A stretch of 62,319 bases of DNA from Candidatus Krumholzibacteriota bacterium (GTDB lineage: Bacteria; Krumholzibacteriota; Krumholzibacteriia; JACNKJ01): positions 1 through 62,319 of the forward strand of contig JAFGBK010000025.1 of the NCBI GenBank assembly GCA_016933175.1, in the 5' to 3' direction. The notes under the pieces were generated by a model, which saw only the letters and a program-made list of their open reading frames with translations, searched no databases and had not been told where the DNA came from. Both the position numbers and the translations under genes were made by a program. Shown here one piece after another: positions 1 through 62,319 of this stretch (position 1 is its first letter; each line of letters begins with the position of its first letter).

Positions 1-56
1 GCGTCCAGGAGACGGATCCAGCGGGCGGCGGCGGCAACGGAGTCCAGCGGGCTCAT
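1..56 (-). CDS. Unidentified protein, 5' end only
   Basis: Only the first 18 codons lie inside the window, beginning MSPLDSVAAAARW. The ATG has a GGAG ribosome site about a dozen bases upstream, and the gene follows the preceding minus-strand gene by 64 bases, so it is probably the last visible member of the same operon. Too little is present to name a family. The start call is inference from the ribosome site and the operon context. Confidence 0.45.
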   Translation of the reverse strand, partial: MSPLDSVAAAARWIRLLD

Positions 57-120
57 GGGCGCGTGTCACTCTCCGCGGGCGGGGGAACGCCTGGACTCTG
101 GGGCGGGCGCGCGAGGCCTG

Positions 121-1044
121 TCAACGCCCAATCTCGGGCTCGTGCTCCGGCGGCCGCCGCAGGATCCGGGCCGCGGCGGCGAGCCCGTCCGCGCGCCAGC
201 GCCGCTCGGCCACGTCCAGCGAATCGCCGCGGGCCCGCCAGGAACCGGCCGCGGCCAGGGGACGACCCTCCGGATCGAAGGGCGCGCTGCGCCGGAGGAA
301 GGGAACGCTGTCCAGGGCGCCTGGCGCCGCGGCGACTTCTGCCGCCGGGCCGGGCGCCATGGCGTCCAGGAGATCCAGGCCGCCCTCGCAATCCCAGGCG
401 AAGCCCTCGCACAGGAGCGTCTCGAAGAGGGGCTTGACGCCCAGCAGGGCGCCGCCCTCGCCGCGCCGGCGGTACTCCAGCCAGTCGCCCGCCATCATCA
501 GGTCCGTCAGCTCGGGCCAGTCGGGCAGACGCGCCAGCCAGCCGCCGTCCGCCGCCAGCAGGGAAGGCTCGGAGCCGACGAGGAAGAAGGCGCCGCGCGC
601 AGCCAGGCGTCCGCAGGGCAGGACCAGCGTGGTGTCGGGATGGGACGCCAGGACCCGCGTCCACGGGGCCTCGCGGGGCAGGCGGCCGCGGGGTCCCGCC
701 AGGAGCCAGGCGCCGGCCGCGTCCCTGGCGGCCAGCCACTCGCCCCGGCGCAGGGACGGCAGCTCCAGCTCCCGCATGAGCGCGTCCACCGGCACCCCCC
801 ACTCCCGCAGGCGGCGCTCGAAGGCGAGCTCGCCGCCGGGCCAGAGGCGGTCGGGGATGCGGCGGTACTGCGTGCGCTTGAGCACGAAGCCGTCCGCCGC
901 GGCGGGCAGCAGGGCCAGGATGGTGGGCGGCTGGTCGCGCCGGCCGTGGCGCTGGCGCGCCAGGGGCACGACGATGATCCGCACCACCACGAGGACCACG
1001 ACGAGCGCTCCCACCAAGACGGCGAGCCGGCGCAGCGTCCTCAC
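121..1044 (-). CDS. Membrane-anchored protein of unknown function
   Basis: I do not recognise this 307-residue protein. It begins with GTG in a GTGA overlap with the stop codon of the upstream helicase gene, so the two are probably translationally coupled. Residues about 6-30 form one strongly hydrophobic segment (runs of V, L and I) followed by Arg/His, as expected for an N-terminal membrane anchor with the remainder outside the cytoplasm. The rest is a soluble domain rich in Trp, Leu and Arg (for example DWLEYRRRG near the middle) with no catalytic motif I can identify. It ends with a basic/acidic tail. Co-transcription with a DNA helicase does not by itself suggest a DNA role, because the neighbours are functionally mixed. 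Confidence 0.75.
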   Translation of the reverse strand: MRTLRRLAVLVGALVVVLVVVRIIVVPLARQRHGRRDQPPTILALLPAAADGFVLKRTQYRRIPDRLWPGGELAFERRLREWGVPVDALMRELELPSLRRGEWLAARDAAGAWLLAGPRGRLPREAPWTRVLASHPDTTLVLPCGRLAARGAFFLVGSEPSLLAADGGWLARLPDWPELTDLMMAGDWLEYRRRGEGGALLGVKPLFETLLCEGFAWDCEGGLDLLDAMAPGPAAEVAAAPGALDSVPFLRRSAPFDPEGRPLAAAGSWRARGDSLDVAERRWRADGLAAAARILRRPPEHEPEIGR

Positions 1045-4000
1045 GAGGCGCTCCGCGCCAGGCTGTCCAGGAAGCGGCTGGGCTCCTGGCGGAAGCCGCC
1101 CCGCGTGTCCACCCGCGTCAGGGTCAGGGCGCCGGCGGCCCGGGTCATGGCCACGTAGAGCAGGCGGCGCTCCTCGGCGATCTCCTCGGCGTCCTTGCCC
1201 CGCAGGGCGTAGTAGCCGGGCAGGACGTTCTCCTCCAGGCCGACGATGTAGACCCGCTCGAACTCGAGCCCCTTGGCGCTGTGGATGGTCATGAGCTGGA
1301 CGGCGTTCTGGCCCCGGGCCAGGTCCGGCGCCTGGTAGAGGGCGAGGAAGTCGAGGAAGCTGGCCAGCGAGTCGCCCAGGAAGAGCTCGTCGAAGCGGGG
1401 CACCAGGGCCAGGAAGCGCTGCTCCTCGCTGCGCAGGCCCGTGAACAGGTCGGGCGCCTCGGCGTCCAGGCCGGCGGCCGCCAGCAGGTCGGCCTCCAGG
1501 GTCTGCCGCTCCTCGCCGCCGGCGACACGGTCCAGCCAGTCGCTGCCCGGCGCCAGCAGCCGCCGGACCCCTTCGCGGAAGAGGGCAAAGGCCTCCGGAT
1601 CGTCGCCGCCGGTGGGAGCGCCGCCGGGGTCCAGGTGCAGGGCGAGGGCCAGGGGCGCCAGGGCCTCGGCGCCCGCGCGGCGCCGCAGGCGGCCCAGGTG
1701 GATCTCCTGCATGCGCGCGAAGGCCTCGCCGAGGCAGCGGCAGTCGTCCAGGGCGCGGTGCCGCGCCTCGGCGCGGATGCCGAAGCGGCGGATCAGGTCC
1801 TCCAGGCGCACGCGGTCGCCGGGGAAGAGGCGGCGGGCCAGGGCGAGGGTGTCGAAGAGGGCGTTGGCGAAGCGGGGCTGCCCCGACTCGCGGGCCAGCC
1901 GCTGCAGGACGGGATAGTCGAAGCCGGCGCCGTTGTGGGCCACCAGGTCGCGCCCGCCGGCGAAGGCGCGCAGCTCGCCGAGCGCCTGCGCGGGCGGCGG
2001 CGCGCCTTCGACCATGGCGTCGGTGATCCCGTGGACGTCCGTGGCGCCGGGGGGGATGGGCCCGGCGGGACGCACCAGGCTCTCGAAGCGCGCGACCTCT
2101 CGCCCGCCTTCGTAGCGGATGGCGGCGACCTCCACCACCTCGCAGCGGGCCGTGTCCACGCCCGTCGTCTCCAGATCGAAGACCACGTAGTCGGCGAGGC
2201 CCCGGTGGTCGGCGGCCCTCCAGAGCTGGGCCAGGCGGAAGGCCAGCAGGGCCGGCGCCGCCCCGCGGGCCGCCAGCCGCTCGCCGGCGGGGCGCGCGGC
2301 GTCGGCGCCCGCCTCGCCCGCCGCCGGCGCGCCATCCCCGAACGGCGCGCGGGCGGGCAGCTCCAGGCGCAACTCCTTGCGCTCGGCGTCGAGAATCAGG
2401 CGCGGGCCGGGCCGCGGCTCGCGCCCCCCCGCGATCAGGCCCTGGGCCAGCCACGGCTCGAGGCCCTGGCGCAGCATGGCCACCACGGCGGCCTCCACGC
2501 GCGCGTCCTCGGCGGAGATCTGCACGGGCCCGCCGCGCCGCAGCCGCTCCCGCAGCTCCGCCAGGATCGCCGCCAGGCCCGCGACCGCGGCCGGGTCGCC
2601 GGGCAGCTCCTCCTCGCCATCCTCCAGCTCCAGGAGGATCTCGCGCACGAGCTGGGACAGGGTGCGCCCCGCCTGCCCGGCGCGCAGGTTGCCGATGCGG
2701 GCGACGACGCCCTCGAGCAGCCAGGGCAGGCGCGCCAGGTGCGCGAGCCGGGCGCCCTCCCGTTCCCAGGCGGCGCGGTCGGGTGGGCCGGGCGCCTGGC
2801 CGGGCGCGAAGAGCTCCTCCTGGCGGCCGGCATCGGGATCCAGGGCGTCGGGCAGGAACTCGTCCAGCGCCAGGCCCCGTGGGAACTCGGCCGTGAAGCG
2901 CGCGGTCCAGTCCGCGTCCGGCGCGCCGGCGGCGTCCGCCAGGAACTGCTCCCAGTGCTTGGCCCGCGCGCGCAAGGCGTCCCGGCGCCTGAGCAGGTGG
3001 GCCAGGGCCTGGCGCACCGAGTCGCCGCGGCGCCGTCCGCACGCGCGAAGGAGGGCCCAGGAACCCTCGTCGAGCTGCGCGGCCAGGAGCTGCTCCAAGG
3101 CCTCCTCGTCGTTGCCGTTGCGCAGGAGGCGCAGGAAGGCCACCACCTGCCGGATGCGCCCCTGCTCGAGCAGGGCGCGGCCGGCCACCAGCTCCACGGG
3201 GATGCGCTCGCCCATGAGGCGGGTCTCCAGGTACTCGCCGATGCTGTGCTTCGGGTAGAGGACCGCCACGTCGCGCCAGGCCAGCGTCGGCGCGCGCAAT
3301 CGCGCGCGCCGGATGTCGGCGGCCAGGAAGTCGGCCTCCTCGGCCTCGGTGCGGAAGCGCTCCAGGCTCACGCTGCCGGCGCCCCCGGCGTGGCTGCGCA
3401 GGCGCTGGGCGGCGCCGCCGCTCTCGCCGCCGAGGACGGCGCGCGCGGCGGCGAGGATGCGCTCGCGGTTGCGGTAGTTCTCCTCGAGCCAGATCTCGGC
3501 GGGTGCGTAGTCGTCGCGGTAGCGCGCGATGTTGCGCCGGTCGGCCCCGCGCCAGGCGTAGATGCTCTGGTCGTCGTCGGCGACGACGAAGCTGCTGCCG
3601 CCCGCGGGCGCCAGCAGCCGCAGCAGGCGGTACTGGAGGGCGTCGGTGTCCTGGAACTCGTCCACGAGGATCCGGGTCCAGCGCGCGCGCGTCGCCGCCA
3701 GCAGATCCGCGTCATCCGCCAGCAGACCGCGGGCCAGGTCCAGGATGTCGTCGAAGTCGATGGCGCCCTCCTCGCGGAGCAGGCGCTGGTACTCCGTGAA
3801 GAGGTCCCGCTGGAGCGCGGTGAGCAGCTTGGGGTCGCGTTCCAGCCGCCAGGCGCCGAAGCGGCCCAGCAGCAGGCGCAGCTCCTTGGGCTCGGGCTCG
3901 CGGGCGCCCACGCCCAGGCGATTCCAGGCGCGCTGCAGGGTGCGCACCTGGCGCGGTTCGTCGGCCACGGCGAAATCGCCGGGCACGTCCCCGCGACCGG

Positions 4001-4316
4001 CGTTGGCGCGCAACAACTGCAGGCAGAAGTGGTGGAAGGTCCCGGCGCGCACGGCGGCGGCGCGCTCGCCCAGGTGGCGGGCCAGCCGCTCCACCATCAC
4101 GGTGGCGGCCTTACGCGTGAAGGTCAGGGGCAGGATGGCCCCCGGGTCCACGCCCGCCGCGCTCACCAGGTAGACGACGCGGTTGACGAGGGTGCGCGTC
4201 TTGCCCGTGCCGGGCCCCGCGAGGACCAGGCAGTGGGGCGCGCTCGTGAAGACGGCCTCGCGCTGCCGGGGATTGAGCTCCCGCTCCAGCTCCTGCCAGG
4301 GCCCGGCCGCGCTCAC
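1041..4316 (-). CDS. UvrD/PcrA-family DNA helicase with embedded DnaQ-like 3'-5' exonuclease domain
   Basis: A 1091-residue superfamily I helicase. Motif I GPGTGKT is at residues 34-40. Motif II is DEFQD near 218-222, followed by a motif III of the form ADDDQSIYAWRGA. Motifs V/VI (HSAKGLEFERV, and later LLYVAMTRA) lie around 1010-1075. Inserted at about 705-870 is a complete DEDDh exonuclease domain: FDLETTG, then HNGAGFD, then HRALDD, so all acidic residues and the His are present. UvrD/PcrA proteins are usually about 720-780 residues, so the extra length is largely this insert plus an enlarged 2B region. The GTG start overlaps the upstream stop (GTGA). Unwinding with coupled 3'-5' trimming during repair is the natural inference. 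The helicase call is secure; the physiological role is not known from sequence. Confidence 0.93.
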   Translation of the reverse strand: MSAAGPWQELERELNPRQREAVFTSAPHCLVLAGPGTGKTRTLVNRVVYLVSAAGVDPGAILPLTFTRKAATVMVERLARHLGERAAAVRAGTFHHFCLQLLRANAGRGDVPGDFAVADEPRQVRTLQRAWNRLGVGAREPEPKELRLLLGRFGAWRLERDPKLLTALQRDLFTEYQRLLREEGAIDFDDILDLARGLLADDADLLAATRARWTRILVDEFQDTDALQYRLLRLLAPAGGSSFVVADDDQSIYAWRGADRRNIARYRDDYAPAEIWLEENYRNRERILAAARAVLGGESGGAAQRLRSHAGGAGSVSLERFRTEAEEADFLAADIRRARLRAPTLAWRDVAVLYPKHSIGEYLETRLMGERIPVELVAGRALLEQGRIRQVVAFLRLLRNGNDEEALEQLLAAQLDEGSWALLRACGRRRGDSVRQALAHLLRRRDALRARAKHWEQFLADAAGAPDADWTARFTAEFPRGLALDEFLPDALDPDAGRQEELFAPGQAPGPPDRAAWEREGARLAHLARLPWLLEGVVARIGNLRAGQAGRTLSQLVREILLELEDGEEELPGDPAAVAGLAAILAELRERLRRGGPVQISAEDARVEAAVVAMLRQGLEPWLAQGLIAGGREPRPGPRLILDAERKELRLELPARAPFGDGAPAAGEAGADAARPAGERLAARGAAPALLAFRLAQLWRAADHRGLADYVVFDLETTGVDTARCEVVEVAAIRYEGGREVARFESLVRPAGPIPPGATDVHGITDAMVEGAPPPAQALGELRAFAGGRDLVAHNGAGFDYPVLQRLARESGQPRFANALFDTLALARRLFPGDRVRLEDLIRRFGIRAEARHRALDDCRCLGEAFARMQEIHLGRLRRRAGAEALAPLALALHLDPGGAPTGGDDPEAFALFREGVRRLLAPGSDWLDRVAGGEERQTLEADLLAAAGLDAEAPDLFTGLRSEEQRFLALVPRFDELFLGDSLASFLDFLALYQAPDLARGQNAVQLMTIHSAKGLEFERVYIVGLEENVLPGYYALRGKDAEEIAEERRLLYVAMTRAAGALTLTRVDTRGGFRQEPSRFLDSLARSAS

Positions 4317-5140
4317 GCACCGCTCCCGCGGCGGTGGCCGAGGGTGACGGCGGCGCCAGCTCCCACGTCGAGGCGACGGGCAGCGCTGCCGCGGTTGATG
4401 GCCACCTCCAGGTAGCCGCTGCTGCCCACCAGGGCCAGTGCCTCGCCCGGCAGGGCGTCGTGGTAGGTGCGCTTGAGGCCGCGCAGGCGGTGGCCGCTGA
4501 CCACCACCTCCAGGTCCTCGTCGCCCACGGCGCGCTCGCGGCGGTACTTTTCCAGACGCTCCTCGCTGATGTCGGTGATGAGGTTGCCGAAGGAGTCCAC
4601 CAGGACGACGTTGCCGGCCAGGTGCTCGCCGTCCCAGATGGGCTCGTGCAGCATCAGCTCCACGGGCTGGGTGCAGGGCGAGCCGAACTCGGCCAGCGGC
4701 CGGCCGCTGGCCAGGTGGGCCGCGACGGGCGCGAAGATGTCCCGCCCGTGGAAGGTGGGACGCGGCCGCTCGCGCCACAGCGCGGTGTTCTCCAGGTAGC
4801 GCAGCTCGTGGTCGGGCTCGCGCTGGAGCACCTCCGTGAGCAGGCCGTTGTCCGGCGCCACGAAGAAGCGCTCGCCGGCCCGCGCCGCCAGGCCCTTGCG
4901 CTCGCTGCCGACGGTGGGATCGACGACGGCGAGGAAGACGCTGCCCGGTGGGAAGATGGTGTAGGTGGACAGCAGGATGAACGAGCCGTCGCCGATGCGG
5001 TGGCCCGGCACGCTGTGGCAGAGGTCGACCAGGGTCAGCGCGGGATTCACGGCCAGGAGAGAGCCCTTCATGGCGCCCACGTACCAGCTGTCCTGGCCGA
5101 AGTCCGTGAGCAGGACGACGAGGGGTCGCGGCGTGGCCAT
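4313..5140 (-). CDS. S-adenosylmethionine hydroxide adenosyltransferase (DUF62 family)
   Basis: 275 residues, the usual length for the family. Family members use water/hydroxide to cleave S-adenosylmethionine to adenosine and methionine and are related to fluorinases and chlorinases. The N-terminal LLTDFG (residues 10-15) with its substrate-binding Asp13, VDPTVGSER at 73-81 and DNG at 97-99 are family hallmarks. A C-terminal beta-rich domain follows. The ATG has a GGGAGG site a few bases upstream. The stop overlaps the GTG start of the helicase gene, so expression is probably coupled. Its cellular role in bacteria is poorly defined; I see no halogenase-specific insertion and take it as the hydrolase type. 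Confidence 0.9.
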   Translation of the reverse strand: MATPRPLVVLLTDFGQDSWYVGAMKGSLLAVNPALTLVDLCHSVPGHRIGDGSFILLSTYTIFPPGSVFLAVVDPTVGSERKGLAARAGERFFVAPDNGLLTEVLQREPDHELRYLENTALWRERPRPTFHGRDIFAPVAAHLASGRPLAEFGSPCTQPVELMLHEPIWDGEHLAGNVVLVDSFGNLITDISEERLEKYRRERAVGDEDLEVVVSGHRLRGLKRTYHDALPGEALALVGSSGYLEVAINRGSAARRLDVGAGAAVTLGHRRGSGA

Positions 5141-5167
5141 GATCGCCTCCCGTTCAGCGGTGCCGCC

Positions 5168-6361
5168 TCAGTCGGAGCCCGCGGCCAGCCCGACGGGGAC
5201 CAGGGGCAGCAGGTTCAGGTTCACGCCCACCAGCATACGCGAGCGGTCGTCCAGGGCCAGGAAAATCCCCGGCGAGACGGGCCCCAGGCGAAACACGCCG
5301 GGGTAGACGTTGAGGCGCAGGCGGTAGTCCTTGGTGCCGGCGTACTGGAGCGAGGCCAGCAGGCTGCCGCGACGGTCCCAGAACAGGCCGGCCGTCACGG
5401 CCAGGTCCACGGTGCGCTGGCCCTGGGCGAGGTCCACCAGCTCCTTGGCCTTGAAGCCGCCGGCGAAGGAGAAGCAGTCGCCGCCGGGCCAGGTGCGGCT
5501 CAGGCCGCCCTCGCCGTGCGTTCCGAAGTGGTAGAAGAGGCTCCAGCGCTCGCTGCCCGGCAAGCCCAGCTTCATGGAGAAGTTCTGGCCGTTGTTCTCC
5601 AGGGTCTCGCGCCGGGGATCCCAGGCCGGCTGGTAGGACCAGTCCTGCAGGTGGAGCTTCTCGCTGAAGAAGCGGCAGACGCCGTCGGAGCTGAACAGCA
5701 GCATGCTGAGGGGATCGAAGAGGTAGAGGTCCGCGACGGGGTCCGTGGTCCAGCCCGCGTAGTCGTCGTTCTCCACCACCTCGTTGACCAGGTGGTAGGC
5801 GGCGATGGTCCCCGCCGCCCAGAGCCTGGGGCAGGCGATCCCGTGGTGGCGGAACCACTCGACCTGCACGCGGTAGCTCATGCCGCCGCCGATGAGATGC
5901 TGCGTGTAGTTGGGCCAGTAGCGGGCGTCCTGGGTGTTGGTGCTGAAGGGCAGGATCTCCTTCTTGAGGAAGCTGCCCCAGCCCTCCTCCTCGATGGCCC
6001 GGATGGGATGGGCGAGGTTGCGGCGCACGTTCCGCCAGCCGAGCCGGTAGTCGACGTTGAAGGGATCGTTGGACCGGTTGTCCAGCTGGGTGATGCCGTA
6101 GCCGCCGTTGAGGACGAGCTGGACGGGGTTGATGAGGGCCTCGCTGCCGTAGGGGCGCCCGTGATAGAAGAAGACGGGCCCGGCCGCCGGCGCGGCGGCC
6201 CGCGGCAGGCGCAGGCTCGCCTGCGCCGGCACCGGCCGCACGAGGGAGTCCGCCGGCGCGGCGGGCGGCGCCGCGGGCGCCCGCCCCGCCGCCCCGGCCA
6301 GGAGGAGCCCTCCCAGCAGGAGGGCGGCCTGCCGGCGCGACTTTGCGGATGACTCGAACAC
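5168..6361 (-). CDS. Exported, probably outer-membrane-associated protein (DUF3943-like)
   Basis: About 397 residues. I chose the GTG at 6361 because it has GGGGAG six bases upstream and gives a compact signal peptide (basic start, LLLGGLLLAGAAG core, AAPPAAPA cleavage region). An in-frame TTG at 6436 lies upstream of the predicted transcription start. The mature part has an aromatic, Asn/Asp-rich region (NYTQHLIGGGMSYR, then alternating helices) and then short alternating strands typical of beta-barrel or porin-like proteins. The central part resembles DUF3943-type envelope proteins, but this is a low-confidence resemblance. It leads the operon with the SAM hydrolase and helicase and has its own promoter. 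Confidence 0.65.
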   Translation of the reverse strand: MFESSAKSRRQAALLLGGLLLAGAAGRAPAAPPAAPADSLVRPVPAQASLRLPRAAAPAAGPVFFYHGRPYGSEALINPVQLVLNGGYGITQLDNRSNDPFNVDYRLGWRNVRRNLAHPIRAIEEEGWGSFLKKEILPFSTNTQDARYWPNYTQHLIGGGMSYRVQVEWFRHHGIACPRLWAAGTIAAYHLVNEVVENDDYAGWTTDPVADLYLFDPLSMLLFSSDGVCRFFSEKLHLQDWSYQPAWDPRRETLENNGQNFSMKLGLPGSERWSLFYHFGTHGEGGLSRTWPGGDCFSFAGGFKAKELVDLAQGQRTVDLAVTAGLFWDRRGSLLASLQYAGTKDYRLRLNVYPGVFRLGPVSPGIFLALDDRSRMLVGVNLNLLPLVPVGLAAGSD

Positions 6362-6436
6362 GCACGCTCCCCGGCCCGCCGGCGCGCCTGGACGGGCGCG
6401 CTCCCCCATCGCCGGCGGACCTCGCTGATCTGGCAA

Positions 6437-6465
6437 TAGTTAGCAGCCCGCGCCCGTTCAGGCAA
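6437..6465 (-). promoter_or_regulatory. Predicted sigma70-type promoter
   Basis: -35 TTGCCT at 6465-6460 and -10 TAACTA at 6442-6437 with a 17-base spacer ending in GGCTGC. It would transcribe the exported-protein/SAM hydrolase/helicase operon with a leader of about 70 bases. It argues against the TTG at 6436 as the translation start. Confidence 0.6.
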
Positions 6466-6474
6466 GGGCGCGCG

Positions 6475-6504
6475 TTGCATCGGCGGCGGTTCCTGGGCTA
6501 GGCT
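6475..6504 (+). promoter_or_regulatory. Predicted promoter of the TrmH-family gene
   Basis: -35 TTGCAT at 6475-6480 and -10 TAGGCT at 6499-6504, spacer 18. It lies back-to-back with the divergent promoter at 6437-6465. The leader would be about 22 bases and contains the GGAGG ribosome site. Confidence 0.5.
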
Positions 6505-6532
6505 GGGGCGGCAAGCGGCGCGAGGAGGCACG

Positions 6533-7114
6533 GTGGCCATCGATCCCCTGCACGCCATGTGGCGCGACAAGGAGCGGCCGCCCGCGGGACCGCGGGTCCC
6601 CGTGGCGGCTTTGCTGGACAACATCCGCAGCGCCTACAACGTGGGCGACATGTTCCGCAGCGCCGACGCCCTGCGGCTGGCGCGGCTCTTCCTGGCCGGG
6701 ATCACGGCCTTCCCCCCCAACGGCAAGCTGGAGAAGACGGCCCTGGGCGCCACGGCGCACGTGGCCTGGCGGCACGACCTGCGCGTCTTCGACGCCGTGG
6801 CCCGCGTCCGCGAGGAGGGCTACGCCCTGGTGGCCGTGGAGATGACGCCGGCCAGCATCAGCGTCTTCGAGTGGGAGGGGCCCGCGCGCGCCTGCTTCGT
6901 CTTCGGGCACGAGGTGCTGGGGATCGACCGGGAGCTGCTGCGCCAGGCCGACGCCATCGTCCACCTGCCCATGGGCGGCGCCAAGAACAGCCTCAACGTC
7001 TCGTCGAGCTTCACGGCCGTCCTCTACCAGCACCTGGCGCGCCACGAACTGCTGGACGCGAGCCCGCCCCGCCTGGACGGCTGCTACCTGCCGGACCGCC
7101 GCGAGGGCGGCTAG
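6533..7114 (+). CDS. TrmH/SpoU-family RNA 2'-O-methyltransferase
   Basis: 193 residues with the three SPOUT-class motifs in order: motif 1 NIRSAYNVGDMFRSADA at about 30-46, motif 2 VFGHEVLGID at 123-132, and motif 3 LPMGGAKNSLNVSSSF at about 145-160. The latter two form the trefoil-knot SAM site. Members transfer a methyl group to a ribose 2'-OH of tRNA or rRNA. The target here cannot be told from sequence. It lacks the N-terminal substrate-binding domain of RlmB, so tRNA is somewhat more likely. The GTG start is preceded by GAGGAGG. It ends in a CTAG shared with the convergent lipoprotein gene. Confidence 0.92.
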   Translation: MAIDPLHAMWRDKERPPAGPRVPVAALLDNIRSAYNVGDMFRSADALRLARLFLAGITAFPPNGKLEKTALGATAHVAWRHDLRVFDAVARVREEGYALVAVEMTPASISVFEWEGPARACFVFGHEVLGIDRELLRQADAIVHLPMGGAKNSLNVSSSFTAVLYQHLARHELLDASPPRLDGCYLPDRREGG

Positions 7115-8127
7115 TCAGAGGCCGGACAATAGCCGGGCCAGGCGGCGTCCGGCGCCGCGGGATCGAGGAAGAGGGAGTAGAGGCTGCCGCCGGTCCGGGG
7201 CGGTTCACCGTAGGCCAGGCCCACGCTGCAGCCGCGCTCGCGGGCCAGCGCGGCGGCGCGCTGGAGGTTGGCCAGCCCGTTGCCGGCCTCGGTCTCCGAC
7301 CAGTCCCCCCACTGGCCGCTCTCGCCCACGCCGTTGACCTGAAGCAGGTCGCCCGCGCGCGCATAGCGCCAGGGATCGACGCCGGGCTCCTCCAGGCGCG
7401 GCCAGGCCTCCGAGCGCGGCGCGCCGCAGTCCTCGGCGAAGCGCCGCACGCCGTCGAGGCTGCGCGCCGGCCCGTTGACCACCACGACGCCGGCGGGACC
7501 GAGATGCTGGCGCACCAGGGCCAGGGCGCCGGCCTCGACGGCCTCCACGCGGCCGCGGTTCCACAGGGGATCCTCGCGCCAGCCGGGCCGGCCGTCGTAG
7601 GGGCCCCAGACGCTGTCGCGGGCGGCATCGGTGCCCTCCCACCACAGGCGGTCGAACCCGAAGTCATCGAGGAAGACGCCGCGCACGCTTCCGGCGTGGG
7701 CCTGCAGGAAGGCGTCGATCCAGCTGAGCAGGTCCGCCACGTGGGCGTCGTCGAAGCGGTAGCAGTGGACGCTCCCGTTCATCACCACGTCCGGCTCGCC
7801 CAGCTCGCCGGGAGCGGGCTGCCAGATGGGCCAGGTGCGCAGGCTGTCGCTGTGGCAGCTCTTGCCCCACATGTTGAAGTAGAGCAGGGCCCGCTGCCGG
7901 TGGCGGGGCGCCAGGCGGTCGAAGGCGCAGGCCTCGGCGATGATCAGGCCGTAGGGATCCAGGCGCGCGGGATCGAGGTCGTTCAGGGCGTTGCCGTAGG
8001 CCACGACATGCGTCGCGTAGGCGCCGGCGGGGTCCGCCTCCACCTCGGGCGCGGCGAGATTGCAGGCGCCCAGCCCGACGGCCAGGGTCGCCGTGAAGAG
8101 AAGGAACCGCCGATCGGAACGTCGCAT
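7111..8127 (-). CDS. Lipoprotein with putative glycoside-hydrolase-like TIM barrel
   Basis: 338 residues. A lipobox LGAC places the lipidated Cys at residue 22, so the protein should be membrane-tethered on the periplasmic side or outside. The body resembles poorly characterised glycosidase-like barrels: GVFLDDFGFDRLWW (151-163) ends a strand with acidic residues, followed by VVVNGPARSLD on a later strand. The secreted protein at 58992-61001 has the equivalent GLFLDEMSIGGYLWW and LLLGNNCKP, so the two are probably distant paralogues. The ATG at 8127 is favoured over one 15 bases upstream because GGAG sits 9 bases before it. Substrate unknown. Its stop shares CTAG with the TrmH-family gene. 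Confidence 0.7.
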   Translation of the reverse strand: MRRSDRRFLLFTATLAVGLGACNLAAPEVEADPAGAYATHVVAYGNALNDLDPARLDPYGLIIAEACAFDRLAPRHRQRALLYFNMWGKSCHSDSLRTWPIWQPAPGELGEPDVVMNGSVHCYRFDDAHVADLLSWIDAFLQAHAGSVRGVFLDDFGFDRLWWEGTDAARDSVWGPYDGRPGWREDPLWNRGRVEAVEAGALALVRQHLGPAGVVVVNGPARSLDGVRRFAEDCGAPRSEAWPRLEEPGVDPWRYARAGDLLQVNGVGESGQWGDWSETEAGNGLANLQRAAALARERGCSVGLAYGEPPRTGGSLYSLFLDPAAPDAAWPGYCPASD

Positions 8128-8154
8128 GGTCGCCAGCTCCATTCTTCGAAGGGC

Positions 8155-8184
8155 CCCGCCGGCGTCACGAAGGACGCCGGCGGG
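8155..8184 (-). terminator. Strong hairpin between tonB and the lipoprotein gene
   Basis: A perfect 12-bp inverted repeat (arms 8155-8166 and 8173-8184, loop of 6) lies between the TonB stop and the lipoprotein start on the minus strand. There is no T tract after it, so it is either an imperfect terminator for tonB or a leader/processing structure ahead of the lipoprotein ribosome site. Confidence 0.45.
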
Positions 8185-8216
8185 ACCGGCCCACGGCTTG
8201 GCAAGGAGTGCGCGTC

Positions 8217-9542
8217 TCAGCGCAGCCGGAAGATAATCGTCAGAACGCCCCACTGCTCGGCGGCGCCGGGCTGGGGGCTGAAGCGCCACTGCTGGATGCA
8301 CCGCCGCGCCGCATCGTCCAGGACCCGGTGGGCGCTGGCCTGCTCGATGACGGCCTTGGCGACGGTGCCGTCGGCCCGCACGGTGAAGTACACGCTCACG
8401 GTGCCCTGCCAGGCGCGGCAGCGGGCCTCCTCGGGATAGTCCGGCGCCTCGGAGCACAGGATCTTGCGATCGAGAATGGGGCCGCTCAGGCTCATGCTGA
8501 CGCCCTTCTCCTCGTCCGGTGACGAGGCCGCGACGGCGACCTCCTCCTCCCGCGCCGGCGCCGGCGCAGCGAGGGTCTTCTGGATGGCGGTGGCCGGACC
8601 GTCGCCGGCGGAGCGGGTCGTCAGCGAGCCGACCCGCGTGGTGGCGTCGGCGCCGCCCCGGCTGACGAGGCCGCTGCCGCGCGTGGGCTCCGCGGCCGCG
8701 CCGGCCATGGCCAGGCCCTGCCCGTCGCCCTCGCCCGGTCCGGCAATGGCGACGGACGCCAGGGCGGTCAGCCTGTCGCCGTCCCCCGCCCGCGCCACGA
8801 GGTTGCCCGCCGGCAGGGCGCCCTGATAGGCCTCCTTGCCCGCGGCCAGCGTGCCCCCCACCAGATCCGGGTGGCCGCCCTCGACGCCGCCCTCGGGCAC
8901 GGCGAGGGTCAGGCTCGAGCCCGCCAGGGCGCCGTCGTCCGCCTCCACGGCGAAGGGCAGCGGCGCGGCGGCGTGGTCCTTCCTGCCCACCAGCACCTTG
9001 CCCTCCAGGTCCACGGTCTCGGCGCGGACCCGGCGGGCGGGCGCGTTCTCCAGGCTGCCCGCCAGCAGGACGTCCTCGGCCTGGACGCGGGGCGCCAGGC
9101 TCGGATTGTCGAGCCGCGCGCGCGCGGCCAGCTTGGGCGCCGTCGCCGGCGCCGCGGGCGCCTGCGCCTTGGGCATGGGCAGGGGCGCCATGGCGGCGCC
9201 CAGCAGCGGCCCGGGCATCTCCCGCGGCCTGGCCGGCGGCTTGGCTTTGGCGAAGATGGAACCCTCCAGCTTCGGCTCGACCCGCTTGCGGGCGGCCTCC
9301 ACCTTCTCGGGCGCGATGGTGACCTTCTTGGCCACCTCAGCGCCGTAGCGTTCCTCGAGGTAGGTGACCTCGGTCAGCTCGATGCGCTCGCCCGCCTGCT
9401 TCACGCCGGTCATCCCGATGAGCAGGAGCAGCAGCGCGTGCAGGGCCGCCGAGAGAACGAACGAGACACGGGTGCCGCTGGCGGGCAGGCGCCCGGACGG
9501 CGTGCCGAATTGGTATCGGGTGTTCTGGTGCCCGTGGGCCAT
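8217..9542 (-). CDS. TonB-family energy transducer
   Basis: 441 residues with the TonB plan: a short cytoplasmic start, one transmembrane helix at about 26-46 (SAALHALLLLLIG), a long Ala/Pro/Lys-rich periplasmic region, and a C-terminal TonB domain from about 360. The C-terminal domain shows PDYPEEARCRAWQGTV, VRADGTV and WRFSPQ, the signature of the part that contacts TonB boxes of outer-membrane receptors. TonB couples the proton gradient, through ExbB/ExbD, to outer-membrane import; neither partner nor a receptor is in this window. The ATG at 9542 has AGGAGG seven bases upstream. The spacer region is unusually long and low in Pro compared with proteobacterial TonB. Confidence 0.88.
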   Translation of the reverse strand: MAHGHQNTRYQFGTPSGRLPASGTRVSFVLSAALHALLLLLIGMTGVKQAGERIELTEVTYLEERYGAEVAKKVTIAPEKVEAARKRVEPKLEGSIFAKAKPPARPREMPGPLLGAAMAPLPMPKAQAPAAPATAPKLAARARLDNPSLAPRVQAEDVLLAGSLENAPARRVRAETVDLEGKVLVGRKDHAAAPLPFAVEADDGALAGSSLTLAVPEGGVEGGHPDLVGGTLAAGKEAYQGALPAGNLVARAGDGDRLTALASVAIAGPGEGDGQGLAMAGAAAEPTRGSGLVSRGGADATTRVGSLTTRSAGDGPATAIQKTLAAPAPAREEEVAVAASSPDEEKGVSMSLSGPILDRKILCSEAPDYPEEARCRAWQGTVSVYFTVRADGTVAKAVIEQASAHRVLDDAARRCIQQWRFSPQPGAAEQWGVLTIIFRLR

Positions 9543-9761
9543 GGGCAACCTCCTGGCGTCCGTTGCGGGTGCTCGGTGCGTGGGCCGCGCCGGGAGTACG
9601 CCCCGGATCAGCAAGACGGATTCCAACCCGGCCGAGTCGATCCCGCGATGGCGCAGGAGTGACGTAGAGGGCGCGCCGCGCCGCGCCCGGCCGAGGCGGC
9701 GCCATGCAATGCGCCCGCCGGCGCCGCAGGCGGCACCGGCCGGACGCGACCGGCGGCGGGC

Positions 9762-10535
9762 CTAGAGGCGGAGCTCGAGGCCCAGGGGGCAGTGGTCGCT
9801 TCCCATCACATCGGGACGTATCCAGGCGTCCGCGATCCTTCCGCGCAGGGCCTCGTTGACGAAGAAGTAGTCGATGCGCCAGCCGATGTTCTTCAGGCGG
9901 GCGCCGCTGCGGAAGCTCCACCAGGTGTAGGCCTCGGTGACGTCCCCGTGCACGGCGCGGAAGGTGTCGATCCAGCCGCCCGCGAGCAGGCGCGTGATCC
10001 AGGCGCGCTCCTGGGGCAGGAAGCCGCTGATCGCCTCGTTCTCCTTGGGGCGCGCGAGATCGATCTCGCGGTGTGCCGTGTTGACGTCCCCGCAGACGAC
10101 CACGTCGCGGCCCTCCTTCAGGCGCGCCGTCAGGTGGCGGCGGATGGCCGCGTAGAAGTCCAGCTTGTAGCGCAGGCGCTCGTCGCTGGCCTTGCCGTTG
10201 GGAAAGTATACGTTGTAGAGGAGGAAGCGCTCGTGGTCGGTGACGACGACGCGCCCCTCGGCGTCGAAGCGGCGGGGGCCGAAGCCGATCCGGGCGCCCG
10301 CCAGCGGCGCCCCGTCGCGCACGTAGGTCACGACGCCCGAGTAGCCCGCCTGCTCGGCCGCGGCCCAATGAGCCGACCAGCCGCGCGGCGCGGTGAGCGC
10401 CGGGTCGAGCTGATCGGGGCGCGCCTTGGTCTCCTGCAGGCAGACCATGTCGAGGTCGGACTCCCAGATCCAGTCCAGGGCGCCCTTGCGCTGCACGGCG
10501 CGGATGCCGTTGACGTTCCAGCTGGCGATCTTCAT
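9762..10535 (-). CDS. xthA: Exodeoxyribonuclease III / AP endonuclease
   Basis: 257 residues, a full-length Mg-dependent exonuclease III-type enzyme that cleaves abasic sites and degrades 3' ends in base excision repair. Seen: SWNVNGIRA near the start (Asn7), LQETKA with the metal-binding Glu35, CGDVNTAH in the middle, WRIDYFF, and the terminal GSDHCPL with the Asp247-His248 catalytic pair. The ATG is preceded by GGGAGGAG. It is transcribed from its own promoter at 10563-10591, divergent from the transglutaminase gene. Confidence 0.95.
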   Translation of the reverse strand: MKIASWNVNGIRAVQRKGALDWIWESDLDMVCLQETKARPDQLDPALTAPRGWSAHWAAAEQAGYSGVVTYVRDGAPLAGARIGFGPRRFDAEGRVVVTDHERFLLYNVYFPNGKASDERLRYKLDFYAAIRRHLTARLKEGRDVVVCGDVNTAHREIDLARPKENEAISGFLPQERAWITRLLAGGWIDTFRAVHGDVTEAYTWWSFRSGARLKNIGWRIDYFFVNEALRGRIADAWIRPDVMGSDHCPLGLELRL

Positions 10536-10562
10536 GCACTCCTCCCGGCGGCGGACCCGTCC

Positions 10563-10591
10563 GTCATAGCAGCCCGCCGCGGCGCGGGCAA
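10563..10591 (-). promoter_or_regulatory. Predicted xthA promoter
   Basis: -35 TTGCCC at 10591-10586 and -10 TATGAC at 10568-10563, spacer 17 ending GGCTGC. The leader would be about 20 bases. Confidence 0.6.
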
Positions 10592-10602
10592 CGCCATTTC
10601 CC

Positions 10603-10631
10603 TTGCGGCACCGCGCGGAGCGCGGGAGAAT
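10603..10631 (+). promoter_or_regulatory. Predicted promoter of the transglutaminase-like gene
   Basis: -35 TTGCGG at 10603-10608 and -10 GAGAAT at 10626-10631, spacer 17, back-to-back with the xthA promoter. The -10 is a weaker match than its neighbours. Confidence 0.4.
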
Positions 10632-10659
10632 CGGAACCCCTCCGGCCCCGAGGTGGACC

Positions 10660-13347
10660 ATGCGACGCGTCCCGTCCCGCCTGCTGGCGCTTTTCCTGTG
10701 CCTCCTGCCGATCCTGCCGCTGACGGCGTCCCCGGCCGGCGCCGCCCGCCACCCCGGCCCGGCGGCGGACCTGGATGCCCGCGTCGCGGCCACGCTGGCG
10801 CGTCACCTGGACGGCGCGGCCATCGGCGCCTGGCTGGCGACCCTGTCGGCCGGGAGCCTGGAGCGCGACGCGGCCGAGTGGATCCTGGCCTGGCTGCCCC
10901 CGGCCGACTGCGCGCGCGTGGATCTGGCCCTGCTGCGCGAGCACGTGGAGCTGGCGGCCGCGAGCTACCGCGAGGCCCCCTGGCGGGAACGTCTCCCGCG
11001 GGAGCTGTGGCTCCGCTTCGTGGTCCCCCACCGGGTGAGCCAGGAGCCCGCCCAGGCCTGGCGGCGGCCCTTCCACGACGCGCTGTGGCCGCGCGTCAGG
11101 GACCTGCCCACCATGGAGCACGCCGTTCTGGAGGTGAACCGCTGGTGCCGCGAGGGCTGCACCTTCACGTCCACCAGCGGCCGCGACATGGGCCCGCTGA
11201 CCACCCTGAAGCGGGGCCTGGGCCGCTGCGAGGAGGAGATGATCCTGACCATCTCCGCCCTGCGCAGCGTCGGCCTGCCGGCGCGCAGCTGCGCCACGCC
11301 CTACTGGACCTTCACCGACAACAACCACGCCTGGGTGGAGGCCTGGGCCGACGGCGGCTGGCACTACCTGGGCGGCTGCGAGCCGGACCGGGCCCTGGAC
11401 CGCGCCTGGTTCACAGGCGCCGCGCGCCGCGCCGGCTTCGTGCGCTCGGTGGCCTACGGCGAGTTCGACCCGGCGCCCGAGCCCCTCTATCGCGCCGAGC
11501 ACGGCGCCACCCTCATCAACTCCACGCGCGTCTACACGGAACCGATCACCCTGACCGCCGCCGTCGCGGGCGGCGGCGACCTCTGGATCAACGTCCTCAA
11601 CTTCGGCTCCCTGCGACCCATCGCGCGCCTGGCCTCGGGCGGCAGCATCGAGCTGGGCCCCGGCGAGTACGCCCTGACCGCGGACCACGGCGGCGCGCTG
11701 CTTCTCGAGACCGTGCGCGGCGGCCCCGGCGCGCGGGTGCGCGCGACCCTGGACGCGGACGACGCCTACGACCTGGCCGCCTCGCCCGCTTTCTGGCTGC
11801 GCTACCCCGAATCCGACGCCCCGCCCCGCGCCGAGCGCGACCTGTCGGACGCGGAGACGGAGCGCCGCCATCGCCTGGACATGCGTGCCCGCGAGGAGGA
11901 CCGGGCGCGCCTGCGCACGTTGAACGACCGCGAGCGGGAGGTCCTGGCGGGACTGGATCCGGCCGCGCGCGAGCGCCTGGAGGCCGTTCTCGAAAAGCCC
12001 CTCGAGCGCGTCTCCACGATCTTCCTGCTCCTGGACGGGTACGGCGAGGAGCCCGGCCGCGCGGCCCTGCTGGACCTGCTGGCGATGGCCGACGACAAGG
12101 ACCTGCTGGAGCTCGACGCGCGGGACCTCCGCTCCCACGTGGACGGCGCCCTGGCGGCGCGTGAGCGCCTGGCGCCCCTCGGCCTGGCGATGCCCGACTC
12201 CATCTTCCGCGAGGGGCTCCTCGCCTGCCGCATCGACCGCGAGCCGGGCGGCGCCTGGCGCGAGGGCCTGCCCCTCGTCCCGCTGGCCGGCACGTCGGAG
12301 GCCAGCCTGGCGGCCGTCCTGGCGGCGTTCCGTGAACGGATGCGCGAGACGGTGACGGGCTTCTTCGGCAATCCCCTTCCCCCCGACGAGGCCTGGGCCC
12401 TGGGCCTAGGCTCCGCGCGGGACCTGGCGACGGCGCTGGTGGGGCTGCTCCGGCGCAACGGCTTCCCCGCCCGCGTCCGCTTCGGCATCGTGGAGACCTG
12501 GCTGGGCGACTGGCGGCGCCTCGATCCCGTCGCCGGCCGCCTCGCCGCGGAGTCCCCCGGCGCGGCGCCCGCCGGGCGCGGCCGCCTGGACATCACCATC
12601 ACGCGCGGCGGCCTGCCCTGGGAGCGCGCCGAGCCCTATCGCCACTTCATGGTGACGCGCCTGGAGGACGGCTGGCTGGAGAGCCCCTGGTGGGACGTGG
12701 CGACCGGCGAGCAGGACTGGGACGCCGGCGATTACGTCCTCTGCTCGGTGCTGCGCGTGCCCGGCGGCAGCGCCACCGGCCGCCTGCGCGCCTTCGCGGT
12801 GCGCGGCGGCGACACCACGCGCGTCACGCTGCCCGTGGACGCGGACGCGCGGGCGTGGGATGCGGCCGGCGCCCTGCTGGCCGGCCCCGAGCCGGCGCGC
12901 GTCCTGGCCGTCCTGGCGGGAGCGCCCCTCGCGCGCCACGCGCCCGATGCTGGAGGCACGCCGGGTGAAGGCGGCGGCGCGGCGCCGCCGGCCGCGGGTC
13001 TCTTCGTCCTGTTCGAGCCGGGGGAGCCCGCCGCCCGCATGATCACGGCCCTGGGAGGCGTGGGGCCGCGCCTGGCGGCGGCGGGCCTGTCGCTGGTCCC
13101 CGTCATGACCGGCCCGTCCGGTCAGGCCGAGGCCTGGCAGGCGCGCCTGGCGGAGGCGGGGCTGCCGACGGTCCTGTGGACCGACACCGGCGGCGCCCTC
13201 GACGCCCTGCGCGACGGGGACGGCGCCTTCGCGCCCCTGCTCATGCTGCGGGATCCCGGCAGCGAGGTGATCCTCCTGCGCCGTGGCTTCGACGCCGCGG
13301 CCGACGAGATGGTCCACCTGGCCCTGGACGTCCTGGCGGCGCGCTAG
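10660..13347 (+). CDS. Exported multidomain transglutaminase-like protein
   Basis: 895 residues. A signal peptide covers about 1-29. A transglutaminase core follows with GRCEEEMILTISALR (Cys190), TDNNHAWVEAW (His223) and an Asp in GGCEPD near 243, so the Cys-His-Asp triad looks intact. This core resembles large exported transglutaminase-like proteins of Bacteroidota. A beta-rich region and charged helices follow. At about 585-640 there is a second, degenerate copy (SARDLATALVGLLRRNGFPARV) in which the Cys position is not conserved. The last 100 residues look like a thioredoxin/peroxiredoxin-type fold without a Cys pair. Proteolysis or cross-linking of extracytoplasmic polypeptides is possible. 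The ATG has GAGGTGG upstream. The stop shares CTAG with the convergent NYN gene. Confidence 0.82.
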   Translation: MRRVPSRLLALFLCLLPILPLTASPAGAARHPGPAADLDARVAATLARHLDGAAIGAWLATLSAGSLERDAAEWILAWLPPADCARVDLALLREHVELAAASYREAPWRERLPRELWLRFVVPHRVSQEPAQAWRRPFHDALWPRVRDLPTMEHAVLEVNRWCREGCTFTSTSGRDMGPLTTLKRGLGRCEEEMILTISALRSVGLPARSCATPYWTFTDNNHAWVEAWADGGWHYLGGCEPDRALDRAWFTGAARRAGFVRSVAYGEFDPAPEPLYRAEHGATLINSTRVYTEPITLTAAVAGGGDLWINVLNFGSLRPIARLASGGSIELGPGEYALTADHGGALLLETVRGGPGARVRATLDADDAYDLAASPAFWLRYPESDAPPRAERDLSDAETERRHRLDMRAREEDRARLRTLNDREREVLAGLDPAARERLEAVLEKPLERVSTIFLLLDGYGEEPGRAALLDLLAMADDKDLLELDARDLRSHVDGALAARERLAPLGLAMPDSIFREGLLACRIDREPGGAWREGLPLVPLAGTSEASLAAVLAAFRERMRETVTGFFGNPLPPDEAWALGLGSARDLATALVGLLRRNGFPARVRFGIVETWLGDWRRLDPVAGRLAAESPGAAPAGRGRLDITITRGGLPWERAEPYRHFMVTRLEDGWLESPWWDVATGEQDWDAGDYVLCSVLRVPGGSATGRLRAFAVRGGDTTRVTLPVDADARAWDAAGALLAGPEPARVLAVLAGAPLARHAPDAGGTPGEGGGAAPPAAGLFVLFEPGEPAARMITALGGVGPRLAAAGLSLVPVMTGPSGQAEAWQARLAEAGLPTVLWTDTGGALDALRDGDGAFAPLLMLRDPGSEVILLRRGFDAAADEMVHLALDVLAAR

Positions 13348-13892
13348 GACGTGGCGTCCGTGCCGTCGCCGTCCGCGCCGTCCGCGTCGCCTCGGGAGTC
13401 CGCGCGGTCCGCGTCGCCGGCGCCGAAGCGCTCGAGCCAGTAGCGGACCTCCTCCTCGTTCGGCGCTTCCGGCTTCTCCGCCGCCGCGTCCGCGGAGGGC
13501 GCCTCGCGCCGGCGGCGGCGCCTCTCCAGCGCGGCCACCAGCTCGTCGGCCGCCATCACGCGCGCGCCGCGGGCCCGGGCCGGGCCGCCGATGTCCCGCT
13601 CGTCGCTGGTGACGATGGTGACCTCGCCCGGCTGCGGGTGTCTGGCGAGGGCGGCGAGGATCCAACCGTCGGCGTCGGGCGCGGTGACGACGCACAGGCG
13701 TCCCGGCGCGCGCTCCACGGCGCGTTGCGGCCCGTCGAAGACCACGGTCCACTGCTCGCGGCTGCGCAGGGCGAGGGGCGCCAGGGCCTCGAGAAAGCGC
13801 GCGCGGCACTCGCCGGGGTTCGTCTCCAGGAGGGCGGCCAGACGGGGCAGGCGGTGGATCACGTTGAAGGCGTCCACCCAGCGCTCGCTCAC
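13344..13892 (-). CDS. YacP-like NYN-domain protein (putative RNase)
   Basis: 182 residues. The NYN (PIN-like) fold is suggested by the N-terminal DAFNVIH, the internal VVFDGPQ, and VTSDERDI with acidic residues at strand ends. Bacterial YacP/Rae1-type relatives are ribosome- or RNA-associated nucleases. The C-terminal 50 residues are a low-complexity acidic tail (repeats of Gly, Asp and Ala), which is not usual for the family. The GTG start overlaps the AcpS stop (GTGA), giving an acpS-NYN operon. The stop overlaps that of the transglutaminase gene through CTAG. Nuclease activity is inferred from fold only. Confidence 0.75.
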   Translation of the reverse strand: MSERWVDAFNVIHRLPRLAALLETNPGECRARFLEALAPLALRSREQWTVVFDGPQRAVERAPGRLCVVTAPDADGWILAALARHPQPGEVTIVTSDERDIGGPARARGARVMAADELVAALERRRRRREAPSADAAAEKPEAPNEEEVRYWLERFGAGDADRADSRGDADGADGDGTDATS

Positions 13893-14275
13893 CGCGGCCC
13901 GCCCTCGAGGATCACCATGGCGGCCGCCAGGCCGTCGAGGTCCGTGATGGAGACGTGGATGGCCGTGACGCCCATGGCGTCGGCCAGCTCCCGGGCGCGG
14001 CCGCTCAGCGCGATGCCGGGCTTGCCGCCAGGCTCGTTGAAGACGCGGATCTGCCGCCAGACCACGCCCCGCCGCAGCCCCGTGCCCAGAGCCTTGAGGA
14101 GGGCCTCCTTGGCGGCGAAGCGTCCGGCGTAGCGCGGCCAGGGATCGCGGGCCCGCTCGCAGGCGGCGCGCTCGGGATCGAGGAAGAGTCGTGCGAGCAG
14201 GCGCTCGCCGCGCCGCGCCCAGGCGGCGCGCAGCCGGGCGGGGTCCGCCAAGTCGATGCCGGTGCCGAGGATCAT
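13889..14275 (-). CDS. acpS: Holo-[acyl-carrier-protein] synthase
   Basis: 128 residues, typical for AcpS, which transfers 4'-phosphopantetheine from CoA to acyl carrier protein. Seen: GTGIDLADP at the start (Mg-binding Asp), RFAAKEALLKALGTGL in the middle with the Lys/Glu of the family motif, and HVSITD near the end. I chose the ATG at 14275 because the family begins with MI(I/L)G-type sequence and the -10 hexamer TAGCAT lies exactly 7 bases upstream, which implies a leaderless message. An ATG nine bases earlier would be upstream of the predicted transcription start. It is coupled to the downstream NYN gene by GTGA. Confidence 0.9.
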   Translation of the reverse strand: MILGTGIDLADPARLRAAWARRGERLLARLFLDPERAACERARDPWPRYAGRFAAKEALLKALGTGLRRGVVWRQIRVFNEPGGKPGIALSGRARELADAMGVTAIHVSITDLDGLAAAMVILEGGPR

Positions 14276-14282
14276 GGATCCC

Positions 14283-14311
14283 ATGCTAGGGCCTGGCGGT
14301 GCGGCGCGCAA
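14283..14311 (-). promoter_or_regulatory. Predicted leaderless promoter of acpS
   Basis: -35 TTGCGC at 14311-14306, spacer 17, -10 TAGCAT at 14288-14283, then 7 bases to the ATG. The message would start at or next to the start codon. Confidence 0.55.
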
Positions 14312-14319
14312 GGCCGCCA

Positions 14320-14348
14320 TTGCCAGCGTCCCGCCCGGCTGCTACCCT
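14320..14348 (+). promoter_or_regulatory. Predicted leaderless promoter of the GT4-GT4 gene
   Basis: -35 TTGCCA at 14320-14325, spacer 17 ending GGCTGC, -10 TACCCT at 14343-14348, then 8 bases to the GTG. The gene has no recognisable ribosome site, which fits a leaderless message. Back-to-back with the acpS promoter. Confidence 0.55.
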
Positions 14349-14356
14349 GCCCGCCC

Positions 14357-16900
14357 GTGAAGATCCTCGTCCTCAGCCACATGTATCCCCGGCCCGATCG
14401 CGAGCACTACGGCGTCTTCGTCCACGAGCCCGCGCGCGAGCTGGCCGCGCGCGGACACTCGGTGCGCGTCGTCGCGCCCGTGCCCCGCACGCCGCCGGGC
14501 CTGGCCGCGCTGCATCCCGCGTGGCGCCGGCTCGCGCGCCTGCCGGCCCGTCGCGAGCTGGACGGGATCCCCGTGGCGCATCCCCGCTACCTGCTGCTGC
14601 CGCGCCGCCTGGGATTCGCGGCCGCCGCGGGGCGCATGGCGCGGGCCGTGCTGGCCCTGCCGGATCTCGCGGACGTCGACCTGATCCACGCCCACGCGGG
14701 CCTGCCCGACGGCGCCGCGGCCCGGCGCGTGGCCGCGCGGCTGGGCGTTTCCTACCTGGTCACCTCCCACGGCTCCGATGTCCTGCGCGCCGCCCTCTGG
14801 TCGCGGGCGGCCCACGGGGAGCTGCACGACGCCTTCCGCGGCGCGGCCCGCGTGCTGATGGTCAGCCGCGCCGCCCTGGCGCGGGCCGAGGCGCGGGCCC
14901 TGCCCGTGGATCGCGCCGAAGTGCTGTGGAACGGCTACCGCGACGACCTCTTCCTGGCGCCCGCGCGCGGCGATGACGGAGGGCCTCCGTGCGGCGGAGC
15001 GCCGACCGGCGAAAGCGCGCCGGACGCCGCCGGGCGCGTCCCGCGCCTGATCTGCGTGGCCAACCTGGTGCCCTCCAAGAACGTCGACGCCCTGCTCGAT
15101 GCCCTGGGGCGTCTGCGCGAGGCCGGCCTGTCCCTGCCCCTGCGCGTGGTGGGCACCGGGCCCGAGGCCCCGGCCCTGGCGCGCCAGGCCGCCGCGCTGG
15201 CCCTCGACGTCACCTGGACGCCCCGCCTGGACCGGCCCGCCCTGGCCGCCGCCCTGCGCGAGGCCGACGTCTTCGTCCTGCCCGCCCGGGGGGAATCCTT
15301 CGGCATCGCCTACCTCGAGGCCATGGCCTCGGGCCTGCCCGTCGTCGCCCCGGCCGGCGAGGGCATCGGGGACCTGGTGGCCGACGGCGCGCAGGGCCTG
15401 CTGACGGATCCCGGCGCGCCCGGTTCCCTGGACCGGGCCCTGCGCCGCCTGGCCGAGGACGGGGACCTGCGCCGGCGCCTGGGCGCGGCGGCCCGGGAGC
15501 GAGCCCGCGGCCTCGGCTGGACACGGCACGCCGAACGCCTGGAGGCCGTCTACGAGACGGCGCTCGCCGAGTCGCGGGGCGGCGCGGCGGGCGCCGGCGG
15601 CGCCGGCGCCTCGGAACCCGCCGTGGCTGCGCGCGGCGCGGTCCTGCACCTGCTCTACAACTCCGAGCCCGACCGCAACGGCTACGCCATGCGCAGCCGC
15701 TACATCCTGCGCGCCCAGCGCGCCCTGGGCCGCGCGGTGCAGGCCGCCACCAGCCCCTTCCAGCAGGAGCGCTGGAGCCCGGGACCGCGGGAGACGCGCG
15801 AGGGGATCCTCTACCACCGTCTCGCCCTGCGCGTCGTCGATCGCCGCCGGGGCCGCCTGGGCTGGCGACGCTTCGGCGTCTTCGTGAGCAAGGCCCTGGC
15901 CGACCGCCTGCTGGCGCCGCAGCTGGCCCGCGTGCTGCGCGCGGAGCGGCCCGCGATCCTGCACGCCCATTCCCCGGCCTTCGTCCTCTTCCTCGCCCGG
16001 CGCGCCGCGCGGCGGGCGGGCCAGGCGGCGCTACCCCTGGTCTACGAGGCGCGCGGCCTGACCGAGGAGACCGAGGCCCTGGTGGGTAACACGCGCGCGG
16101 GCGGCATCCTCTACGGGATCAAGCGCCGCCTGGAGGAGCGGGCCATGGGCGCGGCGGATGCCGTGGTCACCATCAGCGAGGGCATGCGCGCGGACTTCGC
16201 GCGGCGCGGCGTGCCGGCCGGGAAGATCCACGTCGTGCCCAACGGCGTGGATTGCGAGGCCATCCAGCCCCCCGCGCGCGACGCGGCCCTGGCCGCCGCG
16301 CTGGGGCTCGCCGAGGGCCGGACGCTGGGCTACATCGGCAGCCTCGGCCGCCTGGAGGGCCTGCCCTGGCTCGTGGAGCGCCTGGCCGAGCTGCCGGACG
16401 ACTGGCGCCTGGTCATCGTCGGCGACGGGCAGGACCGGCCGGTCCTGCTGGCGCGCGCCGGGGCCCTGGGCCTGACCGGCCGCGTGACGGCGCCGGGATC
16501 CGTGCCCCACGCCGCGGTGGGCCGCTGGTACGGGATCATCGACTACTTCGTCCTGCCGCGCCCGAGCCTGCGGGTCACGGAGCTGGTCACGCCCCTCAAG
16601 CCCCTCGAGGCCATGGCCGCCGAGCGGGTCGTCCTGGCCAGCGACGTGGGCGGCCACCGCGAGATCATCGACGACGGCGCCAACGGGCTGCTCTTCCGCC
16701 GGGGCGATCCGCGAGCCTTCGTGGCCCGCGTGACGGAGCTGGCCGCCCAGCCCGCGCGGCGCCGCGAGCTGGGCGCCGCCGCCCGCCGCTGGGCGCGGGC
16801 CGAGCGCGACTGGACGCGCCTGGCGGAGCGCTACGAGGCCGTCTACGCGGACGCGGCGGCGAGCGCGGCCCGCCGCGGCGGGAAGGGGGCGACGCGGTGA
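14357..16900 (+). CDS. Tandem GT4-GT4 glycosyltransferase fusion
   Basis: 847 residues in one uninterrupted frame carrying two complete GT-B glycosyltransferases. The first (1 to about 415) starts KILVLSHMYPRPDREHYG and has ARGESFGIAYLEAM, the donor-binding EX7E region. A Gly/Ala linker (about 415-430) follows. The second (about 430-840) has a GYAMRSRYILRAQRALG start recalling exosortase-associated glycosyltransferases, then HVVPNGVD, IVGDGQD, and TELVTPLKPLEAM. Both should transfer sugars from nucleotide donors in surface polysaccharide synthesis. Enzymes of this kind are normally separate. The stop overlaps the GTG of the next GT4 gene (GTGA), so all three domains are co-produced. A frameshift artefact is unlikely, since the frame is continuous through a low-complexity linker. 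Confidence 0.9.
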   Translation: MKILVLSHMYPRPDREHYGVFVHEPARELAARGHSVRVVAPVPRTPPGLAALHPAWRRLARLPARRELDGIPVAHPRYLLLPRRLGFAAAAGRMARAVLALPDLADVDLIHAHAGLPDGAAARRVAARLGVSYLVTSHGSDVLRAALWSRAAHGELHDAFRGAARVLMVSRAALARAEARALPVDRAEVLWNGYRDDLFLAPARGDDGGPPCGGAPTGESAPDAAGRVPRLICVANLVPSKNVDALLDALGRLREAGLSLPLRVVGTGPEAPALARQAAALALDVTWTPRLDRPALAAALREADVFVLPARGESFGIAYLEAMASGLPVVAPAGEGIGDLVADGAQGLLTDPGAPGSLDRALRRLAEDGDLRRRLGAAARERARGLGWTRHAERLEAVYETALAESRGGAAGAGGAGASEPAVAARGAVLHLLYNSEPDRNGYAMRSRYILRAQRALGRAVQAATSPFQQERWSPGPRETREGILYHRLALRVVDRRRGRLGWRRFGVFVSKALADRLLAPQLARVLRAERPAILHAHSPAFVLFLARRAARRAGQAALPLVYEARGLTEETEALVGNTRAGGILYGIKRRLEERAMGAADAVVTISEGMRADFARRGVPAGKIHVVPNGVDCEAIQPPARDAALAAALGLAEGRTLGYIGSLGRLEGLPWLVERLAELPDDWRLVIVGDGQDRPVLLARAGALGLTGRVTAPGSVPHAAVGRWYGIIDYFVLPRPSLRVTELVTPLKPLEAMAAERVVLASDVGGHREIIDDGANGLLFRRGDPRAFVARVTELAAQPARRRELGAAARRWARAERDWTRLAERYEAVYADAAASAARRGGKGATR

Positions 16901-18138
16901 GGCGGCCGCTCGGCGTCGTGATCCTGTCCCAGTACTTCCACCCCGAGGTGGGCGCCACCCAGACGCGCGCCCGCGAGCTGGCCCGCGCCTTCACCCGCGC
17001 GGGCCACCGCGTGACGGTCATCGGCGAGTTCCCCAACCACCCCCACGGGGTGATCCCCGCCTCCTATCGCGGGAAGCTCTACGAGTGGGACGCGCTGGAC
17101 GGCTTCCGCGTCCTGCGCGTGCGCGTGGCGGCCAGCCCCGTCAAGAGCTTCCGCACGCGCCTGGCCTTCTACGCATCCTACGCGTTCATGGCCGCGCTCG
17201 CGGGCTGCAAGCGCCTGGGCCGCGTGGACCTGGTGCTCGCGACCAGCCCGCCCCTGCCCGTGGCCGCGGCGGGGCTGGCCCTGGCCGACCTGCGCCGCGC
17301 GCCCTTCGTCATGGACGTGCGCGACCTGTGGCCCGACGCCGCCGTGGCCCTGGGCGAGCTGAGCCGGCCCTGGATGATCCGCGCCGCGGCGCGCCTGGAG
17401 CGCCGGCTCTACCGGCGCGCCCTCCTGGTCACGGCCGTCACGCGGGGCTTCGTGGAGGCCATCGCGGCCAAGGGCATCGACCGCGCCAAGCTGCACTGGG
17501 CGCCCAACGGCACCTTGCCGGAGCTGTTCGCGCCCGAGCGCGGCGACGCCGGCCTGCGCGCGCGCCTGGGCCTGGAGGGCCGCTTCCTGGTGACCTTCGC
17601 GGGGCTCTTCGGCATCGCCCAGGGCATGGACTTCCTGCTGGACCTGGCGGCCAGCTACCGGGACGATCCGGGCATCGCCTTCCTCTTCCTCGGCGACGGC
17701 CCCCTGCGCGCCCGCATGGCGGCGCGGGCGAGCGAGGAGCGGCTGGACAACGTGGTGCTGCACCCCCAGGTGCCGCCGGAGGAGGCGGCGCCCTTCCTCA
17801 ACGCCTCGGACCTGCTGCTGGTGCCGCTTCGCGACGATCCCGTCTTCGCCACCTTCGTACCCAGCAAGCTCTTCGACTTCCTGGCCTGCCGGCCGCCGGT
17901 GCTGCTGGCGGTGCCGGGCGAGGCCGAGGCCATCCTGCGCGAGAGCGGAGGCGGCGTGGCGGCCCGCCCCGAGGATCTCGCCTCTTTCCGGTCCACCATC
18001 GAGGCGGTGCGCGCGGACCCGGCCGCGGCGGCGCGCATGGGCGAGGCCGGCCGGCGCTTCGCCGTGTCGCGCTTCGCGCGGCCGCGCATCATGGACGAGC
18101 TGGTGGACGCCGTCGAGGCGAGGCTGGCAGCGCGCTGA
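16897..18138 (+). CDS. GT4-family glycosyltransferase (WbuB-like)
   Basis: 413 residues. It begins PLGVVILSQYFHPEVGATQTRARELA, the N-terminal acceptor-side pattern of WbuB-type enzymes that add amino sugars (typically FucNAc-like) in O-antigen or capsule assembly. Also seen are VMDVRDLWPDA, WAPNGT, and FVPSKLFDFLACRPPVLLAV, the donor-site region in which Lys replaces the usual second Glu context. It is translationally coupled to the GT4-GT4 fusion through GTGA and probably acts on the same glycan. The exact sugar is not determinable from sequence. Confidence 0.9.
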   Translation: MRRPLGVVILSQYFHPEVGATQTRARELARAFTRAGHRVTVIGEFPNHPHGVIPASYRGKLYEWDALDGFRVLRVRVAASPVKSFRTRLAFYASYAFMAALAGCKRLGRVDLVLATSPPLPVAAAGLALADLRRAPFVMDVRDLWPDAAVALGELSRPWMIRAAARLERRLYRRALLVTAVTRGFVEAIAAKGIDRAKLHWAPNGTLPELFAPERGDAGLRARLGLEGRFLVTFAGLFGIAQGMDFLLDLAASYRDDPGIAFLFLGDGPLRARMAARASEERLDNVVLHPQVPPEEAAPFLNASDLLLVPLRDDPVFATFVPSKLFDFLACRPPVLLAVPGEAEAILRESGGGVAARPEDLASFRSTIEAVRADPAAAARMGEAGRRFAVSRFARPRIMDELVDAVEARLAAR

Positions 18139-18219
18139 GGGCGCGGACCCGGTCGACCGGCCGCCGCCGGCGCGTGCGCTCCGCATCCGCGCCGCCAGGC
18201 GAATCCGCGCGCCGCGGCG

Positions 18220-19749
18220 TCAGCGGCCGGGCGCCGGGCTCTCGCCGGCGAAGACGGGCAGGAAGGCCAGCAGCAGCCGCACGCCGAAGCCATTGGGCAC
18301 CGCGGGCGTCAGGTCGCGCTCCCTGAGGGTGTGGACGGCGCCGGCGATATCCAGGTGGATCCACGGCCGCTCCCCCACGAAGCGCTCGAGGAACTTCCCG
18401 GCGATGCTGGCGCCGCCGTAGCGTCCGCCGGAGTTCTTCAGGTCGGCCACCTCGCTCTCCAGCTTCTCGGCGTACTCCGCGAAGAGGGGCAGGGGCCACA
18501 GGCGCTCCCCCACGTGTTCGCCGCAGACCTGGAGGGGTACCTGCCAGGCGGCGCCGGCGGCGTTGGCCATCATGCCGGCGGCCTCGCCGCCGAGGGCGAT
18601 GGTGCAGGAGCCGGTCAGGGTGGCCACGTCGATGATCAGGTCGGGATCGAAGGTGCCGGCGTAGTCCAGCGCGTCGGCGAGTAGGAGGCGGCCCTCGGCG
18701 TCGGTGCTGATGACCTCCACCGAGAGGCCACTCCGCGTGGCGAGGATGTCGCTGGGCCGGTAGGCGGCGCCGTCCGGCATGTTCTCGACGGCGGGAACCA
18801 GGCCCACCACGCGCAGGGGCAGGTCGCGCCCGGCCAGGACCCGGAAGACACCGAGGACGGCCGCGGCGCCGCCCATGTCCGCCTTCATCTCCGGCATCTT
18901 GTCGGCGGTCTTGATCGTGAGCCCGCCGGAGTCGAAGGTGACGCCCTTGCCCACGAGGCAGAGTGTGCGCGCGGGCCGTTCGATGGCCTGCGGCTGGTAC
19001 TCGAGCACCACCAGGCGCGAGGGCTCGGCGCTGCCACGGCCCACGGCCAGCAGGGCGCCGAAGCGCTCGGCGGCAAGGGCGTCCTCGTCCAGGACGCGGC
19101 AGGCGATGCGTCCGCCCGAGCCGGCGGCGATGCGCTCGGCCTCCGCGGCCAGGCGGCGCGGCGTCACCTCGCTGGCCGGCGCGCCCTCGAGGTCGCGGGC
19201 GTAGAGGGTGGCCGCCGCGTCTGCCTCGGCGCGCGCGGCCTCCGCTTCCAGGGCGGCGAGATCGGCGCCGGCCGGCGCTAGGAGGGAGACGGCATCCAGC
19301 CGGTGAGCGCGCCGGGACTCCTCGCTGATGTAGCGGTCGTACCGGTAGCCGGCCAGCGCCAGGGCCGCCACCAGTTCGCCCGCGTGGGCGCCGGCGGGCA
19401 GGATGAACGCGGCCCGCCGGGCGGACTCGCCGGCGAGTAGCTTCCGGGCGGCGGCGCCTGCCGCGCGCCAGGCGCGGGGATCCAGCTCCCCGCGCGGTCC
19501 CAGGCCCGCCAGGATCCAGCGGGCGGGCGTGCGGGCGCCGTAGACCAGCTTGGCGGCGCCGCGCGCGCCGGCGAAGTCGCCGAGATCGCGCACGCGATCC
19601 AGGAGCGCCGCGTCGGCGGCGGCGGCGCCGCCGAGGTCCGGCGCCTCGCCCGCGCAGGCGAAGACCACCACGTTCTCGTGGCCGTCAAGGTGGCTGGCAG
19701 GCGCGAGGCCGTCTCCTCCGTCCGCGATGGTCGCGATCGTTATCTTCAT
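18220..19749 (-). CDS. pepA: Leucyl aminopeptidase, M17 family
   Basis: 509 residues, full length for this cytosolic hexameric zinc/manganese aminopeptidase that removes N-terminal residues from peptides. Seen: VGKGVTFDSGGLTIKTADKM (about 264-284) with the metal and catalytic Lys/Asp residues, MKADMGGAAAVLG, and STDAEGRLLLADAL around 346-359. The usual NTDAEGRL has Ser here instead of Asn, which does not touch the metal ligands. The ATG has AAGGAGG upstream and overlaps the ccsA stop (ATGA), placing pepA last in a resB-ccsA-pepA operon. A functional link to cytochrome assembly is not evident. Confidence 0.95.
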   Translation of the reverse strand: MKITIATIADGGDGLAPASHLDGHENVVVFACAGEAPDLGGAAAADAALLDRVRDLGDFAGARGAAKLVYGARTPARWILAGLGPRGELDPRAWRAAGAAARKLLAGESARRAAFILPAGAHAGELVAALALAGYRYDRYISEESRRAHRLDAVSLLAPAGADLAALEAEAARAEADAAATLYARDLEGAPASEVTPRRLAAEAERIAAGSGGRIACRVLDEDALAAERFGALLAVGRGSAEPSRLVVLEYQPQAIERPARTLCLVGKGVTFDSGGLTIKTADKMPEMKADMGGAAAVLGVFRVLAGRDLPLRVVGLVPAVENMPDGAAYRPSDILATRSGLSVEVISTDAEGRLLLADALDYAGTFDPDLIIDVATLTGSCTIALGGEAAGMMANAAGAAWQVPLQVCGEHVGERLWPLPLFAEYAEKLESEVADLKNSGGRYGGASIAGKFLERFVGERPWIHLDIAGAVHTLRERDLTPAVPNGFGVRLLLAFLPVFAGESPAPGR

Positions 19750-21602
19750 GCCCGTCCTCCTTCGTCGCGCGCGTGCGGATCGGCGTCGGGCTCCCAGGAC
19801 CGGCGGCTCTCGAACTCCCAGGAGACCAGCAGCAGCGCCGCCATGCCCAGGGCGGCGAGCCCCACCCAGTTCGGCACGGAGGCCAGCTCGCCGCCGGCGT
19901 AGGAGTGCAGGCCGCTGAGGAAGTAGTTGACGCCGAAGTAGGTCATGATGACGGCGGCGATGGCCGCGAAGCTGCCGGCCGCCGTGGGCCAGGGCCGGGC
20001 CAGCCCGGGCAGGAAGCGGAAGTGGGCCACGGCCGCGTAGACGAGGATGCTCACCAGGCTCCAGGTCTCCTTGGCGTCCCACCCCCAGTAGCGTCCCCAG
20101 GACTCGTTGGCCCAGACGGCGCCGAGCACGGTGCCGACGCTGAGCAGGGCCAGGCCGGCCAAGAGCACGCGCTGGTGCACCCCGTGCAGGCGGCCGATGG
20201 CGGCGCGCAGGGGCGCGCGGTCGGGCCCCTTGCCCAGGTGGAGCAGGAGGACGACGGCGGCCAGGAGCGCCGACAGCCCGAGGAAGCCGTAGCTGGCCGT
20301 CACCACGGTGACGTGGATGATGAGCCAGGGCGAGTCCAGCACCGGCACCAGGGGGCCGATGGCGGGATCGAAGAAGGCCAGCAGGCTCACGCCCAGCACG
20401 CCGGCCGTGAGCAGCGCGCCCAGGGCGGCGACGAGGCCGGTGCGCTCGCGCCGCTCGAAGAGCAATCCCGTCAGAGCGACGATGAGACTGATCCAGACGA
20501 GGGTCTCGTAGCCGTTGCTCAGCGGCGCGCGGCCCGCCGCCAGCCAGCGCAGGACGAAGCCGCCCAGCTCGGCCAGGAAGGCCAGGGCCAGCAGCAGGAC
20601 GCCCGCCAGGTAGAGGGGGTGGCGCAGCGTGTAGCCGCTCTCGCGCCGACCGGCGAGAGCCGCGAGGTAGACGCCCAGCAGCAGGATGCCCGCCACCAGG
20701 TAGGGCCAGATGACGCGGCGGAAGGGCGCCGTGCGGTTGAGCAGGAGCTCGGCGCCCAGGGCCGCCGGCGACGGGATGACGGCGGCGCCGTGCTCGTGCT
20801 GCAGCGCCTGGTGGGCATCGGCGGCGGCGATGATGGCCGCCTCGTCGCCCGCGGCCAGGGCGTCCAGGAGCATCGCGTTGGCCGCGAGGAAGGGCGCGCG
20901 GTCCTCGGGTCCGAGGCGCGCCGCCAGCTCCTCGATGCCGAGCCAGGCGCGCCGGGGATCGCCCGGCAGCGGGTACAGGCGCAGCGTGGCCTGCCGCGTG
21001 GTCATCAGGAAGAGCTGCGCGCGCTCGTTGAAGCTCAGCAGCATGCGCTGGGCGCGGCGCAGATCGCGGTTGGGGGTGCGCAGGGCCTCGTCCACGGCGG
21101 CGCGCAGGCGGTAGCCGCCGTCCTCGTCGACGAGGCGGGCGGCGCTGACGTGGGTGGCGTCGGGGTCCAGGCCGAGGCGGGCCTTGAGCTCGGCGCTGCG
21201 CACGGCGATCACCGGGCGGTCCCACCAGGCGCCGGGATCGAGGGCCCAGCCGAGCACGAGATCCAGGGGATCTCGCCCCCCGAAGCGCTCGCTGCGCGTG
21301 ACCTTGATGGCCAGCTCGCGGCTGAGGGTGTCCAGGGGCTTCATGCGTCCCTGGTAATCCTGCACGAGCAGGGGGCGCAGGGCGGCGCGCGCGGGAGGCG
21401 TCAGCGCGAGCGCGTCGCCCTGCGCCGGGCCGGCGGCGGCGCTGTCCGGCGACGGCGACGACCCGGCATCCGCCGTCGCGACGACGGGGGACGCGAGCGC
21501 GAGCGCCAGCAGCAGCGCGGCCAGGGCCGACGGGACGGCCGCTCGCTGCCGGGCGGCCGGCGTCCCGCGTCGCCTCGCGGCGCCGCACCCACGCCGCCTC
21601 AC
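19746..21602 (-). CDS. ccsA: Cytochrome c biogenesis protein CcsA/ResC
   Basis: 618 residues. The C-terminal half carries multiple transmembrane helices and the WWD haem-handling motif WGRYWGWDAKETW (about 498-510), with conserved His residues in LIIHVTVVTASYG and LHGVHQRV. It is the haem-export/ligation partner of ResB in system II cytochrome c maturation. The first 270 residues are an extra domain: a signal-like hydrophobic segment at about 20-45 followed by a soluble helical region (QDYQGRMKPLDTLSRELA). That segment recalls the periplasmic region found in fused Bacteroidota/Epsilon-type CcsBA proteins. The GTG start overlaps the resB stop (GTGA). Confidence 0.93.
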   Translation of the reverse strand: MRRRGCGAARRRGTPAARQRAAVPSALAALLLALALASPVVATADAGSSPSPDSAAAGPAQGDALALTPPARAALRPLLVQDYQGRMKPLDTLSRELAIKVTRSERFGGRDPLDLVLGWALDPGAWWDRPVIAVRSAELKARLGLDPDATHVSAARLVDEDGGYRLRAAVDEALRTPNRDLRRAQRMLLSFNERAQLFLMTTRQATLRLYPLPGDPRRAWLGIEELAARLGPEDRAPFLAANAMLLDALAAGDEAAIIAAADAHQALQHEHGAAVIPSPAALGAELLLNRTAPFRRVIWPYLVAGILLLGVYLAALAGRRESGYTLRHPLYLAGVLLLALAFLAELGGFVLRWLAAGRAPLSNGYETLVWISLIVALTGLLFERRERTGLVAALGALLTAGVLGVSLLAFFDPAIGPLVPVLDSPWLIIHVTVVTASYGFLGLSALLAAVVLLLHLGKGPDRAPLRAAIGRLHGVHQRVLLAGLALLSVGTVLGAVWANESWGRYWGWDAKETWSLVSILVYAAVAHFRFLPGLARPWPTAAGSFAAIAAVIMTYFGVNYFLSGLHSYAGGELASVPNWVGLAALGMAALLLVSWEFESRRSWEPDADPHARDEGGRA

Positions 21603-23332
21603 GAGACCCTCTCCCCGGTGGCGGCCGGCGTCGCCAGACGGCGGACGAGGACCAGCGCGAAGCCCAGGGTCAGCAGGGCGTAGCCGATGTAGGTGGGCCA
21701 GCGGCCGGGATCGTGGCTGACCTGGAGGACCGTGCCACGCAGGTCCTCATCATAGGAGGCCTGGAAGTGCTTGTAGCCCCGGTGGGTGAAGGGATGGTTC
21801 ATCCAGACGCGCACGGGGCGGCCGGCGATGCCCCGCTCCGGGTCGACCAGCTGCAGCCGGCTCTCGTAGCCGGCGGGATTGTCGCTGCCGGGGTAGGTCT
21901 GCAGCCGGAACTCGTCGAGCCGGAGGCGGTAGGGCAGCGGCACGCGGCGCGGGCCGTAGGCCAGGTGCAGGTCGCGGCCGCCCAGGCGCAGCGCCGTGCC
22001 GCCGGGCCCGGCGGGGCCGCTCTCGTCGTAGCGCACGACGGCCTCGGCGAACCGGCCGGCGGCGTCCGCGACGCGCACGCGCAGGGCCGGCGGGTCGCCG
22101 GGATCCTCGCTCAGGACGGGCTCCAGGCGCGCGGCGGGCATGATCGCCACGGGCAGCAGGGCGAAGTCCCCGCCGCGCAGCAGGAGCTGCGGCGCCACCG
22201 TGAAGCTGTCGCCGGCGGCCACGGCCCGCACCGGCTCCCCCGTGTCCAGGTCCAGGACCTCCACGGCGAAGTTGGCGCGCGCCCGCAGCGGCCCGCCGGC
22301 GGCCAGGGCCAGGTCCAGCCGGCGCTCGTAGTCGTAGCGCAGCTCCACCTCGGGGACCGCGTCCCCGCCGCCCGCGTGCTCCATGGTGAAGTCGGGGAAG
22401 TAGGCGAAGAGGACGCGATCGCCCCGGCGTCCGTCGGGCGCCTCGACCTGCACGCGAAGCATGGGATTGGCCATGTCCCCGGGTTCGGGATTCTCCCCGC
22501 GCCGGGCGTAGTCCGCGTGGAACTCGACGATGCGGACGAACCAGCCGCCGCGCAGTCCGGCGCCGGCGTCCACCCCCGGCGTGACGGGCAGCGCGGCCGC
22601 CTCGCCGTTCACGCGCACGCTCAGGATGCCATAGGGCGCCGCCTCCGGCGCGACGGGCAGGGCGGCGCCGTCCAGGAAGTGCAGCCGCACACCGTCGATG
22701 ACGTTGCTCTCGCCGGCGCTCAGGTGCCGGTGCGCAACGCCGCCGTCCTCGGCCGTCGCGAAGCGCAGGGCGGGCCGGCCGCTGGCCGCGGGCACCAGGG
22801 CTTCGGCGTAATGCGGCCAGAAGCCTGTGACGGCGAGGTGATACTCCTCGCCGCCCGCGCGGAGCCGGTGGCGCTCGTCGGCGGGCCCGGCGCGCCACAG
22901 GCGCAGGGGCCGGGCGTCCCAGTCCCCGCCCGCGCCCAGGTGGACATGGTCGCGCGTGGACTGCATGGCGTCGGCGGTCTCGCCGACGCGGATGGCCAGG
23001 AAGCCCTCCTGCCCGAGGTGGCGGGTCAGCGCCGCGCTGGCGAGGATGACGAGGAACGAGAGGTGCAGCAGGAAGCCGCCCAGCTGCGCGGGACGGGATG
23101 GCAGCCGCAGGACGAGTGAGGCGATCAGGTTGAGGGCGAAGGCCGCCAGGAGGATCTCGAACCAGGCCGTCTCGTAGACGAGGGCCCGGGCGGCCGGGGT
23201 GCCCAGGCGGGCCTCGACGAAGGTGGCCGCGGCGACCGCCGCCGCCGCGGCCAGTCCGAGGATGACGGCGATCCGGAGAGATCCCAGCGCGCGGAGGAGG
23301 GCGCGCTTCCGGCCTGGCTCGCTCACGGGCAT
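21599..23332 (-). CDS. resB: Cytochrome c biogenesis protein ResB
   Basis: 577 residues. An N-terminal pair of helices (LRIAVILGLAAAAAVAAATF and a second near 65-85), a third around 95-110, a large periplasmic domain, and a C-terminal helix (YIGYALLTLGFALVLVRRL) match ResB/Ccs1. MNHPFTHRGYKHFQASYDED near the C-terminus is the family motif with a conserved His thought to bind haem. It works with CcsA to present haem to apocytochromes. I use the ATG at 23332 (GAGG upstream); an ATG at 23383 would add 17 residues and is possible. GTGA coupling to ccsA. Confidence 0.92.
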   Translation of the reverse strand: MPVSEPGRKRALLRALGSLRIAVILGLAAAAAVAAATFVEARLGTPAARALVYETAWFEILLAAFALNLIASLVLRLPSRPAQLGGFLLHLSFLVILASAALTRHLGQEGFLAIRVGETADAMQSTRDHVHLGAGGDWDARPLRLWRAGPADERHRLRAGGEEYHLAVTGFWPHYAEALVPAASGRPALRFATAEDGGVAHRHLSAGESNVIDGVRLHFLDGAALPVAPEAAPYGILSVRVNGEAAALPVTPGVDAGAGLRGGWFVRIVEFHADYARRGENPEPGDMANPMLRVQVEAPDGRRGDRVLFAYFPDFTMEHAGGGDAVPEVELRYDYERRLDLALAAGGPLRARANFAVEVLDLDTGEPVRAVAAGDSFTVAPQLLLRGGDFALLPVAIMPAARLEPVLSEDPGDPPALRVRVADAAGRFAEAVVRYDESGPAGPGGTALRLGGRDLHLAYGPRRVPLPYRLRLDEFRLQTYPGSDNPAGYESRLQLVDPERGIAGRPVRVWMNHPFTHRGYKHFQASYDEDLRGTVLQVSHDPGRWPTYIGYALLTLGFALVLVRRLATPAATGERVS

Positions 23333-23407
23333 CGTCCTCGCTTCCTGCGCGGCGCGGCGGCGCCGCAGCGACAGCGGGCTCATTCGCCGTCCGCCGCGCG
23401 GCCGGCC

Positions 23408-23436
23408 TTGCATCGCCGGCGCCGTCGAGGTAATAA
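23408..23436 (+). promoter_or_regulatory. Predicted promoter of the methyltransferase gene
   Basis: -35 TTGCAT at 23408-23413, -10 TAATAA at 23431-23436, spacer 17. Its -10 overlaps a -10 on the opposite strand (23432-23437), so the site may be bidirectional. Confidence 0.55.
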
Positions 23437-23461
23437 AGCACAGCGTCGAAAGGAGCTTCAA
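23432..23461 (-). promoter_or_regulatory. Predicted promoter of resB-ccsA-pepA
   Basis: -35 TTGAAG at 23461-23456, -10 TTTATT at 23437-23432, spacer 18. It shares its -10 DNA with the opposing methyltransferase promoter. Confidence 0.4.
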
Positions 23462-23463
23462 CC

Positions 23464-24150
23464 TTGGAGAATCGGAGCGCGCCATACCCCATCGTCCGCC
23501 TCGACGAGGCGCGGATCCGCCTCGTGCGGCTGCCGGGCCTGGCCGCGCCGCTGCGCCTGGCCGTGCCGCCCTCCCCCGACGCGCTGCTCGAGCGCATGGA
23601 CGTGGACGCGCCCGGCGCCGAGGAGCGCATCCCCTACTGGTCGGAGCTGTGGCCCAGCGCCGAGGGGCTGGCGCGCTTCCTCCTGGCCGGCCGCGGGCCG
23701 CGGCGCCCCGGCCGCGTCCTCGAGATCGGCTGCGGGCTGGGGCTGGTCGGGCTGGTCGCCCTGCGCCTGGGCTGGGACGCGACGCTGACGGACAAGGAGC
23801 CCGAGGCCGTCCGCTGGGCGCGCCGCAACCTCGCGCTCAACCACCTGCCGCCGGCGCGCGCGCGCATCCTGGACTGGCGCGACCCGCCGCACGAGCGCTG
23901 GGACACCATCCTCGCCGCCGACGTGCTCTACGAGCGCCCCTTCGGCGCCGCGCTGGCCGCCTTCTTCCAGTCGGCGCTGGCGCCCGGCGGCCGGGCCCTC
24001 GTGGCCGAGCCGGGCCGTCCCGTCGGCCAGCGCTCCCTGGCGGATCTCGGAGGATCCTTCGCGGTGCGCCCGCAGCCCGTCCGCACGGCGGGGGCCCGCG
24101 TGCGCGTGCTGGTCATCGAGCGCGCCGCGCCGGTGGCGCGCGGCCGCTAG
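23464..24150 (+). CDS. Class I SAM-dependent methyltransferase (methyltransferase 16-like)
   Basis: 228 residues. The Rossmann SAM-binding motif is VLEIGCGLGLVGLVA (85-99), followed by the acidic strand end in TLTDKEP and by DVLYERPF, the post-I region typical of small-protein or lysine methyltransferases related to ETFB-KMT/Nnt1 (Methyltransf_16/nicotinamide N-methylase-like). PYWSELWPSAEGLA upstream of motif I is also characteristic of that group. A protein substrate is likely but unidentified. The TTG start is supported by AAAGGAG eight bases upstream and a good promoter. The stop shares CTAG with the convergent phosphatase gene. Confidence 0.85.
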   Translation: MENRSAPYPIVRLDEARIRLVRLPGLAAPLRLAVPPSPDALLERMDVDAPGAEERIPYWSELWPSAEGLARFLLAGRGPRRPGRVLEIGCGLGLVGLVALRLGWDATLTDKEPEAVRWARRNLALNHLPPARARILDWRDPPHERWDTILAADVLYERPFGAALAAFFQSALAPGGRALVAEPGRPVGQRSLADLGGSFAVRPQPVRTAGARVRVLVIERAAPVARGR

Positions 24151-24980
24151 GTGTCGAAGCGCGGATCCAGCTCCAGGCCGGCCAGGAGCCAATCGTGGAG
24201 GCGGCCGTTGCTGGCGAGGATCTGCCGCCCCGACAGCGCGTCCTCGTGGCCGCGCAGGTCCGTGACGCGGCCACCGGCCGCGCGCACGAGGAAGCTGCCC
24301 GCGGCCACGTCCCAGGGATTGAGCCCCATCTCCCAGAAGCCGTCCAGGCGCCCGGCGGCCACGAAGGCCAGGTCCAGACAGGCGGCGCCCGCCCGGCGCA
24401 CGCCGCGCGTGGCGTGGAGCATGCGGTCCAGGTTGCGCAGGTTGACCTCGGCGCGCACGCTGCGCGAATCGGCGAAGCCCGTGGCCAGGAGCGCGTGGCG
24501 GGGCTCGCCGCGCGCGCTCACCCGCAGGGGCTCCCGGCGGCCGTCGGGCGTGTCCAGCCAGGCGCCGCCGCCCGCCCAGCCGTGGAAGGTCTCGGCCAGG
24601 CGCGGCGCGTGGATGGCGCCCAGCACGGGCGCGCGGTCGCGCACCAGGGCCACGGAGATGGCGAAGAAGGGGTGGCGGTAGGCGTAGTTGGTCGTGCCGT
24701 CCAGCGGATCGACGATCCAGGTCGGGCCGCCGGCGGCGCCGGTCCGCGCCCCCTGCTCTTCGCCCAGGAAGCCCGCGCCGGGCAGCAGCCCGTCGAGCAG
24801 GCGGGCCAGGCGCGCCTCGCTCTCCGTGTCCACCCAGGAGACCAGGTCGCGCTCCCCCTTCTCGGCCACGCGCTCCGGATCCAGGCCGCCGAAGTGGGCG
24901 AGCTGGAAGTCGCCCACCTCGCGCAGGCCTGCCAGCAGGCGCGCATGGCGTTCCTCGTCCCAGGGCAGGGATGCTTCCAC
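24147..24980 (-). CDS. Inositol monophosphatase-family phosphatase
   Basis: 277 residues. Seen: GEEQG (metal-binding Glu), VDPLDGTTNYAY (90-101, the Mg/Li site) and GLNPWDVAAGSFL (about 213-225). All three IMPase signatures are intact. Family members hydrolyse inositol-1-phosphate, histidinol phosphate or 3'-phosphoadenosine-5'-phosphate; sequence alone does not separate these. No histidine or sulfate genes are nearby. The GTG at 24980 is chosen over an upstream ATG because AAAGGAGG precedes it at good spacing. Own promoter at 25014-25043. Confidence 0.92.
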   Translation of the reverse strand: MEASLPWDEERHARLLAGLREVGDFQLAHFGGLDPERVAEKGERDLVSWVDTESEARLARLLDGLLPGAGFLGEEQGARTGAAGGPTWIVDPLDGTTNYAYRHPFFAISVALVRDRAPVLGAIHAPRLAETFHGWAGGGAWLDTPDGRREPLRVSARGEPRHALLATGFADSRSVRAEVNLRNLDRMLHATRGVRRAGAACLDLAFVAAGRLDGFWEMGLNPWDVAAGSFLVRAAGGRVTDLRGHEDALSGRQILASNGRLHDWLLAGLELDPRFDT

Positions 24981-24989
24981 GGGGCCTCC

Positions 24990-25018
24990 TTTCCTCGACC
25001 GGCCGGGGCTGCTAGGAT
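24990..25018 (+). promoter_or_regulatory. Predicted promoter of the MBL-fold gene
   Basis: -10 TAGGAT at 25013-25018 preceded by GGCTGC; -35 TTTCCT at 24990-24995 is weak; spacer 17. The -10 overlaps the opposing -10 at 25014-25019. Confidence 0.45.
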
Positions 25019-25043
25019 AGCGCCGCCGCTCACCCCGCGCCAA
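25014..25043 (-). promoter_or_regulatory. Predicted promoter of the phosphatase gene
   Basis: -35 TTGGCG at 25043-25038, -10 TATCCT at 25019-25014, spacer 18. CTAGGATAG at 25012-25020 provides -10 elements on both strands. Confidence 0.5.
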
Positions 25044-25054
25044 GGAGAGTCCGC

Positions 25055-25906
25055 ATGACCGCCTCGCGCGTCCACCGCGTCAGCGACGGCACCTTCCGCC
25101 TGGACGGCGGCGCCATGTTCGGCGTCGTGCCCCGCGTCCTGTGGGAGAAGGCGCGCCCGCCCGATGCGCGTAACCGCATCCTGCTCGGACTCAACTGCAT
25201 GCTCGTGGCGGGGCCGGACTACCTCGCCCTGGTGGACACGGGCCTGGGCGACAAGCGGGGCGCGCGCTTCGCGGACCTCTATGACGTGGACCGGAAGACG
25301 ACCCTGGCGGGCTCCCTGGCCGACCTCGACGTGGCGCCGGCGGACGTCACCCACGTCGTCCTCACCCACCTGCATTTCGACCACTGCGGGGGCAACATCC
25401 GTCGCAACGCCGCCGGCGAGCCCGCGCCCGCCTTCCCGAACGCCCGCCACTTCGTCCAGCGCGGCGAGTGGGAGGACGCCGCGCGCGGCGCGCCGGGCGC
25501 GGACGACTACCTTCCGGCGGGCCTGCGCGTCATCGAGGCGGCGGGTCTGCTGGACCTTGTGGACGGCGAGGCGTCGATCCTCCCCGGCCTGACGCTGTTG
25601 CCGACGCCGGGCCACACGCGCCACCACCAGTCCGTCCTCGTGCGGACGCCGCGCGGCGCGGTCCTGTTCGCCGGCGACCTGATCCCCACCGCCAGCCATC
25701 TCGCCCCCGCCTGGAACATGGCCTACGACCTCTACCCCGTCACGACGCGGGAGACCAAGGGCCGCGTCCTGGCGCGGCTGCGCGAGGAGGGCTGGCGCCT
25801 GTTCCTGGAGCACGAGCCGGGGCCCTGCTGCGGCGACGTGGCGTGGGTCCCCCACAAGGACGGGGAGCGGCCGGAGTTCCGGCCGCTCCCCTGCGAGTCG
25901 CTCTAG
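25055..25906 (+). CDS. MBL-fold metallo-hydrolase
   Basis: 283 residues. THLHFDHCGG gives the HxHxDH zinc-binding motif (His105, His107, Asp109, His110). Further ligands are expected in LPTPGHTRHHQSV and in FAGDLIPTASHLA, and the terminal HEPGP supplies a late His. The plan is that of small-molecule hydrolases such as quorum-quenching lactonases and the broader GloB/RNaseZ-like superfamily. The substrate cannot be assigned. The ATG has AAGGAGAG upstream. It stands alone, convergent with the GAPDH-like gene 11 bases away. Confidence 0.88.
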   Translation: MTASRVHRVSDGTFRLDGGAMFGVVPRVLWEKARPPDARNRILLGLNCMLVAGPDYLALVDTGLGDKRGARFADLYDVDRKTTLAGSLADLDVAPADVTHVVLTHLHFDHCGGNIRRNAAGEPAPAFPNARHFVQRGEWEDAARGAPGADDYLPAGLRVIEAAGLLDLVDGEASILPGLTLLPTPGHTRHHQSVLVRTPRGAVLFAGDLIPTASHLAPAWNMAYDLYPVTTRETKGRVLARLREEGWRLFLEHEPGPCCGDVAWVPHKDGERPEFRPLPCESL

Positions 25907-25917
25907 GCGCCCGCGCC

Positions 25918-26982
25918 CTAGACCTGCGAGAAGAAGTAGGGCTTGAGGGCCTGCAGGCGGTCGACGTACTCGTCCGGGTAGAGCCACCAGACGGCGCCGG
26001 CCGCGCTGGACAGCAGGCTGTTGCCGTCCTGGGGCGTGAAGCAGTAACCGCGCACCGACCGGCCGTCCTCGCTGACGTGCAGCGTCGGCACGGCGAAGAC
26101 CGTCTGGTTGAGGATGCGGCCGTAGTGGCCGTGGTCGCGGCCGAAGCTGAAGACCACGCCGGAGCTGCTCTGATCCGTGCGCGCCACGCGGTCGTTGCTG
26201 CGCAGCTGGTCGATGACGGTCTCCTTGTCCGACGGCCGCCGCAGCTTCAGCTCGAAGTAGATGATGTGCATGTACTGCGTGTTGACCTTCATGGCGCTGC
26301 TGAACAGGTCCAGGTCCAGGTTCTTGGTCTTGTAGAGGTGGTAGGCGTCGCGCGCGTGGTGGGTGCCGAAGCGGGGATCGCCGTGCTTGCCCACCTCCGG
26401 CGCCGGGATGAACTTGCCGGCCTGGCTGATGTCATTGGCGCGGCGGATGCAGACGAAGCGCCCCTCGATGAGGTTGTCGTCGCCGTGGGGCTCCAGGGCG
26501 ATGTTCTGGATGATGGCGGCGATGTTGTGCGTGTTGCAGCTGACGACCTGGATGAAGTTGTCCTCGCCGTGCCGCAGCGTCTCGTCGTTGATGCCCCGCG
26601 CGAAGGGCTTGCCGAAGCCGAACTCGCTGCCCTGGGCCATGAAGAGCTTCTTGCCGTTGGCGAACTTGCTGTAGACCTTCTCCTTGCGGTCGTTGCCCGA
26701 GGGCGTGCAGTCGATGACGACCTGCGCCCGCTCCATGGCCTCGTCGCCGCCCAGGCTGGGCTCGAGATCCATGTCCACGAATCCCTGGCGCGCGTCGTCG
26801 TCGACGCAGAGCCGGGCGCCGCGGCGCAGCAGGTTCTTGATCTTCGGCTGGTCGAGCGGAGTCGGCGTCCGCTTGTGGAAGGTCACCTCGTCGATGCCCA
26901 GGGCCTCCTTCTGCGCGCAGAGCAGGCCGATCAAGGGCTCGCCGATCGTGCCGGTCCCGACGACGTGGACGATTCGCTTCAT
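25918..26982 (-). CDS. Type II glyceraldehyde-3-phosphate dehydrogenase-like enzyme
   Basis: 354 residues. The N-terminal nucleotide-binding loop is GTGTIGEP (9-16). CTPSG (92-96) and VVSCNTHNIAAI with the candidate catalytic Cys149 match the layout of the archaeal-type (type II) GAPDH, where the nucleophile sits in SCNTTG. The late AVPTLHVSEDG and the length also fit. The residues after Cys differ (HN instead of TG), so substrate range may differ. The conventional type I bacterial GAPDH motif (SCTTN) is absent. Typically such enzymes oxidise glyceraldehyde 3-phosphate with NAD(P). The base composition matches its neighbours, so there is no sign of recent transfer. Monocistronic. Confidence 0.7.
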   Translation of the reverse strand: MKRIVHVVGTGTIGEPLIGLLCAQKEALGIDEVTFHKRTPTPLDQPKIKNLLRRGARLCVDDDARQGFVDMDLEPSLGGDEAMERAQVVIDCTPSGNDRKEKVYSKFANGKKLFMAQGSEFGFGKPFARGINDETLRHGEDNFIQVVSCNTHNIAAIIQNIALEPHGDDNLIEGRFVCIRRANDISQAGKFIPAPEVGKHGDPRFGTHHARDAYHLYKTKNLDLDLFSSAMKVNTQYMHIIYFELKLRRPSDKETVIDQLRSNDRVARTDQSSSGVVFSFGRDHGHYGRILNQTVFAVPTLHVSEDGRSVRGYCFTPQDGNSLLSSAAGAVWWLYPDEYVDRLQALKPYFFSQV

Positions 26983-27022
26983 CGTGATCCCCTTCCTGTA
27001 GGGCTCCTTGGTATGACGCGGC

Positions 27023-27051
27023 TGTATATGCGCCGCATGATACCGGCCGAA
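27023..27051 (-). promoter_or_regulatory. Possible promoter of the GAPDH-like gene
   Basis: -10 TATACA at 27028-27023 and a weak -35 TTCGGC at 27051-27046, spacer 17. TATCAT at 27044-27039 is an alternative -10. Confidence 0.35.
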
Positions 27052-27073
27052 CGGGGTCTGCCGGTGTGCTCGG

Positions 27074-27096
27074 GCCCGCCCCGCCAGGAGGCGGGC
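27074..27096 (-). terminator. Possible terminator after the TPR lipoprotein gene
   Basis: A GC hairpin (arms GCCCGCC/GGCGGGC, loop 9) immediately follows the stop codon on the minus strand. There is no T tract, so termination is uncertain. Confidence 0.35.
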
Positions 27097-27933
27097 TCAG
27101 TCGTCGCCTTGCTGGCCGCGGCCGCCGGAGCTGTCCTCGAGGCGCAGGCGCCGGCTCTTGCGGCCCTGCCGGTAGATGGTCTCCTGGAGCACGTCCTCGA
27201 GCATGTCGGCGTTCTTCGCGGCGTTCACCGCCACGGCGGTGGTCGAGTCGATCGCCACCACCTGGCGCCACTCGTTGATGGCCTCGCGGTAGATGTTCGC
27301 CTCCGCGAAGGCCACGCCGAGGTTGTAGTGGGCGTCCTGGCAGTCGGGATCCAGGGCCAGGGCCCGGCGGTAGTAGTCCACGGCCACGTCGTAGTGGCCC
27401 TGGTTGTAGTGGCTGGCGCCGATGTTGCAGATCGTCGTGATGTCCTGCGGATCGATGTCCAGCGCCCGCTCGTACCAGGCGACGGCCTGCTCGAAGTCCT
27501 CCTTCTCGTCGTAGAGGGCACCGACGCTGCCGACGGCGGCCAGGTAGCGCGGCGCCTTCAGGGCCGCGTTCTCGTAGGCGAACAGGGCGCTGTCCAGGTA
27601 GTTGCTCCCCTGTCCCGCGGTCGCCAGGTCGTAGAAGGAGTCCCCCAGCAGCTTGGAGACGACGGCGTTCTCGGGATCGGCCCGCAGGTCGCTCTTGACC
27701 GCCTCGACGCGGGCGAAGGGCTCGAGGGGCTCGTAGAGCTCCCAGCGGGCGCGGCCCAGCAGGTTGGGCAGGCGCGCGTCATCCGGGTGCCTGGCCATCA
27801 GCGCCTCGAGGCGCTGGACGCGCTCGGCCGCCGGCAGACCCTCGAGCGCGGCGAGCTGCTTCTCCGACAGCGGGCCGCCGCAGCCGCCCAGGACCAGGGC
27901 CAGCAGAACGATCGACATCAGGCGCTTGCGCAT
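27097..27933 (-). CDS. Tetratricopeptide-repeat lipoprotein
   Basis: 278 residues. The lipobox LGGC puts the lipidated Cys at residue 18. Helical repeats occupy much of the rest. Three clear TPR units are consecutive (AVAWYERALDIDPQD, AVDYYRRALALDPDC, and AINEWRQVVAIDST), consistent with a protein-protein scaffold at the inner leaflet of the outer membrane or in the periplasm. It is the last gene of a three-gene envelope operon, 20 bases after the barrel protein gene, and has an AGAGG ribosome site. A role like those of lipoprotein TPR partners in envelope assembly is possible but not shown. Confidence 0.85.
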   Translation of the reverse strand: MRKRLMSIVLLALVLGGCGGPLSEKQLAALEGLPAAERVQRLEALMARHPDDARLPNLLGRARWELYEPLEPFARVEAVKSDLRADPENAVVSKLLGDSFYDLATAGQGSNYLDSALFAYENAALKAPRYLAAVGSVGALYDEKEDFEQAVAWYERALDIDPQDITTICNIGASHYNQGHYDVAVDYYRRALALDPDCQDAHYNLGVAFAEANIYREAINEWRQVVAIDSTTAVAVNAAKNADMLEDVLQETIYRQGRKSRRLRLEDSSGGRGQQGDD

Positions 27934-27953
27934 CGTGTTACCTCTGCTCCGGC

Positions 27954-29186
27954 TCAGAAGGGTGTCGTCCGTTTCATCCAGATCTCCGACGTGCGCAGGC
28001 TCAGGGCGAGGCCCCAGCGGCTCTCGCCCCCGCCGCCGTCCACCGAGAGCTGCTGCCAGAAGAACGCGAGGTCGATCGAACCGCGTCCCTCCTGCACGTC
28101 GACGCCCGTTCCCAGGCTCAGCAGCAGCTCGTCCACCCGCTCGCCGCTCAGGGGGTCCGGGCGGGGAAGCCGGCCCAGCCGCAGGCCCAGGCGAATGGGG
28201 ATCACGCGCGGCGGCAGCGGCCGCCGGCGCTCGCGGCGGATGAGGTACTCCAGCCCCAGGGCCGCGCGGCTGACGTCCGCCAGGGGATCGGCGGGCAGGG
28301 GCGATAGATAGGTGTCCCAGTCCGTGTAGCTCCACTGCAGGGACAGGATCAGGGCGTCGCCGAAGGGCGCGGCCAGGCCCACGCCCCAGGCGGCGGGCAT
28401 GTGGCCACTGAGGGGCCGCACCGCCGTGGCGTCGACGCCGGCCGTCTCCAGGCGCTCCTCGCCGGTCAGGTCCGCCGCCGTCTCGTAGCGCAGGGAGGCC
28501 TGGACGCCGCGCGGGAGCCGGGCCTGCAGGCCGAGGATGGCGCCGGTGCCGTGCCAGCGCCCCAGGCGCCGCACGCGGCGGTCCCGGTAGTGCAGGTCGG
28601 GATTGTCGTAGACGCTGACGTCGGGGAAGTCGTAGATCCACTCCTGCTCCAGCTTGCCGCGCAGCAGGGAGGCCGCCAGACCGAGGCGGAGACGGTCCGT
28701 GGGCTCCCAGGCCAGGCTCAGGGGGAAGCGGTGCAGCCCGCCCTCCTGGTAGTAGTCCAGCTCGTAGACGACCTCGCCGATGTCCACGGGCAGCGAGAAG
28801 CTGCCCCGCGAGCGCGTGTCGGCGCGGTAGCCCAGGCCCAGGCGCAGGCCATGGGGCATGGGCAGCACGACCTGGAAGGCGGGGAAGTCCTGGCGGGTCT
28901 CGTCCCAGGTGGCCCCGCCGCCGAGATCGCGCCAGGCGCGGCGCAGCTGGATCACCGTCGAGAAGGTGAAGCCCTCCAGGGCCAGCAGCTGGGCCGGATT
29001 GGCCGGCAGCCCGCTCTCCAGGTCCCAGCGCGCCTCGGCGGCGCCGCCCAGGGCGAGGGAATGGGCATCCAGGGGCAGCAGGGGTTCGCCGGGCGTGCCC
29101 ATCTCCCAGATGCTCTCGGCGCGGCCGCCCGCGGGCAGGGCGGCCAGGAGGATCAGGGCGAGTCCGAAGGCCGCGCGCCTACTCAT
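27954..29186 (-). CDS. Outer-membrane beta-barrel protein (PorV/FadL-like)
   Basis: 410 residues with a signal peptide (1-23). ALGGAAEARWDLESGLPANPAQL after the signal resembles the PorV/OmpP1/FadL family, which begins with GG(A/S) and N-P-A(G) motifs at the N-terminal hatch. Many amphipathic strands follow (LRLGLGYRADTRS, RLRLGLAASLL, ALILSLQWSYTD), and the protein ends in Phe as outer-membrane barrels do. Its start overlaps the upstream lipoprotein gene by 8 bases. A transport or type IX-associated role is a family-based guess. Confidence 0.75.
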   Translation of the reverse strand: MSRRAAFGLALILLAALPAGGRAESIWEMGTPGEPLLPLDAHSLALGGAAEARWDLESGLPANPAQLLALEGFTFSTVIQLRRAWRDLGGGATWDETRQDFPAFQVVLPMPHGLRLGLGYRADTRSRGSFSLPVDIGEVVYELDYYQEGGLHRFPLSLAWEPTDRLRLGLAASLLRGKLEQEWIYDFPDVSVYDNPDLHYRDRRVRRLGRWHGTGAILGLQARLPRGVQASLRYETAADLTGEERLETAGVDATAVRPLSGHMPAAWGVGLAAPFGDALILSLQWSYTDWDTYLSPLPADPLADVSRAALGLEYLIRRERRRPLPPRVIPIRLGLRLGRLPRPDPLSGERVDELLLSLGTGVDVQEGRGSIDLAFFWQQLSVDGGGGESRWGLALSLRTSEIWMKRTTPF

Positions 29187-30522
29187 AGTCGGGCCGCCAG
29201 GTGTAGAAGATCTCCAGCCGCGGCCGGTCCGCGGGATCGGCGGTATCGACCAGGTACTCCAGGCTCCGCGGCCGGTCCTCGCGGCCGTCCAGGTAGAGGA
29301 TGAGCCCGTGGTCCTCGTCCTCCCCCGCCGCCACGTTCTGCAGCCAGCTCGTCAGGGGCAGGGGCAGGGGATCGCGCAGCTCCACGCGCAGGATGGAATC
29401 CGCGTAGGGGTGCTCCCGGAAGATGTCGATCCAGGAGTCGAGGAGGATGCCGTCCACCTCGCCGGGCGGCTGGGGGCCGTCCTCGTCCGAGGCGTAGAGG
29501 TTCAGGGTCAGCCCGCCCTCGCTGGCCGGCAGGCCCGCCGACTGGTTGTCGTTGCGATCCCTGGGGCTCATGCCGAAGAGGCTGCTGCTGTCGGCCGCGA
29601 AGTACAGACGGCCGCGAATGACCATGAGCTGGCGCCCCTCCTCCCAGCCGGGCAGAAAGCGGGGGAAGCTGTCCAGGCAGCCGAGGTCGACGTGGCAGAC
29701 GCGCGGCAGGCCCGTGGCCAGCACCAGGCGCCCCGTGAGGTCCTCGGGGCTCTGCCGGTCCAGGACCTGCGCGTCGAGCCAGCAGTCGCGGCTGGCGCCG
29801 GCCTCGCCCCCCGTGCCGTCGTCGTAGCGGATCTTGAGGACGGCCTCGCTCTGGCCCTCCTCCAGCTCGGAGCCGCGTGCGATGACGCGGATCATGCCCG
29901 TCTCGCCGCCCGCGATCTCCATGGCCAGGCAGAGGGTGTCGCCGGCCGCGATCCAGTCCGCCAGGAAGTCCTCGGGCAGCCGGAAGCCCTCGCCGGCGGG
30001 CGTCTCCAGGATGAAGGGCTCGTAATCGAGGGTGCCGTCGCCGCGGCGCAGGGGCACCTGCACGGCGTCGTCGAGATCGAGGGGGCAGGTCAACGGCGTC
30101 GCCGTGTCGGGCGGGCCGGGCAGGTGCCACAGGCGCACCAGGACGTCCCGGCCCAGGTCGGGATTGTCGTCGTCCTGGACATGGACGGCATCGGGATCCG
30201 CGAAGGACAGGCCCAGGTAGACCTGGGTCAGGTCGGCGGCCAGGTCCTCCCAGCCGGACAGGTCGAAGCACCAGAGGGCCTCGCCCCGGAAGCCCGTGGG
30301 CGGATCGTAGCCGATGAACAGCATCTCCGGCTCGTAGAGGGCGATGGGCTCCTCCCAGGCCGTGACGGCCAGACCCAGGGAATCCGCCCCGGCCAGGCGC
30401 CAGATGCGGACGTCCTCGGGAATGTCCTGCTCGATCACCTCGGGTCCCAGGGGTGTGGATCCGGGTTCGAGGCAGCCAGTGAGCAGTGCGATGAACACGA
30501 CAAGGAGGAGTCGGCGTTGCAC
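29179..30522 (-). CDS. Lipoprotein, DNRLRE-like repeat domain possible
   Basis: 447 residues from the GTG at 30522. The lipobox LTGC marks Cys17. The remainder is beta-rich and acidic with ALWCFDLSGW near the start and a C-terminal EYLVDTADPADRPRLEIFYTW. That ending resembles the closing strand of DNRLRE-type surface carbohydrate-related domains. I would not assign a function. It heads the operon with the barrel and TPR lipoproteins, with its own promoter at 30575-30603. The longer frame starting near 30603 is rejected because it begins upstream of the predicted transcription start and would disrupt the signal peptide. Confidence 0.75.
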   Translation of the reverse strand: MQRRLLLVVFIALLTGCLEPGSTPLGPEVIEQDIPEDVRIWRLAGADSLGLAVTAWEEPIALYEPEMLFIGYDPPTGFRGEALWCFDLSGWEDLAADLTQVYLGLSFADPDAVHVQDDDNPDLGRDVLVRLWHLPGPPDTATPLTCPLDLDDAVQVPLRRGDGTLDYEPFILETPAGEGFRLPEDFLADWIAAGDTLCLAMEIAGGETGMIRVIARGSELEEGQSEAVLKIRYDDGTGGEAGASRDCWLDAQVLDRQSPEDLTGRLVLATGLPRVCHVDLGCLDSFPRFLPGWEEGRQLMVIRGRLYFAADSSSLFGMSPRDRNDNQSAGLPASEGGLTLNLYASDEDGPQPPGEVDGILLDSWIDIFREHPYADSILRVELRDPLPLPLTSWLQNVAAGEDEDHGLILYLDGREDRPRSLEYLVDTADPADRPRLEIFYTWRPDYE

Positions 30523-30574
30523 GTCGGTCTTCCGCTCGGGTGGATCAGGATGCCATTGTCGCCTTGGTGACAGA

Positions 30575-30603
30575 GGGTTAGCACAGCGGCGGGCCGCAGG
30601 CAA
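30575..30603 (-). promoter_or_regulatory. Predicted promoter of the lipoprotein-barrel-TPR operon
   Basis: -35 TTGCCT at 30603-30598, -10 TAACCC at 30580-30575, spacer 17 ending in TGC. Leader about 45 bases. Confidence 0.55.
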
Positions 30604-30647
30604 GGGTCATGTGCCCGCGGGCGCCGCCCGGGTTCCCGCGCGGCGCT

Positions 30648-30690
30648 GGCGGCGGCGGCGGGCGTCCGGCTGGCGGCGGCGGCGGCGGCG
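30648..30690. repeat. GGC trinucleotide microsatellite
   Basis: Two short runs of GGC repeats (four and six units) lie in the gap after the DUF6029-like gene. They are likely incidental in such G+C-rich DNA, but could vary in length by slippage. Confidence 0.5.
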
Positions 30691-30718
30691 ACGGATCCGC
30701 GCGGGACGTCCGCGGGGA

Positions 30719-32209
30719 TCAGAAGCGGCTGACCAGCACCAGCTCGACGCCATCGAAGGCCGGCTCGTAGCGGCAGACGCCGCCAATGCAGATGTGCCCC
30801 GCGCGCCGCTGGCCGGCGAACAGGCGCATCTCGTGCCGCTCGCCGAGGGTGGCCGCCACCTGCGCGCCCAGCCAGACGTCGCGCTCCCGCTGCTGGTTCT
30901 CCAGGAGCTGCTGCTCGCGCGACCAGTTGACGGCCTCGCCGATGACCGAGAAGGTCCAGCCCGCGGGGTCCTCGAACTCCAGGGTCAGGAACTCGTCATC
31001 GTACTCTCCCGCCAGCTCGCCGTTCTTGTGCTGGTGCTCCCAGATGGCCACCAGCTCGCCGCGGGGCAGGGCGACGCGGGCATCGAACACCAGGGTGAGG
31101 TAGTGGTCCCACTCCCAGCGGGGGCCGGCCAGGCCGCCCGCGTCCACGGGCAGCTTCTGGAAGTCGACGATCGCGTGCAGGTGCTCCAGGGCCGGCAGGC
31201 CGTCCGTGTCCCACTCCAGGAAGGCCTCGCGGTAGTCGCCACCGCCGCGCGCGCCGTCGATGGACTTGGTCGTCGCGTAGGAGGCGAGGAAGCTGCCGGC
31301 CGGCGTCGTCAGGGACAGGTCGGCGAGCAGGCCCTCCTCGTCGTCGGGATCCAGCTCGTGGGGATGGCGGTTGAGCAGCGTCGCCCGCTGGTCGTGGATG
31401 AGGGCCGGCGGCTGGTTCATGAGCTTCTGGTCCAGGGTCTTCAGCGCAATCTCCCGGTAGCGCTTGTAGCCGGCGTAGAGGCTGAACCGGTCGGCGACGA
31501 AGGAGCCCTCGAGGACGTGGCCCCGACCCTCCACGCGGTCCGGCTCGTCGGGCAGCAGCCGCGCGCCCTCCCAGTCGAGCTGGAGCCGGCCGTGGCCGAA
31601 GCTGGCGCGCAGGCCCTGGATCTGCGGGCGGGCCGACTGGTCGGGCCGCTCGAGGCTCAGGAAGGAGACGCCCAGGCGCAGGGGCCCCTGCGCGACGCCC
31701 AGGTCGCCGCCGCTGAAGCGATCGGCGCGGTGGCGGTCGCCGGTCTCGAGCTGCCCCGACTCCGTGCGGCCCGTGAGCAGGGAGGCCTGCCAGTCGTCGG
31801 CGTAGTGTTCGAGAAGGAGACCGTCGAGGTTGGTGTCCACGCGCAGGTCGCGGTTCTCGTAGCTGCGGAAGACCAGGCCGCGTCCCAGCAGCTTGGTGAA
31901 GGTGCCCACGCGCAGGCGCGTGTCGTCCAGCTCCAGCTCGGCGTAGCGGTGGGTGATCCCCTCGCTGGCCTCGGCGTCGTCCGAGACCACGGGGTCGGGC
32001 GGCGCGAAGGAGGAGTAGCGCAGGCCCAGCGCCCAGCCCTCGCCCAGCAGGCTCAGGTCGAACCAGTCCTCGATGATGTCCTGCTCCGCGACGGTGTCAC
32101 GGCTGGCCTCGAGCTGGTTCTGGGCGGCGAGGCAGAAGTCCTGGGCCGCGGCGCCGCCGGCCGCCATCAGCGCCGCGGCGAGGATCGCCGCGGCGGCGGT
32201 CCTAATCAT
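30719..32209 (-). CDS. DUF6029-like outer-membrane barrel protein
   Basis: 496 residues, signal peptide 1-22. The region GRGLVFRSYENRDLRVDTNLDG and the many amphipathic strands match what I recall of DUF6029 proteins of Bacteroidota. The C-terminal LFAGQRRAGHICIGGVC, then FDGVELVLVSRF ending in Phe, is also typical: a Cys pair (474, 479) just before the last strand. It is the last gene of the Omp28-like/secreted/TlpA-like operon and its start overlaps the TlpA-like gene by 8 bases. The two terminal cysteines make it a plausible client or partner of the neighbouring disulfide proteins. Function is otherwise unknown. Confidence 0.75.
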   Translation of the reverse strand: MIRTAAAAILAAALMAAGGAAAQDFCLAAQNQLEASRDTVAEQDIIEDWFDLSLLGEGWALGLRYSSFAPPDPVVSDDAEASEGITHRYAELELDDTRLRVGTFTKLLGRGLVFRSYENRDLRVDTNLDGLLLEHYADDWQASLLTGRTESGQLETGDRHRADRFSGGDLGVAQGPLRLGVSFLSLERPDQSARPQIQGLRASFGHGRLQLDWEGARLLPDEPDRVEGRGHVLEGSFVADRFSLYAGYKRYREIALKTLDQKLMNQPPALIHDQRATLLNRHPHELDPDDEEGLLADLSLTTPAGSFLASYATTKSIDGARGGGDYREAFLEWDTDGLPALEHLHAIVDFQKLPVDAGGLAGPRWEWDHYLTLVFDARVALPRGELVAIWEHQHKNGELAGEYDDEFLTLEFEDPAGWTFSVIGEAVNWSREQQLLENQQRERDVWLGAQVAATLGERHEMRLFAGQRRAGHICIGGVCRYEPAFDGVELVLVSRF

Positions 32210-32795
32210 TCGCTTCCTCCGCGGCCTCGCCGCGATCGGCGTCCGCGGCGGCGGTGTCGGCCGCGGCGGGCGCGCCCTCGCCGGCGGCCCGCTGTTCGAG
32301 ATCGGCGCGGATCAGCTCGGCCCAGGCCTCGGCGTCCTTCGCCCGGTAGCCGGCGCTGCAGCGCAGGACCTCGCCCGCGGCGCTCACCAGCACGTTGTAG
32401 GGCACGGCGCGCCCGCCCAGCTTGCGGTGGGCCTCCTGGTTGGGATCCAGGTAGACGGGGAAGGCGATCTTGTGCCGGCTGACGAAGGGCTTGACCTGCT
32501 TCTGGCTGCGCGGATCGTCGATGCTGATGCTGATGACGCGCAGGCCCGCCGCCTCCCACTCGGCGGCGAACTCCGCGAGCTTGGGCATCTCCGCCAGGCA
32601 GGGCTTGCACCAGGTGGCCCAGAAGTTGATCAGCATCGGCCCCTCGCCGCCGGCGAGCAGGTCGTTCACCTTGATCCGCTCGCCCGCCAGGTCGGTGACG
32701 CTGACCGGGGGCAGCTTCTTGGGCGCAGCCGCGGCGCCGCCGGCGACGAGCAGCAGGGCCGCGGCCAGCAGGGGCAGGCTTCTCCGGATGCTCAC
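32202..32795 (-). CDS. TlpA-like periplasmic thiol-disulfide oxidoreductase
   Basis: 197 residues. A signal peptide (about 1-24) precedes a thioredoxin fold with LINFWATWCKPCLAEMPKL; the CXXC pair is Cys63/Cys66 in the WCxPC form of TlpA/ResA. RAVPYNVLVSAAG supplies the cis-Pro loop. The last 30 residues are an Ala/Asp/Glu-rich tail. Reductases of this type keep periplasmic cysteines reduced or repair them. It sits between a secreted Cys-containing protein gene and the DUF6029-like barrel gene, both of which carry an ICxGxxC pair, so these are the obvious candidate clients (inference). GTG start with AAAGGA upstream. Confidence 0.92.
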   Translation of the reverse strand: MSIRRSLPLLAAALLLVAGGAAAAPKKLPPVSVTDLAGERIKVNDLLAGGEGPMLINFWATWCKPCLAEMPKLAEFAAEWEAAGLRVISISIDDPRSQKQVKPFVSRHKIAFPVYLDPNQEAHRKLGGRAVPYNVLVSAAGEVLRCSAGYRAKDAEAWAELIRADLEQRAAGEGAPAAADTAAADADRGEAAEEAND

Positions 32796-32826
32796 GGGCT
32801 GAGTCCTTTCGCCGGGGGTGAGCGCG

Positions 32827-34170
32827 TTACTTGAGCAGCGTCATCTTGCCCGCCGCGACCTCCTCGCCGAGGCGGACGCGGTAGAGGTAGACGCCGCTGG
32901 GCAGGTCGCGGCCGGCCTCGTCCACGGCCAGGAAGGGCACGGCGTTCTCGCCGGCCATCACCGGCGCCTCGAAGCGGCGCAGCAGCCGGCCGCGCAGGTC
33001 CAGCACCTCGATGCGGGCCGTTCCCGCCGCGGGCGCGGCGAAGTGGATCGCGGTCTCGGGATTGAAGGGATTGGGCGCGTTGCCCCGCAGGGTCAGGCGC
33101 GCCAGTGCCGGCACGCCGCCCGCGCCCGTCGTGCCGCCCAGCAGCTCGACGGCGCGGTTGAGCAGGGCGCCCTCGATGGCCGGGGCCGCCTCGGGAGCGA
33201 AGCCGAAGTAGGCGAACCTCATGCCCTGGGTACGGGTGATAGCCGCCGCCTGCCCGTCGCCGTAGCGGAGGGACACCGCCGCCGGGCCGGCGAGCGCCGG
33301 GACCACCACGTCGGGATCCACGTAGCCGGGCAGGAAGGACGAGGCCAGGCCGCAGCCGATGAAGTCGCCGGGCACGCCCGCCACGTCGGTGCTGGCGCTC
33401 TCGCCGCGATAGGCCAGCCCGAGCGTGGACTCGAACCAGTCCACCGTGGCCTCGCTCTGATAGACGCTGTTGGTGTCGCAGAGCTCGAAGGCCAGGTCCT
33501 GGCCCGCGAGCAGCAGCGGTCCGTCGCCGGCGAGGTAGTCGCCCACGAGGCCGCGGTCCGTCTGGTCCAGGCCGGGTGCCTTCGTGCCGGTCAGCCACAG
33601 GACCATGGGAAAGGCCTGGAGGTCGGCCAGGAGGGGCGCCTCGGCGTGGCGCGGCCACACGCCCGCGACGGGCGTCAGGAGGCTGGCCATGGACTGGGCG
33701 AAGAACATGCCGTCGCCGTGGCTCGAGCGGTCGTCGACGATCAGGAGGTCGCAGCCCGTGTGGGCGCCCGCGTAATCCAGACTGGCCGAGAGCATCGGGT
33801 CGCCCTGGCTGCGGACGGACATGTTCACGACGCCCGTGCCCACCGTGGTGGCGATGGTGAAGTTGATCTTGACGTAAGTGGACTCGCCGGGGTTGAGCAT
33901 GTGGCTCACGTCGAAGACGTCGGGCGCGTAGCAGTTCTCGCCCACGCAGATGGAGGCCATCCAGCCCGCCGGGAGCCACTCCTCCTTGTGGATGTCGTAG
34001 GTGTCGCGCTCATCGCCCGTGTTCGTGAGATTGCCCTTGAGCTCCATGAACGACCAGTCACCGCCCGTGCCGACCAGGTCGACAGCCTCGAAGGTGAAGT
34101 CCAGGACCGCCCGCGCCGGCAGGGCGGCCGTACAGATGCAGACCAGAGCCAGTGTGAGTTTGCGCAGCAT
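32827..34170 (-). CDS. Secreted protein with FlgD/T9SS-like C-terminal module
   Basis: 447 residues. Signal peptide about 1-21. The N-terminal beta region has the cysteine pair ICVGENC (74-80). A middle segment reads CDLLIVDDRSSHGDGMFFAQSM with an alpha/beta character. The end (about 350-447) has NAPNPFNPETAIHF, GTARIEVLDLRGRL, and LPSGVYLYRVRLG. This FlgD-Ig/type A sorting-like tail is widespread in FCB and candidate phyla and is commonly linked to type IX-type export or surface attachment. No T9SS genes are in the window. It is second in the redox operon, one base after the Omp28-like gene. Confidence 0.82.
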   Translation of the reverse strand: MLRKLTLALVCICTAALPARAVLDFTFEAVDLVGTGGDWSFMELKGNLTNTGDERDTYDIHKEEWLPAGWMASICVGENCYAPDVFDVSHMLNPGESTYVKINFTIATTVGTGVVNMSVRSQGDPMLSASLDYAGAHTGCDLLIVDDRSSHGDGMFFAQSMASLLTPVAGVWPRHAEAPLLADLQAFPMVLWLTGTKAPGLDQTDRGLVGDYLAGDGPLLLAGQDLAFELCDTNSVYQSEATVDWFESTLGLAYRGESASTDVAGVPGDFIGCGLASSFLPGYVDPDVVVPALAGPAAVSLRYGDGQAAAITRTQGMRFAYFGFAPEAAPAIEGALLNRAVELLGGTTGAGGVPALARLTLRGNAPNPFNPETAIHFAAPAAGTARIEVLDLRGRLLRRFEAPVMAGENAVPFLAVDEAGRDLPSGVYLYRVRLGEEVAAGKMTLLK

Positions 34171-34171
34171 G

Positions 34172-35182
34172 TCAGCGACCTCCGTTGGGTTCATGCGCCG
34201 CGTCGAGTATGGTCTTGGTCTCGTCATGCTGGACGAAGGCCAGGGCCCTCAGGCTGTCGGCGTTGGCGATACCGAGGTTGGGGGTGAAGACGGCGGTGGC
34301 GCCGAAGTCGGCGCCCGGCGTCAGATCGACCGGGACGCCCTGCAGGCCGTCCGTGTGCGTGTTCACGTGGCGCACAACATGACGCCAATCGTTCTGGCCA
34401 TTCTCGGCCTCATAGTAGATGTAGGTTTCGTAGAGGACGAGGTAGAGGCGCCAGGGCCCCGCGCCGGGAGTCCCGATGACGGTTCCCGCCGCCTCCACCG
34501 TGACCGTGCCGCCCTCCTGCGTGCGCGTCACGGTCATCGCGAGCTGCGGCTCGGCGGCCAGGCGCGACTCGATGGCGGCGAGTATGGCGGTGGAGTTGAA
34601 CTTGTCCACCACCACGTCGCCGTCAACGATGATCTGCGGCGTACTCGATACGCTATAGAAGCTGTAACGCTGATTGTGCACGGAGGGATTGTAGAAAAAG
34701 AACGGATCGTAACCGCTGTATGTCTGATGGAAACCGAGTGTATATACTGGCCCCATTGCTTGTGTGATAGCTTCTTCCATCGCAGTACCCGCCGCTGGAC
34801 AACCGTCGCAGCCGGCACCAGTAAAATCCTCCACGATGACCATGTGCACGGGCAGCGTCTCGCCGCGGAAGCGCAGCGTGTCCTCGGCGCCGGCGGCCAG
34901 CGTCACCGTGGTCTCGGCCGGCGCGAAGGACCAGCCGGCCAGGGCCAGGCTCACCGTCAGGGGCGCGCCCGGCGGCACGCTGAAGTCGGCCGGCGTCGTC
35001 TCGGCCTGGAGCTGCCCGCCCAGCGTGACGGCGGCCCCCGCCAGGGGCGCCGACTCCGCGTCGCTGGCCAGGACGGTGAGGGCGGCGGTGTCCGTCCCGC
35101 CGTCCACACGGACGGGATCCTCCTGGCCGCAGAGCGTGAAGCTCGCCAGGAAGAGCAGCGGTGCGAGGGTCAGCAGGCGCAT
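34172..35182 (-). CDS. Omp28-like thioredoxin-fold envelope protein
   Basis: 336 residues. Hydrophobic signal at 1-17; the Cys18 context (FTLC) is not a good lipobox, so lipidation is doubtful. A beta-sandwich-like stretch (about 35-108) precedes the Omp28-related domain beginning HMVIVEDFTGAGCDGCPAAG, with the CDGC pair at 125/128 and a cis-Pro loop in SVSSTPQIIVDG. Omp28-related proteins are outer-membrane or surface proteins of Bacteroidota. The motif implies disulfide chemistry. It heads a four-gene operon with a TlpA-like protein. The ATG at 35182 is favoured because it opens the hydrophobic signal; a longer frame would start with a non-signal sequence. Confidence 0.85.
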   Translation of the reverse strand: MRLLTLAPLLFLASFTLCGQEDPVRVDGGTDTAALTVLASDAESAPLAGAAVTLGGQLQAETTPADFSVPPGAPLTVSLALAGWSFAPAETTVTLAAGAEDTLRFRGETLPVHMVIVEDFTGAGCDGCPAAGTAMEEAITQAMGPVYTLGFHQTYSGYDPFFFYNPSVHNQRYSFYSVSSTPQIIVDGDVVVDKFNSTAILAAIESRLAAEPQLAMTVTRTQEGGTVTVEAAGTVIGTPGAGPWRLYLVLYETYIYYEAENGQNDWRHVVRHVNTHTDGLQGVPVDLTPGADFGATAVFTPNLGIANADSLRALAFVQHDETKTILDAAHEPNGGR

Positions 35183-35258
35183 ACTTCGGCGCTGTCCTTT
35201 TCGGCCGGCGCAGCCGGAGCTCCGCGTGGTGTTCGATGCTACCCTGTTGCTTTGAATA

Positions 35259-35288
35259 AGGATAACAAAGGGGATCGCGCGCCCGCAA
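35259..35288 (-). promoter_or_regulatory. Predicted promoter of the Omp28-like/TlpA-like operon
   Basis: -35 TTGCGG at 35288-35283, -10 TATCCT at 35264-35259, spacer 18, inside a short A+T-rich patch. Leader about 70 bases with a small GC hairpin (CCGGC/GCCGG). Confidence 0.5.
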
Positions 35289-35323
35289 TCGGCAAGCCGC
35301 ATCGCCCTCGTCGTGAATGGCCT

Positions 35324-36868
35324 TCAGTGACCTTGCGGGGATGCAACAATCGCCAGCCCGGGCTCCAGGCGGCGGCGCAGGCCGAGGCAGAGATCCAGGG
35401 CCTCGACGAGATCCCCGCGACCGGCGCGGTCGCGCCCGTCCAGGGCGGCCAGCGTGCGCGCCACGCCACGCACCTTGCCGCGGGCGCGGAAGCTGGCCCC
35501 CGCGCGCTCGAGCTGGGCGTCCAGCCAGGAGCCGCCCTCGGGCTCGGCCGCCACCTCGCCCGCCCGCAGGCGCCGCCAGGCGGCCAGCACCCGCGCGCGC
35601 GCCGCGTCCGTGCCGCCGGAGTCCCGGCCGGCCGCCCCATCGACGCCGCCGCCGCCGGCCGCCGCCCCGGCGCGGGGCGCGCCCTCGCTCGCCCGCCAGC
35701 GCGGCACCTCCACCACCAGGTCGATGCGGTCCAGCAGCGGGCCCGAGATGCGCCCCAGGTAGGCGCGCACCTGCGCCGGGCTGCAGCGGCAGTGCTCCTC
35801 GCCGCGCAGGGCCTGGCCGCAGGGGCAGGGATTCATGGCCGCCACGAGCTGGAAGCGCGCCGGCCAGACGAGGCGCCCCGCGCCGCGGCTCAGGACCAGG
35901 CGGCCGTCCTCCAGGGGCTCGCGCAGGGCCTCGCGCACGGCGCGGTTGAACTCGGGCAGCTCGTCCAGGAAGAGCAGGCCGCAGTGGGCCAGGACGATCT
36001 CCCCCGGCCGGCCGCCGCGCGACGCGGTGCCCAGGAAGCCCGCCACGCTCACCGTGTGGTGGGGCGCCCGGAAGGGCCGGCGGGGATCGGTGGGATCCAG
36101 GCCCGCCACGGAGCGCAGGGCCATGACCTCGCGCCGCTCGTCGCGCGCCAGGGGCGGCAGGAGGTCGGCCAGCACGCGGGACATGAGGGATTTGCCGTTT
36201 CCCGGCGAGCCGACGAGGAGCAGGTTGTGCCCGCCGGCGGCGGCCACCTCCAGGGCCCGCCGCACGCGGGGCAGGCCCACCACCTCGGCCAGGTCCAGGG
36301 GCGCCCGCCGCCGCGCCGGCCCGTCCTCGCCGGGATCGGGCGGCGGCGCGGCCTCGTGGCGCTCCTCCACCCAGGCCACGGCCTCGGCCAGGTTCTCCAG
36401 CAGGCCCACCGGGATGCCGTCCAGGAGCGCCGCCTCGGCGGCGTTGCCGGCGGGCAGGATCAGCCCAGCGGCCCCGGCCCGGCGAGCGGCCAGGCCCAGG
36501 GCCAGGGCGCCGCGCACGGGGCGCAGGCGGCCGTCCAGGGCCAGCTCCCCCAGGAGCCACCAGCCGCGGCCCCGCCGCGGCCTGAGCTGACCGGTGACCT
36601 CCAGCAGACCCAGGGCCATGGGCAGGTCGAAGGCCGAGCCCTCCTTGGGCTCCTCGGCCGGCGCGAGATTCACCGTCACGCGTCCGCTCGGCGCCTGGAA
36701 GCCGCTCTCGCGCAGGGCGCCCAGCACGCGCTCCCGGCTCTCGCGCGTGGCCGCCCCGGCCAGGCCCACCAGGCTCAGGCCGGGCAGGCCCCGCGCCATC
36801 TGCACCTCCACGCGCACGGGCACGCCCTCGATGCCTCGCAGGCTGCCTCCCCGCCACTGGCAGTGCAT
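35324..36868 (-). CDS. comM: ComM/YifB-family AAA+ (Mg chelatase-like) ATPase
   Basis: 514 residues. The N-terminal ChlI-like domain (LPGLSLVGLAGAATRESRERV, VNLAPAEEPKEGSAFDLPMALG) is followed by the AAA+ core with Walker A GSPGNGKS, Walker B LLFLDELPEF, and the CPCG cysteines in NPCPCGQALRGEEHCRCSP. ComM is a helicase promoting branch migration during natural transformation in species that take up DNA. YifB-like members are also widespread outside competent species. ATG with GGGGAGG upstream. No other competence genes are in the window. Confidence 0.93.
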   Translation of the reverse strand: MHCQWRGGSLRGIEGVPVRVEVQMARGLPGLSLVGLAGAATRESRERVLGALRESGFQAPSGRVTVNLAPAEEPKEGSAFDLPMALGLLEVTGQLRPRRGRGWWLLGELALDGRLRPVRGALALGLAARRAGAAGLILPAGNAAEAALLDGIPVGLLENLAEAVAWVEERHEAAPPPDPGEDGPARRRAPLDLAEVVGLPRVRRALEVAAAGGHNLLLVGSPGNGKSLMSRVLADLLPPLARDERREVMALRSVAGLDPTDPRRPFRAPHHTVSVAGFLGTASRGGRPGEIVLAHCGLLFLDELPEFNRAVREALREPLEDGRLVLSRGAGRLVWPARFQLVAAMNPCPCGQALRGEEHCRCSPAQVRAYLGRISGPLLDRIDLVVEVPRWRASEGAPRAGAAAGGGGVDGAAGRDSGGTDAARARVLAAWRRLRAGEVAAEPEGGSWLDAQLERAGASFRARGKVRGVARTLAALDGRDRAGRGDLVEALDLCLGLRRRLEPGLAIVASPQGH

Positions 36869-37023
36869 GCCACCTCCCCGTCGGGCCCTGCAAGGACGGG
36901 GCCGCCGCGAAGCCGCGGCGGCGCGGCGCCGCGCGGTCCCCGGCCGCTCACCCCGTGCCCGCCCGCGGCGTGGACCGTCAACGGTGTCGCCGGCCCGGCC
37001 CCGGCGCACCTCTCGTTTTTCTG

Positions 37024-37051
37024 TTGACTTGACCAAGGCGCGGGCTAACCT
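37024..37051 (+). promoter_or_regulatory. Predicted promoter of the zinc mini-protein gene
   Basis: -35 TTGACT at 37024-37029, -10 TAACCT at 37046-37051, spacer 16 ending in GC. Leader about 65 bases. Confidence 0.55.
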
Positions 37052-37123
37052 TTTCCACGCTTCCGTACGAAGGGCCCACGCGAGGCCTGGGGCGAGTACC
37101 TGCAACCGGTGGTTCTGGGGGCG

Positions 37124-37342
37124 ATGAGCGAGAAGAAGTGGGTCGTATGCGACGAGTGCGGCGGCACGGGCATGATCGAGGACGACGAGTGCCCCTTCTG
37201 CCTTGGCGAGGGACGCATCGAAGTCGACGAGGACGAAACCTGGGAGGAGCCCGAGGAGTACGGTGATCTCGACGCCGTGGAAGAAGATGACGACGATTTC
37301 GACGATCTGCTGGAGGACATCGACGACGACGATCTCAGCTGA
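37124..37342 (+). CDS. Small DnaJ-type zinc-finger protein with acidic tail
   Basis: 72 residues. VCDECGGTGMIEDDECPFCLGEG contains two CxxCxGxG motifs, the half-zinc-site units of the DnaJ cysteine-rich region, enough to bind one zinc. The remaining 45 residues are almost wholly Asp/Glu. Stand-alone single modules of this kind are found as accessory thiol/chaperone-like or scaffolding proteins, but I know of no assigned role. The ATG at 37124 (GGGGG upstream) is preferred to a GTG 15 bases earlier. It has its own promoter and a strong terminator, so it is an independent, probably well expressed gene. Confidence 0.8.
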   Translation: MSEKKWVVCDECGGTGMIEDDECPFCLGEGRIEVDEDETWEEPEEYGDLDAVEEDDDDFDDLLEDIDDDDLS

Positions 37343-37402
37343 TCGCGCCGCGGTCCGCGGCGCGCCGCGCTGAGGACCGCGCCCCCATCCCATCGCCCTG
37401 CC

Positions 37403-37428
37403 GCCCGACGGTCCCCGCCGGGCTTTTT
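37403..37428 (+). terminator. Rho-independent terminator of the zinc mini-protein gene
   Basis: Stem GCCCG/CGGGC (37403-37407 with 37419-37423), then CGG/CCG with one A.C mismatch, a TCC loop, and TTTTT at 37424-37428. It ends exactly at the stop codon of the convergent WecA-like gene. Confidence 0.8.
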
Positions 37429-38426
37429 CATGCGCCGCGCCGGCGCCGCTCCAGAGCGAAGAGACAGACAGCCAGCGCCAGCGCCGCGGCCAGGCCGGGC
37501 CAGCCCGGCCAGCCGAGTCGATGCAGCGCCAGGGCCGCGGCCGCCGCAGCCAGCGTGAAGGCGTTCAGCGCCAGGACGACGCCGCCCACCGGCAGGCCCC
37601 GCGCGGCGAGCCGGTGCGTCACGTGGCAGCGGTCGCCCACGTACAGGGGCCGCCCCTCGCGCCAGCGGATCCAGCACACCGTGGCCGTGTCGTAGAGGGG
37701 CACCGCCAGCAGCAAGGGCGCCAAGAGAGGATCCATGCGCGCCCGTCCCACGGCCAGCAGGCTCAGCAGGGCGAGGGAGTAGCCGAGGAAGGTGGAGCCG
37801 GCGTCGCCCAGGTAGAGCCGCGCGCGCGGGCGGTTCCACCAGAGGAAGCCCGCCAGGGCGGCCGCCAGGACGACGGACGCCGCCGCCGGGACGCCGGCCC
37901 CGGCCCAGGCCAGGACCACGGCCAGGGCCAGGGCCGTCCAGAAGGCCGTCGCGCCCGCCGCAGCGTCCATGTTGTCCAGCAGGTTGAGGCTGTTGACCAG
38001 GCCGAGGGTCCACAGCAGGCCCACGGGCAACGCCAGACCGGCGGGCTTCGTCCAGGCGACCAGCTCGGGCCAGAGCAGCAGGGCGGCCAGGACCTGGGCG
38101 GCCAGCCGCGGGCCGGGCCGCAGGCCGCCGCGGTCGTCCGCCAGCCCCACGGCCACCAGCACCAGCCCGCCCAGTAGCCAGCGGCCCAGCAGGCCGCCGC
38201 CCGCCACCAGCAGCCCGGGGCCCGGATGCATGGCCAGGCCCGCCAGGACGGCCAGGAAGACGGCCACGCCGCCCATGAGGGGCACGGGGCGCTCCTGCAG
38301 CTTGCGCGCGCCGGGCGGATCCAGCAGGCGCCACCGCCCGGCCAGCGCCATGGCCGCGCGGCCGAGGGCCAAGGCCAGGACCAGGGCGGCGGAGGCCGCC
38401 GCGGCGAGGCGGATCGGGTCGCTCAC
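37428..38426 (-). CDS. WecA/MraY-family glycosyl-1-phosphate transferase
   Basis: 332 residues, about ten hydrophobic segments. Family motifs: PPGARKLQERPVPLMGGVA near residue 40, VGLADDRGGLRPG with the DD pair, NLLDNMDAAAG, YLGDAGSTFLGY, and GDRCHVTHRLAARG (His-rich loop). These enzymes attach a sugar-1-phosphate (commonly GlcNAc) to undecaprenyl phosphate, the first step of surface glycan or teichoic-type polymer synthesis. The WecA/TagO branch is favoured over MraY because of RKLQERPVP. It closes the ffh operon, sharing a GGGAGG ribosome site with GTG start. Confidence 0.9.
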   Translation of the reverse strand: MSDPIRLAAAASAALVLALALGRAAMALAGRWRLLDPPGARKLQERPVPLMGGVAVFLAVLAGLAMHPGPGLLVAGGGLLGRWLLGGLVLVAVGLADDRGGLRPGPRLAAQVLAALLLWPELVAWTKPAGLALPVGLLWTLGLVNSLNLLDNMDAAAGATAFWTALALAVVLAWAGAGVPAAASVVLAAALAGFLWWNRPRARLYLGDAGSTFLGYSLALLSLLAVGRARMDPLLAPLLLAVPLYDTATVCWIRWREGRPLYVGDRCHVTHRLAARGLPVGGVVLALNAFTLAAAAAALALHRLGWPGWPGLAAALALAVCLFALERRRRGA

Positions 38427-38444
38427 GCGCCGCCTCCCGGCGTT

Positions 38445-38819
38445 CTAGATGCCGCGGTAGTGTTCGAGAACCAGCCGCTGCCGGCCCGCCGCCCAGTCCA
38501 GGGCCAGCAGGTCCACGCGGCAGGGACCGCGCCAGCCGCGGCGCTGCCGCTCCGCGAGGACCGCCGTGCGCAGGCGCTGCCGCTTCGCCGGCGTGACGCT
38601 GGCGGCGGCGTCGCCGAAGCGGTCCGAGCGGCGCAGGCGCACCTCGACGGCCACGAGGCAGTCGGCCTCGCGGGCGAGCAGGTCGATCTCCAGGTGGCGC
38701 ACGCGGAGGTTGCGCTCCAGGACCTCGAGGCCCGCCAGGGCCAGGAAGCAGGCGGCCAGGTCCTCACCGCGCCACCCCAGTTCCAGCCGGTCGCGGCGCG
38801 GCCGAGAGCCAGCGTCCAC
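38445..38819 (-). CDS. yraN: YraN/UPF0102-family endonuclease-fold protein
   Basis: 124 residues, the usual length. GWRGEDLAACFLALAGLEVLERN is the family start, with EIDLLAREADCLVAVEVRLRRSD carrying the D-x(n)-E-V-(K/R) restriction-endonuclease-like core. The function in cells is still unclear. The GTG start lies 56 bases inside the upstream rnhB, a rather long overlap, because no later in-frame start would keep the conserved WRGEDLAA motif. rnhB-yraN adjacency is common in bacteria. Confidence 0.88.
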   Translation of the reverse strand: MDAGSRPRRDRLELGWRGEDLAACFLALAGLEVLERNLRVRHLEIDLLAREADCLVAVEVRLRRSDRFGDAAASVTPAKRQRLRTAVLAERQRRGWRGPCRVDLLALDWAAGRQRLVLEHYRGI

Positions 38820-39636
38820 AGAAGCTCCGTCGGTGGATGGGGCAGGGCCCCAGCCGCAGGAGGGCCTCGCAGTGCTCGGCGCTGCCGTAGCCCTTGTGGC
38901 GCGCGAAGCCGTAGGCCGGCCAGCGCGCGTCGTAGCCCGCGAGAAGGGAATCGCGGTGGACCTTGGCCAGCACCGAGGCGGCCGCCACGCTGAGGCTCCG
39001 GCGATCGCCGCCCACGACGGCCCGGGCGCCGGCCATGGCGTAGGGCACCTCGCGGCCGTCGAAGAGGATGAGCCCGGGCTCCCGCCCGAGGCCCGCCAGG
39101 GCGCGGGCCATGGCCCGGTGCACGGCCTCGCGGATGCCCAGCCGGTCGATGGCCGCGGCCTCGACGTCGGCCACGGCCCAGGCCAGGGCCTCGTCCCGCA
39201 GGCGCTCGGCCCAGCGGGCGCGGGCCGCCGGCGTCAGGCGCTTGGAGTCGTCGAGCCCCGGCGCGTGGTAGCCGGCCGGCAGGATGACGGCGCCGGCCGT
39301 GACCGGGCCAGCGAGGGGGCCCCGGCCCACCTCGTCCACGCCGGCCAGCGGGCGGCCGGCGGCCAGGCACCGGTCGAAGTCCGCCAGCTCGCGCCAGCGA
39401 TCCTCCTGCGCCCGGCGGCGCCGGGCGTCCAGGCGCAGGCTCCGTGCCAGGGCGCGGCGGCCGGCGCGGGGATCGTTCTCCAGGAGGCGGAGCCATTCCT
39501 CGCGGCGGTCCGCGGCGAGGCCCGCCAGGGCCTCCCGCTGGGCCGCGAGGGGTGCGGCGACGAATGCCGCGGCGTCCGCGAAGGGGAAGTCCGGCGCCGG
39601 CACGGCGCCCCGGCGCCCGACCGCGGCGCCGTCCAC
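38764..39636 (-). CDS. rnhB: Ribonuclease HII
   Basis: 290 residues. Catalytic core: GVDEVGRGPLAGPV (Asp-Glu pair), LDDSKRLTP, DGREVPYAM and KVHRDSLLAG, ending HRRSF as in RNase HII. The enzyme removes ribonucleotides from DNA and RNA primers. The first 95 residues are an N-terminal extension, longer than in E. coli but comparable with Bacillus RNase HII, and contain ENDPRAGRRALARSLRLDARRRR, like the Bacillus form. The GTG start is 3 bases after the rplS stop. Confidence 0.95.
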   Translation of the reverse strand: MDGAAVGRRGAVPAPDFPFADAAAFVAAPLAAQREALAGLAADRREEWLRLLENDPRAGRRALARSLRLDARRRRAQEDRWRELADFDRCLAAGRPLAGVDEVGRGPLAGPVTAGAVILPAGYHAPGLDDSKRLTPAARARWAERLRDEALAWAVADVEAAAIDRLGIREAVHRAMARALAGLGREPGLILFDGREVPYAMAGARAVVGGDRRSLSVAAASVLAKVHRDSLLAGYDARWPAYGFARHKGYGSAEHCEALLRLGPCPIHRRSFCGRWLSAAPRPAGTGVAR

Positions 39637-39639
39637 GAC

Positions 39640-40008
39640 CTAACCGCTCTTCTTCTTGGGTGTGAAGTCCCGGCGACTGGCGATGCGGGCCTTCTTGCCG
39701 CTGAGCTTGCGGAGGTAGTAGAGCTTGGCGCGCCGCACCCGGCCCCGGCTGAGGACCTCGATGTCGCTGAGCGCGGGGCTGTTGAGCGGGAAGATCCGCT
39801 CGACGCCGATGCCGCCGGAGATCTTGCGCACGGTGAAGGTCGCCTGGACGCCGGCGCCGCGGCGCTGGATGACCGTGCCCTGGAAGGGCTGGTAGCGCTC
39901 CTTGTTGCCCTCGACCACCTTGACGCGGAAGCGGATGGTGTCCCCCACGTTGAACTCGGGGATCCCCTCCTTGACCTGCTGGTTCCTGATCGCCTCCACC
40001 ATCTTCAT
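39640..40008 (-). CDS. rplS: 50S ribosomal protein L19 (bL19)
   Basis: 122 residues, full length. [35 protein letters not shown], and [32 protein letters not shown] are diagnostic for bL19, which bridges the subunit interface. ATG at 40008 preceded by GGAGG. It sits in the conserved rpsP-(khpA)-rimM-trmD-rplS order. A basic C-terminal tail (KKKSG) follows the core. Confidence 0.97.
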
Positions 40009-40012
40009 CGCC

Positions 40013-40753
40013 TTACCTCCGGTCCTCGTGCTTGCCGCCCTCGCGGGCGGGCTCACCGGCGCGCTTGTCCAACAGGTCCGGCCGGTGCTCTTTGGTGATC
40101 CGCAGGGACTCGGCCCGGCGCCACGCGTGGATCCGTGCGTGGTTGCCCCCGCGCAGGATCTCCGGCACCGCGAGCCCCCGGTAGGTCTCCGGGCGCGTGT
40201 AGTGCGGCCAGTCGAGCAGGCCGCCCTTGTCCTCGCCGAAGGAGTCCGTCTCGGCGGACTCCAGGTCGCTCATCACGTCCGGCAGCAGGCGGACCACCGC
40301 GTCGATGATCGCCACGGCCGCCGGTTCGCCGCCCGAGAGGACGAAGTCCCCCGCGGACAGCTCCTCGGTCACGACCAGCTCGCGCACCCGCTCGTCCACG
40401 CCCTTGTAGCGTCCGCAGATCAGCGTGAACTCGGCCTCGCGGCTGAGCCGGCGGGCCCGGTCCTGGTCGAAGGGCCGGCCCCGCGGCGAGAGCAGGATCA
40501 CCGGGTGCCCCGGGTGCGCGCTCTCGGCCTGGATGGCCTCCACCGCCTCCACCAGCGGCGGCGCCATCATGATCATACCCGGATCGCCCCCGTAGGGGTA
40601 GTCATCCACCGTGCCGTGGCCGTCCACCGCGTGGTCGCGCGGATTGACGAAGCGGTAGGCGACAACCCGCCGCTCCACGGCCCGGCCGAGGATCCCCACG
40701 CGCACGGCCTCGCGCAGGAAATCCGGGAACAGGGTCACCACGTTGACGACCAT
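40013..40753 (-). CDS. trmD: tRNA (guanine37-N1)-methyltransferase
   Basis: 246 residues. The knotted SPOUT enzyme: [12 protein letters not shown] start, [27 protein letters not shown], and [21 protein letters not shown] (SAM-binding trefoil knot), then [16 protein letters not shown]. It methylates G37 next to the anticodon, preventing frameshifting. ATG with GGGGGAG. Stop is 4 bases upstream of the rplS start. Confidence 0.97.
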
Positions 40754-40761
40754 GGCTCCCC

Positions 40762-41274
40762 CTACAAGTCGAGGAGGCCCGCCGGCGGATCGACCGTGAT
40801 CACGCCGGCCTCCCAGTCCACGCCCTGGAGGATGGGCGCCACCCAGGGGATGGCGTAGTCCTTCCCGCCGCCGCGCACCTGCAGCAGCGGCTGGGCGGGC
40901 ATGGCCTCGAGGCCCGTGACCTCGCCCAGTTCCTCGCCCGCGGCGGTGACGACGCGCAGCCCCAGCACCTGGAAGGGGCGCACCTCGTCGGGCGGCGGCA
41001 CGTCCAGCTCGCCCTCCAGGACGAGCAGGGCGTCGCGGTTCGCCTCGGCGGCGTCGTGGTCCGCCACCTCGGCCAGTCGCAGGACCAGGCAGGGCCCGGC
41101 GGGACGGCTCGCCGTGACCCGCACGGGCTCGGCGCCGCCCGCGCCCTCGAGGCGCAGGTGGCGCGACTGCAGGGCCGCGGGCCAGCAGTCCGCGGCCGGC
41201 AGGAGCTTGAGCTCGCCGCGCAACCCCACGGGGCGCAGCACGCGGCCCAGCTCGATGCGGCAGGTCGCGTTCAC
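40762..41274 (-). CDS. rimM: Ribosome maturation factor RimM
   Basis: 170 residues. N-terminal beta-barrel (GRVLRPVGLRGELKLLP) and PRC-barrel-like C-terminal half (GEELGEVTGLEAMPAQPLLQV, then YAIPWV). RimM assists 30S head assembly through S19. GTG start; lies between khpA and trmD as in most bacteria. Confidence 0.95.
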   Translation of the reverse strand: MNATCRIELGRVLRPVGLRGELKLLPAADCWPAALQSRHLRLEGAGGAEPVRVTASRPAGPCLVLRLAEVADHDAAEANRDALLVLEGELDVPPPDEVRPFQVLGLRVVTAAGEELGEVTGLEAMPAQPLLQVRGGGKDYAIPWVAPILQGVDWEAGVITVDPPAGLLDL

Positions 41275-41278
41275 GGCC

Positions 41279-41515
41279 TCAGTCCAGCTCCCGGATCACC
41301 AGGGACACGCGGCTGTGCTCGCGCCGTCCCACGGCGGCCAGCAGGGTCCGCAGCGCCTCGGCCGTCTTGCCGTGCCGGCCGATGAGGCGGCCCAGGTCCT
41401 CGGGCGCCAGGTAGAGCTTGTAGGTCCGCTCGTCGCCCTGGTCCTCGGTCTCGATCCGGATCCGCTCGGGCTGCTCCAGCAGCGCCTCGGCCACGTAGCG
41501 CAGAAGGCGCTCCAC
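41279..41515 (-). CDS. khpA: KhpA-like KH-domain RNA-binding protein
   Basis: 78 residues, a single KH domain with the GxxG loop in GRLIGRHGKTAEALRTLL. KhpA-family proteins bind RNA, usually with KhpB, and affect cell division or small-RNA functions in Gram-positives. The longer frame starting at 41641 is a shadow overlapping rpsP; the GTG at 41515, one base after the rpsP stop, gives the right protein. Position rpsP-khpA-rimM is standard. Confidence 0.93.
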   Translation of the reverse strand: MERLLRYVAEALLEQPERIRIETEDQGDERTYKLYLAPEDLGRLIGRHGKTAEALRTLLAAVGRREHSRVSLVIRELD

Positions 41516-41516
41516 G

Positions 41517-42017
41517 TCAGCCCTCCGCCTTCTCGGCGTCCTCGCCGTCGGCGGCGGGGGCCGCGTCCGCCTGCTCCGCGGGCGCCGCCGCGGCGGGCGC
41601 CGCCTCGGCGGCCTTCTCCGCCTCGACGGCCGCGCGAGCATCGGCCTTCTTCTGGGCCTTCTTGTCGGCCCGGCTGAGCCTGCCGCCGCTGACCCGGGGC
41701 TGCCTGGCCTTCCATTCGGCCAGCCTGGCCTCGAGCTCCTCGCGGGGCGTGCCGGCCTTCATGAGCTGGAACCGCTCCAGGAGACCCGCCTGGCGGACGA
41801 GGTCCTCGGCGGTGCCCGACATCTGGGCGCCCTGGCCGAGCCAGTGGAGGATGCGATCCTCCTGAAGGGTCACCTCGATCTCCTTGGGGATGGGATTGTA
41901 GGTCCCCAGGTTCTCGATGCTGCGGCCGTCCCGGCGCTTGCGCGAATCGACCACCACGAGGCGGTAGAAGGGCCGCTTCATGGAACCCATGCGCATGAGA
42001 CGAATTCTGGTGGACAA
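41517..42017 (-). CDS. rpsP: 30S ribosomal protein S16 with extended tail (bS16)
   Basis: 166 residues. The first 80 ([38 protein letters not shown]) are canonical bS16, usually about 80-95 residues in total. The rest includes a [18 protein letters not shown] basic patch and then a long Ala/Glu/Asp-rich low-complexity tail. Such tails occur in several phyla. TTG start with GGAGG upstream at proper spacing. First small-protein gene after ffh. Confidence 0.95.
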
Positions 42018-42036
42018 GTGCCGTACCTCCGGGTCG

Positions 42037-43374
42037 TCAGTGGAATCCGCCGCGGAATAGCTCCGGGACGCGCCCCGACTTCCGGACGCGGGCCACGGTC
42101 TTCATCATCTTCCGCATCTCCTCGAACTGCTTCAGCAGGCGGTTGATCTCCTGCACGCTCCTGCCGCTGCCGCGGGCGATCCGCCGGCGCCGGCTGCCGT
42201 CGATGATCTCCGGGCGGCGACGCTCCTCGCGGGTCATGGACTGGATGATGGCGCGCACGCGCACCAGCTCCCGCTCGTCCGGCTGCACTCCCGCCGCGGC
42301 CAGCTTGCCGGCGCCGGGCAGCATCTCGACGATCTTGTTCAGCGGGCCCATCCGCTGCAGCTTCTCGAGCTGCGCCAGCAGGTCCTCCATGGTGAGCCCC
42401 TGCTTGCGCAGGCGCTTCTGCAGCGCCTCGGCCTCGGCCTCGTCATGCTCCTGCTGGACCTTCTCGACGAGGGTCAGCACGTCCCCCAGGCCGAGGATGC
42501 GGCCGGCCATGCGCGCGGGGTGGAAGGGCTCGATGTCCCCCACCGTCTCCCCGACGCCCGCGTACTTCACCGGCAGGCCCGTCACCGAGCGCACCGACAG
42601 GGCGGCGCCCCCGCGGGCGTCGCTGTCCAGCTTGCTCAGGAGGACGCCCGTCAGCGGCAGCCGGGCCTGGAAGGCCTCGGCCACCCGCACGGCCTCCTGC
42701 CCCGTCATGGCGTCCACCACCAGCAGGATCTCGTCGGGCCGGAGCGCATCGTTCAGGCGCTCCAGCTCCGCCATCAGCTCCTCGTCGACATGAAGGCGGC
42801 CCGCCGTGTCCAGGATCATCAGATCCCGGAGCTGCTCGCGGGCGGCGGCGCGCCCCGCCTGGGCGATGCGCACCACGTCGCGCTCCTCGCGGTCGACGTG
42901 CGCCGGCACGTCGATCTGCCGCGCCAGCACCGCGAGCTGTTCCATGGCCGCCGGGCGGTAGATGTCCGCGCCCACCAGGAGCGGCCGGCGGCCGCGGCGG
43001 CGCAGGTGCCCGGCCAGCTTCGCGGCGAAGCTCGTCTTGCCCGAGCCCTGCAGCCCCACCAGCATCACCGTCGCGACGGGAACGGTGCGCAGCTGCAGGT
43101 CCTCGTGGCCGCCGCCCAGCAGGGCGGCCATCTCGCGGTGGACGATGCCAGCCACCTGCTCGGCGGCGCTGAGCCTTCCCAGCACCTCCTCGCCGACGGC
43201 GGCCTCCTTCACGCGCGCCACGAAATCGCGGGCGACGCTGAAGTGCACGTCCGCCTCGAGAAGGGCGCGACGTATCTCGCGCAGGGCCTCATCCACGTCG
43301 CCTTCCCGGAGGCTGCCCTTGCCGCGGAGCCTGGTGAAGACAGACTCCAAGCGCTCGCTCAGGTTCTGGAACAA
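42037..43374 (-). CDS. ffh: Signal recognition particle protein Ffh
   Basis: 445 residues. N domain ([16 protein letters not shown]), GTPase motifs G1 [16 protein letters not shown]3 DTAGRLH, G4 [13 protein letters not shown], and the Met-rich M domain in the last 130 residues with [15 protein letters not shown] for 4.5S RNA binding. Targets membrane and exported proteins to SecYEG with FtsY. The TTG at 43374 is chosen: GGAGGCATC stands just upstream, and the conserved start (LFQNLSERL) is right there. It heads a nine-gene operon with a promoter at 43426-43454 and a leader hairpin. Confidence 0.97.
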
Positions 43375-43385
43375 GATGCCTCCGG

Positions 43386-43412
43386 AAAAGCAGCGGCGCC
43401 GGTGAGCGCCGC
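43386..43412 (-). promoter_or_regulatory. Attenuator-like hairpin in the ffh leader
   Basis: Stem GCGGCGC/GCGCCGC (43406-43412 with 43393-43399), loop of 6, followed on the minus strand by TGCTTTT and then immediately by the ribosome site. It resembles a weak intrinsic terminator placed in the leader. Regulation is inferred only. Confidence 0.45.
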
Positions 43413-43425
43413 ACACAAAGGCGGC

Positions 43426-43454
43426 AATATAACAGAAGTTAGAGCCGACGGCAA
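43426..43454 (-). promoter_or_regulatory. Predicted promoter of the ffh-rpsP operon
   Basis: -35 TTGCCG at 43454-43449, -10 TATATT at 43431-43426, spacer 17. The best -10 in the window, as expected for an operon with ribosomal protein genes. Confidence 0.7.
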
Positions 43455-43458
43455 GACC

Positions 43459-44148
43459 CTAGCCGGCCTCCGCGGCCGCGCGCAGGGACGCGATGGCGTC
43501 GCGCCGGTCGCGACGCCCCATGACGGCGCTGGCGGCCACCAGGATGTCGGCGCCGGCCCGGCGCAGGGCGGCGGCCACGTCCGGTCCCACGCCCCCGTCC
43601 ACCTCGAGGGCGAAGTCCAGGCCCGCCTCGTTCCGATAGGCCCGGGCGCCCTGCAGCTTGTCCAGGACCGCTGGCTGGAAGGACTGGCCGCAGAAGCCCG
43701 GCTCGACGCTCATGAGCAGGAGCAGGTCCAGGCGCTCCCAGAGGGGTCCCGGCGCCGGCAGCGGTGTGCCGGGACTGAGCGAGAGCCCCGCCAGGGCGCC
43801 CAGCTCGCGGATCGCGGCCAGCAGGGGCAGGGGATCGCCGACGGCCTCCAGGTGGATGGTGAGCCCGTCGCAGCCCGCCTCGCGGTAGCGCTCCAGCCAT
43901 TTGCCCGGCTCGGCGATCATGAGGTGGCAATCCCGCGGCCGGGTGGCGGCGCCCGAGATGGCGGCGCAGACCTCGGGGCCGAAGGTGAGGTTGGGCACGA
44001 AGTGGCCGTCCATGACGTCCAGGTGCAGCAGGTCGGCCCCGCCGGCCTCCACGTCGCGCACCTCCTCGGCCAGGCGGCCCAGGTCGCCGCCCAGCAGGGA
44101 AGGCGCGATGGCCACCCGGCTAGGATCCAGATGCGACCACCAGCTCAA
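43459..44148 (-). CDS. rpe: Ribulose-phosphate 3-epimerase
   Basis: 229 residues. VAIAPSLLGGDLGRLAEEV start, HLDVMDGHFVPNLTFGP (metal and catalytic residues), CHLMI, MSVEPGFCGQSF, and EVDGGVGPD with the second Asp: the standard TIM-barrel epimerase of the pentose phosphate pathway. The TTG at 44148 is preferred to a GTG at 44115 because GGAGGAGCC stands directly upstream; it overlaps the PASTA gene by 29 bases. Last gene of the yebC-to-rpe run, 5 bases before the ffh promoter. Confidence 0.95.
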   Translation of the reverse strand: MSWWSHLDPSRVAIAPSLLGGDLGRLAEEVRDVEAGGADLLHLDVMDGHFVPNLTFGPEVCAAISGAATRPRDCHLMIAEPGKWLERYREAGCDGLTIHLEAVGDPLPLLAAIRELGALAGLSLSPGTPLPAPGPLWERLDLLLLMSVEPGFCGQSFQPAVLDKLQGARAYRNEAGLDFALEVDGGVGPDVAAALRRAGADILVAASAVMGRRDRRDAIASLRAAAEAG

Positions 44149-44851
44149 GGCTCCTCCCTCGTTCCAGACGGCTGCCCGGCGGCGGCGACTGGTCCAGGAC
44201 CGTGTCCGCCGGCCGGTCCGCCACGCTGTGGTAGCGCACGCGGGGCGCGGGCAGGCCGCGTCCGGCGAGCAGCTCACGCGCCGCCGCCAGGCCGCCCCCG
44301 CGCAGCTCCGGCACCAGCCAGGCGCCGCCCGGCGGCCCCTCGCTGAGCAGGAGATCCACGCGGCCGCCCACGGGCACGCGCACTCCGCCGCCGGGACGGC
44401 TGCTGAGAACGGTCCCGGCCGCTCCGGCGCCGGCGCAGCGGAGCAGGTCGCCGGGCACGAGGCCCAGGTCCTCCAGGCGCAGGCGGGCCTGGCGCTCGGT
44501 GCTGCCGCGCAGGTCGGGCACGGCCACGCGCCGTGGCCCCGCCGAGAAGACGACGCTCACGCGCCGGCCCGGCTTGACGCTCGTTCCGGGCCGCGGCACC
44601 TGGCGCAGCAGGTAGCCGCTGGGCAGGGAGGCGTCGTACTCGGCGGGCAGCTCGGCCACCACCAGGCGGCGCTCCTGGCAGAGGCGGTAGACCTCCTGCT
44701 GGGAGAGCCCCTGCAGGGCCGGCATGGGCGCCTCGCTGCCGCTGCCCACGTGGCGCGGCAGGATCCAGGTGTCCGCCACCCAGGCGCCGAGCAGGACCAG
44801 CGCGCCCAGCAGGATCAGCATGCCCACGGCGCGAAGCCAGCCCGGCATCAT
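44120..44851 (-). CDS. Membrane-anchored PASTA-domain protein
   Basis: 243 residues. A short basic start and one membrane helix (VGMLILLGALVLLGAWVA, about 9-27) precede three PASTA-like repeats (beginning about MPALQGLS, VAVPDLRGS, LVPELRGGG), each with the P-x-L-x-G pattern. PASTA domains bind muropeptides or lipid II and normally belong to PknB-type kinases or PBPs; no kinase domain is present here. Placement between rsmB and rpe is seen in several phyla. It starts by ATGA overlap with the rsmB stop (two adjacent ATG codons, the second may be used). Confidence 0.88.
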   Translation of the reverse strand: MMPGWLRAVGMLILLGALVLLGAWVADTWILPRHVGSGSEAPMPALQGLSQQEVYRLCQERRLVVAELPAEYDASLPSGYLLRQVPRPGTSVKPGRRVSVVFSAGPRRVAVPDLRGSTERQARLRLEDLGLVPGDLLRCAGAGAAGTVLSSRPGGGVRVPVGGRVDLLLSEGPPGGAWLVPELRGGGLAAARELLAGRGLPAPRVRYHSVADRPADTVLDQSPPPGSRLERGRSLELVVASGS

Positions 44852-46275
44852 GCCTCCTCGCGGACGAAGCGCGCGGCGTAGCCGCCCTGGCCGCCGCCGC
44901 GCTCCGGCCAGACCATCAGTTCCCCGTCGGCGGTGATCAGGCGCGCCGGCGCCTCCCCGGGTCCGACGGGATCGGGGCGGAAGGCGGGATGCCGGCTCAG
45001 GAAGTCCCGCCGCCGCGCCGTCGTCTCCTCGGGCGTCAAGGTGCAGACCGAGTAGACGAGGCGACCGCCCGGCGCCACCCAGGCGGCGGCGGCGTCCAGC
45101 AGGTCCCGCTGGCGCGCCGCGAGGGCCGGAATCTGATCCGGCGTCCGGCGCCAGCGTGCGTCGGGATTGTCGGCCAGGACGCCCAGGGCCGTGCAGGGCG
45201 CGTCCAGGAGCACGGCCGCGGCCGGCTCCGGCGGACGCGCGGCCAGGTCCCCCACCTCCACGCGCAGCCGATTCAATCCCAGCCGGTCGCGGTTGGCAAC
45301 GACTTTCTCCAGGCGCCGCTCGCTGGCGTCCAGGGCGAGGAACGCCACCGCCGGGCGCCCCGCCGCCAGCTCGGCCACCTGGCAGCACTTGCCGCCCGGC
45401 GCCGCGCAGAGGTCCGCCCAGAGCCCCGCTGCGGCGCCAGCGACAGATTCCGCGTCCCGCGCCACGGCACCGGCGACCCCCGGGTCGGCGACCTCGCCGG
45501 CGCCGGCCGCGAGGACCGGTCCGGCCCAGAGCCGCCCCACGCGCTGGGCCGTCTCGTCCTGCACGCTGAGGTCGCCCCGCGCCATGGCCTCGCGCAGGGC
45601 GGCGGGCCAGGCGCCGCGCACGCGGAAGGCCAGGGGGAGGCCCGCGGGCCGCTCCACCTCGGCGCCCGCCGCGGCCAGCGCCGCCAGGAAGGCGTCCCGG
45701 CCGGGGCGCGCCGCGTGCCAGCGGAAGCAGGTGCCCTGCCGCTCGTTGAGCGCCACCATGACGGCGAGGGCCCGCTCCGTCCCCAGCTCGGCGAGCCAGC
45801 GGCGCGCCAGCCAGTCGGGGAAGGACAGGACGTCCCGCGCATAGGCCGCGGGATCGGCCGCGGGATCGGGATCGGTGCCGGGCAGGCCCTCGGCGAGGTA
45901 GCGGCGCAGCCGGGCGTTGACCCAGCCGGCCAGGCGCGGGCCCCGGCGCCGCTTGACCCACTCCACGCTCTCGCCCACCACGGCGTGGGCCGGGAGGCGG
46001 TCCATCTCCTCGAGCTGGAAGAGGGCCAGCCGCAGGGCCGTGCGCACGGCGTCGTCCAGGTCCTCGCGCCCGGCCAGGCGCGCGAGCCGCGCATCCAGGC
46101 GGCCGCGCAGGCGGACGGCGCCGGCCACGAGCTGGCTGAAGAGGCGGCGGTCGCGGGGATCGCGCAGGGCGGGGCGGGCCAGGGCGGCCGCGACGAGGCT
46201 GTCCCAGTCCCCGCCCAGCCAGCGGTCGCGGTGGAGGAAGGCGAGGGCCGCCTCCCGCGCCGGGGCGATCCTCAT
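44848..46275 (-). CDS. rsmB: 16S rRNA (cytosine967-C5)-methyltransferase
   Basis: 475 residues. An N-terminal NusB-like RNA-binding half (RLFSQLVAGAVRLRGRLDA; VKRRRGPRLAGWVNARLRRY) is fused to the RsmB/NOL1 methyltransferase with DLCAAPGGKCCQVAEL (SAM site), LLDAPCTALGVL (first catalytic Cys) and VYSVCTLTPEE (second Cys). It methylates C967 of 16S rRNA. ATG overlaps the fmt stop (ATGA). The order def-fmt-rsmB is conserved. Confidence 0.95.
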   Translation of the reverse strand: MRIAPAREAALAFLHRDRWLGGDWDSLVAAALARPALRDPRDRRLFSQLVAGAVRLRGRLDARLARLAGREDLDDAVRTALRLALFQLEEMDRLPAHAVVGESVEWVKRRRGPRLAGWVNARLRRYLAEGLPGTDPDPAADPAAYARDVLSFPDWLARRWLAELGTERALAVMVALNERQGTCFRWHAARPGRDAFLAALAAAGAEVERPAGLPLAFRVRGAWPAALREAMARGDLSVQDETAQRVGRLWAGPVLAAGAGEVADPGVAGAVARDAESVAGAAAGLWADLCAAPGGKCCQVAELAAGRPAVAFLALDASERRLEKVVANRDRLGLNRLRVEVGDLAARPPEPAAAVLLDAPCTALGVLADNPDARWRRTPDQIPALAARQRDLLDAAAAWVAPGGRLVYSVCTLTPEETTARRRDFLSRHPAFRPDPVGPGEAPARLITADGELMVWPERGGGQGGYAARFVREEA

Positions 46276-47216
46276 CCGTTCTCCAGGATCTCGCCCGGCC
46301 GGGACGGCCGGCCGTTGAGGTAAGCCGCCGCCGGCATGGGCCGCCGGCCCTCGGGGACGACCTCGAGCAGGTCCAGGGCGCCGGCGCCGCAGGCCACGCG
46401 CCAGGCGGGGCGGGTCGCGACGACCGTGCCGGGCGCGGCGCCGCCGCCGTCCGGGACGGCCGCGGCGCGTCGCAGGCGGATGCGGGCGCCGTCGCGGCGG
46501 AACCAGGTGCCGGGGCTGGGCTGGTAGGCGCGCACGCGGCGCGCCAGGTCCGCCGCGCCCAGGCGCCAGTCGATGGCGCCGGCGCCCGCCGCGATGCAGC
46601 AGGCATAGGTGGCCGCCGCCTCGTCCTGGGGCTCGGGCGTCAGCTCGCCCCGCGCCCAGGCGCGCAGCGTGGCCAGCAGGAAGGCCGGCGCCCGCGCCGC
46701 GAGCGCGGCGGCCAGGTCGGCCGCGGTCCAGTCCGGCGCCACGGCCAGCTCCTCGCGGGCGAGCACGGGGCCGGCGTCCAGGCGCTCCTCCATGAGCATG
46801 GCCGACCAGCCAGTCACGTCCAGGCCCTCGAGTATGGCCTGCTGGATGGGGCTGGCGCCGCGCCCCCAGGGCAGCAGCGAGGCGTGGAGGTTGAGGCAGC
46901 CCAGCCGGGGCAGGGCCAGCAGCGAGGGCCGGAGGATGCGCGCGAAGGCGATGACGACCACGGCGTCCAGGTCCAGGCCGGCCAGCAGGGCCTCGGCCGC
47001 TCCGGCCATGCCCGCTTCCCAGCGGAACAGGGGCAGGTCCAGGGCCAGGGCCCGCTCGCCCACGGCTGTCGGGCAGGCCTCCCCGCGGCGCGTGCGGCGG
47101 CAGTCGCCCATCGTGACCACCTGGACCAGGTCCAGGTCCGGCGCCGCGCGCAGGGCCTCCAGGCAGGGAACGCCCAGGGCGGGGCTGCTCATGAAGGCGA
47201 GGCGTAGGGGTCGCAC
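46272..47216 (-). CDS. fmt: Methionyl-tRNA formyltransferase
   Basis: 314 residues. FMSSPALGVPCLEAL start, LNLHASLLPWGRGASPIQQAIL (the SLLP-x-x-RG formyl-transfer motif; HASLLP), MLMEERLDAGPVL and the C-terminal OB-fold region are as in Fmt. It formylates initiator Met-tRNA with 10-formyl-THF. GTG start with GGGAGG upstream. It belongs with def just upstream, which removes the formyl group. Confidence 0.95.
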   Translation of the reverse strand: MRPLRLAFMSSPALGVPCLEALRAAPDLDLVQVVTMGDCRRTRRGEACPTAVGERALALDLPLFRWEAGMAGAAEALLAGLDLDAVVVIAFARILRPSLLALPRLGCLNLHASLLPWGRGASPIQQAILEGLDVTGWSAMLMEERLDAGPVLAREELAVAPDWTAADLAAALAARAPAFLLATLRAWARGELTPEPQDEAAATYACCIAAGAGAIDWRLGAADLARRVRAYQPSPGTWFRRDGARIRLRRAAAVPDGGGAAPGTVVATRPAWRVACGAGALDLLEVVPEGRRPMPAAAYLNGRPSRPGEILENG

Positions 47217-47237
47217 GCGCCACCTCCCGGCGGGGGC

Positions 47238-47774
47238 CTAGCGGCCGGCGTACTCGGCGGTGATGCGATCGATCTCGCGCCGCAGGAGGGCGCGGCGTCC
47301 GGCGCTGAGGCGGTCGATGAAGAGCACGCCCTCGCAGTGGTCGGTCTCGTGCTGGATGACGCGGGCCAGGATCCCCGTGGCCTCCAGCTCGTGGCGCTCG
47401 CCGCGGATGTCGTCGTAGGCGATGCGCACGCGCTCGGGGCGCGAGACATCGGCGCGCAGCCCCGGCACGGACAGGCAGCCCTCCTCGATGACGACCTCGC
47501 CGCGCGAGGCCTCCAGGATCTCCGCGTTGGCCATGAGCTGGATGTCGTCGGCCTCGCGCTCCTCGTCGTCGGCGTTGGCCACGAGGATGAAGAAGTGCTT
47601 GCTCAGGCCCGCCTGCGGCGCCGCCAGGCCCACGCCGCCCTCGACGCGCATGATCTCGATCATGCGCGGCAGCAGGGCCTCCAGGGCGGGGCCGAACTCC
47701 GTCACGGGCGCGGCCTTGCGGCGAAGCAGCGCGTTGCCGATGTAGGTCATCCTCAGCTCGGTCGGTCCGGTCAC
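47238..47774 (-). CDS. def: Peptide deformylase
   Basis: 178 residues. The three PDF motifs are intact: GVGLAAPQAG, EEGCLSVPG (Cys metal ligand) and QHETDHCEGVLFIDR (two His and Glu). Removes the N-formyl group of nascent proteins. The GTG at 47774, 3 bases after the yajC stop and with GGGAG at good spacing, is used; an ATG eight codons in is also possible. The insertion NADDEEREADDIQLM is slightly long for the family. Confidence 0.95.
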   Translation of the reverse strand: MTGPTELRMTYIGNALLRRKAAPVTEFGPALEALLPRMIEIMRVEGGVGLAAPQAGLSKHFFILVANADDEEREADDIQLMANAEILEASRGEVVIEEGCLSVPGLRADVSRPERVRIAYDDIRGERHELEATGILARVIQHETDHCEGVLFIDRLSAGRRALLRREIDRITAEYAGR

Positions 47775-47777
47775 GTC

Positions 47778-48068
47778 CTACTCCCGCTTGCCGGCGATGT
47801 TGCTCAGGAGCACCTCGATCTTGGTGTTCTCCTCGATGCGCAGGGTGACCACGTGGTCGCGCACGCCGATGATGGTGCCGAGGATGCCGCCCGTCGTGAC
47901 GACCTTGTCCCCCTTGGACAGGGACTCCAGCATCGACTTGTGCTCCTTCGAGCGCTTCTGCTGGGGCCGGATGATGAGGAAGTAGAAGATCGCGAACATG
48001 GCGATCAGGAAGCCCCAGGTCGGCCACATGGTCGGGGCCCCCTGCTGGGCCTGCAGGAACCAGGTCAC
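47778..48068 (-). CDS. yajC: Preprotein translocase subunit YajC
   Basis: 96 residues. One N-terminal helix (FLIAMFAIFYFLIIRPQQKR) and the GDKVVTTGGILGTI motif are diagnostic. YajC joins SecDF-YidC at the Sec translocon; secDF is not in the window. GTG start with AGGGAG. Between tgt and def, a common neighbourhood. Confidence 0.95.
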   Translation of the reverse strand: MTWFLQAQQGAPTMWPTWGFLIAMFAIFYFLIIRPQQKRSKEHKSMLESLSKGDKVVTTGGILGTIIGVRDHVVTLRIEENTKIEVLLSNIAGKRE

Positions 48069-48089
48069 GGCGTTCTCCCTTCGCCGGTT

Positions 48090-49223
48090 TCAGTCGGTGG
48101 CCATGCGGTAGCCGCGGAAGAAGTCCCGCTGGAACTCCGCAAAGCGACCCTCCAGGATGCTCGTTCGCATCCCGCGCATCAAGTCCAAATAAAAGTACAG
48201 GTTGTGGATGCTCGCAAGCGTCATCCCGAGGGCCTCGCCGCTGCGCAGGAGGTGGCGCAGGTAGGCCCGGCTGAAGCGACGGCAGGTGTAGCAGCCGCAC
48301 TGCGGATCGGGCGGCTCCAGATCGTCCGCGCAGTCCGCGTTCTTCACCACGAGACGCCCCGCGCGCGTGAAGAGGGTCCCCTTGCGCGCGTTGCGCGTGG
48401 GCATGACGCAGTCGAACATGTCCACGCCACGCGCCGCGCAGCGGACGAGGTCCTCGGGGAAACCCACGCCCATGAGGTAGCGCGGCCGGTCCGCCGGCAG
48501 GAGCGAGGCCGTCAGCGCGGCCAGGTCCAGCATCTGGGCCTTGGGCTCCCCCACGGCGAGGCCGCCGATGGCGTAGCCGGGCAGGTCCAGGTCCGCCAGC
48601 TCGGCCGCGGCCCGCCGGCGCAGGTCCTCGTAGCTGGCGCCCTGGACGATGCCGAAGAGGAACTGGCGGTGGCCGTGGTGGCTGAAGACCGGCCCGCGCG
48701 CGTCCCGGCTGCGCCGCGCCCAGCGCCCCGTGCGGGCCGTGGCCGCCTCGGCGTGGCCCCGCTCGGCGGGCCAGGCCAGGCACTCGTCCAGCGGCATGAC
48801 GAGGTCGGCCCCCAGGCTGGCCTCCAGCGCGACGACGTCCTCGGGGGAGAGGAAGTGGCGCGAGCCGTCCAGGTGGGACTGGAAGCGCACGCCGTCCTCC
48901 TCGACGCGGTTGAGCTTCGCGATGGAGTAGAACTGGAAGCCGCCGCTGTCGGTGATGACGGGCCGCGGCCAGTCCATGAAGCGGTGCAGGCCGCCGGCCC
49001 GCTCCACCAGCGCGACGCCCGGCCGCAGGTAGAGGTGGTAGGTGTTGGCCAGGACGAGCCGCGCGCCCAGCTCCTCGAGCTGGACCGGCGTGAGCGTCTT
49101 GACCGTGGCCTGGGTGCCCACGGGCATGAAGACGGGCGTCTCGACGTCGCCGTGGTCCGTGTGGAGCACGCCGGCGCGGGCGCCGGTGGGATCGACGGCC
49201 TGCAGCTCGAACAGGGGCCTCAC
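48090..49223 (-). CDS. tgt: tRNA-guanine transglycosylase
   Basis: 377 residues. FMPVGTQATVKTLTP, LANTYHLYLRPG, VITDSGGFQFYS (catalytic Asp region), FGIVQGASYEDLR, GGLAVGEP, and the CGCYTC-x(n)-H zinc site (C-x-C-x2-C, then His) near the C-terminus. It exchanges G34 for preQ1 in queuosine synthesis. GTG start overlaps the queA stop (GTGA), so the two queuosine enzymes are translationally coupled. Confidence 0.97.
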   Translation of the reverse strand: MRPLFELQAVDPTGARAGVLHTDHGDVETPVFMPVGTQATVKTLTPVQLEELGARLVLANTYHLYLRPGVALVERAGGLHRFMDWPRPVITDSGGFQFYSIAKLNRVEEDGVRFQSHLDGSRHFLSPEDVVALEASLGADLVMPLDECLAWPAERGHAEAATARTGRWARRSRDARGPVFSHHGHRQFLFGIVQGASYEDLRRRAAAELADLDLPGYAIGGLAVGEPKAQMLDLAALTASLLPADRPRYLMGVGFPEDLVRCAARGVDMFDCVMPTRNARKGTLFTRAGRLVVKNADCADDLEPPDPQCGCYTCRRFSRAYLRHLLRSGEALGMTLASIHNLYFYLDLMRGMRTSILEGRFAEFQRDFFRGYRMATD

Positions 49224-50272
49224 GGCGCCGCCCCCGCCATGATCAGCATCGCGTCGCCGTAGGAATAGAAGCGGTAGCGCTCGGCCACGGCGTGCCGGTA
49301 GGCGGCCAGGATCCGCTCGCGCCCCGCGAAGGCGCTGACCAGCATCAGCAGCGTCGAGCGCGGCAGGTGGAAGTTGGTGAGCAGGGCGTCCACGCGGCGG
49401 AAGTCGTGGGGCGGCCGGATGAACAGCCGCGTCGCGCCCGACAGGTCGCGGTCCGAGGCCCAGTCCGCGTCCCCCACCGCCTCCAGGCAGCGCGTGGCGG
49501 TGGTGCCCACGGCGACCACGCGCCCGCCCGCGGCGCGGGCGTCGTCGATGGCGCGCCGCGCGCCGGCGGGCAGCAGGAAGCGCTCGGCGTGCATCCGGTG
49601 GCGGGCCGGGTCCTCCACGCGCACGGGCTGGAAGGTGCCCGGCCCCACGTGCAGGGTCAGCGCCGCCGTCGCCACGCCGCGCGCGGCGAGGGCCGCCAGC
49701 ACGTCGGCGTCGAAGTGGAGGCCGGCCGTGGGCGCGGCCACGGCGCCGTCGGCGCGGGCGAAGCGGGTCTGGTAGTCCTCGCGGTCCCGCGCGTCGGCGG
49801 GGCGCGTGATGTAGGGCGGCAGGGGCACGCGGCCGGCGCGGTCCATGGCCGTCTCCCAGCTTGCCGGCGCCTCGAGGGCCACCCAGCGGCTCCCGTCCGC
49901 CGCGGGCTCCTCGACGCGGATGACGACGCCGCCCTCGCCCTCGAAGCGGTCGCCGGGGCGGAAGCGCCTGGACGGCCGCACCAGGGCCTGCCAGCGGCCT
50001 TCCGCGCCGGGGCTGTGCAGGAACACCTCGGCCACGCCGCCCCCGCCGGCGCGGCGCCCCAGGAACCGGGCCGCCAGCACGCGCGTGTCGTTGACGACGA
50101 GGAGGTCGCCCGCCGCCAGCAGGCCGGGCAGGTCGCGGAAGGCGCGATCGGCCAGGGCGCCCGTCGCCGGATCCAGGCAGAGCAGCCGGCTGGCGGCCCG
50201 CTCGGCCAGGGGACGCTGGGCGACGAGCTCGCGGGGCAGCTCGTAATCGTAGTCGGAGAGACGTTCGCTCAC
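49220..50272 (-). CDS. queA: S-adenosylmethionine:tRNA ribosyltransferase-isomerase
   Basis: 350 residues. [65 protein letters not shown] and [17 protein letters not shown] are QueA signatures. It forms epoxyqueuosine from preQ1-tRNA. GTG start overlaps the ruvB stop (GTGA). Confidence 0.97.
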
Positions 50273-51315
50273 GCGGGATCCTCGAAGAGATCGGCGTCGC
50301 CGCCCGGCGCCGGGGCTGCCAGGCCCAGGTGCTCGTAGGCCCGGCGGGCGGCGACGCGGCCGCGGCGCGTGCGGCGCAGGAATCCCTGCTGGATGAGGAA
50401 GGGCTCGCAGACGTCCTCGAGGGTGTCCGTCTCCTCGGCCACGGCCATGGCCAGGGTGGCGGCGCCCACCGGACCGCCGCCGTGGTGGCGGATGAGCGTC
50501 TCCAGGACGCGGCGGTCCAGCTCGTCGAGGCCGGCCGCGTCGACGCCCAGGCGCTCGAGGCCGAGGTCCGCGATGCGCCGGGTGACGCGGCCGTCGCCCT
50601 CCACCTGCGCGAAATCGCGCAGGCGGCGCAGGAGCCGGTTGGCGATGCGCGGCGTGCCGCGGCTGCGCCGGGCGATCTCGACCAGGCCCGCGGGCTCCGC
50701 CTCGATGCCCAGCAGGCGCGCCGAGCGCTCGAGGATGCGCGCCAGCTCGTCGGGCGTGTAGAAGTCCAGGCGGGCGACGACGCCGAAGCGGTTGCGCAGG
50801 GGCGCGCTGATCATGCCCGCCCGCGTGGTGGCCCCTACCAGGGTGAAGGGCGGCAGCTGGAGGCTGTAGTGCCGGGCGTGGGGCCCGCGGTCCACCACCA
50901 GCTCGCAGCGGAAGTCCTCCATGGCCGGGTAGAGGTGCTCCTCGAGAACGCGGCCCAGGCGGTGCACCTCGTCCAGGAAGAGGACCTGCCGCTCCTCCAG
51001 GTGGGTGAGCACGCCCACCAGCTCGGCGGCGTTCTGGAAGACCGGCGCGCTGGTGCCCTTGAAGGGCACCGCCAGCTCGTTGGCGAGGATGCCGGCCAGG
51101 GTGGTCTTGCCCAGACCCGGCGGGCCGTAGAGCAGCACGTGGTCCAGGGCCTCGCCGCGCGCGACAGCGGCCTGGATGAACACGCGCAGGTTGTCCTTGA
51201 TGCTCTCCTGGCCGACGAAGTCCGCCAGGCGCTGGGGGCGCAGGCTCGACTCCTCGCGGCGCTCGGGCGCCTCGGCGCGGGGACTGGTCAACGGATGCGG
51301 GGCGTGGTCGTCCAT
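50269..51315 (-). CDS. ruvB: Holliday junction branch migration helicase RuvB
   Basis: 348 residues. [18 protein letters not shown] start, Walker [17 protein letters not shown], Walker [30 protein letters not shown], and the winged-helix end with [29 protein letters not shown]+ motor that drives branch migration with RuvA. ATG start, 29 bases after ruvA. Confidence 0.98.
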
Positions 51316-51344
51316 CGTTCGCTCTCGTTCCCGCCGCGACGCCC

Positions 51345-51935
51345 TCAGGCGCGGGCGGCCAGGGCGCGGCGGATCAGCTCCTCGACGCCGAGATCCGCGT
51401 CGCCGGTGTCCACGCTCGTCAGGGCCCGCAGGGCGGCGGCCTGGTTCAGGCCCAGGGCCATGAGGGCCGCCAGGACCTCCTCGGCGCGCGGATCGGCCGC
51501 GGCGGCGGGCGCGGCGGCCGCCTCTCGCGGCAGGAATTCCTCCAGGCGCGATTCCAGCTCCAGCAGGAGCCGCGATGCCGTCTTGCGGCCGACGCCGCTC
51601 ACCCTCACCAGGCGCCTCTCGTCGCGGCGATTCACGGCCAGGGCCAGATCCTCCACGCTCAGCTCCGAGAGGATGGCCAGGGCCAGGCGCTTGCCCACGC
51701 CCGAGACGCCGGTGAGCAGGCGGAACAGCGCGCGCTCCTCGGCCCGCGCGAAGCCCAGCAGCTCCAGGGCGTCCTCGCGCACCAGCAGCTCGGCGAGGAC
51801 CGTCGCCTCGGCGCCGGGCTCGGGCAGCGCGGCGCGGGTCTGCTCGCTGATCCCCAGGCGCAGGACCACCGGCCCCACCTGGAGCAGCAGATCGGGCGCC
51901 GCGGCGAGGATGCGGCCGGTCAGGCTCTCGATCAC
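51345..51935 (-). CDS. ruvA: Holliday junction-binding protein RuvA
   Basis: 196 residues. [10 protein letters not shown] start, HhH motifs ([20 protein letters not shown] and [19 protein letters not shown]), and domain III at the C-terminus ([16 protein letters not shown]). Tetramer that holds the junction for RuvB. GTG start overlaps the ruvC stop (GTGA). Confidence 0.97.
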
Positions 51936-52423
51936 AGCGCCGCCCCCCGCGCGGCGGCGCGGCCGCCGTGGCAGATGGCCACGGCCAGGGCGTCGCTGAG
52001 GTCGTCGGGCTCGCCGGCCAGGTCGCGGCCCAGGATGCGTTCCACCATGAAGCGCACCTGCTCCTTGGCCGCCCGGCCGCCCCCCGTCAGCGCCTGCTTC
52101 ACCTCGGTGGGATTATACAGCGAGACGGGCAGGCCGCGGCGGGCGGCGGCGAGAACGGCGGCGGCCTGGGCCTGGCCCAGGGTCAGCGCGCTGCGGGCGC
52201 TCTTGTGCTGGAAGACGCTCTCCATGGCGCAGGCCGCGGGCCGGGCGCGGGCGATGACGGCGTCCAGGGCGCTCTCGATGCAGAGCAGGCGCTCGGCCAG
52301 GGGCGCGTCCACCGGCGGCCTGACGACACCGGCCTCGACGCAGTGGAAGGCGCCTCCCGCGGCGTCGACGACGCCGTAGCCCGTGCGGCGGATGCCGGGA
52401 TCGATCCCGAGGATGCGGGGCAC
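51932..52423 (-). CDS. ruvC: Holliday junction resolvase RuvC
   Basis: 163 residues. [15 protein letters not shown] (first Asp), [11 protein letters not shown] (Glu), [18 protein letters not shown] and [15 protein letters not shown] (last two Asp) give the complete catalytic set. GTG start with GAGGGGG upstream, 13 bases after yebC. Confidence 0.97.
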
Positions 52424-52436
52424 GCGTCCCCCTCGC

Positions 52437-53183
52437 CTACTGGGCCAGCTTCTCGAGAATGGCGTCGTCGATGTCGAAGTTGGCCGTGAGCTTCTGGGTG
52501 TCGTCCAGGTCCTCGAGGGCCTCCATGAGCTTGAGCAGGCTGGCGGCGTCCTTCTCGGCCACCTGGACCGTGTTCTTGGGCTGGTTTTCCAGCTCGACGG
52601 ACGTGAACGCGTAGTCGCCCTCCAGGCCCTTCTGCACGGCGGAGAAGCGCTCGGGCTGGCAGATCACGCGGAAGACGTCGTCCTCGCTCTCCAGGTCGTC
52701 GGCGCCCGCCTCCAGGGCCGCCATCATCAGGATCTCCTCGTCCACGTCCTCCCTGGCGATGGTCACCACGCCGCGCTTCTCGAACATCCAGGCCACGGCG
52801 TTGGGCTCGGCCAGCTTGCCGTTGTAGCGCGTGAAGGCGTGCCGGACGGCCGCCGCCGTGCGGTTCTTGTTGTCCGTCAGGGTCTCCAGGAGAATGGCCA
52901 CGCCGCCGGGGCCGTAACCCTCGTAGGTGATCTCGAGGTACTCGACGCCCTCGAGTTCGCCGGTGCCTTTCTGGATGGCGCGCTTGATGTTGTCGGCCGG
53001 CATGTTGGCCGCCCTGGCGGCGGCGGCGGCCGTGCGGAGGCGGGGGTTCATGTCCTCGTCCCCGCCGCCCATCTTGGCGGCCACGGTGATCTCGCGGATG
53101 AGCTTCGTGAAGACCTTGCCGCGGGCCGCGTCCATCCGCGCCTTCTTGTGCTTGATGGTCGACCACTTGGAGTGTCCGGACAT
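52437..53183 (-). CDS. yebC: YebC/TACO1-family translation or transcription regulator
   Basis: 248 residues. SGHSKWSTIKHKKARMDAARGKVFTKLIREI start and NMPADNIKRAIQKGTGELEGVEYLEITYEGYGPGGVAILLE are diagnostic. Relatives have been described both as transcription regulators and, more recently, as ribosome-associated factors that help translate proline-rich stretches. It precedes ruvCAB as in very many genomes. Confidence 0.96.
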   Translation of the reverse strand: MSGHSKWSTIKHKKARMDAARGKVFTKLIREITVAAKMGGGDEDMNPRLRTAAAAARAANMPADNIKRAIQKGTGELEGVEYLEITYEGYGPGGVAILLETLTDNKNRTAAAVRHAFTRYNGKLAEPNAVAWMFEKRGVVTIAREDVDEEILMMAALEAGADDLESEDDVFRVICQPERFSAVQKGLEGDYAFTSVELENQPKNTVQVAEKDAASLLKLMEALEDLDDTQKLTANFDIDDAILEKLAQ

Positions 53184-53212
53184 GGTCCCTCCTGCCGGCG
53201 GCGCGCGCCGCC

Positions 53213-55267
53213 CTAGTCGTCCTTGGCCTGGGCCGCCGTGATCACCTTCTGGGCGAGGTCGTTGGGCAACTCCTCGTAGTGGGAGAACTCCATGCTGAAG
53301 GTTGCGCGGCCGCCGGACATGGAGCGGAGCACGGTGCCGTACTTGTGCAGCTCGGCCAGGGGCGCCGAGGCGCGCAGCATCTGGTAGCGGCCGATCTTCT
53401 CCTGGCCCTGGATCTTGCCGCGGCGCCCGGAGATGTCGCCCATGATGTCGCCCAGGTTCTCGTCGGGCACCTTGATCGTCAGGTTGTAGATGGGCTCCAG
53501 CATGACGGGGCCGGCGCTCCGGATGCCCTCCTTGAGGGCCATGGCGCCGGCCAGCTTGAAGCTGTGCTCGTCCGAGTCCACGTTGTGGAAGGAGCCGAAG
53601 TGCAGCGTGGCCCGGATGTCCACCACGGGGAAGCCGCTGACGGCGCCGTCGGTCATGGCCTCGCGCACGCCCTTCTCCACGGCGGGGATGAACTTGCCGG
53701 GGATCACGCCGCCAGTGATGGCATCGACGAACTCGAAGCCCTCGCCGCGGGGCAGCGGCTCGAACTTGATGTAGACCTCGCCGAACTGGCCGCGGCCGCC
53801 CGTCTGCTTCTTGTGGCGGTAGTGAGTGTCGATGAGCTTGGCGATGGTCTCCTTGTAGGGGATGCGCGGCTTCTCGATCTCCACCTCCACCTTGTACTTG
53901 CGCTTGAGCCGGTTGAGGATGACGTCCAGGTGGGTGTCGCCCTGCACCGAGAGGATGGTCTGGCGCACCTCGGGATCGAAGCGAACCTGGAAGGTCGGAT
54001 CCTCGCGGCTGAGGCGGGACAGGCCCGTGCTGACCTTCTCATCGTCGCCCTTGGTCGAGGCGTGGATGGCCACGTCGATGGTGGGCTTGGGCAGGGGCAG
54101 CTCGGGCAGGGCCGCGCCGCCCTTGACCGTCAGCGTGTCCCCCACCCGCGAGTTCTTGAGCTTCATGACCATGCCGATGTCGCCGGCGCCCAGGCCGGGC
54201 ACCTCCTCGCGGTTCTTGCCCGTGGCCGCGTAGACCTGGCCCAGGCGCTCGCCGCTGTCGGTGGTCACGTTCTGCAGGTCCGCCCCCTGGGCGAGAGAGC
54301 CCGCGTAGATGCGCAGGAAGTAGAGATCGCCGAGGTTCGGCTCGGAGACGTTCTTGAAGACCAGGGCCAGGGGCTTGCCGTCCGGATCCGCGGCCACCTC
54401 GTCGCCATCCACGGAGACGGCCCGCCGGTCCGGCGAGGGCAGGAAGTCCACCACCGCGTCCAGCAGGGAATGGACGCCGCGGGCTCCGTAGGCGTCGCCC
54501 ACGAGCACGGGCGCCAGGGCGCCGGCTCGCACGCCCTCGGAGAGACCCTTGATGAGCTCCTCGTTGGTGAGGGTGCCCGCGGCGAAGTACTTCTCCATCA
54601 GGTCCTCGCGCGCCTCGGCCGCGCCCTCGACGAGCTGGCCGCGCAGCTCGTCCACCTCGGACTGCAGGTCGCCGGGAACGTCGATCTCCTCGGGGACGCC
54701 CTTGTCGTCGAAAGCGTAGGCCTTCATGCGGATCAGGTCCACGTAGCCGCGGAAGCCCTCGCCCTGACCGATCGGCACCTGGATGGGCACCGCGCTGGCG
54801 CCCTTGAGCCGCTCCTGGACCTGGGCGACGACGCCGGCGTAGTCGGCGTGCTCGCGGTCCATGCGGTTGATGAAGATGAGGCGTGGACAATCCAGCTCGA
54901 CGGCGGCGTCCCAGGCCTTCTCGGTGCCCACCTCGACCCCGCCGTCGGCGCGCACCAGCATCACGGCGCCCTCGGTGATGCGCAGGGCGGTGACCATCTC
55001 GCCCGCGAAGTCGTCGTAGCCGGGTGTGTCGACGAAGTTGACCTTCTGCTTGCGCCACTCCGCCCAGCCCACACTGGCGTTGACGGTCATCTTGCGGTCG
55101 ATCTCGTCCTGGTCCCAGTCCAGGCAGCTGTTGCCCTCGTCCACGCGCTCGAGCCGGTTGAGCGCGCCGGTGGCGAAAAGGATGGCCTGGGCCAGCGTGG
55201 TCTTGCCGCTGCTCTGGTGCCCGATGAGGGCGATGTTCCTGATCTCCTTGGGGCCATAGGTCTTCAA
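53213..55267 (-). CDS. Elongation factor G paralogue (EF-G2 type)
   Basis: 684 residues with the full EF-G domain series. G1 is GHQSSGKT and G3 is DTPGYDDF, where Tyr replaces the catalytic His of canonical EF-G (DTPGHVDF). G4 reads NRMD instead of NKMD. These are the marks of the EF-G2/FusA2-like branch, as in the Thermus EF-G-2. Domain IV (QTGGRGQFGEVYIKF; GGVIPGKFIPAVEKGV) and V are present. A role in stress or specialised translocation is possible; canonical EF-G should be elsewhere. The TTG at 55267 is chosen for its AGGAGGG site; its promoter sits inside an inverted repeat at 55372-55406. Heads the run with yebC-ruvCAB. Confidence 0.9.
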   Translation of the reverse strand: MKTYGPKEIRNIALIGHQSSGKTTLAQAILFATGALNRLERVDEGNSCLDWDQDEIDRKMTVNASVGWAEWRKQKVNFVDTPGYDDFAGEMVTALRITEGAVMLVRADGGVEVGTEKAWDAAVELDCPRLIFINRMDREHADYAGVVAQVQERLKGASAVPIQVPIGQGEGFRGYVDLIRMKAYAFDDKGVPEEIDVPGDLQSEVDELRGQLVEGAAEAREDLMEKYFAAGTLTNEELIKGLSEGVRAGALAPVLVGDAYGARGVHSLLDAVVDFLPSPDRRAVSVDGDEVAADPDGKPLALVFKNVSEPNLGDLYFLRIYAGSLAQGADLQNVTTDSGERLGQVYAATGKNREEVPGLGAGDIGMVMKLKNSRVGDTLTVKGGAALPELPLPKPTIDVAIHASTKGDDEKVSTGLSRLSREDPTFQVRFDPEVRQTILSVQGDTHLDVILNRLKRKYKVEVEIEKPRIPYKETIAKLIDTHYRHKKQTGGRGQFGEVYIKFEPLPRGEGFEFVDAITGGVIPGKFIPAVEKGVREAMTDGAVSGFPVVDIRATLHFGSFHNVDSDEHSFKLAGAMALKEGIRSAGPVMLEPIYNLTIKVPDENLGDIMGDISGRRGKIQGQEKIGRYQMLRASAPLAELHKYGTVLRSMSGGRATFSMEFSHYEELPNDLAQKVITAAQAKDD

Positions 55268-55360
55268 TTCCGCCCTCCTGAAACAGATAGAGAGGCCCAC
55301 CGGGCGGTGGGCGCATGGATGGACCCGGGATTCAAACGGTTGCCAGAAAACAACCTAGGC

Positions 55361-55389
55361 ACATTAGCAAGGGATCGCGCCCCTGTCAA
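55361..55389 (-). promoter_or_regulatory. Predicted promoter of the EF-G2/yebC/ruvCAB operon
   Basis: -35 TTGACA at 55389-55384, -10 TAATGT at 55366-55361, spacer 17 ending in TTGC. Leader about 85 bases. The -35 lies in the loop of the inverted repeat at 55372-55406. Confidence 0.7.
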
Positions 55390-55406
55390 TGGCGGGGGCG
55401 CGATCC
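55372..55406 (-). terminator. 12-bp perfect inverted repeat (terminator or operator)
   Basis: Arms 55372-55383 and 55395-55406 (GGATCGCGCCCC and its complement), loop 11. It follows the YIP1 stop on the minus strand and can fold as its terminator, but has only scattered T residues after it. It also encloses the EF-G2 -35 in the loop, and one arm is the promoter spacer. Confidence 0.55.
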
Positions 55407-55413
55407 GCCGGCC

Positions 55414-56175
55414 TCAGCTCCCGAAGCGGGCACCGATGCCGCCGAAGAGGCCCGCCAGCAGGGCCAGGAGCACGAAGACGATGACCACCGGCCAGGCCAC
55501 GGCCCCCCGCCGACGGCCCGTGATGAGAGCGGCACCCCAGATGTAGAGCACCAGGCCCCAGATGCTGAAGAGGCTGATCTGGCCCAGGAAGCCTGCCAGG
55601 AATCCCTTTGGCTCCGGCAGGAAGGCGCTGAGGCTGAAGTTCAGGGCCGCCGCCTGGAGGTCCTGGGGGCCGGACACCTCCGGACGCACCGCCCGCATGT
55701 AGACGGAATTGATGAGCTGGTAGATCATCCCGATGAAGCCCGTATAGACGCCCAGGGCGAAGAGGCGGCCGTAGCGGGCCTCGCCGAAGCTGATGACCAG
55801 TGCCAGCCAGTAGAAGAGCGTGGTCAGCAGCAGCACGACCGGTACCCCCAGCACCGGGCCCACGATTCCGCCCACGAGGGTCCAGGTCCGCATCTGGGTC
55901 ATGGCCTGCTCGGCATCGGCGCCGGGCGGCAGGCCCGGCAGGGTGCCGGACTCCAGGGCGGCCTCCATGGCCTCCATCTGAACGGGCAGATAGATGACCA
56001 TGGCGATTGCCATGAGGACAACCAGCAGGATCAATCCCGGCCACCAGCTCAAGCCACCCTTCACCTGCTCGAGCACGCCCCGGGGGGCGAAGAAGATCCG
56101 CAGGGCCGCCGAGAAACCCGCTCCGAATGAGGGGCGCGCCGGCGCCGCGGCGACGTTTTCCACCATGTTCTCCAT
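55414..56175 (-). CDS. YIP1-family membrane protein
   Basis: 253 residues with five to six hydrophobic segments (for example GLILLVVLMAIAMVIYL, VGGIVGPVLGVPVVLLLTTLFYWL, VVIVFVLLALLAGLFGGIG). The N-terminal FFAPRGVLEQVKG and the central FY-rich helices match the YIP1 domain found in bacterial membrane proteins. Function unknown. It follows the Wzz-like gene after 11 bases with a GGAGG ribosome site and is probably co-transcribed, which hints at a link with envelope polysaccharide, though the pairing may be incidental. Confidence 0.8.
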   Translation of the reverse strand: MENMVENVAAAPARPSFGAGFSAALRIFFAPRGVLEQVKGGLSWWPGLILLVVLMAIAMVIYLPVQMEAMEAALESGTLPGLPPGADAEQAMTQMRTWTLVGGIVGPVLGVPVVLLLTTLFYWLALVISFGEARYGRLFALGVYTGFIGMIYQLINSVYMRAVRPEVSGPQDLQAAALNFSLSAFLPEPKGFLAGFLGQISLFSIWGLVLYIWGAALITGRRRGAVAWPVVIVFVLLALLAGLFGGIGARFGS

Positions 56176-56186
56176 GGGAACCTCCG

Positions 56187-57374
56187 TCAGCTGCCGCGCC
56201 CGGCGAGCCAGCGCCAGGCGCCGTAGCGCCCGCCCTCGTCGCGGCGGACGCGGTCCAGGAAGTCGCGGGCCAGGGCCAGCAGGCAGGCCAGGACGAAGCC
56301 GGCCAGGGCCGCGGCGATCACGATCAGCTTCTTGCGGGGCCAGGCGGGCAGGATCGGCCGCCGGGGCGGATCGAGGATCCTGACCATCGGCACATCGCTG
56401 GTCTCCTGGAGGCGCGCCTGCTCCACCTGCTGGAGCAGCAGCTCGCCGATGCCCTGCTGGACCGTCAGCTCGCGTTGCAGCCGGAAGTACTCCAGCGTGA
56501 GGGCGGGCAGGGAATCCAGGGCCGGGAAGTGGAGGTCCGACTCCTCACCGCCGGTCTCCATCTCGCGCAGCTTGCCGCGGAGCACCGCGATTTCTGCGTC
56601 CACGCGCCGCCGGGCGGGCGAGGCGGGCGCCGCGTCCTGGGCCAGAGCGGCGCGCTCGAGCTCCTTGAGAACGAGACGCTTGTTGAGCTCGGCGACCAGG
56701 GCCAACTGGCTCTCCAGCTCCGAGGGCAGATAGACGACGCCGTGGCGCGCCGCGAAGGCGCGCAGGGCCTCGCGCGCGGCGTCCTGGTCGGCTCGGACCC
56801 TGTCCAGGCGCGCCGCGAGAAAGACACGCTTGCGACGACCGGCCTCCTGGAGCATCTCGCGGTTGAAGCGCTCCAGTTCGGCCAGGTAGCGCTCGGCGAT
56901 CCGCCGGCTCAGCTCGGCCTCACGGCTGCGGACGCTGAAGACGAGCACGTCGCTCTGCTCCAGGATCTCGAGACGGGTATCGTTGGCGAGCTTGGTGACC
57001 GCCTCCCACAGTGCCGCCTGCGGATCCTCTCCGCGGAGCTCGGCCAGTGCGTAGGGCTTGTAGAGGTCCAGGCCCTCCACCACCCGTTGCCGTACGGTGA
57101 AGCTGGCCAGGATCTCCCGCTGGATGCGCGCCGGATTGCTGCTGCCCAGGAAGTCGAGGGCCAGGCCGCTCAGGTTCTGAGCCAGCATTCCCACCAACGG
57201 ATTGGCCGATCGCTCGCTCTCTGGCATGATGCTGGCACTGGCGACGTACTGGCGGGGAAGCAGCAGGGCGATGGGAACCGCCGCCAGGGCCACGGCGAGC
57301 GTGACCACGATCACCAGGAAGCGGTGTCGCCAGAGGATCCCGAGCAGCGTTCCGAGGGAGAAAGTTTCTTGCAT
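56187..57374 (-). CDS. Wzz/GumC-like polysaccharide chain-length/co-polymerase protein
   Basis: 395 residues. Two membrane helices (about 14-40, FLVIVVTLAVALAAVPIALLLP; and near 345-365, KLIVIAAALAGFVLACLLALA) flank a periplasmic domain with long coiled-coil helices (RIAERYLAELERFNREMLQEAGRRKRVFLAARLDRV). PxxPxxP-like DPPRRPILPAWPRK precedes the second helix, as in Wzz family members. No fused tyrosine kinase follows. It would set O-antigen or exopolysaccharide chain length. Promoter at 57423-57451. Confidence 0.88.
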   Translation of the reverse strand: MQETFSLGTLLGILWRHRFLVIVVTLAVALAAVPIALLLPRQYVASASIMPESERSANPLVGMLAQNLSGLALDFLGSSNPARIQREILASFTVRQRVVEGLDLYKPYALAELRGEDPQAALWEAVTKLANDTRLEILEQSDVLVFSVRSREAELSRRIAERYLAELERFNREMLQEAGRRKRVFLAARLDRVRADQDAAREALRAFAARHGVVYLPSELESQLALVAELNKRLVLKELERAALAQDAAPASPARRRVDAEIAVLRGKLREMETGGEESDLHFPALDSLPALTLEYFRLQRELTVQQGIGELLLQQVEQARLQETSDVPMVRILDPPRRPILPAWPRKKLIVIAAALAGFVLACLLALARDFLDRVRRDEGGRYGAWRWLAGRGS

Positions 57375-57422
57375 CGATTCCGCTCGGCCTGTAGATTGAA
57401 AAGGTCCGAGAATTGCGACCGC

Positions 57423-57451
57423 ACGTTACCCTTTCCCCCCTGCCCTGTCAA
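57423..57451 (-). promoter_or_regulatory. Predicted promoter of the Wzz-like/YIP1 operon
   Basis: -35 TTGACA at 57451-57446, -10 TAACGT at 57428-57423, spacer 17. Leader about 42 bases. Confidence 0.65.
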
Positions 57452-57494
57452 CGTCCGAGCCGGGGAGGTTCCTCAAAGCCGACTGTGAGCGACG

Positions 57495-57544
57495 AAGCGA
57501 TTCGTTTCCCGGCCCCCGCGGGCCATCATGCGAAACGATCGCTT
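57495..57544. repeat. Long inverted repeat in the epimerase leader region
   Basis: Left arm AAGCGATTCGTTTC (57495-57508) and right arm GAAACGATCGCTT (57532-57544) pair with one bulged base, loop 23 containing a second small GC palindrome. It sits between divergent genes and may be an operator or an RNA structure. Confidence 0.6.
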
Positions 57545-57847
57545 GGCAGAACCCTTGCTTTGCAGAACGGAAGGAATCTCCCGGAGGGCGTCACGTTCCC
57601 TCCATGCACAAAGAGTTGAGCGCTGTTGCGCGGTAATGCGCGGCGCGCCATGCGGCAAATTATGCCGGCAAGATAGCGTCGGGCACGCTCGGGAAAATGA
57701 CCTTGACGAGCCTTTTGAGCGTGTGGGAGTTTACGCTGTCTTCGCGTCGAAGCGGGGCTTCTCCGTCCCGTTTCAGCTAGAGGGGCCGCGACCGGGCGGC
57801 GCCAGGTCGGGCTCCCGGCGATGCCGGACACTGCAATGGAGGCACAG

Positions 57848-58858
57848 GTGAAGTACTTGGTCACGGGCGGAGCCGGGTTCATCGGATCCCATCTCTGCGA
57901 GTACCTGCTTGATCGCGGTCACCGTGTTCATGTCATCGACAACCTGTCTACGGGCCGTCTGGAGAATATCGATCATCTCCTCGACCACCCGCGCTTCCGG
58001 CTCACTGTCGACAGCATCCTGAATCCCTTCGCCATGGAGCCGCTGATCCAGGACACGGACATGGTCTTCCACCTCGCCGCCGCCGTCGGCGTCAAGCTCG
58101 TCATCGAGCAGCCAGTGGCCACCATGGAGACCAACCTCATGGGCACCGAGGTGGTGCTCAAGCTCGCCGCCAAGCACGGCACGAAGGTGCTCATCAGCTC
58201 CACCAGCGAGGTCTACGGCAAGAACTCCAAGCTGCCCTTCGCGGAGGACGACGACTGCACCTACGGCCCCAGCACGACGGGCCGCTGGTGCTACGCCTAC
58301 TCCAAGGCTCTGGACGAGTTCATGGCCTTCGCCTACATGCAGGAGCGCCGCCTGCCCGTGATCATCACACGCCTGTTCAACACGGTGGGCCCGCGGCAGA
58401 CGGGGCGCTACGGCATGGTCATCCCGCGCTTCATCCGGCAGGCGCTGGACAGCAAGCCCATCACCGTCTACGGCAGCGGCCGCCAGAGCCGCAGCTTCAC
58501 GTGGGTCGGCGACGTGGTGCAGGCCCTCTTCGACCTGAGCGAGAGCGAAGCGGCCGTGGGCCAGGTCTTCAACGTCGGCAACGACGAGCGCGTCGCCATC
58601 GAGGACCTGGCGCAGAAAGTCAAGCTGATGACCGGCAGCGCCTCGCGGATCGTCTACATCCCCTACGAGCAGGCCTACAACCGCAACTACGAGGACATGG
58701 AGCACCGGCTGCCCTCCCTGCGGAAGATCAACCGCGTCATCGGCTACCGGCCGACCATGGATCTGGAGCGCATCCTGCGCCAGATCATCGAACACATGCG
58801 CCGCGAGGCCGGCAGCGCCAAGGCGGCCGGCGGCAACTCGCTGCTCCTCAGCCGCTGA
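57848..58858 (+). CDS. NAD-dependent nucleotide-sugar epimerase/dehydratase (extended SDR)
   Basis: 336 residues. The Rossmann motif TGGAGFIGSHL (residues 6-16) is followed by DNLSTGRLENIDHL, FHLAAAVGVKLV, the SSTSEVYG serine-threonine set and CYAYSKALDE with the catalytic Tyr149/Lys153. The family acts on UDP- or dTDP-sugars: UDP-glucose 4-epimerase, UDP-glucuronate epimerase/decarboxylase. GRWCYAYSK, LPVIITRLFNTVGPRQTGRYGMVIPRFI and YGSGRQSRSFT resemble the UDP-glucuronate decarboxylase/epimerase branch. GTG start with GGAGG upstream. Likely part of the surface polysaccharide set with the Wzz-like gene. Confidence 0.9.
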   Translation: MKYLVTGGAGFIGSHLCEYLLDRGHRVHVIDNLSTGRLENIDHLLDHPRFRLTVDSILNPFAMEPLIQDTDMVFHLAAAVGVKLVIEQPVATMETNLMGTEVVLKLAAKHGTKVLISSTSEVYGKNSKLPFAEDDDCTYGPSTTGRWCYAYSKALDEFMAFAYMQERRLPVIITRLFNTVGPRQTGRYGMVIPRFIRQALDSKPITVYGSGRQSRSFTWVGDVVQALFDLSESEAAVGQVFNVGNDERVAIEDLAQKVKLMTGSASRIVYIPYEQAYNRNYEDMEHRLPSLRKINRVIGYRPTMDLERILRQIIEHMRREAGSAKAAGGNSLLLSR

Positions 58859-58921
58859 CACTCCTCCTCCCCGCTCCACCACCGTCCGGCTGAAGCCCGC
58901 GGCTACCCGCCCATCACGCGC

Positions 58922-58939
58922 CGCGCCCGGACGGGCGCG
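58922..58939. terminator. Possible bidirectional terminator hairpin
   Basis: CGCGCCC-GGAC-GGGCGCG hairpin (7-bp stem, loop 4) between the convergent epimerase and glycosidase-like genes. No T tract on either side, so only tentative. Confidence 0.3.
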
Positions 58940-58991
58940 GATGGCGCGCCCGAACCGCCTCTCGCGATTCCGAAGCGGTGATGGAAGGGAG

Positions 58992-61001
58992 CTAGCGCAG
59001 CAGGACGACGCGCCGGACGGCGGCGTTGCCGTTCGCGCCGGCCGCGCGTAGGAGGTAGACGCCCGAGGGCAGCGCGGCCAGCTCGTCGCGGAATGTCAGA
59101 TCGAGGCTGGAGGCGGGCAGGACGCCCCGCCAGAGCTCGGCGAGCCGACGGCCGCGCACGTCATGGAGTGTGACGGCGGCGGCCGTGCCGGCCAGGCCGT
59201 CGAGGCGCACGCTGAAGGCCGGATTGCAGGGATTCGGATACGGCCGACCCAGAGCGACTGCCGGCGCGGCCGGCGCCGGCCCGGCCGGGACCGCGGTGCC
59301 CCCGCGCTGGAAGACCAGGCCGTCGCGGTCCATGATGCCGATGCCGGAGCCCCCGTTCCAGGTGGGGTAGTGGTCCAGCTGGCCGTCGGCGTCGGGCAGG
59401 ACGTACTGGCTGTAGGGCGGCACGTTCCGGAACATCTTCACGTTATCGGTATCATTGCAGACGACGAGGCCGTTCTCGTACTCCCGGGCCCAGAGCCCGC
59501 CCTGGCCCCGCACCACGCTGATGCTGTCGACGACCATGGTCACGCGCCCCTCCGTCTTGAAGTAGACCAGGTAGTCGTCGAAGTCGTTCAGCGCGAGTCG
59601 CGTGCGCAGCAATCCCTGGCAGCCGGCGACGGAACGGATGGACGGCGTCGAGATGTTGTCGGCCGCGGTGCCCTCCTCGGTGTAGGACTTGAAGATCAGG
59701 CGGGTCTCGTCCAGCTCGGCGTCGAGAATGCGATACTGCATGGAGAAGGTGTACTCCTCCCCCGCGAGGTAGCCACCGGGCACCGAGATCTTGAGCGGAC
59801 TGGGCCACGCGCCGGGAGTGGTGATCTCGACGAGCAATGAGTGCTGCCCCTGGAGCACCAGGCCGGGGTCGTCCACGATCTCCCAGGCGCAGACGAGCCC
59901 GTTGCCCTCCACCCAATCGCCCATGCCCGCCTCGAAGTCGCTGACGGCCAGGGGCGTCTCACCGATGGTGAATCGTGGGCCGACGGGCAGGCCCAGGTCG
60001 ACGTCGAACAGGTCGTACCAGATCACCTGGTAGTGGTCGTTGGTGGTGGAATCGTAGCTGAAGTAGTTATCCGTGAGCAGGCTGGCGGCGAGTCGGAAGC
60101 GGAACTGCCGCGTGTCGTAGGGCTGAGGGTAGAGCCCGTTGAGGGTGGTGATGTTCTGCCCGTCGGCGAGGGAGTTCCAGATGTCGACATCGTTGAGGGT
60201 GCCGGCCAGCCAGCTCTCCCAGGAGGCGGGGAAAGACTCGTAGAACTTGCCGTGGAGGGAGGGCTGGTAGGGTTTGCAGTTGTTGCCGAGCAGCAGACCC
60301 CCGGCCGGGATCGTGGCGGCGAGGGAATCGGCGATGTCACTCAGGGCGCGATCGAGCCAGGCTTCGAGGCTGTCGGGCGCATCGGGAGCGCCGTCGAGGT
60401 CGTAGTCGAAGGTGCCGTCGAAGAGCGGGTCCCACCAGAGGTAGCCGCCGATGCTCATCTCGTCGAGGAAGAGGCCGTCGATGGTGCCGTTATCGACGAG
60501 GGGGAAGAACCGCTCGCTGACGTAGCGGATGAAGTAGTCGCGGTAGCGCTCGCCGCTGACGACGGGGCAGACGTCGGTGTAGTTGACGTGGATCGAGTTC
60601 GGCCAGATGCGGATCGTGTCGCCCAGCTCGTTGTAGGCAATCCAGAGGCTGTCGACGCCGGCCACCAGGTCGTGCTGGATGTGCCCCGGCACGTCGGACG
60701 GGAACTCGGGGATCTGCATGGGATCGATGTAGGCCAGGGTGATCTGGTCCGGGTTGAGGGCCCGGATCGCCTGGATGCTGGCCAGCTCGTCATCGAGGAG
60801 CTGGTAGGGCAAGATGAGCAGATCCCACTGGGACAGCAGGGCCTCCTTGCCCGCGATGTCCGTGCGGAGGTAGTAGTTCGCCACGCGCGGCGCGCGCGGA
60901 TGCGGGAAGTCGCCGGCGCCGGCAAGGGTCGTGTTCGCGACAAGCAGCAGGGCCAGCGCAGCGAGGCCGGCGCAACGGAGGGGTTTCGTGAGCGTGAGCA
61001 T
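58992..61001 (-). CDS. Secreted glycosidase-like protein with FlgD/T9SS-like tail
   Basis: 669 residues. Signal peptide (1-27). A TIM-barrel-like catalytic region spans about 40-330: ANYYLRTDIAGKE start, LAYIDPMQIP, and GLFLDEMSIGGYLWW (around 176-190) with acidic residues at a strand end, then LLLGNNCKP. A carbohydrate-binding-like beta-sandwich follows (about 350-500: FEAGMGDWVEGNGLVCAWEI). The C-terminal 90 residues have PYPNPCNPAFSVRL and LPSGVYLLRAAG, the FlgD/type A sorting pattern. It shares the barrel signature with the lipoprotein at 7111-8127. Substrate unknown. The -10 TAGAAT six bases before the ATG suggests a leaderless message. Confidence 0.75.
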   Translation of the reverse strand: MLTLTKPLRCAGLAALALLLVANTTLAGAGDFPHPRAPRVANYYLRTDIAGKEALLSQWDLLILPYQLLDDELASIQAIRALNPDQITLAYIDPMQIPEFPSDVPGHIQHDLVAGVDSLWIAYNELGDTIRIWPNSIHVNYTDVCPVVSGERYRDYFIRYVSERFFPLVDNGTIDGLFLDEMSIGGYLWWDPLFDGTFDYDLDGAPDAPDSLEAWLDRALSDIADSLAATIPAGGLLLGNNCKPYQPSLHGKFYESFPASWESWLAGTLNDVDIWNSLADGQNITTLNGLYPQPYDTRQFRFRLAASLLTDNYFSYDSTTNDHYQVIWYDLFDVDLGLPVGPRFTIGETPLAVSDFEAGMGDWVEGNGLVCAWEIVDDPGLVLQGQHSLLVEITTPGAWPSPLKISVPGGYLAGEEYTFSMQYRILDAELDETRLIFKSYTEEGTAADNISTPSIRSVAGCQGLLRTRLALNDFDDYLVYFKTEGRVTMVVDSISVVRGQGGLWAREYENGLVVCNDTDNVKMFRNVPPYSQYVLPDADGQLDHYPTWNGGSGIGIMDRDGLVFQRGGTAVPAGPAPAAPAVALGRPYPNPCNPAFSVRLDGLAGTAAAVTLHDVRGRRLAELWRGVLPASSLDLTFRDELAALPSGVYLLRAAGANGNAAVRRVVLLR

Positions 61002-61007
61002 GGGCCT

Positions 61008-61037
61008 ATTCTATCACAGCCGCGCTGTTCCGATAAA
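61008..61037 (-). promoter_or_regulatory. Possible leaderless promoter of the glycosidase-like gene
   Basis: -10 TAGAAT at 61013-61008, 6 bases before the ATG; the -35 (TTTATC at 61037-61032, spacer 18) is weak. No ribosome site precedes the ATG. Confidence 0.4.
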
Positions 61038-61118
61038 GAACCGCCGCGTCCGGCTTTCCCAATGATTGCCAGGACTTGCGCCCGGTGCCGCATCGCGGCC
61101 CGCTTCACGAGGGTGGGC

Positions 61119-61151
61119 AAAGAGAATCGCCCCGCCGGCGAGGCGGGGCGA
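61119..61151 (-). terminator. Rho-independent terminator of the rRNA operon
   Basis: A 10-bp stem (61142-61151 with 61127-61136, TCGCCCCGCC pairing) with loop of 5, followed on the minus strand by TTCTCTTT. It ends the 5S transcript. Confidence 0.85.
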
Positions 61152-61160
61152 AGTCAAAAC

Positions 61161-61272
61161 CGGCGGCGACCTACTCTCCCACAGGGTGGCCCCTGCAGTA
61201 CCATCGGCGCAGCAGGGCTTAACTACCGAGTTCGGAATGGGATCGGGTGTTTCCCCTGCGCTATCGCCACCG
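61161..61272 (-). rRNA. rrf: 5S ribosomal RNA
   Basis: The reverse strand reads CGGTGGCGATAGCGCAGGGG at the 5' end, then CCCATTCCGAACTCGG (conserved loop) and GGGAGAGTAGGTCGCCGCCG at the 3' end, which pairs with the 5' end. About 112 bases. It follows 23S in the usual order. Confidence 0.93.
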
Positions 61273-61325
61273 AAAAATCAAATGACAATCGCAGTATCGG
61301 GCAAGCGGCTGGCATTATCAGAAAG

Positions 61326-62319
<994 letters not shown>

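Follow-up and report, generated by a model that had tools for sequence, protein, structure and literature searches.

Comparison with the loci of relatives reveals that four envelope genes of the window (the whole stretch of 62,319 nucleotides analysed here) form a conserved module, which comprises an Omp28-type protein, a secreted protein, a TlpA-like oxidoreductase and a DUF6029 β-barrel. We read it, with a probability of roughly 0.4, as an outer-membrane thiol-redox module of bacteria bearing a type IX secretion system (T9SS), in which TlpA and the barrel would serve thiol-redox proteins at the cell surface. The thiol-disulfide machinery of Gram-negative bacteria is thought to be confined to the periplasm; a reductase tied to a barrel and to thioredoxin-like surface proteins suggests that these bacteria may perform thiol chemistry outside the cell and, if so, several phyla would keep up thiol redox chemistry beyond the outer membrane. 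Judged from sequence, this widely conserved module would combine a periplasmic disulfide reductase, a large outer-membrane pore and thioredoxin-like surface proteins, some of them with selenium. The first-pass annotation of this DNA had proposed an undescribed system; indeed, no account of the module, nor of a link between TlpA and DUF6029, was found in the literature searched. The module provides a concrete, testable context for DUF6029 and Omp28, two families lacking a function.

The four genes share the minus strand and are spaced as in an operon, and checking of the sequence and its reading frames confirmed the genes, cysteine motifs and coordinates of the first-pass annotation. The first gene, omp28 (35182-34172), encodes 336 residues with a signal peptide and a CDGC motif (about 34799-34810). 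After a gap of 1 nt follows the gene of the secreted protein (34170-32827, 447 residues), in which residues 74–80 read ICVGENC (I74, C75, C80; 33931..33951); a 466-residue frame starting at 34227 was rejected as an over-extension. The tlpA gene (32795-32202, 197 residues), 31 nt further on, carries the active site WCKPC (W62; 32598..32612) and overlaps by 8 nt the barrel gene (32209-30719, 496 residues), whose ICIGGVC (residues 473–479, with I473, C474 and C479; 30773..30793) belongs to a predicted hairpin preceding the last barrel strand. This succession of omp28, secreted protein, tlpA and barrel is found widely across the loci compared.

The TlpA protein of the locus combines a signal peptide, a thioredoxin fold and a WCxxC motif, as expected for a TlpA/ResA-like periplasmic thiol-disulfide oxidoreductase; it scores 75.1 bits against the Pfam AhpC-TSA family (cut-off 26, E-value 5.9e-21) and 83.4 bits (1.7e-23) against the NCBIfam ResA subfamily, under the cut-off of 170. 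The CxxC is intact in all 105 distinct tlpA matches at such loci, 100 of which have the WCxxC form. The first-pass annotation had suggested a search for co-occurrence of the four families, which we carried out in Krumholzibacteriia, Eisenbacteria, Ignavibacteria, Calditrichota and other phyla, Bacteroidota proper being sparsely sampled; related loci were retrieved with a closer set of barrels, the alignment of 24 diverse barrels being too divergent. In 128 of the 135 testable DUF6029 loci, TlpA is fused to the barrel or encoded upstream of it, either directly or at a distance of a few genes within one run. In the first set of 112 distinct barrels, TlpA is fused in 30, lies within 150 bp (<=150 bp) in 63 and farther up the same run in 5; eight loci are interrupted by contig ends and six were scored as lacking TlpA. 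One locus scored in this way, L040, proved to be an artefact of ORF extension, TlpA being located 129 bp upstream. In another phylum TlpA is directly upstream of 29 out of 31 barrels, whereas three barrels labelled as Bacteroidetes adjoin Omp28 but have no same-strand TlpA upstream. An adjacency of about 95% compares with near 1% expected by chance, given that the source genome has only six AhpC-TSA genes. Every family of the module is also found alone elsewhere, as four unrelated genes brought together by accident in the source genome would be, but linkage of this extent, fusions included, among 135 barrels of several phyla refutes such an explanation, which retains next to no likelihood. The genes that recur beside the module encode redox proteins and T9SS-tailed proteins and, in some phyla, include selA.

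The barrel of the locus is a clear member of the uncharacterised DUF6029 family (PF19494; 98.7 bits against a gathering score of 27, 4.4e-28). Of 86 complete barrels, 85 have its cysteine pair in the form Cx[GSAN]GxC: 53 of the 54 from the first HMM-selected set, and all second-set barrels among the matches listed. These counts use HMM-selected sets exclusively; loci recovered from genome contigs by pattern scan were excluded because the scan itself selected for GGVC[RKI]xEP[AE]F. Both cysteines are among only 12 invariant columns in an alignment of 24 barrels and, in 35 of the 53 HMM-selected barrels having the pair, they are the sole cysteines. Sequence searches against solved structures yielded no homologue of the barrel. 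The AlphaFold2 model of a homologous natural TlpA-barrel fusion (pLDDT 92, pTM 0.91) predicts a barrel of about 24 strands, the size of an usher, whose cysteine hairpin lies on an outer loop; TlpA apparently docks at the periplasmic side, a placement deduced solely from the high pTM of the model.

Fold comparison places this model nearest to 24-stranded ushers such as FimD and to AlgE-type exporters. The similarity to the FimD and PapC chaperone-usher pores (TM 0.40–0.43) is limited to the large barrel of about 24 strands: sequence identity is about 10%, usher N- and C-terminal domains are absent, their periplasmic place being occupied by TlpA, and no chaperone or pilin genes recur nearby, so that the barrel is not assigned to the chaperone-usher family. 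Nor is it assigned to Wzi/AlgE-type polysaccharide export, as neither OPX nor polysaccharide synthesis genes are among the recurrent neighbours. The wide barrel could nevertheless serve as a pore through which a thiol compound, a peptide or the Omp28-type protein itself is exported or imported, with TlpA keeping the cargo reduced or shutting the pore and the cysteine pair acting as a gate. The exporters among its nearest structures would suit such a pore, as would the role in polysaccharide export or secretion that has been guessed at for DUF6029-like barrels in the one paper, among the literature searched, to name the family (PMC9603273). We regard this explanation as rather improbable, since neither a cargo gene nor an OPX/Wza-type gene recurs beside the module, and the signal peptides of Omp28 and the secreted protein, together with T9SS-type tails in many relatives, imply that both have another exit route.

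The Omp28-type protein of the locus exceeds the Pfam cut-off for DUF1223 (44.7 bits against 30.7, 2.1e-11) and stays under that for Omp28 (PF11551; 31.5 bits against 34.9), and was thus filed as DUF1223/Omp28-like. This thioredoxin-like domain, bearing either CxxC or UxxC, also occurs in Omp28 lipoproteins and in the Omp28-related selenoprotein NF045500, which appears as GOS_C (PMC13188914); no function has been assigned to these proteins, which the module links to TlpA and the barrel. About 16 loci have a UxxC (selenocysteine) thioredoxin-fold gene nearby, within some 4 kb; a decoy read-through scan, run on loci L031 and above, gave 0 for TAA and 1 for TAG, against these roughly 16. In 16 other loci, distinct from those with a UxxC partner, selA is directly downstream of the barrel. 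A search for SelB gave a match over the cut-off in the source genome but is of little use for judging selenocysteine usage, because other elongation factors match as well. Surface selenoproteins are a prediction of the module. Of 75 stand-alone Omp28 relatives, no more than 24 show a clear lipobox, and 19 end in an NPFN-type tail; the Omp28-type protein of the locus is without a T9SS tail, which leaves its surface placement uncertain. Some loci with TlpA and barrel have no recognised surface partner.

The surface partner is usually itself a thioredoxin-fold enzyme, with the CxxC of Omp28 or a selenocysteine UxxC, which favours surface redox catalysis over a relay devoted only to folding the barrel and a surface protein. 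A dedicated maturation system, in which TlpA as oxidant or isomerase would form or proof-read the one disulfide of the last outer barrel loop and those of Omp28 and the C-x4-C protein, has to be weighed here; it is close to what the first-pass annotation inferred. An adjacent or fused TlpA would fit a private chaperone, and the barrel pair, often its only two cysteines, forms a tight cross-strand hairpin in the model and could be merely a structural disulfide. We nonetheless consider maturation unlikely, since the neighbouring partner has a catalytic CxxC or UxxC of its own, selenocysteine at that place is unexpected in a mere folding client, a single possible pairing makes an isomerase unnecessary and, to our knowledge, the TlpA/ResA proteins characterised to date act as reductants. 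The first-pass interpretation is partly supported: the conserved module, its near-invariant barrel pair, the common pair of the secreted protein, the frequent TlpA-barrel fusions and the lack of an earlier description in the literature searched uphold it, whereas its folding role is modified towards probable surface redox catalysis.

In the surface-redox reading, TlpA would presumably be held reduced from the cytoplasm via DsbD, a gene for which is found in the source genome, and would sit on the periplasmic side of the wide barrel or plug it. The pair would serve both the Omp28-type CxxC/UxxC proteins and the T9SS-tailed protein with its C-x4-C domain. We infer that reducing equivalents most likely leave TlpA and reach the surface enzyme by passing through or alongside the barrel, possibly via the near-invariant cysteine pair of the last outer loop, and that the enzyme may then reduce an extracellular disulfide, sulfoxide or peroxide. 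In its most specific form, a thiol/selenol conduit across the outer membrane, leading from TlpA in or under the 24-stranded barrel through the outer-loop pair to surface thioredoxin-fold enzymes as an outer-membrane counterpart of DsbD, the scheme is possible but doubtful. A TlpA/ResA-type CxxC protein and DsbD are shared with the DsbD-TlpA, CcmG and ResA periplasmic reducing pathways, all of which, as far as we know, have periplasmic end points (cytochrome c, CoxB, Sco), whereas TlpA of the module is linked to a barrel of the outer membrane or joined to it in one protein. The genes present and their localisation signals would also fit a surface thiol relay of the pneumococcal CcdA-Etrx1/2-MsrAB2 type, in which, in the parts of the account considered here, a CcdA/DsbD-type protein feeds TlpA-like proteins and these a cell-surface reductase (PMC3914529). 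Unlike in that system as portrayed there, the route of the module would cross an outer membrane, a barrel replaces the lipoproteins and an Omp28 partner is present; a selenocysteine partner, found in the module, goes unmentioned for the Etrx pathways in the same parts (PMC3914529).

The secreted protein, for which searches against solved structures yielded no homologue by sequence, is composed of an Ig-like domain with C75-x4-C80, a Rossmann-like middle and a FlgD/T9SS-like C-terminal domain, according to its alignment and AlphaFold2 model (pLDDT 87.9). Its family conserves W-x(4)-C-x(3-4)-C-[YF] around the pair, which is common but absent from some lineages. The first-pass annotation had taken I-C-x-G-x-x-C as a motif common to this protein and the barrel; same-locus pairs share on average 1.26 non-cysteine residues and shuffled pairs 1.34, so that the resemblance is a coincidence at residue level and each family has its own C-x4-C. 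With the pairs in different folds, varying independently, and the secreted one lost in some lineages, the motif was dropped as evidence. It is very unlikely that TlpA keeps these pairs reduced for the binding of copper or some other soft metal. Structural matches to the TlpA domain do include mixed-disulfide complexes of Bradyrhizobium TlpA, which keeps ScoI and CoxB reduced, with ScoI and cytochrome oxidase subunit II, but family alignments place no conserved His or Met near either pair, neither metal transporter nor cytochrome genes are among the recurrent neighbours, and a selenocysteine partner is better suited to catalysis.

The C-terminal tail resembles that of type IX secretion cargo. 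The score of 22.7 bits against the NCBIfam T9SS type A sorting domain, just under the cut-off of 23, makes the FlgD tail named in the first-pass annotation borderline for this protein taken alone; its relatives lend the assignment support, the homologue at locus L104 exceeding the FlgD_ig cut-off and 62 of 63 proteins with its N-terminal domain (secrN) and without an Omp28 domain having an NPFN-type tail. The barrel of the module differs from SprA, PorV and the other named T9SS parts, and the source genome encodes the SprA translocon itself, recovered at 428 bits.

The four genes of the module lie head to tail on the minus strand: omp28 (35182–34172, Omp28/DUF1223-type), the gene of a secreted three-domain protein (34170–32827), tlpA (32795–32202, AhpC-TSA/ResA-type) and the gene of a DUF6029 barrel (32209–30719, PF19494). 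Their spacing is operon-like, with gaps of 1 nt and 31 nt followed by an overlap of 8 nt. A 466-residue ORF starting at 34227 proved to be an over-extension of the secreted protein gene, whose true start is most likely the ATG at 34170, directly past the stop codon of omp28. Pfam places the barrel clearly in PF19494 (98.7 bits, cut-off 27), and with Pfam and NCBIfam TlpA falls just as clearly into the AhpC-TSA/ResA type; the omp28 product scores above the DUF1223 and slightly below the Omp28 cut-off of Pfam, and for the secreted protein the T9SS tail is a borderline NCBIfam match (22.7 bits, cut-off 23). The same genome encodes the T9SS translocon SprA (428 bits) and DsbD (144 bits).

Barrels of relatives were collected by Pfam HMM search of 146 relatives (set 1, 53 genomes positive), by the same search in the phylum of one relative, G086 (set 2, positive in 32 of 39 genomes), and by scanning named genomes for a peptide pattern (set 3, 381 relatives, 80 kept); neighbouring genes were identified by profiles built from the window's own proteins. 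Analysis of the 112 distinct barrels of sets 1 and 3 reveals 30 fusions, in which a TlpA domain precedes the barrel within a single open frame, 63 barrels with TlpA within 150 bp or overlapping and five with TlpA further up the same run; eight are cut by contig ends and six were scored without TlpA. For one of these six, locus L040, the apparent lack of TlpA is an artefact: the ORF is extended in the upstream direction, and the barrel has a TlpA gene 129 bp ahead of it. Of the 31 new barrels from the G086 phylum, 29 have TlpA directly upstream. The co-occurrence expected of the dedicated disulfide relay proposed in the first-pass annotation is borne out for TlpA, linked in 128 of 135 testable barrels, whereas chance adjacency would be near 1%, given the few such genes per genome (six AhpC-TSA matches in that of the window). 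The same barrel occurs in loci labelled Candidatus Krumholzibacteriia, e.g. L008 (genome G032) and L104, which makes this class the most likely origin of the window, and the complete order omp28-secreted-tlpA-barrel is seen again in Krumholzibacteriia, Eisenbacteria, Ignavibacteria/Melioribacteraceae and Calditrichota. Several loci (L043, L084, L112, L118, L126, L132) have Omp28 fused to domains of the secreted protein, and a single ORF of L112 (6894–9398) carries two TlpA domains, both with WCIPC, followed by one DUF6029 barrel. The constant core of the module is TlpA plus the barrel; the variable part is made up of a thioredoxin-fold protein that has CxxC or UxxC, together with T9SS-tailed proteins, an NPFN-type tail being present in 62 of the 63 relatives of the secreted protein that are free of an Omp28 domain. 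In three loci from Bacteroidetes-labelled and Saprospiraceae MAGs (L139–L141), omp28 directly follows the barrel and a same-strand tlpA is absent upstream; the opposite strand carries a tlpA close by in L140 and L141.

In several ORFs beside the module, the start lies just past an in-frame TGA that takes the place of the first active-site cysteine in a thioredoxin-fold domain. When TGA was read through and the profile match was required to span it, 29 rows were recovered, which come down to about 16 separate loci in the vicinity of a barrel; their UxxC lies in an Omp28 domain or in a redoxin, and several of the redoxins have a T9SS-like tail. Decoy scans of loci L031 and above gave none for TAA and one for TAG. 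Predicted selenoproteins with a signal peptide and a UxxC redoxin domain lie directly upstream of tlpA-barrel in L046 (8891–9709), L052 (8739), L054 (8117), L056 (5483), L047 (4868) and L038 (6124), several of them, such as that of L046, with a T9SS/FlgD-like tail; in L041 the redoxin has cysteine instead (CAPC). The Sec synthase gene selA directly follows the barrel in 16 loci from two phyla (TIGR00474, 529 bits vs. 268), including L031 (9190–10554), L053 (7950–9437), L176 (8735–10195) and 13 more, and a selB-family match occurs shortly after selA in the contig of L053 (G129:C67:54242). The read-through scan found no selenocysteine thioredoxin-fold gene in the loci of the G086 phylum. A sequence family of Omp28-related selenoproteins is already on record, with no function assigned to it (NF045500; PMC13188914). 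A private folding device is the first-ranked alternative for the module, but a catalytic selenocysteine speaks for the partner being an enzyme rather than a folding client. The window's genome also has two AhpC-TSA matches (G000:C68:10538–10936 and G000:C110:1014–1352) that are each interrupted by one in-frame TGA and are possible selenoproteins of this organism.

The AlphaFold2 model of a natural TlpA-barrel fusion (L104, 7449–9413, 77 sequences; pLDDT 92, pTM 0.91) predicts the size and topology of the barrel, with about 24 strands as counted by hand from the strand list. Loops are long from odd to even strands and short from even to odd, as expected if both barrel ends are in the periplasm, which would place the N-terminal TlpA there as well. 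The last two strands are joined by a small hairpin in which C633 and C638 lie opposite one another; given periplasmic ends, this hairpin is predicted to be on the outer side. With a freely placed TlpA (about 150 of 655 residues) a pTM near 0.7 would be expected, and the value obtained implies, by our own deduction, a predicted docking of TlpA at a fixed position on the barrel. In Foldseek the top matches of the barrel are ushers, FimD among them (TM 0.40–0.43), and the N-terminal domain matches ResA/TlpA/Etrx structures; a gated pore is the second-ranked alternative. The model of the secreted protein has an Ig-like and a Rossmann-like domain and ends in a FlgD-like tail, and its top structural matches are at domain level only, with no function indicated.

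Conservation was counted in HMM-selected barrels only, since the peptide scan had selected for the motif. The cysteine pair is present in 53 of the 54 complete distinct barrels of set 1, the sole exception (L014) having a garbled end where its contig stops, and in all 32 barrels listed for the G086 phylum; the sum, 85 of 86, counts G086 twice, as it is also in set 1 (L031). There are no further cysteines in 35 of the 53, and both are among 12 invariant columns of a 24-sequence alignment with a mean identity of 29%. The CxxC of TlpA is kept in 105 of 105 distinct matches. The pair of the secreted protein is common rather than invariant: W...C-x(3-5)-C-[YFHW] fits 67 of 86 Ig-like domains, and the pair is lost in some Ignavibacteria and in selenocysteine-Omp28 fusions. 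The motifs (ICVGENC in the secreted protein, ICIGGVC in the barrel) and their residue numbers are correct on the sequence; their reading as one shared ICxGxxC motif was not upheld, as the two C-x4-C hexapeptides share 1.26 non-cysteine residues in same-locus pairs vs. 1.34 in shuffled pairs. Metal handling ranks third among the alternatives.

The simplest reading, and the account we prefer, is a path from DsbD through TlpA to surface thiol chemistry at the barrel, in which we infer the electron flow, its direction and the final substrate. DsbD would reduce TlpA, which would be held at the periplasmic mouth of the wide barrel and would serve surface thiol chemistry, perhaps through the outer-loop cysteine pair. 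What the data show directly is the gene linkage, the fusions, the conservation and the selenocysteine codons; the size and topology of the barrel and the docking of TlpA are predictions. One paper in the literature searched mentions DUF6029, guessing at a role in polysaccharide export (PMC9603273), and none that links the family to TlpA or Omp28 was found. The nearest working parallel is the surface thiol pathway CcdA-Etrx-MsrAB2 of pneumococcus, where no outer membrane stands in the way (PMC3914529). On this basis we rate the module, by analogy, among the extracytoplasmic thiol relays, in a form not described in the literature searched. Two genes downstream of the module, at 27954–29186, the window encodes a BamG-like protein (NF053685, 59.6 bits, below the cut-off of 250); this gene and the ORF at 30603–29179 are also near the barrel in the close relatives L045, L048 and L058.
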